This document shows positions 1-64,000 of a stretch of 64,000 nt of DNA, piece after piece; within the stretch, counting starts at the first letter, position 1; each line of letters begins with the position of its first letter. The stretch comes from Branchiostoma floridae. Taxonomy: Eukaryota; Chordata; Leptocardii; Amphioxiformes; Branchiostomatidae. The stretch covers positions 21,795,914-21,859,913 of the forward strand of contig NC_049983.1 in the NCBI RefSeq assembly GCF_000003815.2. Direction: 5' to 3'. The notes beneath the pieces are model-generated. The model was not told where the DNA came from and searched no databases. It worked only from the letters and a program-made list of their open reading frames with translations. The translations under genes and the position numbers were made by a program.

Positions 1-354
1 GTTGACAATGATAGAATAGTGCCATGCTATGATCTATGAACCTTCAGCGTCCATAGCTTGATCGTCCTGTAGTCTATGGAGCCGTGGAAGGTATCGAGAA
101 CTTCCCCATGCAGACTCCTAGCACGGGCGATCCAACATGGCGGCCGAGAATCGCTTCGATCTTGAAACCGGCGGAATAACTTGAAATAACTGGTGAATAC
201 GCAGGACTTGCTGGGTTTTTTTAAATTCATAAGTGTGTAAACAATGTCTCCAGAGCGCCACACAAGGTCTTTGACCCATATACACTGCATTTTAGAGTCG
301 TTTGTGGTCGTTTGTGGTATTTCCGAGTTGTTTGTGGTCGTTTGTGGTATTTAG

Positions 355-3300
355 GCAGACAGTTTCAGGAAGACTACACCTGAAAGTCAAATCCACAAAG
401 CTCCATCCAATAAACAGATTTGAGGAATGTTCTAAAGTTCTTGAAGATTCTGCAGAAAGGTTGATGTTCGTCGCTGCACGCCCTAGTTGCCCGGATGTGA
501 AACTTTGGTACTTCCCCGTCGACGTCAATGCGTCAAGGTAGCACACAATGGGGGTGGATTTGTTTAGTACGTGCTAGGTCAATGTTTTTCTTCCCATTGA
601 GACACCATCATTGGTGGGCGACTAAAGGTGGCATTTAGTTACACTTAGGAGTGTATGCAAGAGACGAGTGAAACTAAGGCAATTTGACGTTACAACAACC
701 TTTTCTCCCTTGCTTTTCAGACCACACGGTGAATGCTTCCGTACGAACAGACGGTCTCGTGCTAAAGTTACATGTACATGACGTTACCGTTACAGGTGCC
801 CGCAGTCTCAGATAACCAAGATAAACAGCTTTATTGATTACTTTACCCCATAGGGTGAATCTGGCTACTGGTAAGGGTGTTGACCAACGGAAATGTTTCT
901 TCATCTGGTTTTGGCAATCACACGCAATGATGCCAAAGGAATTGAGAGAAAACATTCATTGGAAAACGACAAAGCCCATGAAGGTGACGTGAACCGCCAT
1001 TCTTGTTTTAAACGCCTTGTATAGTTTTCTGATACAGGGTTATGACTGCTAGCCGAAATATCATCACAGCACGTTATAGCTATCTAAACACTGACTGGAG
1101 TTGCTGACAGAAAAAACAAACTTTTTAGATGTGAAAATCTTCGGCGAGGTCTGAAATGAAGGCTAGTGCACGGTAGCCCCCAAACGCTCTTGTGCCAACA
1201 TAACAGACGATATTACAGAAACACTGTTGTTTTTCAACAGCAGAACTGAGCGTATCAAAGTTCATTGCACTGTTCGGATCGTCACCGATTGACAGCTAGG
1301 AGATAAACCAAGCCCATTAGTCCGAGTTAAGTCTTAGTTCAACTTGATATATTTTAGATTCATTCACGGCACCAAAGACCCCTTAGTTCCTGTCTACCAC
1401 CTGTGGATAGGCAAGGCATGGAGGGGGGGGGCATATTTACGTCAGAAAACATCACATACGGTCGATCGGAAATTTGAACCCTCCAAAGGAAACCATATTA
1501 TGTGAATGATATCTTCGTGTTTTGCAAGAAGACTACTTCTGAAAGTCAATCATTAAAACTACATTCAATAATTGATTTGATATTCATGCTAACCATGCAC
1601 TTAGATGCTTGGAGTCTAACGTTATGTTTGAAAGCATCCAAAAAGGTACCTTCTAGCTTTTCTTCGAGAAGCCCTGCCATCTGTGCGACCGTTAAACCAC
1701 GCTCTCAGCCGAAAGTCAACATGTTGACGACTGAGGAGGTTGATAGTCGTCGCTTAAATAATGGCACTCCATACTAAAGTAGCCCGGATGCGAAACCTTG
1801 AGACTTCCCCGACAGTGCGTCGGCTATTTAGGGCAGCACACAATGGGTGTACACTTGTCTACGTGCTCATTGGTTTATCCCATGGAGAGACTCTCATTGG
1901 TGGGCAACTAAAAGTGCAATTTAGTATTTATCGCACTAGGACTGAATGCAAGAGAAGAATGAAACTAAGCTTATAACTTTAAGGTAATTTGAAACTACAA
2001 CAAACTTTTCTTCTTTGCTTTTCAGACCATTGTGAATGCTTCACAGGTGCTCAGATAACCACGTTGTATTTTTATAAAATTTATCGATTACTTTACCACA
2101 TAGGGTACTGGCTACTGTTAAACCCCGGGAATATTTGACTCATCTGGTTTAATTTTGGCCATCACTGATGCCAAAGGAATTGAGAAATCTTCATCAGAAA
2201 AACGACACTGCCCAAAGGTGACCCGCCATACTTGCACCTAGTTTTTAGCCTGGGTACCATCGCTATAGAAGATAGTAGCGATCAAATACTGCAAGGTGTC
2301 GTTGACAGAAATAAAGAGGAAAAAAGCCCGGCTGAAGTCTGCATTGTAGGGTAGTCCGCAAGTGACCACAGTCGCCTTTGTGTCAGCATAATAACGGACG
2401 CTGTAACTGATACGCATTTGTTTTTCAACACTGACAACAGCGCTGAAATTGAGCGTATAAAGTGCAAAGTTCATTCTATTGTCATGAGCGCCGCCATCAA
2501 GAATGCTGGGGATACCGTAGCAAGGCGATAATCAACAGACCGTTTCTATCGGAAGACAAAAGAAGCTGTTCATGTACCATGCAAAATAGACAGACATTAG
2601 GCTAGACATATGTCACCCATATTCCTAAACACCGTACCAAGCCTCCAATTGACAGGTTAAAGTTAACTCATCAGGGATGAGAAAAACTATGTCTATTATA
2701 ATAACCCTCCTTGGTCTTAGTTAAATTTATAGAGGAGATTCTACATTCATACAAGGCACCAAATAGCCTATAATTTACTGTCTAGCACCTGTGAAAAGGA
2801 AAAGTATGGGAAACATGATATACCATATTCTAGCTTCCGGCTTCCTACCCTAAGTAAGGGAATAACGCACACAAAATAAATGGTCACACAGAAAATATAA
2901 GCAAAAGAAGAAGAACATATCTTGAGAATGATATCTTTGCGTTCTGTAAGAAGATTACTTCTGAGAGTCAAATCCATAAAACTACATATAGAATAAATAG
3001 ATTCCATATCAATGCTATGGCGGCTAGGCTGCTTGTAGTTCAATCTATAGTTTGTTACTAATAACAAGTATATTGAAAGCATAAAACAATTTTTAGAAAA
3101 GTTACCTTCTTCGAGAAGCCCTGCCATCTTGGAGACCGTTAAACAATGCTCTCAGCCGAAAGGCAACATGTTGACGACTGAGGAATGTTCTCTCTCGATG
3201 ACTGGACTAGAAAAGGTCGATGGTCGTCCGACCTTAAGTAGACTGGCACACCCTTAAAGTACAAGTTACCCGGATGTGAAACCTTGGGACTTCCCCGATA

Positions 3301-3400
3301 ATGCGTCAGCTTTTCAATTAGCGCACAATGGAGGTCACAAACATGGTATTTATTTATGATCATTGGAGGGCTCGGAGTCACGAATTATCATCTTCCTTCA
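355..3400. repeat. Three diverged tandem ~1.2-1.4 kb units
   Basis: The same landmarks recur in the same order: an AAGA(A)GACTACTTCTGAAAGTC-like block at about 355, 1518 and 2940; a block on a GTTGACGACTGAGGA-like core in the second and third copies (about 1720 and 3165); and a CCGGATGTGAAAC..TTCCCCG block at about 490, 1785 and 3272. A further landmark, GATGCCAAAGGAATTGAGA, is shared by 930 and 2167. Copies differ by many substitutions and indels, so the duplication is old. No coding capacity is preserved across copies. Confidence 0.6.
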
Positions 3401-4695
3401 CTCGTTGGTTTTATTCGGCGGTTATAGCAAAGGCGCAGACTTTATGGCATCAGATACACCTCGTCATTGACCCGTAACATTTTGGTGAATGTTGTAGATA
3501 CAGTGTATGTGAAAGGACAAGAGCAAAGGCTGTGATACAATTACCGTAAATAGTTTCATCATTTTGGTAAATCAATTGAACATAGAAGAAGACAGCAGAC
3601 AGACAGTCAAAACGTTTGACAAGCAGAAAAAATAAACTTGTTTGCGTAAGAAAATATGTTCAAGTGACAGTTGATTTATTCAAGTGATTGACAGGTGTAG
3701 TAGATAGATGCTAATCATCAACAAAAACAGAGAAAATTGCATAAGGGCCATGGGTCAGGGACGCACACTAAGTACTGCATGATAGGTCATGATATAACTG
3801 TCAGCCCCCTCCCCACACGCTGACTTTACCAAAATCAGGGAACAATGGTCATCTGCCTAGGGGCAACATTACACAACAGAGTGGCTCAGCGAGATCACCT
3901 AGCTATAGATACAACAACAGTCAACAAAACATTCAAGGACACACAGGCACTGGGTAAGAACCCCGTCAAATTTCTCGTGCTCTGAAAGGCTTTTCACAGC
4001 TCCTTGGGTCATGACAGCAAATTGGGAACATTCTGTAGTTGTTCGTCTTAGTCTGACGGAAACACTTGCGGATTCGTGTCGGTCATATCAACACCTCGCT
4101 GAAAATCGTGCGACAGAAACATGGTACTACGAACGTGACAATATTTGTCCATGTACATTTAATGTGACTGCAACGGATACCACAGAGGTAGTGTGATATC
4201 TATTTTCCCTTGTTACTATGTTGTTGTTGTCCCTAATCTTTCAAAAGAATTAATCGTACGTAACGTTAGATATGCCTTTTGTAGCTTCTGTTGTGTTAAA
4301 AACGCCATATCATAAAGTAGCCCTCCATTATGTATTTCCAGGATGAAATATGAACGATATTCGGAACAAGTCGCTCCTAAAAGCGTGCACGGTTGCATGT
4401 AAGGTTTTGTTATTGAGTCGGGGAATAACACACGTAACAATATTAATTTCAACGACGTATATTCATATGCTAAATTGTCACATTGCTGTCAAACATAACA
4501 GACATTGCAGTTGCAAGTCAATCATGGCGTCGGGGGACATGTTCGGCTTTGTGTCACTGTGTGGTCCTTCATAGTTGTCCAACGGGTTGAGATGAGACCC
4601 TTAAAATAGCTACAGGTGTGTGTGTGTGGGAGAGGGGAGGGGGCAATTTTCTCACGAAGGTTGCCATGTCATTCTCATGAAAGCAACAGAAGGGC

Positions 4696-4823
4696 TAGTC
4701 TCCAAGCAGATCCTACGGTGCCTTAGAGATAGTATCAAAGCAGGCCAAGTCAAACGCTTCCGGCTACTCTCATTGGCTTTGATACTAACTGATTAGGCCA
4801 CTGTAGGGTCTGCTTGGAGACTA
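4696..4823. mobile_element. Foldback MITE-like element, 128 bp
   Basis: Terminal inverted repeats of about 25 bp begin TAGTCTCCAAGCAGA and end with its complement, with two or three mismatches. An inner pair built on GATAGTATCAAAGC / GCTTTGATACTAAC makes the whole element nearly palindromic. Related pieces (CCAAGCAGA, TACGGTAGCATAAG, ATAGTATCAAAA) occur at about 13243, 13400-13435 and 26147-26200, so this is a family. Confidence 0.65.
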
Positions 4824-5039
4824 CAGAAGGGCCTGTATTCAACCTTTTAACAATAAGAAGTCTCGTATAGTCTCAAAATTGACATATTCCTCTACCATCC
4901 ACAATAGTTTCCGTCTCGATGGCGTGCACAGGAGAATAAATACTACCCAAATACTACCCAAACTGCTACGGGAGCCGCGGATAAATACTGATATTGTGTT
5001 CTGCGACCTTAAATCGAATGACTGGGATGATAAACTGAT

Positions 5040-6600
5040 ATGCCAATGATGGATCCTAATGGGACAAACAGCACCGTTTCGAACGCTTCCTTCTACGTTG
5101 CTTACGGCGTCCAAGGGTTCATATCTGTGATAGGACTGCTCGCCAACGCCTTCATCATCTTCCTCCTTGCGCGGTATCCTGCCGTCAGAAGCGTCGCCAA
5201 CGTCTACGTGGGAAACCTGGCCGTGGCTGATTTCGGCTTCTGCCTGTACAGCCTTGTGCAGACGCCGCTGTCCGTACTGGAGGAGGACCCCAGTATGGGT
5301 ACTGATAACGATTCCCTCAGCTACCAAAGAGGGTTTGTTTTTGTTTTCTTTCTTTGTATGCTTCTTCTTACGGTGTTCTTTAATGATTTTGTACAGGTAT
5401 ACTTCACTATTAGTATTCCTGAAGCCTTCTAGTAATTCTCCATACAATGATCGGTTTACGAAGACGACACAGATGACTTGTTTATTTGTTTGTTTGTTTG
5501 TTTATTGCAAAGGACTACTAAACTAGCCGGTGGCTACTACGAAAAGCTAGCATTGCATACTGTTGCATAATGTTCCAGGTTATAAGTATTAGATTTTTTA
5601 CTGGTATTCATAAAGTAGATTAGTTAGTAGATAGCAATAGTCTAGCAACTAGGCCCCACATGGCCATGAACGACAAGAAGCAGAAACTTGAAATGGAGCC
5701 AGTCAAGTAAAGGGATGGGTACCAATGCAACCCTGGCATGATGATGATGGTGACCTGTCATGTATGTACAAGTTGCCATACATTGTACCTGTTACAATTG
5801 TGTCGCGGAATAAAGATCTCTCTCTCTCTCTCATTCCTCCTAGGTGTGACGTCGGTCGCGTCCTTGCCATTTTGTTCGCGTCAGCCAGCGTGTTCCACCT
5901 GACGGCGATCGCCGTGGAGCGTCATCACGCCGTCACGGCTCCCCTGGACCACCTGCAGCACAGAAGCGTCAGGAGGGCCCTGGTGACCTGCCTGGTGTGC
6001 TGGACGGCAGCCATCTTCACTGCAGCGCTCGACACCGTGATACGGAACGTCATCACCCAAACCTGGGACTTCACCGCTCAGAGCCTCTTCGAATGCGTTT
6101 ATCTCAAGTACATTGGCTCTTCAACGAATGGCACCAACCCCTTGCTCTTCCTAGCCATTCTTATATTTGTGATTGCGTACGTAACGCCAGCTTGTGTGAT
6201 GATACCGTTGTACGTCCGTGTCTTTTGGGAAGTCCAAAAGTCTAACAGATTTGCGGCGAGGAATGACGAACAAGCCGTCCGGATGGTGGTCGTTGTCACT
6301 GTTTTCTTCCTGGTCTGCTGGCTGCCGTTCCACGTCACTTCCGTCGTCATCGCGTCATCCGGTTACCATGGAGACGAGGAGGCGCTGCACGCGTGCTGGG
6401 CGTTCGGATTGGTCAACTCGGCCGCGAACCCCTTTCTGTACGCCCTTCTCGGACGGAAGTTTCGCGGGCAGATAAGACAGATGTTCGGCAACGCTGCGCC
6501 GTGCAGAGGGACAAGGAAGCAGAGACAAAGCAATGTCGCCCATCCAGACAGTACCAGCGTAGATACAACAGTCTCCCAGTCTCAAACAACGTACCTATAG
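5040..6600 (+). CDS. Class A (rhodopsin-family) G protein-coupled receptor, two coding exons
   Basis: Exons 5040-5332 and 5844-6600 join in frame (GG|GTTTGT donor, CCTCCTAG acceptor) to give 349 residues. Visible hallmarks: three N-terminal glycosylation sequons (N7, N10, N15), TM1 asparagine N36 in LLANAF, TM2 aspartate D64 in LAVAD, the TM3 cysteine C99, ERH (E123-R124-H125) in place of DRY, CWLP (256-259) in TM6, and NPFLY (293-297) in TM7, followed by an FRGQ helix-8 start and a Ser/Thr-rich tail. The layout resembles peptide-type receptors, but the ligand cannot be named. The start sits before a short polar N-terminus of usual length. Two decayed copies of the last coding segment follow at 6850-7025 and 7165-7260. 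The membrane topology and G-protein coupling are inferred from the family. Confidence 0.9.
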
Positions 6601-7400
6601 ATACAGATTCAGTGTCTAAAGCTATGCTCAATTTTGTAGTTTGATATTCACTCTGTGTTAACTATATAATGTTCTTGCTCTATGTAATATCCAGACTATA
6701 GTATTGATATGTGTTAAGGGGATAGGACGTTTAAAAACTTAGCTTGAAAGTTTTGTCATTCCCCTTCCCAAACCGTAAAGTAAGTATCTACCATTACCAA
6801 AATGTGTAGCACATGCGATTATACCAGCAAGGGCTGGCGACCTGATTACCCAAACCCCTTTCTGTACGCCCTTCTTGGGCGGAAGTTTCGCGGGCAGATC
6901 AGGCTGATGTTCGACAACGCTGCGCCGTGCAGAGAGAAGAGAAAGCAGAGACAAAATAATGTCGCCAATCCAGACAGTACAAGCGTAGATACAACAGGCT
7001 CCCAGTCTCAAACAACATATCTATAGATACTGATTCAATTTTGGTCGAGTTGAATATTCACTCAAGGTAATCTACATCATGTTCTTGCTCTATGTATTAC
7101 CCAGACTAGAGTCTTGATATGTGTCAAGGGACATGAAAATTTAAAGTTTTGCCTTTCCCCGTCCCAAGGAAGCAGAGACAAAGTAATGTCGCCCATCCAG
7201 ACAGTACGTATACCAGTATAGATACAACAGTCTCCCAATCTCAAACAATGTACTTGTAAATACCGATTCAGTGTGTTAAGTTCTAAAGCGATGCTCAATT
7301 TTGAACGTGTTGGTCCTGTTCAATATTCACTCTATGTCAAACCCACACTTGTAACCGGGAAATAACTTAAAGTTAAAGGTTTTGCCGACTACCCTCACTT
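6601..7400 (+). pseudogene. Two tandem decayed copies of the GPCR 3' end
   Basis: At 6850-7025 the frame from NPFLY to the terminal QTTYL and stop is repeated almost intact with a few substitutions, but the upstream 7TM body is missing. At 7165-7260 a shorter copy of the C-terminal tail carries in-frame disruption. The 3' UTR is repeated too (a TGTTCTTGCTCTATGTA block at about 6669 and 7080). The unit is therefore the last about 180 coding bases plus 3' UTR, present three times counting the real gene. Confidence 0.8.
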
Positions 7401-9613
7401 CCAAACTTTAGCAAATACATTTGTATCTTCCAACTATGGCAACCCGTTCAAACAATCAACAACTACAATTGCAATGTGTAGTATCTGGCACGAAATACGT
7501 GCACACGACTCTGTGAAATACTTCTAGTTTCATGTATGTCTCAACCGAAAACGGTTGACACAAATGTCATAAATGATTCCAAGGTCAAAGAAGATATGAA
7601 GGATCAAAAATGAAGAATCAATTGTTCGCATACTATATTATGTGTGTTCAGTCATTTGTTCAACCGTCCGGACCACTTAGATTTCATAATGAAGGCAACT
7701 TTTCTTGGCCAAAACTTGGTTTGACCTAGCGAGTAACTCTGGCATTGTAGCTCCTGTGGTAGTAAGTGTTGGCTGGGTTTATCACAAAATTCCTTTCCCG
7801 TGATCATCTCTATTATGCCCGTGCGGTCCATTAAAATTAAATGGTTAAAAGGATTCAAACAACTTAGACTTTAAGGACTAAACGATGTAAACTGTATCTC
7901 TGTTATGTACTTTGACCCTTGCCTCTTCCCTCATGACCTCAATGAAAAGCGGCCTGCAGGCCGATTCGAGCTTTCATGAATAAATAAAGCTTAAAACAAA
8001 TCAAAATTGATTGAACTATTGTCTTTTTGTGAGGAACGTTTTGTATTACTTCGTCCGTGGGCAAGAAGTGACGCCATGTCATGGGAGGCTCATTATCATA
8101 AATGTAGGCGATCGCCCGAGGCTCGTTCAATGTGGCAGGGACGGCGTTCATGCGAAAAATAAGCGCGACTCTATCGATCTTCGGCCAACCTTCCAGAGAT
8201 CGCGAAATACTAGTAGGCCCGAAGACCGTCGACAATGTGACAGGGGTATAACCGGTTCATCCAGGCAGGGTTTTCAGGTTCCCGGATGTAGGAGTGAAGT
8301 CTTTCTAAACTCCGGGCTCTCACCTGCTGCAGGCCAGCAAAGGTCGGAAGCCTCGCCTACTGTAAGTATAAAGTTGCCTTTCTATTCGAGCAAGCTGATA
8401 GCCTAAGACAAACGTCACATTTCCAAACCGGGACCCGATCGGGCTGTTTGCGGAAACGGAAAATAGAACTGTATACGTACAAATAATGCCCATGGCTATT
8501 ATCATATCATATCATATCATATCATCGGATAGGAGGCAGTTTGCCTGTGAAATCCGCTTCTAACAATTACAAGTAAAAACTAGTTTCCATTTTATTTAAC
8601 AATTAACAATTAAAAACTACTGTCCATTTTATTCAACAATTAACAATTAAAAGCTAGAATCCAGAGCTTATGAAAAGAGACTATAATTGCAATATAGAGT
8701 TTATGTTGGGCTAGGCGTGTACTCAACCCCCCCCCCCCCCAGTAACTGTCCAGCTTTGTATAGTTTGGTCTCTTTTATGGCATACTTTTCATTGCCCGAC
8801 CGAGCCCCGGTTTGGAAATGTGACTTAGGCCTAACACATGTGCTCGTTTACCAGTCTTTTTTTGTTGCTTCTCAACTACTAACATGCATTGGCATAATAC
8901 CGGTCATAAGCCTTATACCGGTCGATTAAAAATAGTGGAACTTAAAGAGATCTACACATGCAACAATAGTTATTTCTGAGGTATGCACACTTCAGACATC
9001 TAGGTGTCCAATACATCATTTACAAAGCATCGATAACAATGCATTCGAAGACAACAAGGCCAAAAGTTTTCAGGTCATTTTCGGGGCAGGCGAGCTCGTC
9101 GTGGGACAAACACACTGTCACGTTCATCGCCAGATTTGTAGATAATAATCACATGTGCTCACGGCACAAGACGAGCATGATTCAACAGCAATCTTGAATT
9201 TCTTTTGGTGACCTACAACTCGTGTAAAAGTGTGAGGAACCGTTGCATTATCGCCCGGATCTACGGCTGAATGGGTCAAATTGAACGTACGTCGCCATTT
9301 TCCCGCCATTTTTAATGCTACGGCCAGCAGTAAAGTTTTACGTCATAGCGGTTGTGACGGACCAAAATTAAATGAAAATTCTTGTCAGTATACGTCCGTT
9401 TTCTCATGACTTTTTGTATGCTCATGCAGATTTTTGTTTTGTGCAACTACTAACAGGAAAGAAAGGAACAACAGAGGATGTATAAAGGTACATAGCGGCA
9501 GTTAATTGTGCCGTGTTTCGTTCGACCGGTATAGTGCACCCCCTTCCAACCACGCGCCCGTTCTCCGTGCAATTCCGCGGTGTGTTCCAATTACGATATT
9601 ATGTTTTTAGCAG
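7400..9613. other. Intergenic, no gene seen
   Basis: No supported coding exon. It contains an ATCAT microsatellite near 8500-8525, an AACAATTAACAATTAAAA direct repeat at 8585-8655, a C-run at 8729-8740, and the foldback element 8402-8830 that encloses these. A TATAAA motif at about 9480 lies upstream of a possible noncoding exon of the transporter gene. Confidence 0.5.
8402..8830. mobile_element. Foldback element with ~38 bp inverted ends
   Basis: The left end (CCTAAG..CGTCACATTTCCAAACCGGG..CCGATCGGGC) is matched in inverse orientation at 8793-8830. The interior is AT-rich simple sequence. A relative with the same end sequence lies at 13054-13250 beside the assembly gap, so this is a repeated family. 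Confidence 0.65.
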
Positions 9614-9655
9614 GACCAGAGAGACAAAATGATTTACACAGAAGAAGTGGCAAAG
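9614..9655 (+). other. Possible 5' noncoding exon of the transporter gene, with a short uORF
   Basis: TTTTTAGCAG precedes and CAAAG|GTAAG follows this segment, giving good splice sites at both ends. An ATG at 9629 opens a 9-codon frame. If spliced to the acceptor CACAG at 11411-11413, it would run three more codons to a TAG before the main ATG at 11482, making a 12-codon upstream frame. Whether this exon is used is inference only. Confidence 0.3.
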
Positions 9656-11481
9656 GTAAGCTGTAACAGCAACATGTAACTGGAGAAAATGATGCGTTGA
9701 TCATTTGCCAAATTAGCATTGCTTGAGAAATTGCAGTAAACCGACCGGTATTATGCCAATGGATGTTATATAGTGTTGTTTTTTTGTTTAGGTGACTGAA
9801 TATCGTTCATAAACTCTGAACAAGATAAAGACACCAAGACAAAGATTTCAACTGAATTACATTTCTTGACGATCGATAAGACGCAAAACATATGCATGCA
9901 CCAGCAAAAATCGCACTCATTCGTTACTTCCTAACATTACATTCTAATTGTTGTAACTTAAAGCCAACCAAAATATTGTTACAGTAGTCTGTCAGAACAA
10001 TTAACGTCCTTGGTCAGAACTGGTCTGGCGAGTTTTACTTCGTGCATGAGGTCCGAGTCTTGTGATGGGTTAACAACTGTGCGACGAAATACAACACAGT
10101 TCTCAGGCTTGCAGCTGTAAGTACGAACGCTTTAATCGCGAATTGGGATTGGGTATTAGGTTTTCAGTATGCAGGGTATCGGTCAGCTCACGTATCCGTT
10201 TTGTAAAGGTATGGCGCTTTGTTCTTTGGCGAGATTGAAATGTTGACCTTTTGGATATAACATGGCTTAACCCTTATCCTACTGGTGTTCCCTATTCGCC
10301 AATTTAACCTTCCAGAGTGTTATTGAGTCATCTGATCAGTAAAACCAGACTTCTCCCATGCTGCTGCTGCAGAGTTTGATCCATTCGGTGTGCTTTGCTA
10401 TATGGACATACCATGTCATATTTAGGTGAGAAATAGCCCCAAACACGGGACCAACATAGGACATGTAGACATGCAAATCAACAATTGCCGTGCATAGTAG
10501 GACTAGGGTTTTTAAACTCTACCTACAAAGGTCTGGTAGTGCGTAAAATGGTGAGGAAAAAGGCATAGATACGTTCATGAAGGTGAGACATCCAGGTTAA
10601 CAATATTCAAATACAATTAAATTTCCGTTTTTATCCAGTCGAATAGGTTAAATTGTATTTGAAAAAATGCATAGGGTTAGTAAATGACACTTGGAAACAT
10701 TTACGACGCCAAGCGAGGAAGCCATATACCTCAGTGAATTTTAGCGCGCTTACTTTCTAAAGTAAGCGTGTGTTTTGCGACAAACATCATTGTCTGTGCA
10801 CGGGACCACGACATAATTGTTACTTGCTGAGCCGCAGGGCTGTCCCCTATGACCCTTCCCTCCATATAGGGACAAAAAATTTGCTTGTTGGACTAAGGAG
10901 GGTAAGTTTGTTAGACAGCGAAGCATTGTCACGCAGTCCTTTTCTGGACGTATAGTTCATCACCAGATCGAAAGTGGTCAACTGTTGGCAGGACTGCTTA
11001 TCTATTTATCAGGCCCCAACATCTCCAATCTGCTAGAAGCTAGTGAGAAGGCCGTGGCTTGGCTGCAGTACTGGCACGGAACGACATGATGATGAAATGT
11101 TGGCACATATTGAGCAGCTCTAAAGCATTGAACTCAGTCTAATTTTCTTAGCCTAAGTTGAAGAGGAAGGACATGCAACATATTTTCATAATCCTACACA
11201 TATTAGTCTGTCAAATTCTGTGCACTCTGAGACTCAAAAAATTAATTTGAAAAAGATGCGGTAGTTTATTTGGATGTAAAAAGGTATTTTGTAGCTTAGT
11301 CTGCTTCTTTGCGCCCTAAAAAGTAATAGCACTACGGTCAAAGCAGTTATTATGTTATATTTGCAGTGTTTATCTATGTCCACTCCTAATGACTTCCGTT
11401 TAATCTTTCACAGATTCTGAAGTAGTTCAGAGGATCACATTTGCATCTTAGTCGTCCGAGCATCCTGGAAGTGCGAACAGA
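9656..11481. other. Probable 5' intron or upstream region of the transporter, no coding seen
   Basis: No supported coding exon. A TTTCACAG acceptor at 11406-11413 lies 68 bases ahead of the transporter start codon, which suggests that the first part of the transcript is spliced and noncoding. Nothing else recognisable was seen. Confidence 0.4.
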
Positions 11482-12507
11482 ATGGTGTTGTCTACGAAGA
11501 GGGATGATCTCGACGAAGATGCCAGTGACGACGAAAAGAAAGCATCTCTGAAGGCGGCAAGAGGACCCCTGCTTTCCTTGGGAGCAACGATTCTCTTCGC
11601 CTTTTCTGCAGAATTCACGGCTCTAAGTAGCAAGGGTGGAATTCCGGGTTTCCAACTCCTATTTTTCCTAAGACTGGCCCAACTTCTGGTAATTCTAGTT
11701 TGCTATCTGATCTTCCGTCCAAAGCTGATAGGCGAAAATAGACGGCAGAATTTTCTTTTGCTTCTTGAAACTATCAACAACAATGTTGCTACCGCCCTGG
11801 TGTATTTGTCCTTCACCTATGCTGCACCAGGCATCGCGTTTGGCATCATCCAAGGGGCCATGCCACTCTTTACGGGCTGTATTGGGTTTATATTTTTGAA
11901 GGAAAAAATTGGCATCATTCCTTGTTGTGGGATTTTAATCAGCATTATTGGGGTGGCTCTGGTCAGCATCGGGATGGCAAACCAGACAACAGACTCCACA
12001 CACGCCATGGTCGTGTCTATCCTCCTGCCTCTTGCTGCTGCCTTCACCAAGGGACCAGACATGGTGCTAGCACGCGCTATCATGAAGGACATGTCAGGAA
12101 TTACAATTCTGGTATATATAACATTGCTAGGAACTGTAGCTCAGCTCATACTCACCTACTCATTCGAGACTCCCTTTTGGGTAATGTCGGCAGAGACTGC
12201 TGGGTACGTAGCGGGGCTCGGCTTGTCCCAGGCTATAGCCATGTTGTTTTTCCTGGCAGTACTCAAAGTTGAGAAGGCAGCCATTGCTGTTGCATTGCGC
12301 ACACTTGTGATACCGATCACCATCCTTCTGGACTATCTTATCCTGTCAAAGGTACCGACTGAGCTGAAGTGGGCAGGTTTGTCTCTAGTGTTGTTGGGGA
12401 CAATCGTAGTCGGCATCTATACTTGGAGGACACATCATGAGGACCAGAAACGCATTGATCTTCTGAAAAAGCTGGATTTTTCTCCTCAGGAAACTGACAC
12501 TGAGTAA
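11482..12507 (+). CDS. EamA/DMT-superfamily transporter, SLC35-like, single coding exon
   Basis: 341 residues in one uninterrupted exon. After an acidic, Lys-rich cytosolic N-terminus (about 1-28) there are about ten hydrophobic helices arranged as two five-helix halves, the drug/metabolite transporter pattern. The first half contains LKEK (around 138) after helix 4, a common EamA signature, and the second half ends helix 9 with a short loop before a final helix and an acidic tail (SPQETDTE). The length is typical for SLC35G-type proteins. The likely role is small-solute or nucleotide-sugar transport across a plasma or secretory-pathway membrane; the substrate is unknown. Lack of coding introns fits SLC35G-type genes or an old retrocopy. 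An acceptor at 11413 suggests a spliced 5' leader. Confidence 0.85.
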   Translation: MVLSTKRDDLDEDASDDEKKASLKAARGPLLSLGATILFAFSAEFTALSSKGGIPGFQLLFFLRLAQLLVILVCYLIFRPKLIGENRRQNFLLLLETINNNVATALVYLSFTYAAPGIAFGIIQGAMPLFTGCIGFIFLKEKIGIIPCCGILISIIGVALVSIGMANQTTDSTHAMVVSILLPLAAAFTKGPDMVLARAIMKDMSGITILVYITLLGTVAQLILTYSFETPFWVMSAETAGYVAGLGLSQAIAMLFFLAVLKVEKAAIAVALRTLVIPITILLDYLILSKVPTELKWAGLSLVLLGTIVVGIYTWRTHHEDQKRIDLLKKLDFSPQETDTE

Positions 12508-13053
12508 ATCCGTCTCATGAGGTCTTGGTGTACAATGATATTGACATATCACTAATGATAGTAGTAATTCTCTTCCAACGAAAGCAAAACATGTAGTTTT
12601 CCGAATTATCAAAAGTATATAGAGCTTAACTTAGCAGTTTGGTTGCGGATCTGCTAGTCTGTTTCCCGTACAAATGATGAACTGCATATCTATGTAAATA
12701 TGCGTAGTCACAAGTAGGTAGATTAAAGTCATTGTCAGTATCAAGCAAGCAAGACAGCAATGTACCATCACGCTATTAAAATGTCTCAGTGAAAAGAGTA
12801 TCCTTGTATTGTTTGTTTTGTTATGAACAAAAGCAAACCCCGTTTAACAACTTGATTGATATCAAATAGAAAAATATGAAATACATGTAGATGTAACCCT
12901 GGAAGACATAAAATTTTCATCAATCATCTTAGCTAAGCTGACGGCCCAAGTACTTTTTGACGAAACAGGTCACTTAAGATCTCCAGGAAGAGTAGTAAAG
13001 ACACATTGTTTCACTAAAGGAGTTTCCTTATAAACATAAGTATAAATCTTGTA

Positions 13054-13250
13054 CTAAGGCTAACGTCACATTTCAAACCGGGGCCCGGTCGGACAGCTTT
13101 CGGGAACGAAAAGTATGATACAAAAGACACCAAACTACACAAAACGTTAAGACTTTGTAGGTAGAATTCGTGGGCATTTTTTGATCATATTTGTACGTAT
13201 ACATTTCTATCTTTCGTTTCCTCAAACAGCCCGGCCGGGCCCAGATCCTA
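13054..13250. mobile_element. Foldback element, relative of 8402-8830
   Basis: It begins CTAAGGCTAACGTCACATTTCAAACCGGGGCCCGG, close to the left end at 8402. The inverse GCCCGGCCGGGCCC with TTTCGTTTCC occurs at about 13215-13242. The right outer end is lost, probably because of the adjoining gap. Confidence 0.55.
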
Positions 13251-13262
13251 CGGTAGCATAAG

Positions 13263-13362
13263 NNNNNNNNNNNNNNNNNNNNNNNNNNNNNNNNNNNNNN
13301 NNNNNNNNNNNNNNNNNNNNNNNNNNNNNNNNNNNNNNNNNNNNNNNNNNNNNNNNNNNNNN
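13263..13362. other. Assembly gap, 100 N
   Basis: Exactly 100 undetermined bases, a conventional scaffold-gap size, so the true distance is unknown. The gap lies in palindromic repeat sequence. Confidence 0.99.
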
Positions 13363-13469
13363 GCCACTCATAGCTATAGGCCGGCTTCACTCCTCTGCCA
13401 GCTTTTGATACTATCTTATGCTACCGTAGGATATGCTTCGAGATTAGGACGTAGGCCTTACAATAACAT

Positions 13470-13947
13470 TATTAGCCAAGATGGATCAGTTCCATCCCTA
13501 CATGGTGCAGACGACGCACGTCAGCTCCCTGACCTCCACGTAAGGCGGGCACGGCAGTGAAAAAAATCACACATATGTAGAGAACTTGTAAATTTATCTC
13601 CCACACACATACATGAAACTGTGACGTAGGCCTTACAAGAACGTTAAATACCCACAATAGATCTGCTCCATCCTTATATAGTGCAGACGACGCACGTGAG
13701 CTCCCTGCCCTCCACATAAGGCGGACACGGCAGCGAGCCGCAGCGGGCCTCCACGGGGTAGAACAGCGCGCCGTTGTCGTTCCCTTCCCCGCCCGACAGC
13801 ACCTCGGGCTCCCCGTCCACACACACGAACTCGTTACGCCCGGCCTGGTCATGGTACCTGTTGGGGGACAAGTGTTGCAAAGTCACACATAAAAATATAT
13901 ATAGAGAGAACTTACATACATGTAAGTGCAGAAAAGGGTCTCACGCA

Positions 13948-13984
<37 letters not shown>

Positions 13985-14070
13985 ACGAACTCGTTACGCC
14001 CGGCCTGGTCATGGTATCTGTTGTGGGACAGGTGTTGCAAAATCTTACATATATAGAGAACTTACATGCA
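13470..14070 (-). repeat. Partial duplicates of the last exon of the collagen-like gene
   Basis: Segment 13490-13557 repeats 13666-13733, the exon's 3' coding end and stop region, at about 85-90 percent identity by eye. Segment 13977-14065 repeats 13822-13925, the exon's 5' end, its acceptor and some intron. The real exon is thus flanked on each side by a fragment of itself. Confidence 0.75.
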
Positions 14071-14538
14071 CGCACTCAGACACACACACACACGAAAACG
14101 AGTCTCACACGCAGAGGTTTGCCTCTCTCACTCAAGTATTGAAAAAGGGTCACACACACGCACACACATACAGAGATTTTCTCTCACACAGGTATTGAGA
14201 AAGGTAACTCACTCGCAGAGGCTTGTCTATCTCACACAGGTATTGAAAATATAATGGTCTCACATGCATACACAAAGGTTTTTCTCTCTCACACAGGTAT
14301 TGAGAAGGGGTTTTCATACACCGACGTCTTTCGACACATGTATTGAAAAGAGTCTCGCTCACACGCGCAAATAGAGGATTTTCTCTCTCACTGAAAAAGG
14401 TTGCACACGCACAGAGGTTTTCGCTCCAACACAGGCGTTAATTGAAAATGGTCTCATATGATAAGCGCATGTAGTGGTTTTCCCATCCAGCACAGGTATT
14501 GAAAAGGGTCACTCTCTCTCTGTCTGTCTCTCTCTTTG

Positions 14539-14573
<35 letters not shown>

Positions 14574-15359
14574 CGCTCGCTTTCGCTCACACACAAACAC
14601 ACACACGCGCGGAGACACACACAGATTTCCTCTCCTACGCAAGTATTGAAAAAAAGTTTCACTGACACAGTACCCCGTCATCAGGTAGCCCCCGTACTCC
14701 CGTGTCCATCCTTCCGGGCACGTCTTGCGGGCGGGGATCATCAGCTGCGCGCGGCGAGAGAGGCAGTAACAGGCCGCACACGGCACCTCGCGGTCATCAA
14801 CCGTCGCCTCATCGTATGGCGCGTCCGTGTTGAGCTGGTACTCCGCGCCGTGCATGTAGGCCTTCAGCCCCTCCACCCCGTCTGTAAAGCGTCCCCACTC
14901 CGGGTCGGCAGGCAGGCACTGGTAGTCGCTCCCTCCTCCCTTCTCACTCCACAACGCCCCGCCGGCTAGACCAGAGTACACCGTTACCGTGTCCGTACTC
15001 TCGTTACAAGCTGTTCGTCCCCATCGGATGTACACAGCTCCTCCACCAGACCCCTCAGCTCCTTGAGTCACCGTTTGTCCCGAATCTCCTTTTCCTCCTT
15101 TCTGCCCCTCCGGCCCTCGCGGTCCCAGCTTCCCGGGTCGGCCCGTCGCCCCCTTCTCTCCCCGGTCGCCCCTCGGTCCCGGCGGCCCGGCGTCCCCCTT
15201 CGGTCCGGCTGGAGCCGCCACCGTGATGTTATTGACGTTGTTGTTTGCCGTCTGAGTCGGGCAAGAGCCTTCCTGGCTTTCGGATTCTGCGGCAAAGCAG
15301 GCAGAGAACAAGAACAGGACATTAAGTGCGGCCAAGACAACCATATTTTGATGACCCAT
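13674..15359 (-). CDS. Secreted short-chain collagen C4-like protein
   Basis: Exons on the minus strand 15359-14674 and 13857-13674 join with phase 2 (GG|GTACTG donor, CAACAG acceptor) to give 289 residues. Residues 1-24 form a signal peptide (core VVLAALNVLFLFSACFA). A collagenous run of Gly-X-Y triplets (about residues 50-95, starting GPKGDAGPPG) is followed by a compact Cys-containing C-terminal domain with the family marks YIRWGRTAC, VYSGLAGG, CLPADPEWG, GAEYQL, CAACYC, PARKTCPEGW and, in exon 2, NEFVCVDGEPE and GSLPCPPYVEGRELTCVVC. This is the layout of sponge/cnidarian/amphioxus short-chain collagen C4-like proteins; it probably trimerises extracellularly. A foldback element lies 112 bp upstream of the start. 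The intron is full of simple repeats and carries a second copy of the exon-2 5' end. Confidence 0.88.
13926..14668. repeat. Simple-sequence and minisatellite block in the collagen-like intron
   Basis: It contains (AC)n at about 13951-13985, a ~60-70 bp minisatellite built on CTCTCACACAGGTATTGAAAA repeated at least eight times between 14126 and 14655, and a (CT)n tract at 14515-14580. Frames through it are low-complexity and not coding. Confidence 0.85.
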
Positions 15360-15470
15360 CCTGTTTTAGATGGAGAAAAGAACGGCTTCCACTGCTAGAA
15401 GGACAGAATTTGTTCAAATTGTCATTGAAGCTAGCCTTGAGTCCAGAAACGCACAGAAGACAACATTCCA

Positions 15471-15692
15471 CTAGCCTCCTTCGTAGACTTCTGGAGCAGC
15501 GGCGTTTATATTCGGGGAGTGTAGATTCTGGAGTGTAGATTCGCGATTTTCAATGGGCTAAGGTTCTCTATGCTGGGATAAAAGGGGAGCTTTCTGGGTG
15601 CGGCAAAACTCCCTTTCCCAGCATAGAGAACATAATCCATTGTTGAAAATTGCGAATTAGTGCTTCTCTCCAGAAGTCTGCAAAGGAGGCTA
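15471..15692. mobile_element. Nested foldback MITE-like element upstream of the collagen-like gene
   Basis: Outer inverted repeats TAGCCTCCTT..AGACTTCTGGAG / CTCCAGAAGTCTGCAAAGGAGGCTA enclose two inner pairs, TTCGCGATTTTCAATGG / CCATTGTTGAAAATTGCGAA and GGTTCTCTATGCTGGGA / TCCCAGCATAGAGAAC. The whole 222 bp can fold into one long hairpin. Confidence 0.75.
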
Positions 15693-16343
15693 ACATTTCC
15701 ACACTGACCTCCTAAGGCCATATGTCAGTGTTCATTATTGATATACTAGTACTTTCGTGTTGACAGTTTCTTGGCGTGATGAGTTAAGTAAAGGCCAAAC
15801 AACTGTGGAGTGTAGAAAACAGTTGGGATTCGACAACTATGAAAATTGCCTACTGATGAGTACTGGCAAGGAGGTACTAGTAACATGATTCGCCAAAAAG
15901 CAGTTACTCACTCAGATGTGATTTTGGAAACGGTCAGACGTTTGAGGAGTATGGTATTCAGTGAATGAAAGTCAACAACTCCGCTCTCTTTCATATGGAC
16001 CCAAATAAGTTGTTTTACATTTCGACTTATAATTATTTGTTGAGCATTCTAAGATTGCTGTTGTGAGCATCTTTATCTTTTATGCTACTTCCTCCCCGAT
16101 ACATGTACATGTATGTGGTTATAACTCGATAGCTTATAATTGGCTCTGTTTCGTCACTCATCAGCCATTGGCCGACCAACTGAAACAAATACATTACTAG
16201 TACGTGTACCCTTGCTAGATTGGTATATGAGTCAGCTGCCAAAGAAACATGATTGCAATATCTAGAAGTAAGTTACAGTCACTGATTTCTGCAACGTTTT
16301 ACACATACCATTTGCATTTGGATAGCATTTACAAACAACAAAG

Positions 16344-16461
16344 TACTGTAAATGCATTTAAGTTCGCGGGGATTTAATTTCGCGGTAGCAGGAAAAAAAA
16401 TTCGCGGTGGTTTCAAGTTGGCGGCCACCGCGAAACCGCGAAAGTTTCTGCATTTACAGTA
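16344..16461. mobile_element. 118 bp MITE with TACTGTAAATGCA ends
   Basis: Perfect inverted ends TACTGTAAATGCA / TGCATTTACAGTA enclose CGCGG-rich inner inverted repeats (TTCGCGG / CCGCGAA). Small, AT-ended and noncoding, it looks like a non-autonomous DNA transposon. Confidence 0.75.
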
Positions 16462-17057
16462 TTACAACGTTACGTTGTTTAATCGCATCGGGGCCAATCA
16501 TATACAACAGCGTTGTTTACTAACATGTTTCTGGCTCCAAGCAGCACCAAGGTATTTGATAGATATCGTTGATAAAAGACATTCCCCGTGGCATGTTCGC
16601 ACAGATCATCATGCAGCCAAACATGCCATTATCAATTAACCTCCTTCGAAGTCTTCTGTAGGCCCTGTGAGGCCCTTATTTCTAGGGGGAGCCTATTCCC
16701 CGCGCCCCAACCTCTGCCTGGAGAATAGGGTTAACCATGGTACGTACTTTGGTAATTTCCAGATTCACACGTTGGTACAATCCATCCACATATTTGCACG
16801 TAATGAATCGACCGTGTTATTGTAGGCATGAGATTAATGTCAAGGCTTTTTTATGCGTCGTCAGTTCACCGGATTTTATGGCAGTAATAGAGCTGTCACT
16901 TTTAGGCCGTCAGCGAATTCTTTTCAAAGCCTCTCGACAACAAAGCTACGAGTTGTCGGAGTTCTTTGTAAGTCTGTGGTGATTTCTATCTTTACAATTT
17001 TAACAAAGGCTTCGAGTAATCAGGGGCGCTAACACCTCTCCCGTGGTAATACCCCCT

Positions 17058-17249
17058 CACATTAGGCGAAATTAAAATCGATCGGACGACGAGTCTGCGA
17101 GCTCAAAATTACGAGGAGGTATGACCCTGCTGCCGACGAAGAAATGGCAGAGAACCACCCCCCTTCCCCCCCCCCTTCCCGTCAGAGTCATGCCTCCTCG
17201 TAATTTAGAGATCGCAGACTCGTCGTCCGATCGATTTTCGCCTAATGTG
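17058..17249. mobile_element. Foldback element with ~65 bp inverted arms
   Basis: The arms start CACATTAGGCGAAATT and end AATTTTCGCCTAATGTG-like; inside, CGATCGGACGACGAGTCTGCGA is matched inversely by TCGCAGACTCGTCGTCCGATCG, and TTACGAGGAGG by CCTCCTCGTAA. The loop contains a C-rich run at about 17158-17180. Confidence 0.75.
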
Positions 17250-18427
17250 TGTGTGTATGTGTGTGGGGGGGGGGGGGGGTATAAACGGGTGCCTACGTAA
17301 TGCCGTATCCTGTCGTAGTTCTATCTGCTACTGTTCTCTATATAGCAATGCCAGAAATACTCTTTTCAACCGTGTACAAGATATGTCTCCATGTTTTCGA
17401 TATCTAAATAGGATAGAAAAAATACATTCCTTTTGTAATTAGGAAGTTAATTACTGATTGCAATGGTTATCTTAGCTCGTAAGATAACCATATATCTAAT
17501 GCTCAATCTGTCATTACATTTACAACTGAGAAGAAGTCGAACCTGTACATACTACCATACATTAGGACGTTGTAGTTGCATGTAGTGAGAATATACGTTC
17601 TTACGACAATAGTACAAGTACTTAGATTATTCAGAACTACCTAGAACTTGTGGTGTGGGAGCAGAAACGTAATAATAAATCACCTTTCACAATATATCTG
17701 GAGTGAAGACGCTTCCAATAGACGAACAGCTAAAACCCGTTTATTTCACATGACTGCATGCCTATAAGATGTCATAACTACTTTAGTTTTATTGTAGAAC
17801 AAACCATTTTTATCATTTATACAATATATCCAATGTCGAGTTGTTCGGTTACATTTTAGGGGATAACATTTTCCTTTTGCAATAGCAGATACAGATACTG
17901 TTTGAAACCTACATCCGCTCACTTTGTTTCACCCTTGCCCGTGCAAGGGTCACCATTCAGTAGTGCAGCAAATGAAAAACACGTTACGCAGTATCTACAA
18001 GTTCTGTGCCAATCAGTAAAAAGATTGCTTAGCCATCATAAACTAATCTATGGATATAAACAAAGAGTGCAGGTAAAATTCTGACAAAGTTTGACATTGA
18101 AAGTGTTCACACAATGCATCGCAAATCTACGTTGCCGGTCGCTCCCATAAACATTATAGGAAAATTAAAAGTGTTCTGTAAACGCGAATCGACATGAATA
18201 AAGCGATACAAAAAAGCATTTTCAAATATATTTACACCCAGTCAAATGCTTTTCTACACTAAAAACACTTTGAGCAATTGATAACATAGATGATGGGGAC
18301 TACATATTATGAATTGAAAAAAAAATACATATAAAGAATCACAAAACGACTTATTCACTGCATGAAAAGATTAAATTTGCAACATTGCTTATAGACTATT
18401 TATCAAATATAGACTATGTATCGTTGC

Positions 18428-19210
18428 TCAGACCGTCAGATGTACCGCCACAATCAACAAGGACGACAGAAGAACCAAGATGGTGGACATGCCGAGACGG
18501 GGGGCGCCACCGACCGAGAGATCCGGCTTCGTCGTCACGCTGTCCGTCAGGTTCTGTGTCGTCATGGAAACGTCCACCGTAGTCATGGCAACGGTCGTTC
18601 CAGAAGGGTGGGACCCAATGGGGATGGTCTGTGGATGACCGGTTGTCCGAGAAGCGGTCTGCGGTTGGTTGGATGTCTGACGAGCGAAGGTCAGTGGCTG
18701 CCTGGTTGTGTGAAGCTCGGTCGGTGATTGGCTGGTTGTCACCCCCTCAGGTTGACAGACAGACAGGGTGAACCCACAGCAGATGGAAAACTCCTGCCTG
18801 TTCTCCGGAGTGTCACGAATGACCGCCGACTGCATGTTGATGTCTTGCGGAATCAGCACCTCCTCCTCGCCGTACGTCAGGAAGAAGAAGTAGTACGACC
18901 CGACGTCGACTTCGTGCCTGACACACTGATGCTCGCTCTCGTACCCCATCTTGGTCACCATGAACCCGCCCGTAAGAGCGTTGGTGTCCCCGTGGATGTG
19001 GCAGCCGTACGACACCTCAGCCGTGTAAGACGTTGCCGGAGGATCCTTGAGTCCGTGTTTGGCCAGAACGCGGCCCCACACCACCATGTCAGCGGCCTGG
19101 ACGCGTTCGTAGATGGTCCAGGGTACGTATCCGACGGGTTGGCTACATCCACGGGCCGGTTGGACCGTTAGCAGGGCCGCCGCTAGGCTCAGGAGGAAAC
19201 ACCGACACAT
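18428..19210 (-). CDS. CCDC3-like secreted domain protein with Thr/Ser stalk and GPI-type tail
   Basis: One exon, 260 residues, with ATG at 19210 starting a good signal peptide (MCRCFLLSLAAALLTVQPARG); the frame extends 27 bases further but only to a GTG. Residues about 22-145 resemble the N-terminal domain of vertebrate CCDC3: a leading Cys, YTAEVSYGC, the Y-F-F-F-L block (GSYYFFFLTYGEEE) and DTPENRQEFS line up with that family. CCDC3 then has a coiled coil, but here there is instead a Thr/Ser/Gln-rich stalk (about 150-235) and a terminal hydrophobic segment (STILVLLSSLLIVAVHLTV) after a GGA, the pattern of a GPI-anchor signal. It is probably displayed on the cell surface. The CCDC3 relation is from recalled motifs and no search was run. 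Confidence 0.7.
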   Translation of the reverse strand: MCRCFLLSLAAALLTVQPARGCSQPVGYVPWTIYERVQAADMVVWGRVLAKHGLKDPPATSYTAEVSYGCHIHGDTNALTGGFMVTKMGYESEHQCVRHEVDVGSYYFFFLTYGEEEVLIPQDINMQSAVIRDTPENRQEFSICCGFTLSVCQPEGVTTSQSPTELHTTRQPLTFARQTSNQPQTASRTTGHPQTIPIGSHPSGTTVAMTTVDVSMTTQNLTDSVTTKPDLSVGGAPRLGMSTILVLLSSLLIVAVHLTV

Positions 19211-21396
19211 CTTTTTATTCCGCCGTGAGACGCACACGTCCGGCTGGTACGAGTAAAGGTCGTGAAGTAATAGGTGTTCTGAGTGACGCAGTGACTTACA
19301 TCTGATGCACCGGACTCGTCCATTTCGGCATTACATCAGGGTGTCTTATGCAATGAAACCTTTATTATTCTGTCCGAAAATTTGTTTGAATACACCACAG
19401 ACCGCTATGACCTTGATGGGTTCGAACAATACGTAAGACTACCATTCTTTTCTCCTTCAGATATCATTTGACCATTATTTCCCCACCAGTAGAATTGCCA
19501 ATTTTTACAACCATATGTCGTCTTCCCTTAAAACTAGACTTCTAACGGTCCAATGTGGTTGACGTGAACGTGTAAGCGAAATGAATCACCGGTGGCCAAT
19601 CCACGACTTGTCCTTACCAATAGTGTCTTATATTATCGTCCCTTATAAAAGTGCCAGAGTGTTGTGGAGACCTTTGTTATAACGTCAACACCCTTCAGGC
19701 GGGTTCCGGCCGCAGGTTGCGTTGCTGGGCAGGACCCAGAAAGTTCCACCCAACTGGAGATGTCGGCACACTAATTAACGCTTCCGTATCTTCCACGCTT
19801 TATATTGGTGAGAAAACTTTCAACACGGAACAAAGCCGTGCGAAAGATAAGATGAACAAAGTCCGATAGCTGCTGGGCCGAATGATATCACACCGAGAGT
19901 AAGTCATGTAATAGCTATACGTAAAACGTACTTGTTTCTGTACAAGAATAGGACGCCACTTTCATTGCAGGATAGGCATTTCCCCTCTTTACTATTTGTT
20001 TTCAGTAAATGAGTTTAGTGCTTACCAAGTTTGCAGGACAATGGCATACTAATGTCTGAACGATAATAATTTAACAGCAGCATGAAACAGAAATGTTTTA
20101 CTCAACACTAGAACACATTCTTCCTTTTCTGTTAAAGTCCACCCAAATACATGTTATATAAAGCAGGCCTGTATAAACACGTCCGAAGTCGACCATTGAT
20201 TAGCCATTTATCAACTAGTACCCCGCATTTGGGCGCTGCTAGGAACCAGAGACATGTGCGTTAAAGCACTGCACACTAGGTGTTGTTTCAGATATACACA
20301 GCTGTGCGCCACTTACATGTATACTCTCCAAGCAGAGCTTTGGCTCTTCTCTTTCTCCTTTTCCCGTGCTTCTTGTCCCCTGCGAGCTTGGCATTGCCAA
20401 TTTTTTTGTAGTCATTGGCGAGGCTTTGAACAATAAAATTAAGTTGCCGACCGGCGTAATCATTGCCCAGTGCGGCGTTCTCCAAGCCTGGAGTCCAACT
20501 TAAGCTTTGGTCCACTCCCGACAGTACCCTGCCCTAGAGACCGTCGGAAGCAGACAAAAGCTAATAAGGCGGGATTCCAGAGACAGAAGCTTGCAAACAA
20601 ATTCTAAATCTACCCTCAAAAACCACAAAACTTGAAATACGAAGACACAATAACATTACTAAAGGAAATGTAAAAACTTTCTATGAATTCAATCACACAA
20701 TCATATTCTTTAATTGACATTATTTGAAGATATTCGTTGGTGTCAACAGTCCATTTATGAGAAAAATATTCCAAGGCCATCTCAATTCTAACAATTTGCA
20801 AATTCAAGCCACATTTTTGGCCATGGTAGAAAAGCAATAAAAACCTGTACATGTATCTCTGACTGTCCAAGCAAATCTAACATTTTGGAAATAAGCAACA
20901 CATTTCCCCATTTGCAAAAAAACATATGCTCCAGTGTTCAAAACAGCAATACAAAATGAAGGTACATCTGCAAGTACTATGCAACTTACAGATAACCTGA
21001 CAATCATGTAAAATCTGAAGGTTGAATGGTGAGTTTGAGTTAGTGTAGAGTGTCACTCTTGAGGCCCCCATTCCACTAGATGGCATCTTGCTATGATCTT
21101 GGTTCCACCTGAACTGGATTTGTGTAAATCTTGACTTCACCAACTCATGACACTCACTCTCTCACTCAAAGTCGGAATATCATGCAAAATGTATGAGTGA
21201 AAAGACAAACAAAGCACAACAATCGTAAAAAGATTTGTTCTTTTTTTATCTGTGGAATTCATGGAGCCTCAGCAAGTTAAAGGTCGCTGCCGTAGTGGAT
21301 TGGGGGTGCAATGAAATTACAAGTCAGCATTAATGCATGTCTGTATGTTCAGAGATTTGAGTCAGTTCTTTAGACGTTTGATGATGAATTGTGTGG
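19211..21396. other. Intergenic with one unassigned candidate exon
   Basis: No family-assignable gene. 19211-20300 shows nothing recognisable. A possible minus-strand exon lies at 20317-20533, and 20560-21396 is AT-rich 3' flank of HSPA14. Confidence 0.4.
20317..20533 (-). CDS. Unassigned candidate internal exon, Lys/Arg-rich
   Basis: The minus strand has a pyrimidine-rich acceptor (GGTCTCTAG) at 20534-20542 and a strong donor (ACAT|GTAAGTGG) at 20316. Between them an open frame of about 72 codons reads GRVLSGVDQSLSW.., then LENAALGNDYAGRQLNFIVQ, a SLANDYKKIGNAK segment and a basic cluster DKKHGKRRKRRAKALL that could be a nuclear signal or dibasic cleavage site. I do not recognise it and could not find partner exons, so it may be chance. 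Confidence 0.25.
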
Positions 21397-24300
21397 TCAT
21401 TCCGTAGCACATTCAATAGTGACATCATCAGCCTGGCCGCTGCACTTCTCAGTACAGGTGACGTGAAGACTGCCTTCCCTGTAAACAACAACAACAACAA
21501 ATTATTAAGTACACGAATCATCATAATGTTCACCTTGGTATATTTTTACAGGGAGGGGTCGCTACCATTTTCCCTTTAATGTGCTTGAGGTACCTTCTCA
21601 AACAAGGGACCCCCTTTTCACATCCCTTCTAATAGACGCATGCTGCCCCGAACGAGATGCCCTACCAGGATTTGCACCAGAGTCAAACAGTTACCGACTA
21701 ATACTAGAACCAGGAGCTCAACTGTAAGGCTGCTACTAGTTGAGCTACAAGCTTGCATCTACTTTAAATACTCACCTTCGAAAGTGCAGCACAACTGAGA
21801 CTACCTTTACATCATCATCTCCTGTTGGAAGATCACTCAGAACAATCTGAAAACAAAGCACTGAACGATGAAGATGATGACAGATGAAATTAATGCTAGG
21901 CTTTCAGAACAAAATTGATTAAGTGGACATGTACATGAAAGTGGTGTCAGAAGGCCTAAGGCAGATTAGTTTTCTTGAACACAGACACCCAAGTTCAACA
22001 ACCTAGGCAGTTACACAACACATACATATAGAGTCACCTGGACACTCGATAGCACTGGACACAGTAAGAACCTTGGACACAGAATAAAAACTATTGTACA
22101 TAAATAGTCTAAAATATCGTCAGCAGTGTCTGTAATGTTATCTACAGTGAGAGGCCAGGGTCAGTGCATACACATGTAAGGGTTGACTAGACAGTCCCTT
22201 TGAAGAAGGCAGTGATGGTAACAGGTGCTGACTTTTGGCTGATGCAGGGCTGTCTCAAGCTGAAGCCTTTTGTCTGTCCCAGTCACTGTTTCAATCATAT
22301 GCAAAGGTTATATAAAACTAGGAGAGATTGTACTGGTACACTGGACCATTTAGATGGTTACTTACTTTAGCTAACAGCACTGCTTTCTCCACTGTGTCGT
22401 CCTGCTCCCCTTCATACAGCTCCACACAGCAGGCTGAGAGTTGTTGTGAGACAGGGAACGTGTGCTGACAGTGGAGGGGGATGGGTGACCGGGCAGGCAC
22501 CAAGGTCTTCAGCACAGGACTGCCAGAGTCATCTACTGTCTACAGGGAAGAACAGGCTTTTAATATGTGAAATGTACAATCATGTAGAATGTAAGGAAAT
22601 ACACAGTGATCACTGAGAGTTGTTGGGAGACAGGGAAAATGTGCTGACAGTGTAGGGGGATGGGGGACCGCGCAGGCACCAAGGTCTTCAGCACTGGACT
22701 ATAGTTTAGAGGGGAGAAGAGATTTTTAACTCAATTTTTGAGATGAAGATGTAGGCAACTGTTTGTTTGTTTGGACCTTTGAAGTGTTTTGTGGCCCTGA
22801 TAGATCAGCCATTTTCCTTGTTGTTTCTGTATCTGGGTATGATTTTTACAGGAAAGGGTCACTAGCCCTTCCCCTTTAGTGCACTTGAGGCACCTCCTCC
22901 AACAAGGGATCCCAATTTTACACCCCTTCTGAAAGACGGGTGCAGCCCCAACTGAGATGTGCTGAACCCAGGACTTGAACCAGGGTCTCCCAGTTTTTTG
23001 GACTTGAAGAGGGTTTGGGGTTAACATAAATGTGAGTTCTCTTATACATGTACATTGTATATACCAGTACATGTGATATAAATTGTACCTCTATTATTAT
23101 CTATACAGATACAGATACAGATAGATACAGATAAAGATCCTCCTTGTCTGATAAGAAACATACCTTCAGCATAACAGCTCTTGCTGTACTGGGTATTTCT
23201 GCAATGGCTTCATTCAATGCATTCTCCTCTCCTTTCCCAGACAACAGGGCTGCCTGAAGAGATGAAATTAATAATATCATGCAGAAAGGTGGTCAATAAT
23301 ATTCATGATTTTCACTGAGTTACACTTGAAAGGCACCTTACAGAGTTGTACACATTCAAAGGATGTAAGAACACGATACAAGAAAGGCTCTTAAAGAACT
23401 GTAAGACTATAGTATAAGGGTCTCAAAATTCTTCCTATTTTGTTAAATGTGTCATTTTAAGCTCATGAAAATAGATTTTTAAGTTTCATGTCATGAAGTT
23501 CAGAGTTTTGGAACAGATGGGATTTTTCATCCCAGGAAGCAATTTCTGTCCAAGAACAAAGGGACAGGTCCTGGAGACAGCCCTGGGATGGTACCTGAAA
23601 AGTCTGATCGTTTCCAAAATCATAACCAGTTGCTTGACTTGAGTAACTGCTATTTGGTTCTGCCTGCAGTATCCCACCTGTTTGGCTGCTCCCATGGCGA
23701 TGACCTCGTCAGGTGATACAGAGTTCAGCACTTCGGCCTGCTGCACACAATCCTGAACCAGCTTCTGCAGCTTAGGGATCTTAGTAGAGCCTCCACACAA
23801 TACAACCTGCAGGATACATTTGTATGAGAAGTTGAACAGTGATGCTTAAGCCTAGAAAAAAATGTTGTGTTTCTTGTTCCCCTGTCTACCCTACAAAAAC
23901 CTGCCAACCCTAGACTTTTTTCGGGTGAGCAGTGCATTCACATAGCCTCCGGTTAGAATTTTTATTCAACCAGCTTCCTGAAGTAAAGCAAGTCCTATCT
24001 AATGAAGGATAAATGTATCCATTACATTACCATGACATTGGAAGACAAGAGTCCTGCATTTCATTTTACTTTGTTCAACTAGAGTTATGGCCAGCCTAAA
24101 AAAATTTTCAAGAAAATAAAAAGATAATCCCTACGTATTAAGAGGATGAAGTGAACAATAATCATATAACATATACTGGATGAAATCTTTTAAGGAAAGT
24201 GGTGTGGTCTTACACTTACCATATTGATAGCCTGTTTCTTGACCTCAGCTTGAGAGATGGCCTCCTCTATAGGCTCCAGGCACTGCTGTAACAGACTCAG

Positions 24301-27300
24301 GGCGATGGACTCAAATCTGGCCCTGAGTGAGAGAAGCAAAAACATCACATATATCACATTTATCTATCCATAGTCATTCATCTATATACATTGTTTGCAA
24401 TATAAACTAAGTACAGTTCCTTTGGACAGTGCCAATCTATCTATTGTAAGGGTTATTCTATGTTTGAACACACATGATTGCACACAAGTACTTCATCATG
24501 AGTGTATTGGTGTGTGTGTGCGGCGCATGTGTCCGTGAGTGTGCGCTTGCATGGGTATGCATATGTGTGCATTGCACTTCCATACTGTAACAGTGTGTAC
24601 GCTTTCATACAACACATGCCCACTTCTCCACTGGGCTCATACCACGAAATCAAAATGCCACAAAAATAAAATGACACAGACACACCAAAAACAACACCTG
24701 CATTTTCCATGAAGGTTAGGAAATTACAGTACCTGGAGATGTCACACTGGAAGTCTATGCCTTCATGTAGGGACTCCACATGGCAGCTAGCCTTCGGCAT
24801 GGTGGACAGGATCTGTTTGGCCTTCTCTGCTTCCGTGTTCAGCTTGGCCATGGCTCTGGTGTTCTCCGTCACGTCAGCCTTCCACTTTCTACAACCATGT
24901 AGCAAACACAACAGTTCAATAAGGTACATGTACATGCATCATAAAGCTACAGTAAGTATATTCTATGAATGACATCAAAGGACTGACTGCACTCATTAAT
25001 TTTTGCCTGATTTTGAAAAGAAAAAAACACCAGAATCTTTTTCCCGTCTGAAAATGGTCAATATGATGAGACGGTACCAAAATGGGAAAATATTTAGTGT
25101 GGCAGCCTTGATTGTACTTGACTGAAAAAGTGACCGTAGTGAGGAACGTGTAGCCATGACTGTAGTTGAAGTGAAACTAGTTCCATAGTAAAAGTGGCAT
25201 CAAGGTGGAAGCCTTGACTGTGATTGTCAATTTGGGAAGTGATACAGTCTAATACACTTATGTCACTTGGTGCACACTTGCTGTGGCCTAACTGAAATGT
25301 GTGATTTTCTGCTTAGCATCACAACTGCACATACACACTGTGCACTGTGAGTCTACAGATTGATGTACCTTTTAAATTCCTGTACAAAGTAGTCCACTAT
25401 GATCCTATTGAGCTGGTCTCCACCCAGATGGTCCCGTCTGACGCTGGCCAGCACTCGGTACATCCCCCCACTCACAGCCAGGACTGTGGCGTCAATACTG
25501 CTGCCTCCTACTCGATACACCAGTGCAACTCTGTAGGAGGAAAGCATGGCAAGTTTAGTATTCACACACTCCCTACATCCCCTACTTACAGCCACACACT
25601 CGGTACATCCCCCCACTCACATCCACACACTCGGTACATCCCCCCACTCACAGCCAGGACTGTGGCGTCAATACTGCTGCCTCCTACTCGATACACCAGC
25701 GCAACTCTGTAGGAGGTAAGGATGACAAGCTTAGTTACTATCCACACACTCAGTACATCCCGGAACTCACAGCCAGGACTGTGGCATCGATGCTGCTGCC
25801 ACCTACTCGATACACCAGCGCAACTCTGTAGGAGGAAAGCATGGCAATCTCATTTACACACTAAAGGCTTTACAGAGAAATACTGTCGTCTAAAGATGAT
25901 CAAAGCAAGTAGTACTAAATGATTTTAAGTTTGCAGGGATTCAAACATGACTGGCATCGATGCTGCTGCCCCCTACTCGATACACCAGGGATACTCTGTA
26001 GGAGGTAGACATGCCAATCTCAGTATACAAGCTCAAGGCCTTATGAGTTAAGATTGTCATCTGAAATTCACAGGATCAGAGTCACTAGTAATTTAGTGAT
26101 TTTCAGGAATCCTGCAATATCCCAACTGTCATCAAACAATAATTTCCAAGCAGACCCTAAACCAAGGTAGCATAAGATAGTATCAAAAACTGGCAAAGCA
26201 GTGTAGCCAGCCTAGGAGAAGCCAATGCACACCTCTAATGCACATCCACAATCCATTCTGACATTACTTTGAGCACAGAATCTATGACTTTAACACATGA
26301 CCACATACCTGCTGTCCTTGGGGCTTTCCTGTCCAATGTTGTGAGCATACGCAGCAGCTACAGGCTCCGGAATGGTTCTCAACACGTGGAACCCTGCTTC
26401 TGTTGCAGCTCGTCTAAACAAAACGACCAGAATTTATTCTACACGGCTTAGTTTATACTAGTAATAACATTGTAACATATGCTGTTTTTCTTCCTGTAGA
26501 TTTGTGATAGTTCAGAGGAGAGTTATTATTAATAGTACTGCTTATTAAATTGTGTATAAAGTTTATACACAATGTAATAAGCAGTAATATCAATGATAAC
26601 TGTGTTTACAATGTTGAATGTTCCCTCTATAATGTAACAGATGCCCTTGATTACCCCTCTTAAAATATTCCCTATTCATGGCAACATCTAATGTCCATGG
26701 AAATTCCCCAAGCTTTTTTTTCAAAAGCACAATTAACTGTGGACCACAGCTTAACGTCCCGTCCTAAAGGAATGCAACTCTTCTGGTAACGTTTATGTCA
26801 GGTGAGTAAGACAGCCAGAATCAAACTCATGGCTTCTAGTTCTAGAGGCAGGGGCTCTATACCACTGGACTACGCACAGCAGTCTAAATGGATCGACATA
26901 GCCATCATGCTCAGCATTATTACCTCACAGCATCTTTTTGCTGTTCATCAAAGTTCAGCGGAACAGCAACAACAGCATTCTTCCCACCACTCATCTCCTT
27001 AGACTGGGCGATATCTGTGCGGGGAAAAAGAGTTTCTTAGTCATTACGCAAATAAGGTGCATAAAATGCACTCATTGAATTTTCTCCTTTACTAAACCTT
27101 CGAGCTCTCAGAGTTTCAGCCCAATAAAATTCTCTCAGTGCCAAGACTTGATTGCTGACCTCCGAACTGAAACAAGTGAACTAGATTGACACCACTAACT
27201 TCCGGGTATAGCGTGCAGCTGTTTTCTTCTGGGGAATACCCCTATCCTAGTTATTATAACTGGGCGTAGCACAAAGGATGCGTAGCTGTACTACTTCCCA

Positions 27301-30300
27301 TATTACACAATCTTGTATTGGGTAGATAATCCCTATGGAACTGTGGTTAGTTATGTACCAGTAGAGGCCATACTTTGTACCTTGTACGATTGCTGTGCAA
27401 TAAAGTTATTATTGTATCTGATTGTGGCAGCTTAAACTTTTAAAGGATAAAAACACAAAATAAAGGCTAAAACAAACAAACAAACAAGACAGAATGTACA
27501 GCATACATACCCATGAGTTTGCGAAATATCACAGTAGTGATGTGTGTAGGGGAGAAGTGCTTGGTTTTCCCATTATGCTGCACGGCATACATTGGGTTGG
27601 AGTCCTTTTCAACAATCTGGAAAGACATGTAGATCACATTATTATTGAATGTGATCAGAAAATGTTGTACCTCGGTATCATAAAGATATTCATTGAACAT
27701 TGATATTTGCACAAAATTTACAGTAGCCAGTGCTAGAGTACGCTATCCGGACAACCTTTCTGCCAAGTGGTATTGTACACTTTGGAAATGCAAACTAGGC
27801 TGGACTTGCAGTCAATGTTGTTCCAGCTATACATATAGTTAGGGGCTGTGTGGACATCAGATGCTTCGGCCCTACCAACCTAGGAGTATCCCAGTCAACT
27901 TGACCAGGGTTAGGGGCAGGGTGGGGTTTCCTGAAGGGTTGATCAACCAGGGGTTTGCCGAGTTGGTCTTTGAACTGCACATATATTTCTGATAAATGAA
28001 AATAAGGTCCTACCTTACAGGAGCTTGTCTTCACAGCATGTTCCACAGCTGGGTCAGCAAACCTGCAAACAAACAAAATATTAGAAACTTTTAAACCTCT
28101 TCATTTAGTCCAGGAAAAGGTAATGGTAGTCCCATAGACTTCTTAAGGATGTAAGGGCAGTGTGTTGTTATCCACTGTGTCTCGGGCATGGTATTGGGAG
28201 GCTGAGCCCATCCCTCTCCTTCCACTACTTTTTACTTCCCCAACCGAAGTCAGCTACCCATTTTTACACCTTGGCGGAGAGATGAAAGTTGTGTTAAGTG
28301 CCTTTCCCAATGACACAATGTCAATAGGGAATGTCAGGATTCAAACCCTTGGCCTCTGGAGTCTGGTTCTGGGCTAAACACCCTGCCACAAATTAAGTCT
28401 ATATTAAGTCTAATAAAACAGGTAAACCATAATAGTACCGGTATACAGATTGATGACTCAGATATATAGTGGCAAATCAGAGAACCAACACTACTTATAT
28501 AGTTCTTATCATGACATTGTTCATATTTGTAGAAAATGTAGCTCACTTTTTCCCCAGAATTTGTTTCACTTTGGTTATGGTGTTGGCAGCATTTCTGATC
28601 CAACCTTGTTTAGCTGCTAAGCCGACAACCTACAAGGGGAAGAGAAATGTAAATTTTCAGTTCCAAGACTTAATCCAATCTAGAACTGTATACATTGTCA
28701 TGAAATGTCATCTGATTCAAATGAAAAACAGTACCAGATCAGTCAGAGCTCTTATTACCAATTTTTGGTAATACTAGTTCACCTTTATCCACAGGGTAAC
28801 CTATATCTGCTAACAGAATACATTACAGACTACATACTGTAATCTCTAACAGAATACATTGTATTTCGTGCTGACTATCAACATTGAAAATATTGCAAAT
28901 TGGAATCAGCATCCATTGACCTAATATTCCTAAATACAATGCGCATGTACTCTTCTTTAAATACGGCTATCATAGGTGAGCCGCCTGAAAAAGGTGAACT
29001 AGCATTACATAATTTACATGCAAAAATTTGCACATGGGAGCGACCCTCACGGCCGGCCATATTATATATAAGACTATCACCGTATTCCAGCCAAGTTTTA
29101 AAACGTCGTGAGGATCTCTTGATGATTTATCTGGAGTTAAGGTCTTCTTCCCGACAAGTTTGAAGACCTCGTGAAGATCACTTCGTGAAAACGGAATTTC
29201 TGGCGTCAAAACTTGAACACATTTCAGGGTTTGAGGATCTGTTTCCGAACCCGAATACAGGAAGTACCATCACGGCTCTATATGGGGTTTTCGCGAGCCC
29301 CATATTTTCACTTCCGGTCACGCATTTGACTTCGCAGTTTGAGTTGACGGAACAGCGTTCAAAAGATGTTACCAGTAATACAGACATAAAGCTCTACTCT
29401 TACACATTATTTTGGCAGTTTTTCTATATATAACTTGCACATGGCTCTGTATTGACTGGGTATGGCATCAACTGGAAATACCCGCACGTAGTTGTGTAGT
29501 CATTGGATATGAACAAGGTAATACCATTGTTGAATACTAGTACTTTGAAGGTAAGACAGGTGTGTTGCATTTGACTACAGGCCAGGTATGACCAGATGAG
29601 GTACATTACAGGTAAGACAGGTGTGTTTTCTTTGACTACAGGCCAAGTAAGACCAGATGAGGTACATTACAGGTAAGACAGGTGTGTTTTCTTTAACTTG
29701 TGACTACTAGTCTATGACTAGATGAGGTATTTTACAGGTAAGAATGGTATGTTTTCTTTTAATACATGCCAGGGTTGACCAGACGAGGTACATTACAGGT
29801 AAGAGAGGTGTGTTTTCTTTGACAACAGACCAGGTAAGATCAGATGAGGTACATTACATGTAAGACAGGTGTGTTGTCTTTGACTTATGACCAGATGAGA
29901 TACATTACAGGTAAGGCAGGTGGGTTGTCTTTCACTTATGACCAGGTATGACCAGATGAGGTACATTACAGGTGAGACAGGTGTGTTTACTTTGACTACA
30001 GGCCAAGTAAGACCAGTTTATGTATATTAGAGGTAAGACAGGTGTGTTTTCTTTAACTTATGATCAGGTATGACCAGATGAGGTACATTACAAGTAAGAC
30101 AGGTGTGTTTTCTTGAATACATGCCAGGTAAGACCAGATGAGGTACATTACAGGTGAGACAGGTGTGTTTTCTTTGAATAATGACCAGGTAAGACCAGAT
30201 GAGGTACATTACAGGTAAGAGAGGTGTGTTTTCTTTGACAACAGACCAGGTAAGATCAGATGAGGTACATTACAGGTAAGACAGGTATGTTGTCTTTGAC

Positions 30301-33300
30301 TTATGACCAGATGAGGTACATTACAGGTAAGACAGGTGTGTTTTCTTTGAATAATGACCAGGTAAGACCAGATGAGGTACATTACAGGTAAGACAGGTGT
30401 GTTTTCGTTGACTACAGGCCAGGTATGACCAGACGAGGTACATTAGAGGCAAGACAGGTGTGTTTTCTTTACCTACAGAAGAGATATGAAAATAACACAC
30501 CTGTCTTACCTGAAAAATTTCCTTACCTTGTGTCATATGACCAATCTTCAAATGAAACACACCTTTCTTACCTGTAATGTACCTTACCTGGTGCCTAATG
30601 GTCAATCTTTAAATGAAACACACTTGTATTACCTGCAATGTACCTTTTCATGTGCCTTATGGTCAATCTTCAAAGAGAACACACCTTTCCTACCTGTAAT
30701 GTACCTTACCTGGTGTCCTGCGGTCAATTTTCGAATAGAACACACCTGTCTCACCTGAAAAGTTTTTACCTTGTGTCTTATGGTCAATCTTCAAATGAAA
30801 CACACTTGTCTAATCTTAATGTACCTGGTGTCTTATGGTCGATCTTCAAGGAAAACACACCTATCATTTCTGTTTATACCTTACCTGGTGTCTTTTGGTC
30901 AATCTTCAAAGAAAACACACTTGTCTTACCTGTAATGTACCTTACCTGGTGCCTTATGGTCAATCTTTAAAGAAAACACACTTGTCTCACCTGTAATGTA
31001 CCTTACCTGGTGCCTTATGGTAGATCTTTCAAGAAAACACACTTGTATTACCTGTAATGTACATTACCTGGTGTCTTATGGTCAATCTTTAAAGAAAGCA
31101 CACTTGTCTTACCTGTAATGTACCTTACAAGATCTCTTATGATCAATCTTCAAAGAAAACAAACACATGTCTTACCTGGAATTTCTCTTCCCTCACTTTT
31201 GAAGGAAACTATATCTGACATGTAATGTACCTCATCTGGTTTACCTGGTACCTAGTCCGAGTACACGAGTACAGACCTGCTTTACCTTTAATTATATGTA
31301 CGACACTCTCACATCCCTCCCGGCATCATTAGATAGTTTCACTCTTCACTATTATCGCACCACTTAGTATGTATCATTGTGGGAATCGTGGGAAGGCTAA
31401 CTGCTTTGGGAGCAATTCTTTTCGGAAAAATCAAACAGACCAGGGGTTATACCAAACCTTTAACTAATATCATTGGAGAGAGTCACTCTGCGAGTGACCG
31501 TTTTTCTTCCTGGCCATAGGAGAGACGCGAACTTTCAACCTTTGTAGTGTAAGTTATGACTCTGAAAGACTTGTGTTTTACACAAAACGTTTTTATACAC
31601 ATCGTTTTGAAAGAGTACCATTGATGAATCTTGGACAAGTGCGGAGGAAAGTCTCACTCCCCCTGTCAAATCCATTCCTGTATCCTGAGAAAGATACAGT
31701 CATCATAATATAGTGAGCGGGAAAGAATGAACCTTTACAAAGTGATAAGTTAGCAGTTTCATATGGTCGCATTATTCTGGTAAGGCGTACTACTTTGTGG
31801 GTAATACTCTCCGTTGTTTGAAGAACAATTTCTTTTATCCGAAGTAAAACAGGCCGTTGATCATCAGGTATTACCAAACCTTTAATCAATCTAAAATTTA
31901 TATTATCGCAAACTGTGCACGCGGCGTTTTTTTCGTCATTAACACTGGAGACATGCGACAACCTTCAAAACGCTTGCAATAGTCTTAGTTATACTTAAGG
32001 AACACGCGCGTTTCACCAAGTGAATTATAGTAATATTTCAACGACGTGATTGGAAGGTTTCACGATGCCTACGTGTTCTCTTTTACCGAAAATGCGAACT
32101 GTTATATTCATTGGTTCACAGTCAGATGGTGTTACTAAACCATTAAGCTATATTACAACAAATATGCACCCTTTACACAGAACATTTGAGTCTATTTCAC
32201 CCAAAAGACTCTACAACGAATGTTTTAGCCATATGACAAAAGATCCTTGATTCACACCGACTGATGAGTTTTCATCTGTATCGTTGGAAGAAATACCCGT
32301 CATATCTCTTGCAGTTTCACGTAGCTCGTTGGAAAGGAGTATTGTGATATTTCAACTTGTATCATTTGAGATCATTTGAAAGATACAGTCAACTGAAAAC
32401 TGTTAAGGGTCCCATTTCAGTACTGTGTTGCTGAAAAGACCTATCGGGCCTCCACAAATCCCTGTTGACAGTCATATAGAAATCTTCTGTGTCTGTACCA
32501 GTGTGTGTTCGGGAAATTAATTGGAAACGAATACATTCGCAGTTGTATCATTTGAAAGTTACTTGGCAGGAAGGATACAGAATAGTCTCGTGGCATATAC
32601 AGGCGCGTTCCAACCATTCACGGCTTCGGCAGATCGAGACTACATGACTGTTATTTTGTCAATTTAAAATGCTTCTCATGATCAGGAAGTGAATTCCCTT
32701 CCGAAAATCGTGAATAGATAGGTTCCTAAGCTAGGCTTATGTGATGGTCTATCCCTGCTGATCACAGCTCTAATCTTCCTTTACTTATAGAGCGTACAGT
32801 ACATTCTTTTGTCTTCAGGCCACACCGATTTAATTTCTTGGTTCACGGATTCGCTCGCTCCTATTTTTTGGGAAAAAAAATAAAAATAAAAATTACCACT
32901 CAGCAAATTTTCACCATTAATGAAACCATTCACCAACTTTCTGGTGTAGCAAATTGGCCTTTATATTATAAGCTCCTTAAAGTGTGGGTACAGGTGCTGT
33001 TACTGTACAAAAAAAGAGTTTTTGTACTTTTTTCAAGCTGAAAACTTTTTTTCTTTATGTTTTGGATTAGCCGTTACCTTAACCCCAACCATTTTACAAT
33101 TTTCATTTTTATTTTTATTTCGCCCTCTCGCTCCATATTTTTTATGAAAAAATCCGTGAACCAAGAAATTAAATTGGTGTGGCCTCACTCTACCAGAGGC
33201 AAAAGTGCATACATGTATTGTTGGTTCTAAGAACACTGTGCATCCGTCTTTAAATCAATACGGCGACACCGTATCTTGAACTCGGATAGCCTATAATCAA

Positions 33301-35155
33301 TCTTTAATATATACAATTTAACATCTACGACTTTATTCTTTTCACACCAGACTCTTGTGCTTGTCTCACGTCGTGCCATTCCCAATGTACAACATTACTT
33401 TTGAAGGGAAAATCCGGGCATGTATACTTTGATTGAAGTACTTGTCGGCTCGCAGCTAATTTCAAATAAGAATTTTCATGGTTTCCCAAAGTGAAAACTG
33501 TCCCATCGCAGCATTGTATATCCTGTGTGCCGAATTTTTCTTTTTGAATTTCAGGCGCAACATTGTACACATAGTGCGCCTCTCTCCAACAAGAAAAAAG
33601 ATTTCAAGGCACTCTCTGGGCCACGCGGCGCAGTTTTAACACATATATTTTTTGTAAGCAAGTGGTTATTTATAAGTAGTGGTCTAAGGAGGAGATAATA
33701 ATACCTGCAGAGTGCAAACATGAAAATCAGTCTATGTTCTGACGCGGTTTTCGCAAAACAAATTTTCCTCCCTTAGATAGTGCCTCTAAGTGTGTGATTA
33801 AGCAAAACGGAAAGTGCGCCAAGGGATTGTCGTATTGAGTTCTAACACAAAACAATATTTCGTCCTAAATGCCGAAGTACGTGCTTATTTGCAAGAGAGT
33901 CTGCCCGCCAATCTACAATTAGCGTCCGAGTAGTAAAAGCCCAAAAGAGCCGGTAACTAAATTAAACTCCCGGGCCAAGGAGGTTATCGAGCTCTCCCCG
34001 GAGCGCTAAGTTAGGATTAGCGGGCAGGCTGCATTGAGCCACCGAAGAAACAGCCTGCCGCCCCTGGATATCGTCTGGTACCAGGATAACTTGTTATTAA
34101 TGAATGAATGAATTAAGACCTTTATTAGTATTAAACTTTTATTTGTTCATAACCCCTTTGCTGCTTTTTGTTGCTAAATGCCCTGAAAATGTGACCCGGA
34201 AACTGATAGTTGAATTACCGTGTGCCTCAAAGCCCCCATAGAGAACCATGTCTGGCCGTGAGGGTCACCCCCATGTACACGATCTTTTACATGCATTTTC
34301 CTACATACCATTTCCGTGTCTGTGTTGGCAACCATGGCAGGAGTCACACGCTGTCCGTCTTCATTTGCTACCACATCCGCCTTGCCATCCTGTGTGAACG
34401 AGACAAGAGAAGTTGTTTCTGAAAAAGTTGTGCTTTTACAACAGGATTCATGATACATTTATCTAAGGAACAAACTACCTGTGCTTTGTTCATAACTGAC
34501 TGTGCGAGGCAAGTCCTGTTGTTCCATCCAAAGAAAATGTTTCTTGCAGTGGAATGTTTAGGCAGTTGGTAGCGACACCCGTCTCGGCTCAATGAAAGTT
34601 GCAAGATTTGGGGGCGATAGGTCAAAGGTTGTAGATAGTTGGTAGCAACCCCCATCTCAGTCTAATCAACTATCTACAACCTTTGAGTTTGACCTATCGC
34701 CAATGAGTGCTCAGCCATTCTGAGCCTTGTGAAATGCTGTATCTAGGGATGCTAGCATGATAACTATTGCACCATTTTATAGGATTATCTTCAGGGTTAG
34801 GTTAAGGGTTGATAGGATCATGAGGTGTTATTCACGAGATTATCAAAGGAACATCCTGTCAATAGTACCCAATATACCTTGTTGACAGGAACATCCTGTC
34901 AAAAATTATAGGAAATTCAAGACTTGATTAAGAGTGCCCAGAAATTCTTATTGACGAAATGGTGCTATAAATAATGCCTAACTAATTTTCATTGAAAGGA
35001 ACATCCCCGGCCTTCTTAGTTTTGCCTATCTACTACAAGTAACTAGTAAGTCTAACTTTTACCCCACTCCCCCTTCCATCACTTCGCAACGTTACCTTTT
35101 GTGTGGCCAGACAAGCCGAAGTTGCGCCGAAGGAGATCCCGATGGAAGCGGCCAT
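21397..35155 (-). CDS. HSPA14: HSPA14 (HSP70-like protein 1, ribosome-associated Hsp70)
   Basis: Fifteen coding exons on the minus strand: 35155-35096, 34389-34309, 28629-28547, 28062-28014, 27616-27511, 27014-26924, 26413-26309, 25530-25369, 24888-24733, 24322-24220, 23806-23678, 23253-23164, 22539-22366, 21846-21776, 21478-21397. All have AG/GT borders and compatible phases, giving 513 residues against about 509 in human HSPA14. The ATPase domain shows IGISFGATSACLAT near the start, DGQRVTPAMVA, VVGLAAKQ, VPLNFDEQQKDAVRRAA, EPVAAAYAHNIG, the altered phosphate-2 loop RVGGSSIDATVL and the adenosine motif CGGSTKIPKLQ. The short C-terminal domain ends with GSLHVTCTEK, as in HSPA14, without the long lidded substrate domain of ordinary Hsp70. 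In mammals HSPA14 pairs with MPP11/DNAJC2 on ribosomes. It is head-to-head with MANF/CDNF. Confidence 0.95.
21541..21760. repeat. SINE-like repeat, copy 1
   Basis: TTTTTACAGGGAGGGGTCGCTA, TGCTTGAGGTACCTTCTCAAACAAGGGA and ATTTGCACCAGAG match the same blocks at 22843-23000 in order, with many substitutions. The blocks end in sequence like the complement of a tRNA T-arm region, which suggests a tRNA-derived SINE inserted minus strand. It lies in HSPA14 intron 14. Confidence 0.5.
22605..22705 (-). repeat. Partial duplicate of HSPA14 exon 13 in the intron upstream of it
   Basis: About 85 bases (GTTGTTGGGAGACAGGG to AAGGTCTTCAGCACTGGACT) repeat exon 13 bases 22438-22523 with roughly ten changes. 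Neither splice site of the exon is copied, so it is likely inert. Confidence 0.75.
22843..23000. repeat. SINE-like repeat, copy 2
   Basis: The second copy of the family at 21541-21760, in HSPA14 intron 12. CTTGAACCAGGGTCTCCCAG near its end resembles an inverted tRNA B-box (GGTTCAAG). Confidence 0.5.
25555..26035 (-). repeat. Three partial copies of HSPA14 exon 8 in intron 7
   Basis: The first about 80-110 bases of exon 8, with its acceptor CTCCTACAG, recur at about 25604-25716, 25745-25848 and 25950-26010, upstream of the real exon in transcription order. The first copy keeps the residues VALVYRVGGSSIDATVLAV with only silent change and runs on to MYRV. The second ends in a stop after SSGMY and the third is short and altered. 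Between them is a CACACACTCGGTACATCCCC minisatellite. None has the real exon's 3' half or donor. Confidence 0.85.
28222..28390. repeat. SINE-like repeat (family also at 62127-62300)
   Basis: GAAGTCAG.TACCCAT, GTGTTAAGTGCCTTTCCCAATGACACAATGTCA and GGATTCAAACCCTTGGCCTCT match 62150-62270 in order. The GGATTCAAACCC part resembles an inverted tRNA B-box. It lies in HSPA14 intron 3. Confidence 0.55.
29549..31247. repeat. Inverted minisatellite: two facing 61-bp arrays
   Basis: From 29549 to about 30474 a unit near 61 bp (GGTAAGACAGGTGTGTTTTCTTTGAC..CCAGATGAGGTACATTACA) repeats about 15 times. From about 30487 to 31247 the reverse complement of the same unit (CTTACCTGTAATGTACCTTACCTGG..AAGAAAACACACTTGT) repeats about 12 times. 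The arms are separated by only about a dozen bases, so the block is one ~1.7 kb imperfect palindrome inside HSPA14 intron 2. The unit contains CAGGTAAG, a perfect 5' splice-site string, which faces the gene's transcription direction in the right-hand array. Confidence 0.93.
32818..33184. mobile_element. Foldback element with 33 bp inverted ends
   Basis: GGCCACACCGATTTAATTTCTTGG at the left is matched by CCAAGAAATTAAATTGGTGTGGCC at the right. Inner A/T-rich runs (AAAAATAAAAATAAAAATT / AATTTTCATTTTTATTTTTATTT) also pair. No coding capacity. Confidence 0.75.
33898..34030. mobile_element. Foldback MITE-like element, 133 bp
   Basis: AGTCTGCCCGCCAATCTACAATTAGCG at the left pairs with CGCTAAGTTAGGATTAGCGGGCAGGCT at the right, with a few mismatches; the interior is short and noncoding. 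Confidence 0.6.
34613..34701. repeat. Compact hairpin in HSPA14 intron 1
   Basis: GGCGATAGGTCAAAGGTTGTAGATAGTTG at 34613-34641 is the inverse complement of 34667-34701 except for a 6-base bulge, with a 25-base loop. The size and shape are like a small RNA precursor or a MITE core. Confidence 0.7.
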
Positions 35156-35474
35156 CTTTGCTGCAGTGACTTCTGTACAGTATTTAGGAGTTAACTACTC
35201 AAAACAAACTACAAACTGTAAAACCGGCGTTCACTTTCCAAAAACTTGCGGACTGGTGAGCATGTGTGAGTCAACCCGGAAGCAATATGTGACATGATTA
35301 ACCTTTTAACCTTTGCCCTGTAGAGATTCCGTTCGGCCAATCAGAATTTAGACGCTAACCTTTGCCCCGGAACTATTTGTCTCGACCTATCAGAACCCGC
35401 CAGCTGGACTCAGAGATGATACTTCCTGAAAGTCCACGTTTTTGACTGTCACGACGGACATTTAGACCGAAAAC
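35156..35474. promoter_or_regulatory. Shared bidirectional promoter of HSPA14 and MANF/CDNF
   Basis: The 319 bases between the divergent start codons must contain both promoters and both 5' UTRs unless a noncoding exon exists. A CCAAT box (GGCCAATCAG) is at 35337-35341 and a CCACG at 35434-35438. Both halves of an ER-stress element are present but not at the CCAAT-N9-CCACG spacing, so stress control is not shown. Confidence 0.7.
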
Positions 35475-36634
35475 ATGAACGTATCCGTACTCTGTGTCTG
35501 TGTCTCCTTCGCTGTTTTCAGCTTACTCGCTGGAAGAGCTCAGGCGAAGGCGAAATCAGACGATGACTGCGAAGGTAGGGTTTTGTAGGTCACAATAATC
35601 CTTCTCCAAGCAGATGTTAGACACCGGCTTGTTTCATACCGGTGTTTTTTTCGGCATTTTGTAAGTCTCCGTTTTGATCTATTCGTTAATCTAAAGAGAG
35701 GAGACGACAGACCACTAAAATGTTTTTAGAAAGGCACAAAAACGGTTAAAGCAAGTCTACAATTGTTTGGAGATTAACAGTAGTGACAAAGCAAATGGAC
35801 CTTATGTAATATCTGCTCAGTTATCTACAGCAACTTGAGCAAGAATGTTGTATGAAACTACAGTATGCCAGAAAAGTACTTGAAATATTGAGGTATAAGT
35901 ATAGAAAGAAAACTACGAGTTGACTGGCAGTAAAATTACCATATTACTGAACCTTATTGTATCAATATTCAAGACAGTTAACCTTTTGTAATATGTATTG
36001 TGTATCAAATATTAGTCTAGGTGTAACGTTATAGCCAAAGTATGTTACAGTCAAATAACAACGTGTGATAAACAACCATTATCATAATGTCCAACGAAAA
36101 GGTTCCTGAAAATTTGAAAAGCTTTTCTTGTCTTTTAAGAAAATTCCTTCAATTTTAAAATTCTTCACATCAAATTAGAACTTTGAACATTGATGTTAAC
36201 TTATTTGAAGCTTTGACCTGACAATGCTTCATAACATATGGTTGCTTTTGCTGCACAAACTGACAAAGTTGCCATAGTCTGACAGACCTTTCAGACAGCA
36301 TTTGCTGTCTTTTGTCTGTGACTGGCATCTGTGACATTTTTGAGTGTCTGAAATGCTTGAGTAACTCACTGTTATGTTGCATATCCTATTTTCTAGATGT
36401 CAAACCTTCTTATCAACATTGCTTTTGTTATTTATTCAGAACTTTTGAACATTTTTTTTTCAGTTTGCATCAAGTTCTTGACGAGGTTGTCTGATAGCAT
36501 CCCTGAGGAGGATGCCAGCAACATGGACAAGATTGAGAAACATCTCAGGAAAGCTTGTAAAACTGCTAAAGGCAAAGAGAACCGCTTTGTGAGTGAATTT
36601 TTACCTTCACCAAGGAAGTTATGTTTTCATCTGC

Positions 36635-36670
<36 letters not shown>

Positions 36671-37927
36671 GTGTGTGTCAAAATGGTTAACTTGAGAAGG
36701 CCTTGATGGATCATCTTTATACTTGGTACATGTATATATATGGGTAATGTAATATCATTAGGTCTTGATGACACCTCAAAATGATGACATTTTGGGCCCC
36801 CTAGCAGCTTGTTATGACACTGCAGTGATATTTTGTGCTCTGGGTGTTCATGGGTTTGGGTTGGTAGGTTGTTGTTGAAAAAATGAGTACCCGTCTTTGG
36901 TTGGGGATGTAAAAGTTTGATACGGGTTCTAAAGTTGTATCACACAGGCTTCCTTTCAATGTTCTACCTTCCAATGCTCCACCTTCCGATGCCATGCCCT
37001 AGCCACAGTGGATAGCATCACACTGCCCCTACAGTCTCAGGCACTACCTTTACCTACCTTTTAGTCCCTTAGTTCTTAAGATAAGTCCTTTTGACTTGTT
37101 GTAAAACTCTGTATACCATGATGAACTATTTGTTCTTTTCTCCCAGTGCTACTACATTGGAGCAACTGAAGATGCTGCCACAGGGATTGTGAATGAGGTG
37201 ACCAAACCCATGTCCTGGAGGAAGCCTGTCAACAAAGTCTGTCATGCCCTCAAAAGCAAGGATGCTCAGATATGTGACCTGAAATATGGTAAGTTTCATT
37301 ACTGTTATCCCCTCACTTAATGGTCCACTGTTCATTGCACCTGTTGAAAATAACTAGGAGATTTCCCCGGTGCAATGAACCTGTAATACTGTGCATAGCA
37401 TCTGTCTTCTCTGTCAAGACCAGCTAACCAGAATAGCTCTTCAGTGAGCTATACTGGATCGATAATAATTTACTGTTCTCCTTGGAGGAAGGGGCCAACC
37501 AGCCCTTGACAGCAAGAGTTTCTCGTGAGTTTACGTTCTGAAGTGATTGGTCATCAGTATTGATCCTGAAGAAGGCGACAGTGGTCGTTGAAAATTTTAT
37601 CCTTGTATACCTTTGTGTTGGAAGAAAGTTTAGCATTGTAATATGATTACTACCAACACAGATGAGCTTCCATGATAACCAAGAGATTGTGCAATACAGC
37701 CTTCATATTTACGTACAAAGTGTTCACAATATGTTTGCATTTTTGTCAATTTTCCAGAGAAAAGTATTGACTGGAAAACAGTGGACCTGAAGAAGCTGAG
37801 GGTGAAAGAGCTGAAGAAGATCCTGAACGACTGGGGAGAGGAATGCAAGGGCTGTGCCGAGAAAAGTGACTTTATAAAACTCATAGAAACGCTAAAACCC
37901 AAATACGTTCCTCATTCTGAATTGTAG
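35475..37927 (+). CDS. MANF: MANF/CDNF family neurotrophic factor (ARMET)
   Basis: Exons 35475-35574, 36464-36588, 37147-37288 and 37758-37927 join in frame to 178 residues. A signal peptide (1-24) is followed by a saposin-like domain starting DDDCEVCIKFL, then [12 protein letters not shown] and a C-terminal SAP-like domain with [19 protein letters not shown] and the CKGC motif. The mature chain has the eight conserved cysteines. The family acts in the ER lumen and is secreted under ER stress to protect cells. The C-terminus is HSEL, where vertebrate MANF has RTDL and CDNF KTEL, so ER-retrieval may be weak or use a variant signal. Invertebrates normally have a single MANF/CDNF gene, so orthology to one vertebrate paralogue is not decided, but the HSPA14 neighbour is the human CDNF arrangement. 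A possible poly(A) signal is at 38870-38875. Confidence 0.95.
36611..36833. repeat. Dispersed repeat with (GT)n, family also at 51304-51500
   Basis: TTACCTTCACCAAGGAAG.., a GT tract, TAGGTCTTGATGACACCTCAAAATGA and TTTGGGCCCCCTAGCAGCTTG are shared in order with 51304-51480; the CCCCTAG.GGCTTGCT core recurs at 51620-51660 and 52775-52800. It lies in MANF intron 2. Confidence 0.6.
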
Positions 37928-39987
37928 AAATATAAGTACAGTACCAGGGAAGAGTGCAAGTTTTCACACTCGGGTTTTTGATCCCGAAACGGTTCGTTTT
38001 CAGCATATGTATTTTAAGGTAAAATTTTGACTTAGGGAAACTTTCATTTTTTTGACCAATGTTGTTAATGTCTCCTCCAGTGCTGTCTCCATCTCAAAGA
38101 CCTGTCCCTCCGGCTTAGGACAGGAGTTTGCTTTCACCTCATCCATGCAAGATATCTGAACTGTAAGATATCTGAATGTTGAGGAAGATCTATTTTCGTA
38201 GGCTTAAAATGACAGATTTAAGGAAAATTAATCTAAATTCATCTAAATTCAATTTGTTTGATCCCTGAGTTCGTACTTGCAAAATGTAAAAAAATATGAC
38301 CGAAAAGACAGCAAAGCAAATTTTTTTTTATCCACAAAAAATTCCTTCAGCACTTGTCAAATTGCTCCTTGCAGGACGGTTGCAGTGTGGCTGCCGTCCT
38401 AGTGGAGTAGGGGTATATGAAGGCAGCGACTGTTTTTTCAATGTACATGGAACCATAAGAGTTGATGTTATACACACCCATACATATCTAAAACCAAAGT
38501 TGTTCATTGAAAGTTGTGAGTCCTGTCATATTGTAAACTGAAGTTCCAACGTGAAAATGTGCCTTTTATACAAAAGTTGACTGTAGAGTGACTAATGGCT
38601 ATTGTCAGTAGAACACTGTATTTTTGCTCACAAAGGAGAGGTTAAGCTTTGCCTGGTTTTGACGTGTTTCGTCAAGCTTTAATTCTATTTTGGCTGTTTT
38701 TTCTTAATGTTGCCAAGCCATAAAGAAAAACCGACAAAATAGAACGTGCAACAGAAACGCTTAAAAGTGTCCGAAACCATCCAAAGCCTAACCTCTGCTT
38801 GAAGAGTAATGTTTTTCGTGTAATATTTCCCCTCCCCCACTCTCCATTTTCCATGGATGCACAAAAAGGAATAAAAGCTGTTCAATATTGTTGAGGTTTG
38901 TGACACATACAAGTCTGATTTTTCTTGCGAATACTAGTAGTTTCATTGTTTTGGTGGGTCATAGGATGGAAATTCCTTCTTGCACAACCAGAACAATTCT
39001 CTTTCCTTCCAACCTTCTGGCAAGTTTGTATGCTTGGTATGCAGAAGTTTGTGACAGTGGCACGGAAATTGTGCATTTCATTGCACCAAGAATTACTCCA
39101 TAGACTTCAACAGGGACACTCTGTTACATAGTATGTTCTTCTGTTTCGACTTTATTCCCATTCTGTTGCATGTACATACTGGAAGCATGGCAACATCATA
39201 AGTACATTTATTACAAATGTTCATGCAATGTGATGTGTACATGTAACCATGTCGGACAACTCTCTCCATACATTTGCATGATGATATACAACATGAGTAT
39301 ATTATTATAAACAAAACGTCTGTTATTGTGCAGCATCGCAAAGTTATTGGCACGAGTCCTACAAAATTGGACTTTGACATGCGAAATGAAAGATTATAAA
39401 TGGTTACTTAGACAGGGTCATACAGCCGCTCATTGCTCAAATCTGGAACACTTGATTCTAGCTGTCACCGAGAATTCACCTGTAGAGTTCACTACAAAAA
39501 TTATATACATGATGTTTTCACTCCTAACATATCTGCCTAGATGAATTTTTTTTACAATTGCTGACTTGTGACTTTATGTTCACTCAAACCAGTGCTGACA
39601 ACGTGTTATTCACAACCAAACCGAACAACAATAAGCATGATCACAGTTCTGAGTATGCGCGGTTACAGGAATTGTGAGTAAAAGGTCAAAGGGTAAGGCG
39701 CCTCACTTGTAAAACAGTTCTCGTCTTGTTTTAATTCAACATGTCAACTGATGGAAGCATTCGAGTACGATTTCATACGCACCTATACACATACAGTAAG
39801 ACGATGCGTTTGATTCACATAACAATGTCCAGATGTGATTTGTTCATGTCTCAGGGGCCTTGACCTTTGACATATCACCCACAATTCCTGTCACTACACA
39901 TACATACCCTGATGTGTGATACAGCTTAAACTTGAGCCTCAATGTGACGTACTCGACAAACTTTCCTGTCAGGAAAAATGACTCTAT
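37928..39987. other. Intergenic between MANF and SPMIP1-like 3' ends
   Basis: This includes the MANF 3' UTR up to about 38890. No supported exon. The foldback element 39666-39890 lies next to the SPMIP1-like stop codon. Confidence 0.5.
39666..39890. mobile_element. Foldback element near the SPMIP1-like 3' end
   Basis: CAGGAATTGTGAGTAAAAGGTCAAAGGGTAAGGCGCC pairs inversely with GGCCTTGACCTTTGACATATCACCCACAATTCCTG. Related ends (TGAATTGTGGGTAAT..TCAAA..AAGGCCCC) appear at about 58895-58940 and 59298-59340. Confidence 0.55.
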
Positions 39988-42900
39988 TTACACATGTACA
40001 GTGGCGATGTCGCCCAGAGGAATGATGCCTTTGTTGCGATAGAAGGTGTCCTGCACGATCCGGCTCCGGCCAAACTGAGGGGCCTTCATCTCGGAGACGA
40101 CCTCGTTCAGCTTCCAGCCGTACTCCCAGGCGCTGGTCAGCGGGTACTCATACTTGTCTTCGGGTCTCTGCAGCTTCCGCACTGACAAGTACTGGTACCT
40201 GTGCAGACATATCAGGTCACGTTAGACACTTTGGAAGGCAAAATAATGACACTTTTTTAGCTCACGAGTCAGGGGATGTTAAAGCCACGCAACTCCAGAA
40301 GATAGTGGTTCTGGTTCTGCGAATGATTTTTCTGAAGCCCAAAGTCCACTTTCTTTTGTTGGAAATCACGGTTTAATTTATTCAAAATGACTTTCATCAA
40401 CATAAATGAACTTTCAAGCTAGACAATCAAAATAATGTCTATTGCATATCCTTGCCCAACATGGGCTACAATGTTAAATGCATGGAGTTAGATAACTAAA
40501 GTAAAAGTCTACAGAGACAAGAGATGTACAAGAGGATCGTAATTGTTCAACTTTTTCTGACATTCCAGCCTTAGCTGACAGCAAAAGAAAGACAATCAAA
40601 AAGCATGGCTGTCAAATCTTCCAACCTAACATCTGCTTGGGGATGAGAAACGCTTGAGCAACCATGACCAGATATGACTTGGCAGACTTCGAGGCTCGCA
40701 GTTTTTCACATCTACCAGGTTCTCTGAAAAACGATCTTAAAGCGGTATTTGATAGAGACCCTGGCTGCCAGGGCTCATGTTGAAAATCGCGAATCAGTGC
40801 TCCCCGCAAAAAAAATATGAATGCCGGCGCTCCTGAAGTCTACCGCGGAAGGAGGCCACCTTTTCGGGTCAGGCTTTTTACCGGAAAACAGAGGAAAACA
40901 CAGTTAAACACCGGAAAACACATGAAGAAGTGTATAATCTACTGAAATACAGTATGTTTTGATGAGTAAACATGACAGGTCGCTATGTTTTGCCACAGAA
41001 TAATCTACATATGGCCCTGGAATGAAGAAATCGTCAGAAAATGCATGAGACGACGGGCCGGACCGCCGCCACCCGGCGGCCATGTTTGTTTTCATTGCAG
41101 AATACATGTTTGTTTAGCGGGGTCTGATACTTTCACAACAAGACAGCTGACATCTACCGAACTTCAGTGCAAAAATCCGTTATATATTGGCATAAATATA
41201 ATATATCTGAATCTACTCGGATTGTGATAAGAATCTGTTTTCTGCTTCTTCTAGCCGTCAACGTTACATCTTACATAATTTTGCACAATCAGCACGTCCA
41301 GTCCGCCGGGTGTAGTCTTATGCATTTTCTGACGATTTCTTCATTCCAGGGCCATATGTAGATTATTCTGTGGCAAAACATAGCGACCCGTCATGTTTAC
41401 TCATCAAAACATACTGTATTTCAGTAGATTATACACTTCTTCGTGTGTTTTCCGGTGTTTAACTGTGTTTTCCGGTAAAAAGGCTGACCGCACCTTTTCG
41501 GTCACAGTAAGTTACCGTGACGCGTGTCGATCCCATACCGGACAGGTTTTGTTTTTGCGGGGAGTTTCAAGCTTTGATCAACGAAGCGTCCAACCTGGTA
41601 TTTTCATTCTTGACATAACTGACGGGTCCGACTTGATAGCGAAATACAACGGAAACTTTTGAAAAACAGCGAAGACAAAAGTTACGTCAGGGTTTCATGG
41701 TCTATTTTGTCTTTGATGCTTGCGTTTTGCGCTTTCTTTTCCTTTTCTCTTGATTCTTCCATTTGTTTTGTTGTCAGATTTGTCTAATATATACACTAAT
41801 ATGTACACTGGTTTGAGTAAAATCCTAAATTCCAGCGGACACGTTGCGTGCGAAGGTCGTACAAAGCTATAGAAATCAACACCCAATCCACAGTTCCATC
41901 GACATGTTCTTTAGAAAACAAGACTTCACTGTACATTTGTATAAAGCGACATGCACAGGAGGTCTATGAGAGATGTTTGGCAACATTTCATCGGATTTGT
42001 CATTGGACAAAACAACTATGTACGGGGTATTATCCTGATTTTGATACCAGACGCTTACTTCCAATCCATTGTTGCAGAAGTTGCCAAACGAAGTAGCACA
42101 GATCTAGTTTCTTTCCTGTATCACTTCGTTCCATGCATCCAAATCAGTGTTGCTGCCAGGGCTGGCCATTGTATTATTTTGTTACAATTCAATAAAAAAA
42201 TGACGACTTCCGTCGACGTACTGTTACGTTCCCAGTGTATGATAATTAATTAATACATGGCAGCTTCATTTAGTATGAAGTCTAAGTGGTCAGGAACGTT
42301 GGACAAATGATTGAAAACGCAGAACATTGTTTACCAAACAACACATTCTTTATGTTTGACAAGGTGTAAGTTTACTCTACTGAATTTGTGTTCACGTAGC
42401 AAAAGGGGCGTTCTATGGCATTAGTATCTGTCTTCCAGTGTTTTTTTAATTGCATTTTCTCATGTTGTAGTTTCTTTGTATCACTTGGAGTTGGAGTATG
42501 GTTTCAATTTTTGGGAGGAAACGAGAGAAACAGATGTTATCCAAGCAATCAAGCCAGTGTGGCCTAATCACGGCAACAAAAAAAAAAATCATTAGACGCC
42601 GACCACGAGGCTTAGTGGCACTGGTGTTTATATAACCGTGGGAACAACGTGAAAGAACGTTTAAATGAAGGTGGGATTGGATCACATTCTTTTTACCCTC
42701 CGGAAAACTTGTTACCCTTCATCACCATCATCATGAAGTTTGCGACATAAAACCCTGCTGGTTGTGTTGTGCTGAAGATCAATTGAATCCTGTCATTTCA
42801 TTCTGTAACTTATCATCAATAATGTATCATCAATGTTAAACTTTAACCAGCTGATTTGATTCCCACTTCAGCCTTTTCTTTATCACGCCCAACCACGCCT

Positions 42901-43750
42901 TTATATTTCGTATTTTACCTTTGGAAAGGGGGTACTAGTATTTTGATGATGGCGATTACTTCAAGTACTTAAGTACGACATCGTTACTTTTTTTGGGGAA
43001 CCATGTAGAATTCCCGTTAGAGTAAAACAGAAAGATGGGAGGGCAACAAAAGACCTGGAAGAGCTTTAACAGTTCTGTGGGACTTGAGTGGAGTTAGGGT
43101 ACGCCTGTGAGGGATCCAGAAGGTAGGGACTGGAAATAAGAGAGTGGCAGACGGTGGTGGTCCGCATTTTGCGGCGACGAAGATCGAATTCCGTAAAGAA
43201 CAGGTATGACTTGAACAGATATGATTAAGTCTTCTACTGCTTATCACCTATTGCAGCGGTGGCAGTGTGTAACCGTTATGGTGTGATTTGGACAAATAAA
43301 ACATGGGGAAATAAAGGTAAAGACGCCAAGGAAAATACAAGATTGATCTGTGTGCAAAAGACAAAATCAAAGGTCTTAAAGGTCTCACCTCCCAGTGCCC
43401 TCCTTGCTGAACCCGTCATACAACAGTTTCCGTGTGTGTGTGGACACCGGCCGCATCTCTACCAGCAAGGCGTTCGGGTCGCTCGCCTTCTCCAGCAGAA
43501 AGTCGGACGCCTTCTCCTTCTTTTTACCGTACCAGGGAACCTGACGTTTGGTAATAGCGGGTAGAGCACTCTGGCTCTTGGTTGCTTCAGGCGCGGCCAC
43601 CTCCCGGCGAGGTCGGTTGAGCGAGCTCCTGGCCCGGTTGAAGTCCTTGCTGTATTTCTCCAGCCAGTGGAGACGCACGTAAGCCTCCTTTTTGATGGAC
43701 TCCTTCCAGAAGTTCTGGCGCTGAGTGTCCATGTTCAGTTCGCGCACCAT
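39988..43750 (-). CDS. SPMIP1: Sperm microtubule inner protein 1-like (SPMIP1/ATP6V1FNB)
   Basis: Minus-strand exons 43750-43389 and 40198-39988 join with phase 2 (GGGAG|GTGAG donor, TGCACAG acceptor) to give 190 residues. The N-terminus RELNMDTQRQNFWKESIKKE matches the family start R.LN.DT.RQNFWKE. The middle has RPVSTHTRKLLYDGFS followed by GRYQYLSVRKL, then PEDKYEYPLTSAWEYGW and a FYRNKG tail, as in vertebrate ATP6V1FNB. The protein is small, basic and Tyr/Trp-rich without signal peptide or membrane segment, as expected for a protein lining sperm doublet microtubules. A 3.2 kb intron holds the 765 bp foldback element. It is divergent from the C1orf74-like gene, and the shared promoter has an X-box-like site. 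The assignment is by recalled motifs. Confidence 0.8.
40800..41564. mobile_element. Large foldback element with ~180 bp inverted arms
   Basis: Outer ends CTCCCCGCAAA / TTTTTGCGGGGAG bound the element. Inside, about 40871-41046 and 41321-41490 are nearly identical inverse complements, passing through TTTTTACCGGAAAACA, CCACAGAATAATCTACATAT and GAAATCGTCAGAAAATGCA. The ~270 bp centre has no transposase frame. The two arms differ at only a handful of sites, so it is likely young or kept homogeneous. Confidence 0.85.
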
Positions 43751-43929
43751 TTTGTCGAAGTATTAGAGCCGGTCCGGCAAATACACTTGTGTAAACTACA
43801 GGCCACTTGCCGAGGGTACTAGTGAACAGGTGTTGTGTTGTGTGGCCGTATCGATAGCTTCACCTGTGTTACCATAGTGACGGACGCCACGGAACTATGG
43901 GTAGAGAGGTCAAATGAGGTCGAACCAAG
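43751..43929. promoter_or_regulatory. Bidirectional promoter of SPMIP1-like and C1orf74-like genes
   Basis: The two start codons diverge across 179 bases. At 43868-43881 the string GTTACCATAGTGAC matches the RFX X-box layout GTTRCC-AT-RGYAAC with one mismatch in the right half. RFX factors control ciliary genes, which fits an axonemal product on the minus side. Confidence 0.6.
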
Positions 43930-44760
43930 ATGGCCGCCGAACCTTCTCTTCTCACCCGTTGGCGGCAAGTTTTGTGCAACGTTTTCGGCAAGAAGTCGGC
44001 TAAATACGCGGCAGATTTGATGTGTGACGTTTTATCCGTGGACAGAGGTTTAAAACCTGCGTTCCTGGTTGATTATGGCGGCTTGGGTTGCTCGAAAATG
44101 ACAGTTTTTACCGAGGAGTTGCTACGTTCGGAACTGGTACAGCACAGACTTGCCGTTCTGACGGTGGGTTCTGACGTGTTGGTGCTCAATGCAGACGCCA
44201 GCGTGACGCATTTACAGTCCGTGCAGTCTGACTGGGACAGATTCGTGGTGGACGTGACCCTCGGGCTACCAGAACCAAAACCAGCGACGGGATTCTGCAC
44301 CCAGACTGTGCGGGACTGTGCACGGGATGTGGCGAAGTGCATTGCCACCATGCGGAAAATGTCGGTACTGCAGAGCGATATTGCACTCCAAGAAAATTGG
44401 AATATTTCCACTCTGTTCGGACTCCTTGTGGGGTACCCCGTCCTGTATTGGTATGACCCCACACAGCATGACACGTGCCTGTCTATGGTACCATTGCTAG
44501 TTTATAACGTTTATGCGTGTTTGGACTTGAATACAGCACCGCCTTTGGGTGAGAAATCCGTAAGCAACTGTCCAGAACAAAGAAATCATCACAAGCACAA
44601 ACTGTACTCATTCAGTGTTCCTAAGAATGTAAAGCAAGACTTCAGCAAACAGATTGACCGCTGGTTTGAGAGGGTGCAGGAACTCTTCGCCCTCCAGGAC
44701 TTGTTCTGTTGTTTGGAGATGACATGTAGTGAGATGACACTCCCAACTGTAGCATTGTGA
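43930..44760 (+). CDS. C1orf74-like protein (UPF0739, DUF4504)
   Basis: A single coding exon of 276 residues. It has no signal peptide or membrane segment. It resembles the vertebrate C1orf74 family in length, in the early LDYGG-like segment (FLVDYGGLG), in a GLLVGYPVLYWYDP motif followed by LSMVPLLVYNVY, in KLYSFSVPKNV, and in a terminal EMTLPTVAL. The function of the family is not known. The ATG is the first in frame after the short bidirectional promoter. The family call comes from recalled motifs and is moderate. Confidence 0.7.
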   Translation: MAAEPSLLTRWRQVLCNVFGKKSAKYAADLMCDVLSVDRGLKPAFLVDYGGLGCSKMTVFTEELLRSELVQHRLAVLTVGSDVLVLNADASVTHLQSVQSDWDRFVVDVTLGLPEPKPATGFCTQTVRDCARDVAKCIATMRKMSVLQSDIALQENWNISTLFGLLVGYPVLYWYDPTQHDTCLSMVPLLVYNVYACLDLNTAPPLGEKSVSNCPEQRNHHKHKLYSFSVPKNVKQDFSKQIDRWFERVQELFALQDLFCCLEMTCSEMTLPTVAL

Positions 44761-47543
44761 GCCATGGTGCGGAGGTCCTGGGTTCGAATCCTACAATGTC
44801 ACCAATGTTGTGCCCTTGGGAAACACTAACACTTGGGTTGCACTAAACACAAATTTTCTTACTCCACTTATGTAGCATTTTGAGTCATGGTGGGGAGTAG
44901 TTTCTATGAGACTGACAACGCCAGATGTTATAGGGAGAATGATTTGCAAAGGGAGTTTTGCTACCAGATGAGCTGCCGGCCATGCAGCCGGAGGGGGCAC
45001 ATTAACCTTAGTGTTGACTGATTCCCCTGGCCGATTTCCTGATTTTTTTTTTTTTTCAGAATTCTACTATCCCCGAACCCCCATAGGATGGCCAGGTGGA
45101 GGCTAGCGCGTATAGCGGGGAGGTCCTGGGTTCGAATACTGCAATGCCCTTAGGAAACTTGGCACTTTACACAAATTTTCTCGCTACACTCAGGTGAAAA
45201 TGAGTACCTAGCTTCAGTTAGGGATGTCCCTTGGACAGGGTGTTAAACAGAGGTCCCGTGTTTGAGGAGAGACAAATCTTGAGCACGCTTAAGAACCCGC
45301 CACACTCAAAAAGAGTAGGGGGTCCATCCTGGTTCGTGTGGATCAAACCTTACAGTTGGTATATAGGGTACAATATATATAATTCACATTTCTTAGGCCA
45401 TGGGGCCTTGCTACATGTCTACTAGTACAGACCGTACTTTCAAGTGAATATATAAAGTCAGATTATCTTATTATTATAGGGTACAAAATCTTCAACACAT
45501 TGAAGTTGGTAGCCTCAAAAACAAAGAAGAAGAGATATCAATTATTTGTTTTTATTTATTTATTGAATATGCATCTTTTGTCACAAGTAACTTCAACTGT
45601 ACTTCCTGTAATATTACACTTACACTTACACTAGGTATAAACTTCTTTGTGACCAAAGACAGGTAAATCCTACCACAAAGCAGAAAATTTATCACTGGAA
45701 AAGATACAATTGAAAACTAATATGGCATTGAAATTATGGCCATCTTGATAAATATGAGATTGTCTTGTGAGACTGAGGGCAAAAGGCACAAGATTGTTCT
45801 GTTCTGACTGAAATGCAATAAACATTGTCAACTTTTCACCAGTTCATCATTGTTTTTGTCTTTTTTTTTTCATTTTTGAAGAGCACATGTTACTCAAGTT
45901 GTCAAATAGTTCAGGTGCGGGTGTAGGCTCTAACCGTGGTTGTTTGGAGTTGGACAGTCGAAAATGTTGGCCTGTCCAAGTTTTCTCTCCCTTGAACTTT
46001 CCTGCCACCCCCTCTGGAGCCCTTATCCAGACTCTCTGTCTGACCTACTGCTGCCCACCAAGTCCCAGAACCAGGGCTGGTTCACTACCCTTTTTTGGAG
46101 GGGTGGTGGTGTGGGGGAGGATATATGGATACCATACTAACTGCATTTTTCACTATAGCAACTACTCTAAGCTTACAACAATGACAGTTCCGCTTTGACC
46201 CAGAATTACCTATACCAACACAGATGAAGTTTCAAGTTATCATTAAAAATATTGGATACGGCATGTGACAGCACAAAAATGCGACTCAAACCCCCAATTT
46301 TCAGACGTTGTTCGTGTGACAAGGTATTTCAGGGTGAAGGCGTAATGGTACCGACTCCCTGGTGACCTGCCCTTTGATGGGACAATTGCACGCCTTTCTT
46401 GATGCAACGGAATTATGTTATGTTGGGGGTAAAATTATGGCCTTTTTTCTTGTAATCAAGATCCCAATGTTGCCGTAAAAATACATTCAGCGTTTCCACA
46501 GATGCGTGCAGCCGTTGGGATGTCCCTGTGACTCAACTGGTTCTAATTTCTCTCTCTCTCTCTCTGTGTGTCTGTCTCTGTCTCTCTGTCTATCGCTCTC
46601 TCTATCGCTCTCTCTTTCGCTCTCTCTCTCTCTCTGAAGGGACGTCTCCATTGGCATTTGCAATTGCTGTGACTATACAAGTAAATCATGTTTAAACAAA
46701 CTTCCAACAAAAAAAAGTTGAGAAAGACTAATTATGTGCAATGTAAACTGTATAAAACTACGTCAGAAAACACTGTCTACCATGCAGCTACAAAATGCTG
46801 GTTCCATCTTACTGCTGGTCCCATCACAGTTCTTAAATCATTCATGACGATACGATACCTGTAATTTCAACCAATTCTGCAATTAACTTGTTACCGACTA
46901 CCTACCTCCTCGAACCATACGGTTGACACGACTGGAGACAAAAGTGCTGGAAGTCGGACAGCCATCAACAGCAGGTAACGTTATGCACTCCTTTAACTGG
47001 CTTCGGTATTGCCTGCTTCTTGTTGTTCTATGATAAACTTCTTTTGGTGTGCTAGAGGCGACCATGGTCCCCCACCCTCCTGATGAGGATGGGACTAGGT
47101 GAGGTGAGGTGTGCCAGACGATTTCTTTGACGTATGTACACTGAAAGTTGACGGCTGTTGGGGCTGTATACTCCTGGGTTCGGCTCCGACTGTGTTTTGT
47201 TTTCGTTATTTACGTGTTTTTGTCAGGCTTTCTATCTCATTTCTATGCTTTCCTCCGTCGGACACAAAGAAAGCGGGACAAAATAGAGCTGCCTGAAAAG
47301 TGAAACAACTAAAACACGAAAAAAAAACAGCCGGAGCCGACCCTCTCTACTTGAAGAATATATCTCATTAGCTTTATTTGTAGGGTGCGCTTGGCTTGTC
47401 TAAACCAGCTTTGTCTGGTTGTAATATTACGCAAACGTGTTCATCGATGACCCTATATCCTTACACTGCTCTTGAAGCTTGAGGTTGATTTTGAGACGAC
47501 AGTCTCGTGTGTATTTGTGTATTTACAGATCTACCTGTACAAC
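44761..47543. other. Intergenic with tRNA-like repeat pieces, no gene seen
   Basis: GGAGGTCCTGGGTTCGAAT occurs at about 44770 and 45118, each followed by CTACAATGTC- or CTGCAATGCC-like sequence; GGTTCGAATCC is a tRNA B-box, so these look like tRNA-derived SINE ends rather than tRNA genes. A (TC)n tract spans 46548-46640 and a foldback element spans 47179-47343. An AATAAA at about 45817 could serve the C1orf74-like gene. Confidence 0.5.
47179..47343. mobile_element. Foldback MITE-like element
   Basis: GGTTCGGCTCCGACTGTGTTTTGTTTTCG at the left pairs with ACGAAAAAAAAACAGCCGGAGCCGACC at the right. The interior includes CTTTCCTCCGTCGGACACAAAGAAAGCGGGAC. Noncoding. Confidence 0.55.
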
Positions 47544-48793
47544 ATGTTTACCCTGCTGTTGATATCAGCTATCATAGCAACAGCATCTACCAACCTACCC
47601 AGCTGGTGGTGAGTTTATCCTACTCTTGGTATCTGCGCACTAAACCGAACCGACACTAGCCTTTAAGTGACCGATCCAGCTGAATATGCACACTGTCCAG
47701 GCAGCTAAAGTCAGGAGTAACCAGACTGATGCGCATGGCAGAAGAAAATCGGATCCTGGGAAAAGAACTCTGCAACAGACCTGAGTCAGCTTACAGATGT
47801 GCCCTGTGTCGCAGAGACTGTCATTCTCGTATAGGACTGTTTAGCCACAGTCGTAGCTGTAGGGCTGATAGCAATTAGGATTTTACCTTGGTAAATATTG
47901 ACCGAAGGAGGCCATATATATATATATAGCCTTTAACGCAAACTATGCTCCAAGCAACGGTCGTTGGGAAAATCGTAACCTTTTCCTCATATGCCGTATT
48001 TTTCTGTAAGCTGGAGCGTGAGACCCACCAAAGTATATCAACTTACTGATATGATAAGTCTAAAAACAAACAAACAAACAAACATACAAGGTCGTCATAT
48101 TATTTACTGTTGCAATAATGATTGTTCTTGTGTTTTGTTGCAGCGAATACAACGACTACTGGGTAAATACACTTTTCTCCGGTAAGTGATTGTAGACCAC
48201 TTTTCATAACTGATTCACGATCATCTAAAACGTTTTAGAGGGTGAAGTTAACAACAAACATGTACATATACGTAGCTCTTATGTATATGAAGTTTAGTAT
48301 TTGTTATTTCAAGCGTCTCTGTTTGCTTGTTATGCAATGTTTGTTATTCGATGTTGATATATATATATGTCTTGGGTTCCCCTTAACAACTAAATGAAAG
48401 CAAACAAACAAACAATATGTTGTGCTGTTGTACCAATTTCTTAAATTCAACAAAACAGCAAATGGCATCGTGGTGTAATCTATGATTTCTTGGTGTCCTA
48501 TCTAGGCTGCCCAGCGAACCCGCTAAGCTACTGCTGGCGTCCCGAGGCGCAGGGATGCATCAGAGTGTACCGGTCTCATCAGACCGCGGCAGGTGCGCGG
48601 GGTTTGTGTGCTCGGGACGAGGCGCGTCTGGTCTCCATCCACACCGCTCCCGCCAGGCGGTACATAGAGGCGCTCATCTGTGAGGATTCGTGGATCGGGC
48701 TGACCGCAAACAGGGCGAGTAAACTTTTGTTCTTCAGAATGCCTTTTGATCCAATGCGATTAACTCCATGAAAAATAGTTTTTGGCGTGACTC

Positions 48794-48841
<48 letters not shown>

Positions 48842-51800
48842 TGTCTGTGTTTCCGGATATCTGTTGTCAGCATAACTCAATAACTTATGGATGGATTACA
48901 ATGATCTTTGGTATGTGGGAAGACAAACGTCAAGGGCAATTTTGGCCCCCTTGTATGTGATCTTGGTACTGCAGCAGAAATTCCGTTTTTTTAATCTTTT
49001 GATTTGGATGTGTTTGTGCATCTGTTACAAATGTACATGTAACTTAACTTTAACACCATACTTACTCCGGCTATCTGTTCTCCACCTCCTGACTAAGCAG
49101 ACAGGGCACCGCACATGGACGGACGGTGTACCCTTCAACAGCACGGCAGTGGGCGGGATTACAGTGCGGGGGGAGGGGGACTGCACACTGCTGAGGAAAT
49201 CCAGGGACACCGTGGTGTGGGAGGCAGTCTACTGTGCAAGTGAAATACACACAGCGCACGTGATTTGTGAAAAGCGTAAGTATCAAGATCTGTACCGTTA
49301 ACGTTGCAACTACAGTGAAGTACGAATTGGGACAATGTGAAACGTGTGGAAGTGACACACACATGTACAATGATGTAGCAGTTGAGCTTTAAAGATACAG
49401 ATTACGTCAGGGGATTCGAAACCAGGACCTCTGGGTTCTAGGGCAAAAACGACACCACACGTTAAGCTTTACTAACAGAAATACGCCTCTGTTTTGTCTG
49501 ACATGTCTATTGCTCGTCTGTCCAGATGTCACCTGCCCCAGAGGCACAGTGGTCCAACCTGACTGTACCTGCTCCACGGTCATCACAACAACAGCGCACA
49601 CCACTACAGTGGCTCCAGTCGTCACTACAACAGCGCAGGTCAGTACAAGAGCTACTGTCAGTACCAATCCAGTCAGTACAGTGACTCCTGTCAGTACTAC
49701 ACCAGTCAGTACAGTTGCTCCTGTCAGTACTACACTTGCGCAAGTCAGTACTCAAGCTCGGGCTCATGTCACTACTGAACCAGCGCAGGTCACTAGTACA
49801 CGAGCTCCTGCAGTGGGGGGAACATCGACTCAGAGAGTAGCTCAGTCAACGGAACCAAATCGACGAACGCTTGTATCAAGTGAAGCTATGATCGTAACAG
49901 CAACGCAACGCCGGCCGCTTATATCCAGTGAAGCTGATATCGTAACAGCAACGCATCGCCGCAGCTCAATCCCCACGTCACTGAGAAGCCGTTATCAAGT
50001 AACACAGTCTGCTGCACGTGAGACATCGACAACACCTGCCAGTTCTAGCCCACCTGCAACTTCTTACCGTCTGTCATCAACACAGATGCCACGCAGTCTA
50101 CCACTCACGACTACAGCCAACCACGGGATAGCCGAGACCACACAAGGCTACACCATCTTCGTGAGCAATGGTCAGTCTTCTTCTGATTCCCCTTCCCTCT
50201 ATGTAGTCCAAGCGACTGAGCTTGTAGGCCTTTAGCCTGACTAAATCTCGCTTATAGCAGCCCGCCAAACATCCGCCGGCCCCCGGGAGGGGTCAGTTAC
50301 AGCCCTGGACAGCGGAGTTTGTGTTACACAGACTAGTAGGCCTTGATACCAAGTTAAAAACGCCACATAATGTCAGGAAATGTGTTGATGAAGGTTAGAC
50401 ATCTTGGTAGTGTCACTGATGAAAGATAGTGAATGCATGCTCTCTGAAACTTCTGAGAGTTTCCAAAGTCAAATTCAGTTACTAGTCTAAGATCGAGTAA
50501 CTCCTGTTTGGCGCATCACAAAAAATGATATTCGCGTATTATCGTCACCATATAGTAACTGTATAACGTTAGTTCACCTTTATCTGTAGGATAACCTATA
50601 TCCGTTGCTTTCGAAAACAGGTATTAAGGGATATCAAGTTCAAACTAGTTTAGTTTGAACATATTACAACTTGAAACCATCGTCCGTCGACGCGACATCC
50701 CCTTGATACCGTTTGAGTAAACACAACGAATATAGGTTACCCTGCGGATAAAGGTGAACTAGTGTTACAATGTTTTCTCCCCATTCTGTGCAGAGGTCTG
50801 TTATTCCGACGACGGGGCATCATACCGCGGTCCCGTGTTCACGACGCTTTTGGGGAAAACCTGCCAACGCTGGGACAGCCAACTCCCTCACGACCACGAC
50901 TTTCTCCGGACGTACCCGCGATCCGGTCTTGATCTCAACTACTGCCGGAACCCTGGCCAGACCGGCTCCCGACCGTGGTGCCTCACGGCGGACCCTGGCG
51001 AGCTCTGGGATTACTGCAACGTTCCCGAATGTGGTCAGTTGATTTAGACATAATCATTATGTGCAAACAATATCTTACAATCCAGTCCCAAGATCTAGAA
51101 TGCTAAAGGCTTTGTGTATTGATATTAAATCGAATATAACGTCAAAAGCAATGTATTTTGACAAGTAAATATTAAAGCATTACTGGCAACGGCTTAAAAA
51201 ATGGCACAAAACATGCCTCATGCTGAATCATATGCTTTTTGCTTGTAGTGTAATACACATGTGTGAATACCGTCTTTCATTTCGTAATGTTGGTCATTCT
51301 CATTTACCTTCACCAAGAAAGGTGTTTCACCATGTTTTTTGTAGCGTTTGTATGTATATTTGTACTCTAGAAGACCTGGATGGTTTTGTCTTGATGATCA
51401 TATGTTGAATGTCGGTAGGTCTTAACGAGACCTCGAAATGAAGTGACTTTGGACCCCCTAGCGGCTTGCTTAGACGCTGCAGCGGAACGTCCGGTATTGA
51501 TATCCTTTGTTTATCATCACTTGTTCAGGTAAGAACTGTGTTGAAGGCATCGGTGAGACCTACCGCGGTAACGTGTCCGTCACCCAGTCCTACATACCCC
51601 CGTCAGAGCTAGAAATGATAAGATTTGGGGCCCCTAGTGGCTTGCTCCGACACAGCAGCGGGTTTTGATATGTCATTATTATCACTACTGTTTACCATGA
51701 TTTGAATACCCTTTGCAGGTAAGAGCTGTCTTGAAGGCATCGGGGAGACCTACAGAGGGAACGTGTCCGTCACTCAGTCCCGCATCCCCTGTCAGAGCTG

Positions 51801-54800
51801 GAACAGCCAGTCCCCCCACCAACACGACCGCACCCCGGGAACTACAGCCAGGACGGCCTCGTGCTGATACTGTATTGATATCTGTTTATCATCACTTTTT
51901 CAGGTAAGAACTGTCTTGAAGGTATCGGTGAGACCTACCGCGGCAACATATCATTCACCCAGTCCCACATCCCCTGTCAAAGCTGGGACAGCCAGTCCCC
52001 CCACCAACACGACCGCACCCCCGGGAACTACAGCCAGGACGGCCTCGAGCGGAACTACTGCCGCAACCCGGGACTGACCGGTGCCAGGCCGTGGTGCCTC
52101 ACCAGCGACCCTAGCGTCAGATGGGATTACTGCAATGTTCCAAGATGTGGTGAGACTCCAATGTTTTATTTATTGGTTTGACTGTTCAGCACGCACAATC
52201 TGAGAGTTGCCCAACTAGCCTGTGGCTATTACAAAGTATTCTCCAAGCAGAGGTTGGGTCGCAGAGACAGTAGTGGTCGGAATTTTTGCCGGCTTGCTCC
52301 CCTCACGGAACGAGCCGGCAAAAAACCCGACCACTACTATTTCCAACCTCTGCTTGAAGAATATTTATAAAGAGCTAGCCCTGCTGACAGAGAGACAAAG
52401 ATAATAAAAAAAAAAGAACATGACTGAATGATTATCAAGACCACTCTTCTAAGTACATAAAATCATCTTTTTCAGACGGCACTTGTGTTGCAAGCGATTG
52501 TGAAAGCGAGCGGCAAGAGTCATCTGAAGGTGCGTTTTCTGATTTACTACTGTAACGGTGTATTGAGTTATCGCGCTGAGCTTTATGAACAACGTCTCCA
52601 ATTCAGTGAATCGAGTCATTGTTCTGGGACCTCTTTGCATGTATACATGATACCTTGGTACTACTGCAAAAGAGCTTCCATGCATGTTTTGTATCTTTTG
52701 ACTTGGACATGCTATGCTCTTGATTTTGTGGTGGCAGATAGCTTGTGATGTGAGAAAAACTTTACTTAGTTTGGGCCCCTAGCATTTTGCTCTGAAACTG
52801 CAGGGGCATTTTTTGTCAAAATTTTTCAAGGCGCATAACAGAACATAGGAACGATGGATTTCCATCATATTTAGCATACTGGTATCTTTGGCAGAGATAT
52901 GCATAATGAAGTGCAAAATATGCAAATTTTTGACGTAATTTGCATACTTAATGAGAAAAATCTATACTCAGTGTTTTCCATTATAGGACTCAAATACATG
53001 TAACGTTAATATTTTCCTCTGTTCTCTAATCAGGAAACACGACGGCAAGCGGATGGAACCCCGCGTGGGGGCCGTACCCGGGTGCTGCAGCTTCCTCCCC
53101 GGAGGAGGCGCTCAGTCCGTCCGACGGGGGAACGTGGGAGGAGTGGAAGGCATGGTCCACGGGGAGCCCACTGCCCAGCGACTACGACTCTACTGTCAGT
53201 CCGGTAGAGCTCCTGGGCGGTAGGTGGACGTTGTATTGTAAGACGTACCCCAGCAAATTGGGACACGCCACAACAGAAGGACGTGTCATTTTAAGAATTC
53301 CTCCTATATTGTAACACAGTGATATAGTCATGAGCTTCAATTGTTTCCTTTCGTGACTGAAATGTTGTTGAAAGAGAACTGCTTCAATTTCTAATAAAGC
53401 GAGACAATTCTTTCTGGCCATGTTTTACAGGGAAAAGTCTTCCAACATCTTCAGGGGTGAAAATCCGTCAAGTCGACTACCTGGACGAGAAGAAAATGGT
53501 ACTCAAACTTATAATGGTAGAGTAGAGATTACTGGAGAATTGGGGTCGTCCGTTGTACTCGAGCTTTTTTTTGACATCGGAGAGTACACATAATGTTAAA
53601 TAGTAAACATGATCTCATATTATGCAGTTAACCACGATCTGCCCTTTCACTGGTCGCCACAGGGAAGACGGGCGCCATGTAAGAGCATTTACATGGAAAT
53701 TCACCTGGCTGTTTTGCACGCCTGCCCAAAACTAATATAGGTATGTCTTCGAACTGTCTGAGTAAAAAGGTGCATATCAAATACATGTAGTTCTGGCCTT
53801 TCTCTGAAACATAAACCATGTTGTTTTCTGCAGGAGCTGAGTTTGCTGATGACCTTCAAAGTTGCCTGGAGTGACGTCAGGCTGCAGGGTTTGAGCCAAG
53901 GCTGGGTCCCCGTCCCCTCTCATCTCTTGTGGCTGCCGCCGTTTAGATTCGGCAAGTCAGTCATCGCAGGTATGCACAAACTTCGGTAGCTTGTGTTACT
54001 TCTTCAGATAGGCGTGGATGTGGTAGAAGTAATGCTTAGGTAAAATGGGAGGGTGGAGACAACGAAGGCAAGGCAGTAATACCATTATCATCGCAGCTTT
54101 AGTCCAGTTCATTTCACGATCATGTCATCTAGTCTCTATAACGGCAAACTAATCTGGTCGGGGCTGAAATTTGGCCCATCCCCGCAAATGGTTGTTGGGC
54201 TGCTATAAGCGCAGTTTTGTCAGGCTAATCTATATCACATATAAAACCAGATTCTTTCAGACCTCCTCAGTGTCACTGGCAAAAGATAGTGGATACTATC
54301 TGAAACGTCTGACCGTTTCCAAAATCATACCCAGTTGCTTGTGTACGTAACTGCTTCTTGGTGTGCCTTATTACCAGGGTGTGTAATCTTCATTCTTTGC
54401 AGCGAAAGAAGCCAGATCTAGTAGTGGCAGCAACCAGATGAGCAGCAGCAACACGACCGCCTCATCAGACGGAGACACCAGCTCCGTGTCCACCTGGCTG
54501 TCTCCTGATGGACAGGTCAGCCACAGCATGGCGTGAGTATGGCCACAAGTTCTAAACTGTTTATTGGCCTCTTTGGTTAGATTATGAATAAGCTAGGAAT
54601 GATAGTTTAAAAAATGTCAAAATGATAAAACACGAGTCAACCGAAACTTGACGGTGTTTTCTTTGTGTTGTCCGTTTTACTATGGGTTCTATCAATAAGG
54701 ACCAGTCTTCATTCGAAGCTAGAAATGTCAGTTTTCATGATGATGTTTGGAGTGCGGTGCACACAATGTCCAGACAGGTCAGAGAGATATCACCACGTGG

Positions 54801-55601
54801 CTGATAGGGATATGTATAATCTGCTAACACGTCTTGTACCACAATCCTAGTCGTGAGCTGCGTGTGCAGTGTCCCGTGGATCTCCACCGGTTCCCAATGG
54901 ACACTCAGGAGTGCGTGGTTGAGCTACATGCATGTAAGTCGGTTTGTGCCTTCATCTTGCTTGCTTAAGCCAAGTCCCGCCAGTATTAAGTCAAGATGAC
55001 TGCCCATGTGTCTCTGTTGTCTCATTGCTTGATATGTGCTGTCACCCTTAAGGCCTGTGTCCTTCTTGAGTATGTCAATGTAGGCTGCTGCCGGTCTTCC
55101 TGACCTTCTCTTCTCTTAACACCTTCATGTATATCATGAAAAAACAACTCAGGCTTTCCTTTTAGGTGTATGGAGATCTAGTGCAATGTAACGTTGTTCT
55201 TTTTTTAAATTAATATAACGTTAAGTGAAATCCCGACTTTCAGATGGAGGCACAGTGTTTGCACTTGCTGTGACGGACGAGTCGCCATCGCCGCTGTCTA
55301 TTGACCTGACTAATGTCCTGTCACAGTATGTAGTGACCGGGACACGGATCAAAGCAAGCGTTAACTCCATGCAGGGGCAAGGTAAGATTTTACGATCTTC
55401 TACTTCGGAACGGACGTCAATCTTAGATATATCAAAGGATCAAAGCAAGTATTCTCCATGCGGGGTGAAGATGAGCTTTTGCGGTCCTCTATTTGAAGTA
55501 GTGACGTCAAAATACCTATCTACCTATGTACTTAGTACCTTGACATCCAGGTCTTTGGGGGACAAGTCAGATACGAAGATAAAAAGTTGTCTCCAGGCCC
55601 T

Positions 55602-55640
<39 letters not shown>

Positions 55641-58600
55641 TGTCAAATGCGACGTGATAGCAATAAGGGCGACCTACTTCCTCGATTGGGTAGCTTGTAT
55701 ATCAAGTAAGAACAGCCGACATTTCCTCCTTGTTTTTCCCGTTCAGTTTTCATTTACTTTGTTACAGTTTTCACTTATTTAGTTTGTCAAAGAATTGTTT
55801 TACCTACGTAAAAGCACAAGGATTTGGAGATCTGTATATGTGTATGAATCAATGTAGCAATCAATCAACAAACGAATTCACATTCTGTTTCCGAAAGATC
55901 TTCCGTGTGAGTACTTCTCCCAATCATGTTCGACCAAGCGCGACGCCGAGCCGTGTGCGGCGATGAGATACTGCGACCCGAGCGGCGGCCGGTGCCAGCA
56001 GTGTGCGGAGTACATGGGCGACTGCCTGGCGATCCCAACCAACTGCTCCGCGCCATCAGGTACCTCATTGTATTTTTTTCGAGTACACGTTATTTCAGTA
56101 CAAAATATAAAACCCTCACCAACAAGCTTTCAGTCGGTTTTATAACCCTTCTCAAGTTGAAGTGGCTTGAACCCTACGTCACGTGATCCGAACGACAGTG
56201 TGACCGTGACGTCAGCAACGGGTCAAAGAAGCCCTGTCAGTATCGGCCTTGCGTCTGTTAAAACGAGTTAAAGAGGCCATCTACACAGTAGTCCATTGGC
56301 CATCCCTGATCAAAGACGGGGGCCGCAACCGACTGCCGGGCATCTTTGACCCGTTACTGAGGCCACACTTCCAACCAGGCCACGTGACTTAGTCTTTGGG
56401 TCATTCAGTCTCAAGAAGGAATGGCGGACAGACAAAAAAATGGTTGGTGAGTGCTTTATATTGCGTACGGAATTCATTGTATTCATGCCGAGGAAGAGTA
56501 ATGGACGTCACTCAAAACGTCTGAAAGTAATCAACAATATTTATCCAGTTGTAGAGATTGAATTGTCCTAAGTATTGTTTCTCCCGGCGAATGTCTAACC
56601 TTCGGAAACGTAATGTTAAAAACCTTTACTATTTTACCATGTCGATTACCGTCACAAATTGACCTTGATATGGACACCTTATACCTGGTGCTCTGATAGC
56701 TTATGGCACCTAACATCTTTTTTCTGTGCTTCACAAGTTTGATCATAATATTTCACCGTTCCCCATCCAGACAGCTCACCGCGGTCGTACTCCACGCTGG
56801 CGGTAGGGATCCACCTCCAGCGCCGCCTGCCGTACTTCATCTTCCGCTTCTACATCCCGACAACCATCGCGGTGGTGGTCTCCTGGATGGCGTTCTGGAT
56901 CCACCACACCGACTCCTCTCCCAGGGTCTTCATGGGCACGGTCACGTACCTGGTCATGGTCAAGCAACGGGCGTCTATGACTCCCATGCCTTATGTGAGT
57001 ATATGTGAGTTAGACACTAGACACGTGAAATGTAAGGCATCCACCATACCGAATTTTCTCCCAGAGTCTTCATGGGCACAGTCACGTACCTGGTCATGGT
57101 CAAGCAACGGGCGTCTATGACTCCCATGCCCTATGTGAGTTTAACATATTCACAAAACACAATTGCCCCTTTCTTTGGTAGCAACTTTCACACAACTTAC
57201 ATTACTGTCCCTGTCCTTGGTGCTGAATGATATTCACAACAACACTACTGTCCCTGGTGCTGAACGTCTATGTCACCCATGCCCTAGGTGAGTTAGACGC
57301 TAGACACGTCTATGACACTTATGCCCTATGTGAGTTAGATACGTCAATATGGCACCTATGCCCTGTGTGAGAAACCTTCAGAAATGTGGCCTTACTACGC
57401 GGTGAACCATTTAGCAAAAAGACAAGGAGAGCAAATGCCAATGCTGTTGTATCTGTTCCAACAGGTTTCCTACACCAGAGCCATCGACGTGTGGTACCTG
57501 GGCTGCCTGGTGTTCGTGGTGCTGGCCATGTTGGAGTATCCTGTTGTACATGTCATGGAACGAACCAAGGGGAAGGTACTACAATGCAGTGCTATATACA
57601 TATAACATTAGCATCCATTGATTATATCCATATGTGATGTTTCCCCCAAACCTATTATCAGATAACGGTGCACACACCAATTCTTCCGCGACAGGGGTCG
57701 AGATAGTGCGCGACAAAAATGGGACGAAAGGGTCTCGAGGGTCCGTGTTTGAGATCAAATTTCTCATAATCTGCTGCGAAGTGGCATTTAATACTGGCAT
57801 GGCTAAAAAGCGTAAGAAGTGATGTGCTTTTGGTGCAAATTGGTTTTGGGCCCGAGTGTCACTTCCTTGTATTTCTACGCGTTGGAAGTGATTCGCCCGT
57901 TGTCCCAGATTCCCCGTCCATATGCGGTCTGTGAGCCGTGTTGCTATGCCTCGCGCGTCGGGTTATTGTAAAAATCTCAGTGTTACGATTTTCTTTATTT
58001 TTTGCTTGATTAATTTTAGATGTATTCTCTTTCCGACAATATCAGTCATTTTCATGACTGAAATATAGGTGATGGGTTTATTTCCACGTCAAAATTCCCC
58101 TTTTCTTGCATACTTTTTTACGTGAAAAAAACTTTTCTCCCCCCAAAATTATGACAAGTAGAGAGAGTGAAGAAACTGAAAACCGGCTGTTCTTAAAGCT
58201 GGAGTGATACCCTTCATTCCCATATACGGCTTTTCTGCTTTAGATTTATTTTCTTGAAGAGACGGCCTCTCGACTTGAGGGTGCGCAGCCTCGATTTGAG
58301 ACCCCAAATAAACTGGGGTGTGCACCGATAAGGCCATGTTAACTTGATTACACTACATATGGATCACATGGGATGCCCAAAGCTGATGATGCGAGTGTGA
58401 GAAAAAAAGGCTGAGGCGCTTGGTAAAGAACATTGCCCTAATTTTGATGTGGTCAGGAAGGTTGAATATATCAAATACGCTCAACACAATGTCGCAATCA
58501 GTATTCTCCGGTCTAATGAAAAATCTCTGTCTACAGAAAAACAAGGCAAAGGACAGTCAGAGCCAGCCTATGGTAAAGATCCCCCGTGCGCGACAGAAAG

Positions 58601-58749
58601 GTGTAACACCCGAGGTTCCGCCACCAGCACCGGTCAACACCCCCACGTACAAGAAGCCGGCCATGCTCGACTCTGTAGCACGGGTTGCGTTTCCAACAAC
58701 CTTTGTCATCTTCTTTGCGACGTATTGGATGTTCCTATTCTTTACCTAA
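47544..58749 (+). CDS. Chimeric receptor: C-type lectin-like, mucin, two kringles and Cys-loop ligand-gated channel
   Basis: Seventeen exons (47544-47608, 48144-48181, 48506-48718, 49105-49275, 49526-50170, 50794-51033, 51904-52149, 53034-53219, 53431-53498, 53834-53969, 54403-54532, 54851-54933, 55244-55381, 55898-56059, 56771-56994, 57465-57575, 58537-58749) join with matching phases into 1022 residues. Order: signal peptide (1-16); C-type lectin-like domain (about 35-163); Thr/Ser mucin-like stalk (164-378); kringle 1 (379-457); kringle 2 (459-539); then a complete channel subunit. The channel shows [19 protein letters not shown], the Cys-loop C720-x13-C734, TM1 [15 protein letters not shown]2 from R892, TM3 RAIDVW and TM4 VARVAFP ending FFT-stop. 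TM and TM3 sequence place it with glycine/GABA-type anion channels. It would be a plasma-membrane pentamer with very large extracellular arms. Exon 4 needs the acceptor CAGACAG at 49104 to stay in frame, and exon 14 an AAAG acceptor; these are the least certain joins. Confidence 0.85.
48506..49275 (+). other. C-type lectin-like domain exons of the chimeric receptor
   Basis: Two exons encode [10 protein letters not shown].., ARLVSIHT, the WIGL core ([10 protein letters not shown]), [10 protein letters not shown], and a final [24 protein letters not shown]. Four core cysteines and the WIGL and WTDG marks support a CTLD. EPN/QPD and WND calcium-sugar motifs are absent, so ordinary calcium-dependent sugar binding is unlikely. 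Confidence 0.85.
49526..50170 (+). other. Mucin-like stalk exon of the chimeric receptor
   Basis: One 645-base exon encodes [11 protein letters not shown] then about 200 residues dominated by Thr, Ser, Pro, Ala and Val with short repeats ([29 protein letters not shown] repeated as [13 protein letters not shown]). This is an extended, probably O-glycosylated stalk. Both exon borders are phase 1, as in shuffled extracellular modules. Confidence 0.85.
50569..50763. mobile_element. Foldback MITE in the intron before kringle 1
   Basis: TTAGTTCACCTTTATC..GGATAACCTATATCCGTT pairs with CGAATATAGGTTACCCTGCGGATAAAGGTGAACTA. The same end sequence (CTAGTTCACCTTTATCCACAGGGTAACCTATA) appears at about 28775-28810 in HSPA14 intron 3. 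Confidence 0.7.
50794..51033 (+). other. Kringle 1 exon of the chimeric receptor
   Basis: A single phase 1-1 exon with six cysteines and the kringle marks [37 protein letters not shown] and [10 protein letters not shown]. Confidence 0.92.
51527..51870 (+). pseudogene. Two truncated kringle-exon copies
   Basis: At 51531-51600 a copy keeps [20 protein letters not shown] then breaks into the CCCCTAGTGGCTTGCT dispersed repeat. At 51719-51866 a longer copy keeps [20 protein letters not shown] and [14 protein letters not shown], then loses one C, shifts frame and stops after about 49 codons without a donor. Both retain the CAG|GTAAGA acceptor seen on the intact kringle 2 exon. Confidence 0.85.
51904..52149 (+). 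other. Kringle 2 exon of the chimeric receptor
   Basis: A phase 1-1 exon with six cysteines: [52 protein letters not shown]. The exon begins GTAAGA directly after TTTTTCAG, so the 3' splice site is immediately followed by a 5' splice-site string. Confidence 0.92.
52237..52363. mobile_element. Foldback MITE in the intron after kringle 2
   Basis: TATTCTCCAAGCAGAGGTTGG pairs with CCAACCTCTGCTTGAAGAATA. The interior GTAGTGGTCGG..TTTTTGCCGGC pairs with GCCGGCAAAAAACCCGACCACTAC. The end motif CCAAGCAGA relates it to 4696-4823. Confidence 0.7.
53034..56059 (+). other. Ligand-binding domain exons of the chimeric channel
   Basis: Exons 8-14 encode the extracellular Cys-loop receptor fold: [11 protein letters not shown] (the helix-1/YD..RP region), [14 protein letters not shown] and [14 protein letters not shown] (strands 1-2), [14 protein letters not shown], the Cys-loop [22 protein letters not shown] and [10 protein letters not shown]. 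Exon 14 (55898-56059) is an extra Cys-rich piece placed where loop C belongs. Confidence 0.85.
56178..56388. mobile_element. Foldback element in the channel gene intron
   Basis: GTCACGTGATCC..AGTGTGACCGTGACGTCAGCAACGGGTCAAAGA pairs with TCTTTGACCCGTTACTGAGGCCACACTTCC..CCACGTGAC. Noncoding. Confidence 0.7.
57030..57140 (+). repeat. Duplicate of the TM2-coding exon end with its donor
   Basis: About 105 bases from ATCCACCATACCGA to CCCATGCCCTATGTGAGTTT repeat 56898-57002. From the codon for R892 to the exon end every difference is silent, so the encoded [20 protein letters not shown] is intact. An acceptor-like TTTTCTCCCAG precedes it and the GTGAGT donor is kept. Confidence 0.85.
57250..57375 (+). 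repeat. Small tandem array of donor-region sequence
   Basis: ATGCCCTA(T/G)GTGAGTTAGA(C/T)..CTAGACACGTC recurs three times between 57278 and 57370, derived from the exon 15 end (CCTTATGTGAGT) and the bases after it, which also carry GTTAGACACTAGACACGTG at 57009. Confidence 0.7.
58537..58749 (+). other. M3-M4 loop and TM4 exon of the chimeric channel
   Basis: 71 codons with stop: a short basic, Pro-rich loop ([21 protein letters not shown]), then the canonical [22 protein letters not shown]4 and a two- to three-residue external tail. The whole M3-M4 loop is short (about 45 residues). Confidence 0.9.
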
Positions 58750-58884
58750 AAAGATGTTATTGTTTTCCACACGAAATGGGCAAAAATGGGAAGTACCTTT
58801 AGTGCAATAGATGGGTGTAGTTTAGAATCTAAATCTTACGCGCTTCTATTTCTAATATGGCCGTTTACCATTCCTAGTCCGCAA

Positions 58885-59440
58885 GTACAGAGACATGAAT
58901 TGTGGGTAATATATCAAAGCTGAAGAAGGCCCCTTAGACATAAACAAACCACGCCTGGACATTGTTATACTTATAGAGGCAATTGTCGAGACTGAACTGT
59001 TTAGTTAGTAGCCTTCAGTTTGGAGTTCAGCACCTGGGACAGATCCGTTTTTCTACAAGAAACTAGCCATGCTCGATTCAATAGCCGGGGTTGTTTCCAA
59101 CAGCCTTTGTCATTTTCTATGACTTACTGGATGACCTTATTATTTACATAAAAATATTTCAGTTTTAGTATTTTTCACACAAAAGGCTGTGAAGATGCAC
59201 AATGGAAATGTACATTTTGTGCAATAGATGAGTGTACTTATATCTAAATCTTAGGCGCTTTCAGTAAGGCCATACACCATTCCTTGTACGCATTCACGGG
59301 GACATGAATTGTGGGTAATATTTCAAACCTGAAGGCCCCTCAGACAAGAACGAATCACGTCTGAACATTGTTATGTAAAAAGAGATAATCGTCAATACTG
59401 AACTACTCAATGAGTGGCATTTAGTTCAGCACCAAGGACA
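58885..59440 (+). pseudogene. Decayed tandem copy of the TM4 exon and 3' UTR
   Basis: 59045-59160 repeats the last 100 coding bases (TACAAGAAACTAGCCATGCTCGA..) with frame-breaking indels, and the following 3' UTR (TGTGCAATAGATG.GTGTA; TTGTGGGTAATAT.TCAAA) repeats about 58800-59000. The unit is about 405 bp. Confidence 0.75.
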
Positions 59441-61885
59441 GGTCCGTTTTTGTATAGTCTATCGCCTGCATCGTCTAACGTCTAGTGTTATAAATGAGGA
59501 GTATAACTATTTTTAGATGACACTCAATCAGGTTCATAGTATGGTACATCCTTAATACATTTATTGATCCTCCTTGTAAGTATTTTATACACAAACATCT
59601 TAGTCTCGTTGATATTTCCTCCAATTTCCACCCTTTTCAAGTTATACATGTAAATGTTTGTGTAGCAATAGCATTAGTTCAATCATGATCGAAGTCAGAA
59701 TAGCATCACAGGTATCATGCATTGGTAAGAAATGTTTCACATACGATACATGTAGGTTCCACTTGTCCTGTGAATCTGTTGTTACCTGTCCTCTAGCAAA
59801 TATACATGCATCAGTAAAAAAGTTCACTGACTCCGGCCCACATGTGCAAAAAGCATACGATAACAATGGCAAATAATTATCAAAGTTTTAAACATTCACC
59901 AGTAGAAAACTACACATTTACAATGTTTAATGTAGGCATAAAACCTGCATTGTTCACAATTAACTACGCTGATTCACCAAAGTCCATAATTGAAAAGCTC
60001 CAATACCAATGAGCATATCTATTCAAATAGTTATACAAAACATTAGTCAGCAATAAGCAATATGCTCAATCTTGCAATATACAAATGTATGTAATTCCAT
60101 TTTACAAATGTATGTAATTCTGTTATACAAATGTTATTCTGTTATATGTCAACCATCTAGCTTTTTGCAATTGCAAACTTTGACCAAGTCCCCTCTCCAT
60201 ATAAAATTCTAAATTATTTTTATCTAATGTGTTTGTTTTGAATTATTATAAGGAACTTGCCTTCAAGACTTTAACTTGAGTTAAGGCTTTAACTTAAAGA
60301 CTTAACTTGCAGCTCAAAGGATTAATCAAAGACTAAAGCAGCCACCAAATGAATGTTTCCTTTCTTATCTAATGTTGGTAAATGTACAAGCATCTTAACA
60401 CTACAAAATTACCAGAATCTATACAAATAACTGTCCAAAGCAACTTTTGTATCAGTATTTCCATGTTTGCTTTGTACCATAATTAGGACATTATTACCAT
60501 GCATACAACCGTTGAATACACTACATCTGTTCTAAATTTTCAATCCTTGTCTATGTTAATTTTACCAATTACTACATACTCAAAACGTCTGTCATGTCCA
60601 TTTCCAACATCATATCAAATTGCTTAATAAGTAATTGACATTTGGTGTATCGTATTACCTCTTTGATGTCTTACCTTCACTGTCCTGTTTATTTTGTATA
60701 CTAAAAATATGTCTGGTACAGTAAAGACTGAAAATGAAGCTAGCACTTTTCAAGCATTTTCTGAAAAGTGGTGGAAGAGATACAATAAAATCTGGATGGT
60801 ATGACACCACCCTTTTCTTTTGGTGCTCGTAGCTTTTCACTTTGACCATGTTGCATTTGAATTATGGCACTAGATGATACCTATACAGAGCTACAAATTG
60901 GAGAAATGTTTGTAAAACACTGCAAGCATACATGTAGCTTTACATGATAAAATCTTCCAGACACAAGACTAAAGTATAAATGGCAAAGTGCTTCCAAACA
61001 GGGTTTAAAAAAGCACTGGATAAGTACTAAGCTGTAAGTCTGGGATACCTTTCTGTTCTCAATAATACTAACATATCCCATTTTTTTTACACCAATTGAC
61101 CAGTAGTCATGGCAACAATATGTGTACATTGGAGACAACTGTCCATCAAAATAGACACAAGGTACACAACTAATCATGACAAATCATAGGTATGTGAAAA
61201 GTTTCATCAGGTTGGTACGTCACTGAATAAAGAGACTGTTTTTTACACAACCATTGCTTTATTCTCCCCAATGTTTTGGTGACCCTTTCACAATCTGCAG
61301 AGCAATTCTGACTGTACATATGTGAATGCTTTACGTTTGTGACCGCATCTGATCTGTAAGAAGCAACATCTGTGCTGCAGTACAATTACCCTGAAGTTGA
61401 GAGACGGTCACTGAATATGGCTGTGTAAAAAGAGTCTCTTTATTCATAGTTACTACTGTCAGAGATCATACAAACCGTAGATGTGTGACATTATTTAAGT
61501 GTTGCATGTTCCTATTCTTAAGGACTTTAAACTGCTCAAAGATACAAAAAAAACATAGTCACCAATCTTCAGGACTATACTTTGTACTAATTTCTTACAA
61601 ACAGAAAATAATACTTCTTCAGAAATTCTTCAATTGATTTTCTCCACTACATTCCACCAGAACAGTTTAACCTAACATCAAAACAATTCTCACAAGTAAA
61701 TTCTCGCAAAAAAACATAACAAAATGGAAACCATACAAGCATAACCAATCGAAACACTATTAATTAAAATACATCTTCAGTTCAAATGATATTCCTATAA
61801 CAGAATTGAAAAAAAAATTGTACCAAATGTCTTGCCCATTCCAACATATTGAAGTCTGTTACAATTGCGTATCAATTACAAAGCC
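59440..61885. other. Intergenic or long 3' UTR, no coding seen
   Basis: AT-rich sequence between the channel gene and the periphilin-like stop codon. No supported exon. Part may be the 3' UTR of the periphilin-like gene; its poly(A) site could not be fixed. Confidence 0.4.
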
Positions 61886-63991
61886 CTAACTGCTTGACTT
61901 GTCCTCCAAAGTCTTGATGGCATCCTTCAGCTCCTGGATACAGCGATCACCCAGGTCCTTCAGACACTCCTTCAGGGCAGGGGACAGTTTCTCCTCGATA
62001 GTTGGGTCTTTCCTGCAGCAGAATTTGCAATACATCTGTCATTTTCTATTTGTTGTTGGACAGACAAGGACAGTGTGGTATTTAACTGTGCAATATACAC
62101 TGTCACAGTAAAGACAGAAGGTAAAGGTAGTCTTTCAATTAACCTCCCCGATAGAAGTCAGGTACCCATATTACCTGGGTGGAGTGAGGAAGGTCGTGTA
62201 AAGTGCCTTTCCCAAGGGCACAACGTCAGGGGCACGGCGAGTATCAAACTCGGAACCTCTAGATTCCAAGCAACTCTACCAGTTATGCCATACAACGCCA
62301 CACTCAAGTGCAATACATTTTGTAAATGTAAAAGAATGGCTTCTCTTCAATGGATACAGTATACAAGTACTGTACACAAAATTCAACTAAAATCTGGAAA
62401 TGGTTGATATTTCTGACGTCATAACCATCATGACGTTCATTTCAATCTTACACACTGTGCATGCATATGTTGAGACAACTTACATTTATCTATGACTGAC
62501 TGTTTTTAACTGTACTTTCTAAAGCAAATTTCCTACAGTGACGGACTCAGCATACACAAAGTGCATTCGAACAATTAGAAGCCCATGTGGCAAACGAAAA
62601 TATCACATGGTCTGAAACATCAATATCAAACGTTACCACGACATAAATATCAGATATAAATGCATGTATACTGCATATTAAGTACCCACGTTATGAGCAT
62701 CTTGCAGACTGTTCCAATGGTCTCACAGTCTTGTCTGTAGGCCTGTTGAAGGAACAAAATATCAAAATTACATGTAAGTTGAATTTTCACTTAGGTTGGT
62801 AAAACACATTTTGGATTAAATTCAAACTGTAACTTCCAACCAAAATAATGAACTACCCAAAATTTTCTTTTGGACTGACCAACTCCAGTCTTTGTTAAGA
62901 AATGAGCAATCAACTACCCTTGCAAAGTCATCATTTTTTTCCTAATCGTTTAAAAGAATAGACCAATTGTTTCTGAACTTTATGAATTATCAACTTGAGT
63001 ATCACAGCAAAAGGGGACTGTTTCAAATTTTATTTTTTTCCTCGTACAATCATTGAGTGGAATCGGCTGCTGGGGCATATTGCACAGGCCTAGACAGTCG
63101 TGGCCTTTAGGCTGGCCTGGCTCGCTTTCCGTACTCCAAAAACACACACCCTCAGTAATACCCCAATGGGGTAGTTAGAGGGTGACAAAGAAGAAGAAGA
63201 GGAGGAAACAAACCTCTTCAATCTCTCTTCTCTTCTTCCTGATCTGCTTCAGCATCAGGTCCTCCTTGGAAAGAGTCTTGGACCCCGCCTTGCCTCCGGA
63301 TGCATGTCTGGACGCTGTGTTGGAATTCTCGCCACCCTTGCCTTCTGACGTCATCTTTTTCGATGCCGGCGGTGGGGACGCCTTTCCGCTGTTGTTCTTA
63401 GACGCAGCTTTGGATGCGGCTGCGTTTTTGCTGCCCTTTTTGGCCGGTGGTTTCGGCGACTTGGAGGGGGTGTCTGCCGCAGAGTCTGACCCCGAAGGAT
63501 GGGAGTTACTGGGAGTGGAGGGCGTTGAGGAGGTTGACGTCCGAGGCGGCGTCCGAGCGGGCAGGCCTCTCTTGATGTCCTGGATGCTTGTCCCGCCGCG
63601 GTCGGGGGACACGCTCCTCTTCAGCGGGGACTGAGAGAACTGGGATGGGCCGGCGGTTGCCCCCGGCGACGCGAACATGCCGGAAGTGGACGCCATGTTG
63701 TCGCCCCCTCCCGCGGGAGGGTGGGATATCGTGCTCTCTTCAGGAATGTAGTCTCCGTAGCTGCTACTACGAAGCCTTTTAGGCGAGTGGTCTCTTGTAA
63801 GACTGGAGCTTCGAGACCGCTTCCCCATGGCCTGCATGTTGGGGCTGTACTCCTCCATGTAGTCCCTCCCGTGGGGGTGGGGGGACGTGGGGGAGTGCTG
63901 GCGCATGGGGGACATGCTGTGGTGGCGGGACGGGTCCATGTGCTGCTGGGGTGGGGTCGCGCTGGAACGGTAGCGCTGTGGCGACACCGAC
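61886..63991 (-). CDS. PPHLN1: Periphilin-1-like protein, 3' part (5' end beyond window)
   Basis: Minus-strand exons 63991-63214, 62742-62690 and 62012-61886 join in phase to a C-terminal fragment of about 318 residues ending LEDKSSS. The long exon is low-complexity, rich in Ser, Pro, Arg and His with a KRSRSSSLTRDHSPKR stretch typical of nuclear RNA-associated proteins, ending in SKEDLMLKQIRKKRREIEE. The short last exons encode AYRQDCETIGTVCKMLITKD and EEKLSPALKECLKDLGDRCI, matching the periphilin C-terminal helical domain (..YRQDCETFGMVVKMLI.KDP..). In vertebrates periphilin is a subunit of the HUSH silencing complex. The exon's acceptor at 63992-63993 shows that coding continues upstream off the window. 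There is no true ATG here, so the fragment is 5'-partial. Confidence 0.8.
62127..62300. repeat. SINE-like repeat in a periphilin-like intron
   Basis: The second copy of the family at 28222-28390 (GAAGTCAGGTACCCAT, AAAGTGCCTTTCCCAAGGGCACAACGTCA). GAGTATCAAACTCGGAACCTCTAGATTCCAAGCAACTCTACCAG looks like an inverted tRNA-derived head. Confidence 0.55.
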
Positions 63992-64000
63992 CTGTATACA

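Follow-up and report, generated by a model that had tools for sequence, protein, structure and literature searches.

A lancelet gene predicted to join lectin and kringle modules to a Cys-loop channel, and its module-bearing relatives

In Branchiostoma floridae, a C-type lectin domain, a stalk and two kringles are encoded directly ahead of a Cys-loop channel, and these modules and the channel very probably make up one fused protein belonging to a module-bearing family. As read from the sequence, the genome has at least 15 module-bearing Cys-loop channel loci, this gene among them, and the upstream modules vary by locus. The window, i.e. the whole stretch of 64,000 nucleotides analysed, lies on contig C5. 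The genome searched comprised 513 Mb in 431 contigs.

Gene model and domain identities

The gene was rebuilt exon by exon on the + strand between 47544 and 58749. Eighteen exons chain into a single frame of 1040 residues with no internal stops. All 17 introns are GT-AG and their phases chain end to end; their lengths are 211-961 bp (median 433), a range that includes the two introns flanking exon 8 (326 and 504 bp). The exons are as follows.

47544-47608, + strand: exon 1, start ATG with a hydrophobic signal peptide ([21 protein letters not shown]); donor phase 2
48144-48181, + strand: exon 2, short linker; phase 2-1
48506-48718, + strand: exon 3, first half of the C-type lectin domain (CTLD; Pfam Lectin_C, residues 60-162); phase 1-1
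49105-49275, + strand: exon 4, second half of the CTLD (Pfam Lectin_C); phase 1-1
49526-50170, + strand: exon 5, Ser/Thr-rich mucin-like stalk of 214 full codons (S+T 36%), no Pfam match; phase 1-1
50794-51033, + strand: exon 6, kringle 1 (Pfam Kringle); phase 1-1
51904-52149, + strand: exon 7, kringle 2 (Pfam Kringle); phase 1-1
52476-52529, + strand: exon 8, 18-residue linker, GT-AG; phase 1-1
53034-53219, + strand: exon 9, linker and the N-terminal part of the channel's ligand-binding domain (LBD), without signal peptide; a similar segment is found in 16 other loci of the genome
53431-53498, 53834-53969, 54403-54532 and 54851-54933, + strand: exons 10-13, LBD up to the Cys-loop (Pfam Neur_chan_LBD)
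55244-55381, + strand: exon 14, LBD strands past the Cys-loop (exon rebuild and paralogue comparison)
55898-56059, + strand: exon 15, insert with eight cysteines, placed where the ligand site has loop C; phase 1-1
56771-56994, + strand: exon 16, final strand of the LBD, then M1 and M2 (Pfam Neur_chan_memb; alignment to GlyR alpha1)
57465-57575, + strand: exon 17, M3 (Pfam; alignment to GlyR alpha1; paralogue comparison)
58537-58749, + strand: exon 18, the M4 helix and the stop codon after a short cytoplasmic loop (M4 aligns weakly to that of GlyR; some paralogues have a matching segment)

The first-pass annotation had described 17 exons and 1022 residues in one frame. The single frame stands and the count is revised to 18 exons and 1040 residues. 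Omission of the 54-nt exon 8 gives exactly 17 exons and 1022 residues; the earlier model therefore skipped it. Exon 8 may be optional or not real, and its acceptor is not the one scored highest by naive splice scoring. Exons 3-9, encoding the CTLD, stalk, kringles and linkers, are bounded by phase 1 at both ends, as had been described earlier.

Domains were assigned by Pfam on the joined protein. Kringle scored 158.4 bits in two stretches (cut-off 34.3), Neur_chan_LBD (PF02931) 56.9 bits (cut-off 26), Neur_chan_memb (PF02932) 47.0 bits (cut-off 28.1) and Lectin_C 30.4 bits over residues 60-162 (cut-off 22.6). The nearest solved relatives of kringle 2 are plasminogen and HGF. The lysine site of kringles contains an acidic pair, DxD. 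When kringle 2 is aligned to plasminogen, GLTGAR stands opposite DADKG of plasminogen kringle 4 and the acidic pair is absent. Sugar-binding C-type lectins carry EPN or QPD together with the calcium motif WND, and none of these motifs was seen when the translated CTLD was read by eye. Since the acidic pair and the EPN/QPD/WND motifs are missing, these copies of kringle 2 and the CTLD are unlikely to bind lysine or sugar in a simple way. For the same reason the ligand classes proposed earlier (protease-like, matrix or microbial) are not supported in the form in which they were put.

Among solved structures, the channel half is closest to subunits of the GlyR alpha and GABA-A beta types. The Cys-loop, aligned to GlyR alpha1, has two cysteines 13 residues apart around an FPMD motif ([15 protein letters not shown]). 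M1-M3 (exons 16 and 17) align to GlyR alpha1 with 77.9 bits, and M4 (exon 18) aligns weakly to GlyR M4 with 13.4 bits. The anion-selective branch of Cys-loop channels has a PAR motif before M2. At this place SPRV is found in the window gene, SARV in sister loci C14 and C137, and SARI in C9; the arginine is retained and the preceding residues are changed. Kinship with GlyR/GABA-A together with this arginine suggests an anion-permeable pore, though PAR is altered to SPR.

In the alignment to GlyR alpha1, the insert of exon 15 is placed directly before the last LBD strand, a position which we take to be loop C of glycine receptors. Its eight cysteines are invariant in all five aligned loci (the window gene, C14, C9, C137 and C2). 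Queries with exon 15 gave no convincing match in C17A, C17B, C4 or C9b. The window copy matched no Pfam family, the sole matches being below cut-off and in two of three sister copies. AlphaFold prediction of this exon, made with five sequences, was uninformative (mean pLDDT 46.5). The presence of an eight-cysteine exon at the loop-C position makes the classical agonist site look rebuilt in this subgroup, which includes the module-free locus C2. The first-pass annotation made no mention of the insert.

Sister loci in the genome

The genome was searched with the channel half of the window gene as a single protein, and the DNA upstream of the sister loci was then examined. An exon-11-like match was present at 21 loci, of which 17 were read (C4:11029632, C4:11075539, C2:14277650 and C8:23834363 were left out). 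All 17 have an exon-9-like LBD start. Extracellular modules lie upstream of the channel in 15 of them, the window included, with gaps of 171-1507 bp from the module end to the channel or stalk exon. Module ORFs number 78 on the channel strand and none antisense, as scored with a module library drawn from these same loci. The kinds found are CTLD, kringle, TSP1, F5/8C, pentraxin, sushi, fibrinogen-C, SUEL lectin, EGF and PAN. Module ORFs from 13 sister loci were submitted to Pfam, and every one of these loci has at least one module above cut-off. The first-pass annotation did not report these relatives. The predicted modules of the sister loci are listed below.

C137: TSP1 (Pfam)
C9: two F5/8C-type domains and pentraxin (Pfam)
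C17A: Lectin_C, F5/8C (Pfam)
C17B: F5/8C, Methyltransf_FA, Mucin2_WxxW, sushi (Pfam)
C4: PAN, Methyltransf_FA, TSP1 (Pfam)
C4b: SUEL lectin, sushi, Methyltransf_FA, TSP1 (Pfam)
C4c: TSP1 (Pfam)
C4d: kringle, Methyltransf_FA, TSP1 (Pfam)
C9c: Lectin_C, sushi, TSP1 (Pfam)
C5 sister: EGF, one of 13 EGF-like frames submitted (Pfam)
C4e: TSP1; PAN below cut-off (Pfam)
C2b: two fibrinogen-C (Pfam)
C19: EGF, Lectin_C (Pfam)
C14: eleven TSP1-like frames (phmmer)

Modules are absent within 6.2 kb upstream of C2 and 6.4 kb upstream of C9b. Four Gly/GABA-like genes served as further module-free controls and were scanned with the library from the positive loci; for two of the four, the scan reached no further than 1.3 and 4.2 kb ahead of the exon-11-like segment. 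Across the nine loci searched for channel exons, those that were recovered follow a single order. C17A did not yield exons 10, 12, 15 and 18 in order, and other exons are missing in other loci. The groups C4/C4b-e, C14/C137 and C17A/B are likely duplicates of each other, so the independent module-bearing cases are perhaps eight, not fifteen. A channel tree built from fragments placed the window gene with C14/C137/C9 at 53%, which is too weak for ordering the family.

In C17B a T-rich stalk, a non-repetitive linker of about 60-70 residues and the channel N-terminus form one open frame. When the DNA of C17A and C17B was compared, the frame was kept over all 297 aligned columns, with three internal indels of 21, 15 and 24 bases. 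Other frames are likewise open in the low-complexity, T-rich DNA of C17B, and the three codon positions carry similar numbers of substitutions (17/20/21) with no third-position excess. The comparison thus shows, at the level of these two sequences, frame conservation and not strong protein constraint.

Evidence at the joint between modules and channel

Kringle 2 leaves in phase 1 and exon 9 is entered in phase 1, so the two agree directly. In the 884 bp from kringle 2 to exon 9, none of the six ATG frames of at least 12 aa is followed by a phase-1 donor scoring at least 6/9. This is in keeping with the earlier statement that the channel half has no start codon or signal peptide of its own.

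In a naive scan the top-scoring splice site was chosen separately for each exon, the chance level of phase agreement being about a third. In the window 9 of 15 junctions agree in phase (exon 2 was not found by the scan). The misses are due partly to GT sites within exons and partly to other acceptors that score better. Agreement was obtained at 13/16 junctions in C14, 12/15 in C9, 7/7 in both C137 and C17B, 2/3 in C19 (one pair listed out of order), 0/2 in C17A and 0/1 in C5. At the final joint, where the channel or stalk exon is entered, the phases agree in six of eight loci (the window, C14, C9, C137, C17B and C19; not C17A and C5). The lectin-to-linker joint of C9 was missed by the scan.

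Ahead of the channel exon, the acceptors listed for C4, C4b, C4c, C4d and C2b are of phase 0 (for C4d also of phase 2); C4e yielded none, and those of C9c and C5 are ambiguous. Because these acceptor phases misfit, are ambiguous or are absent, the joints in C4, C4b-e, C2b, C9c and C5 need an unseen exon. C4, C4b, C4c, C4d, C4e and C2b, where the phase misfits or is unreadable, were kept within the count of 15. Five of the 15 gaps contain a frame that resembles a signal peptide and has a donor (2/7, and 3/8 at any phase). The module-free locus C2 has such a frame (hydropathy 2.28) with a matching phase-0 donor, and C9b has three. The candidates that were discounted have hydropathies of 2.13-2.38. 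The C2 candidate is no better than these, and the signal-peptide test therefore separates the cases weakly.

The first-pass annotation had concluded that the exons form a single gene. This claim is supported, short of proof, by the phases, by the failure to find a second signal peptide in the gap and by the 14 sister loci. Because of the family-level evidence it is stronger than it would be from phases alone.

If instead two genes are neighbours here, a secreted lectin-mucin-kringle protein would be followed by a channel whose signal-peptide exon was not recognised. We consider this improbable. An excerpt of PMC4967905 documents false fusions of this sort in lancelet gene models, one with a lectin domain, and the joint from kringle 2 to exon 8 is among those that naive splice scoring did not choose. 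In addition, an AATAAA is found at 52403, about 250 bp past kringle 2 and within the intron, and an in-frame stop follows soon after the kringle-2 donor. The hexamer could mark the end of a shorter, secreted transcript. However, the failure of all six ATG frames in the 884-bp gap argues against a hidden signal-peptide exon. Modules just upstream and on the channel strand at 15 of 17 family loci, with the 78:0 strand bias, also count against two genes, and in C17B a single open frame reads through from the stalk to the channel start. The same hexamer and stop are also compatible with one locus making two products, a full-length channel and, through splicing or polyadenylation within the intron, a secreted decoy that consists of the modules only. 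The frame also survives the loss of exon 8 or of exon 15. A lone hexamer is weak evidence, however, and four other AATAAA/ATTAAA hexamers are present in the gene; a decoy of this kind is regarded as rather unlikely.

Degenerate copies of the kringle-2 exon at about 51500-51870 and a partial copy of exon 16 at 57039-57134 would fit a decaying pseudogene built of duplicated exons. Against this, the 18-exon frame is intact with no stops, all splice dinucleotides are retained and the channel motifs are preserved, and decay is hardly credible. The remaining alternative concerns function: the modules may be passive, anchoring or positioning the channel while it is still opened by an ordinary small transmitter. 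The recognisable Cys-loop, M1-M4 and LBD core are in keeping with this, and the stalk would uncouple the lectin domain from the LBD. The loop-C insert of eight cysteines, which four sister loci share with the window gene, counts against it, and the Cys-rich insert makes it unlikely, judging by its predicted position, that a classical transmitter is bound in the classical way. On balance passive modules are a serious possibility, at a little under even chances.

Proposed working and known systems

On the reading of one fused gene, the product would be a Cys-loop (pentameric ligand-gated) channel subunit with about 550 extra residues before the LBD, in the order C-type lectin domain, mucin-like stalk, two kringles and linker. 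Five subunits would assemble, and the modules would therefore form an outer crown above the LBD, spaced away from it by the stalk. The modules may recognise ligands in the extracellular matrix, on cell surfaces or among foreign glycoproteins, and could either tether the channel to the ligand or bias its gating, an effect reported for the N-terminal domain of bacterial DeCLIC. More broadly, lancelets might possess an "adhesion" class of Cys-loop channels, 15 genes or more, whose shuffled recognition modules directly gate or bias the pore on binding matrix, cell-surface or microbial ligands. This broader proposal is tentative, and we hold it to be somewhat doubtful.

If a multigene family has indeed put interchangeable adhesion and recognition modules on a Cys-loop scaffold, fast ionic signalling could be coupled to recognition of proteins, matrix or microbes. 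Such a family would stand in parallel to the adhesion GPCRs of the same animals. The genes would be natural chimeras for the action of N-terminal domains on pentameric channels, and at least some of the surprising domain combinations of lancelets would be real.

In the portions of PMC549065 consulted, animal Cys-loop channels are described as a stereotyped ligand-binding domain with four helices, and in those of PMC4795631 extra terminal domains were trimmed before analysis. Excerpts of the open-access literature (preprints and supplements lying outside it) describe no Cys-loop channels with such modules, apart from the mention in PMC4967905 of 269420_PRF0, a Branchiostoma-only novel architecture with Neur_chan_memb. 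The earlier remark that no such protein had been described is consistent with these excerpts, 269420_PRF0 aside. With 15 or more such loci, the gene is not a one-off. Module-bearing Cys-loop channels look like a little-noticed family built for recognition.

With glycine and GABA-A channels the window gene has in common an LBD with a Cys-loop, the M1-M4 order and the M2-M3 sequence; it differs from them in about 550 residues of adhesion modules, the eight-cysteine loop-C insert and the altered pre-M2 motif. 269420_PRF0 and the window gene are both lancelet channel-domain proteins in a new architecture, a likeness that goes back to a single line in PMC4967905. DeCLIC, a bacterial, calcium-sensitive pLGIC with an extra N-terminal domain (as given in a passage of PMC9897478), and other bacterial pLGICs with N-terminal domains resemble the window gene in having an additional extracellular domain before the LBD. 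Their domains sense small molecules or Ca2+, whereas those of the window gene are lectin and kringle modules, and its sisters have TSP1 as well. Lancelet adhesion GPCRs, for which an excerpt of PMC2246102 lists Kringle, CTLD, discoidin, pentraxin and TSP modules, likewise place modules of these kinds before a membrane receptor, and do so within the same group of animals, but they are seven-helix receptors and not channels. By analogy, DeCLIC may be regarded as the nearest mechanistic precedent and the lancelet adhesion GPCRs as the nearest architectural one; the proposed "adhesion" Cys-loop class would then be the ion-channel counterpart of the adhesion GPCRs.

Copies of channel-gene exons within its introns

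The intron that separates the two kringle exons of the channel gene holds, at 51500-51870 of the window, two incomplete and degenerate copies of exon 7 (kringle 2, 51904-52149). These copies were matched by phmmer at 1e-08 and 1e-22, and they are the trace of an exon duplication. The M2-coding portion of exon 16 (56771-56994) is partially copied at 57039-57134, inside the next intron, with 94% identity over the 32 residues compared.

Sister channel loci

Five module-bearing channel loci of the same genome (G000) are clustered on a single contig, C4, at 10976001-11048150 (DNA pieces L044, L056, L057, L058 and L061). A kringle is present at L058 also. Upstream of the C4 channel in L044, a Cys-rich segment was observed at 5135-5389, to which the Pfam search assigned no family. 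At the sister locus C17A, repeat units of the T-rich stalk (L042, reverse strand, about 5640-5650) differ by one base, shifting the frame. The difference could be attributed either to a sequencing error or to a real variant, and the sequence was kept as read.

Other reading frames in the window

Additional reading frames of the window, with their domain scores.
5034-6600: rhodopsin-class GPCR, two frames, 7tm_1 (first 23.6 bits, below cut-off; second 117.1 bits)
11452-12507: EamA transporter, 63.7 bits
14454-15365, minus strand: collagen-like, 26.7 bits, slightly below cut-off
43918-44760: DUF4504, 140.9 bits, about 2.8 kb 5′ of the channel gene
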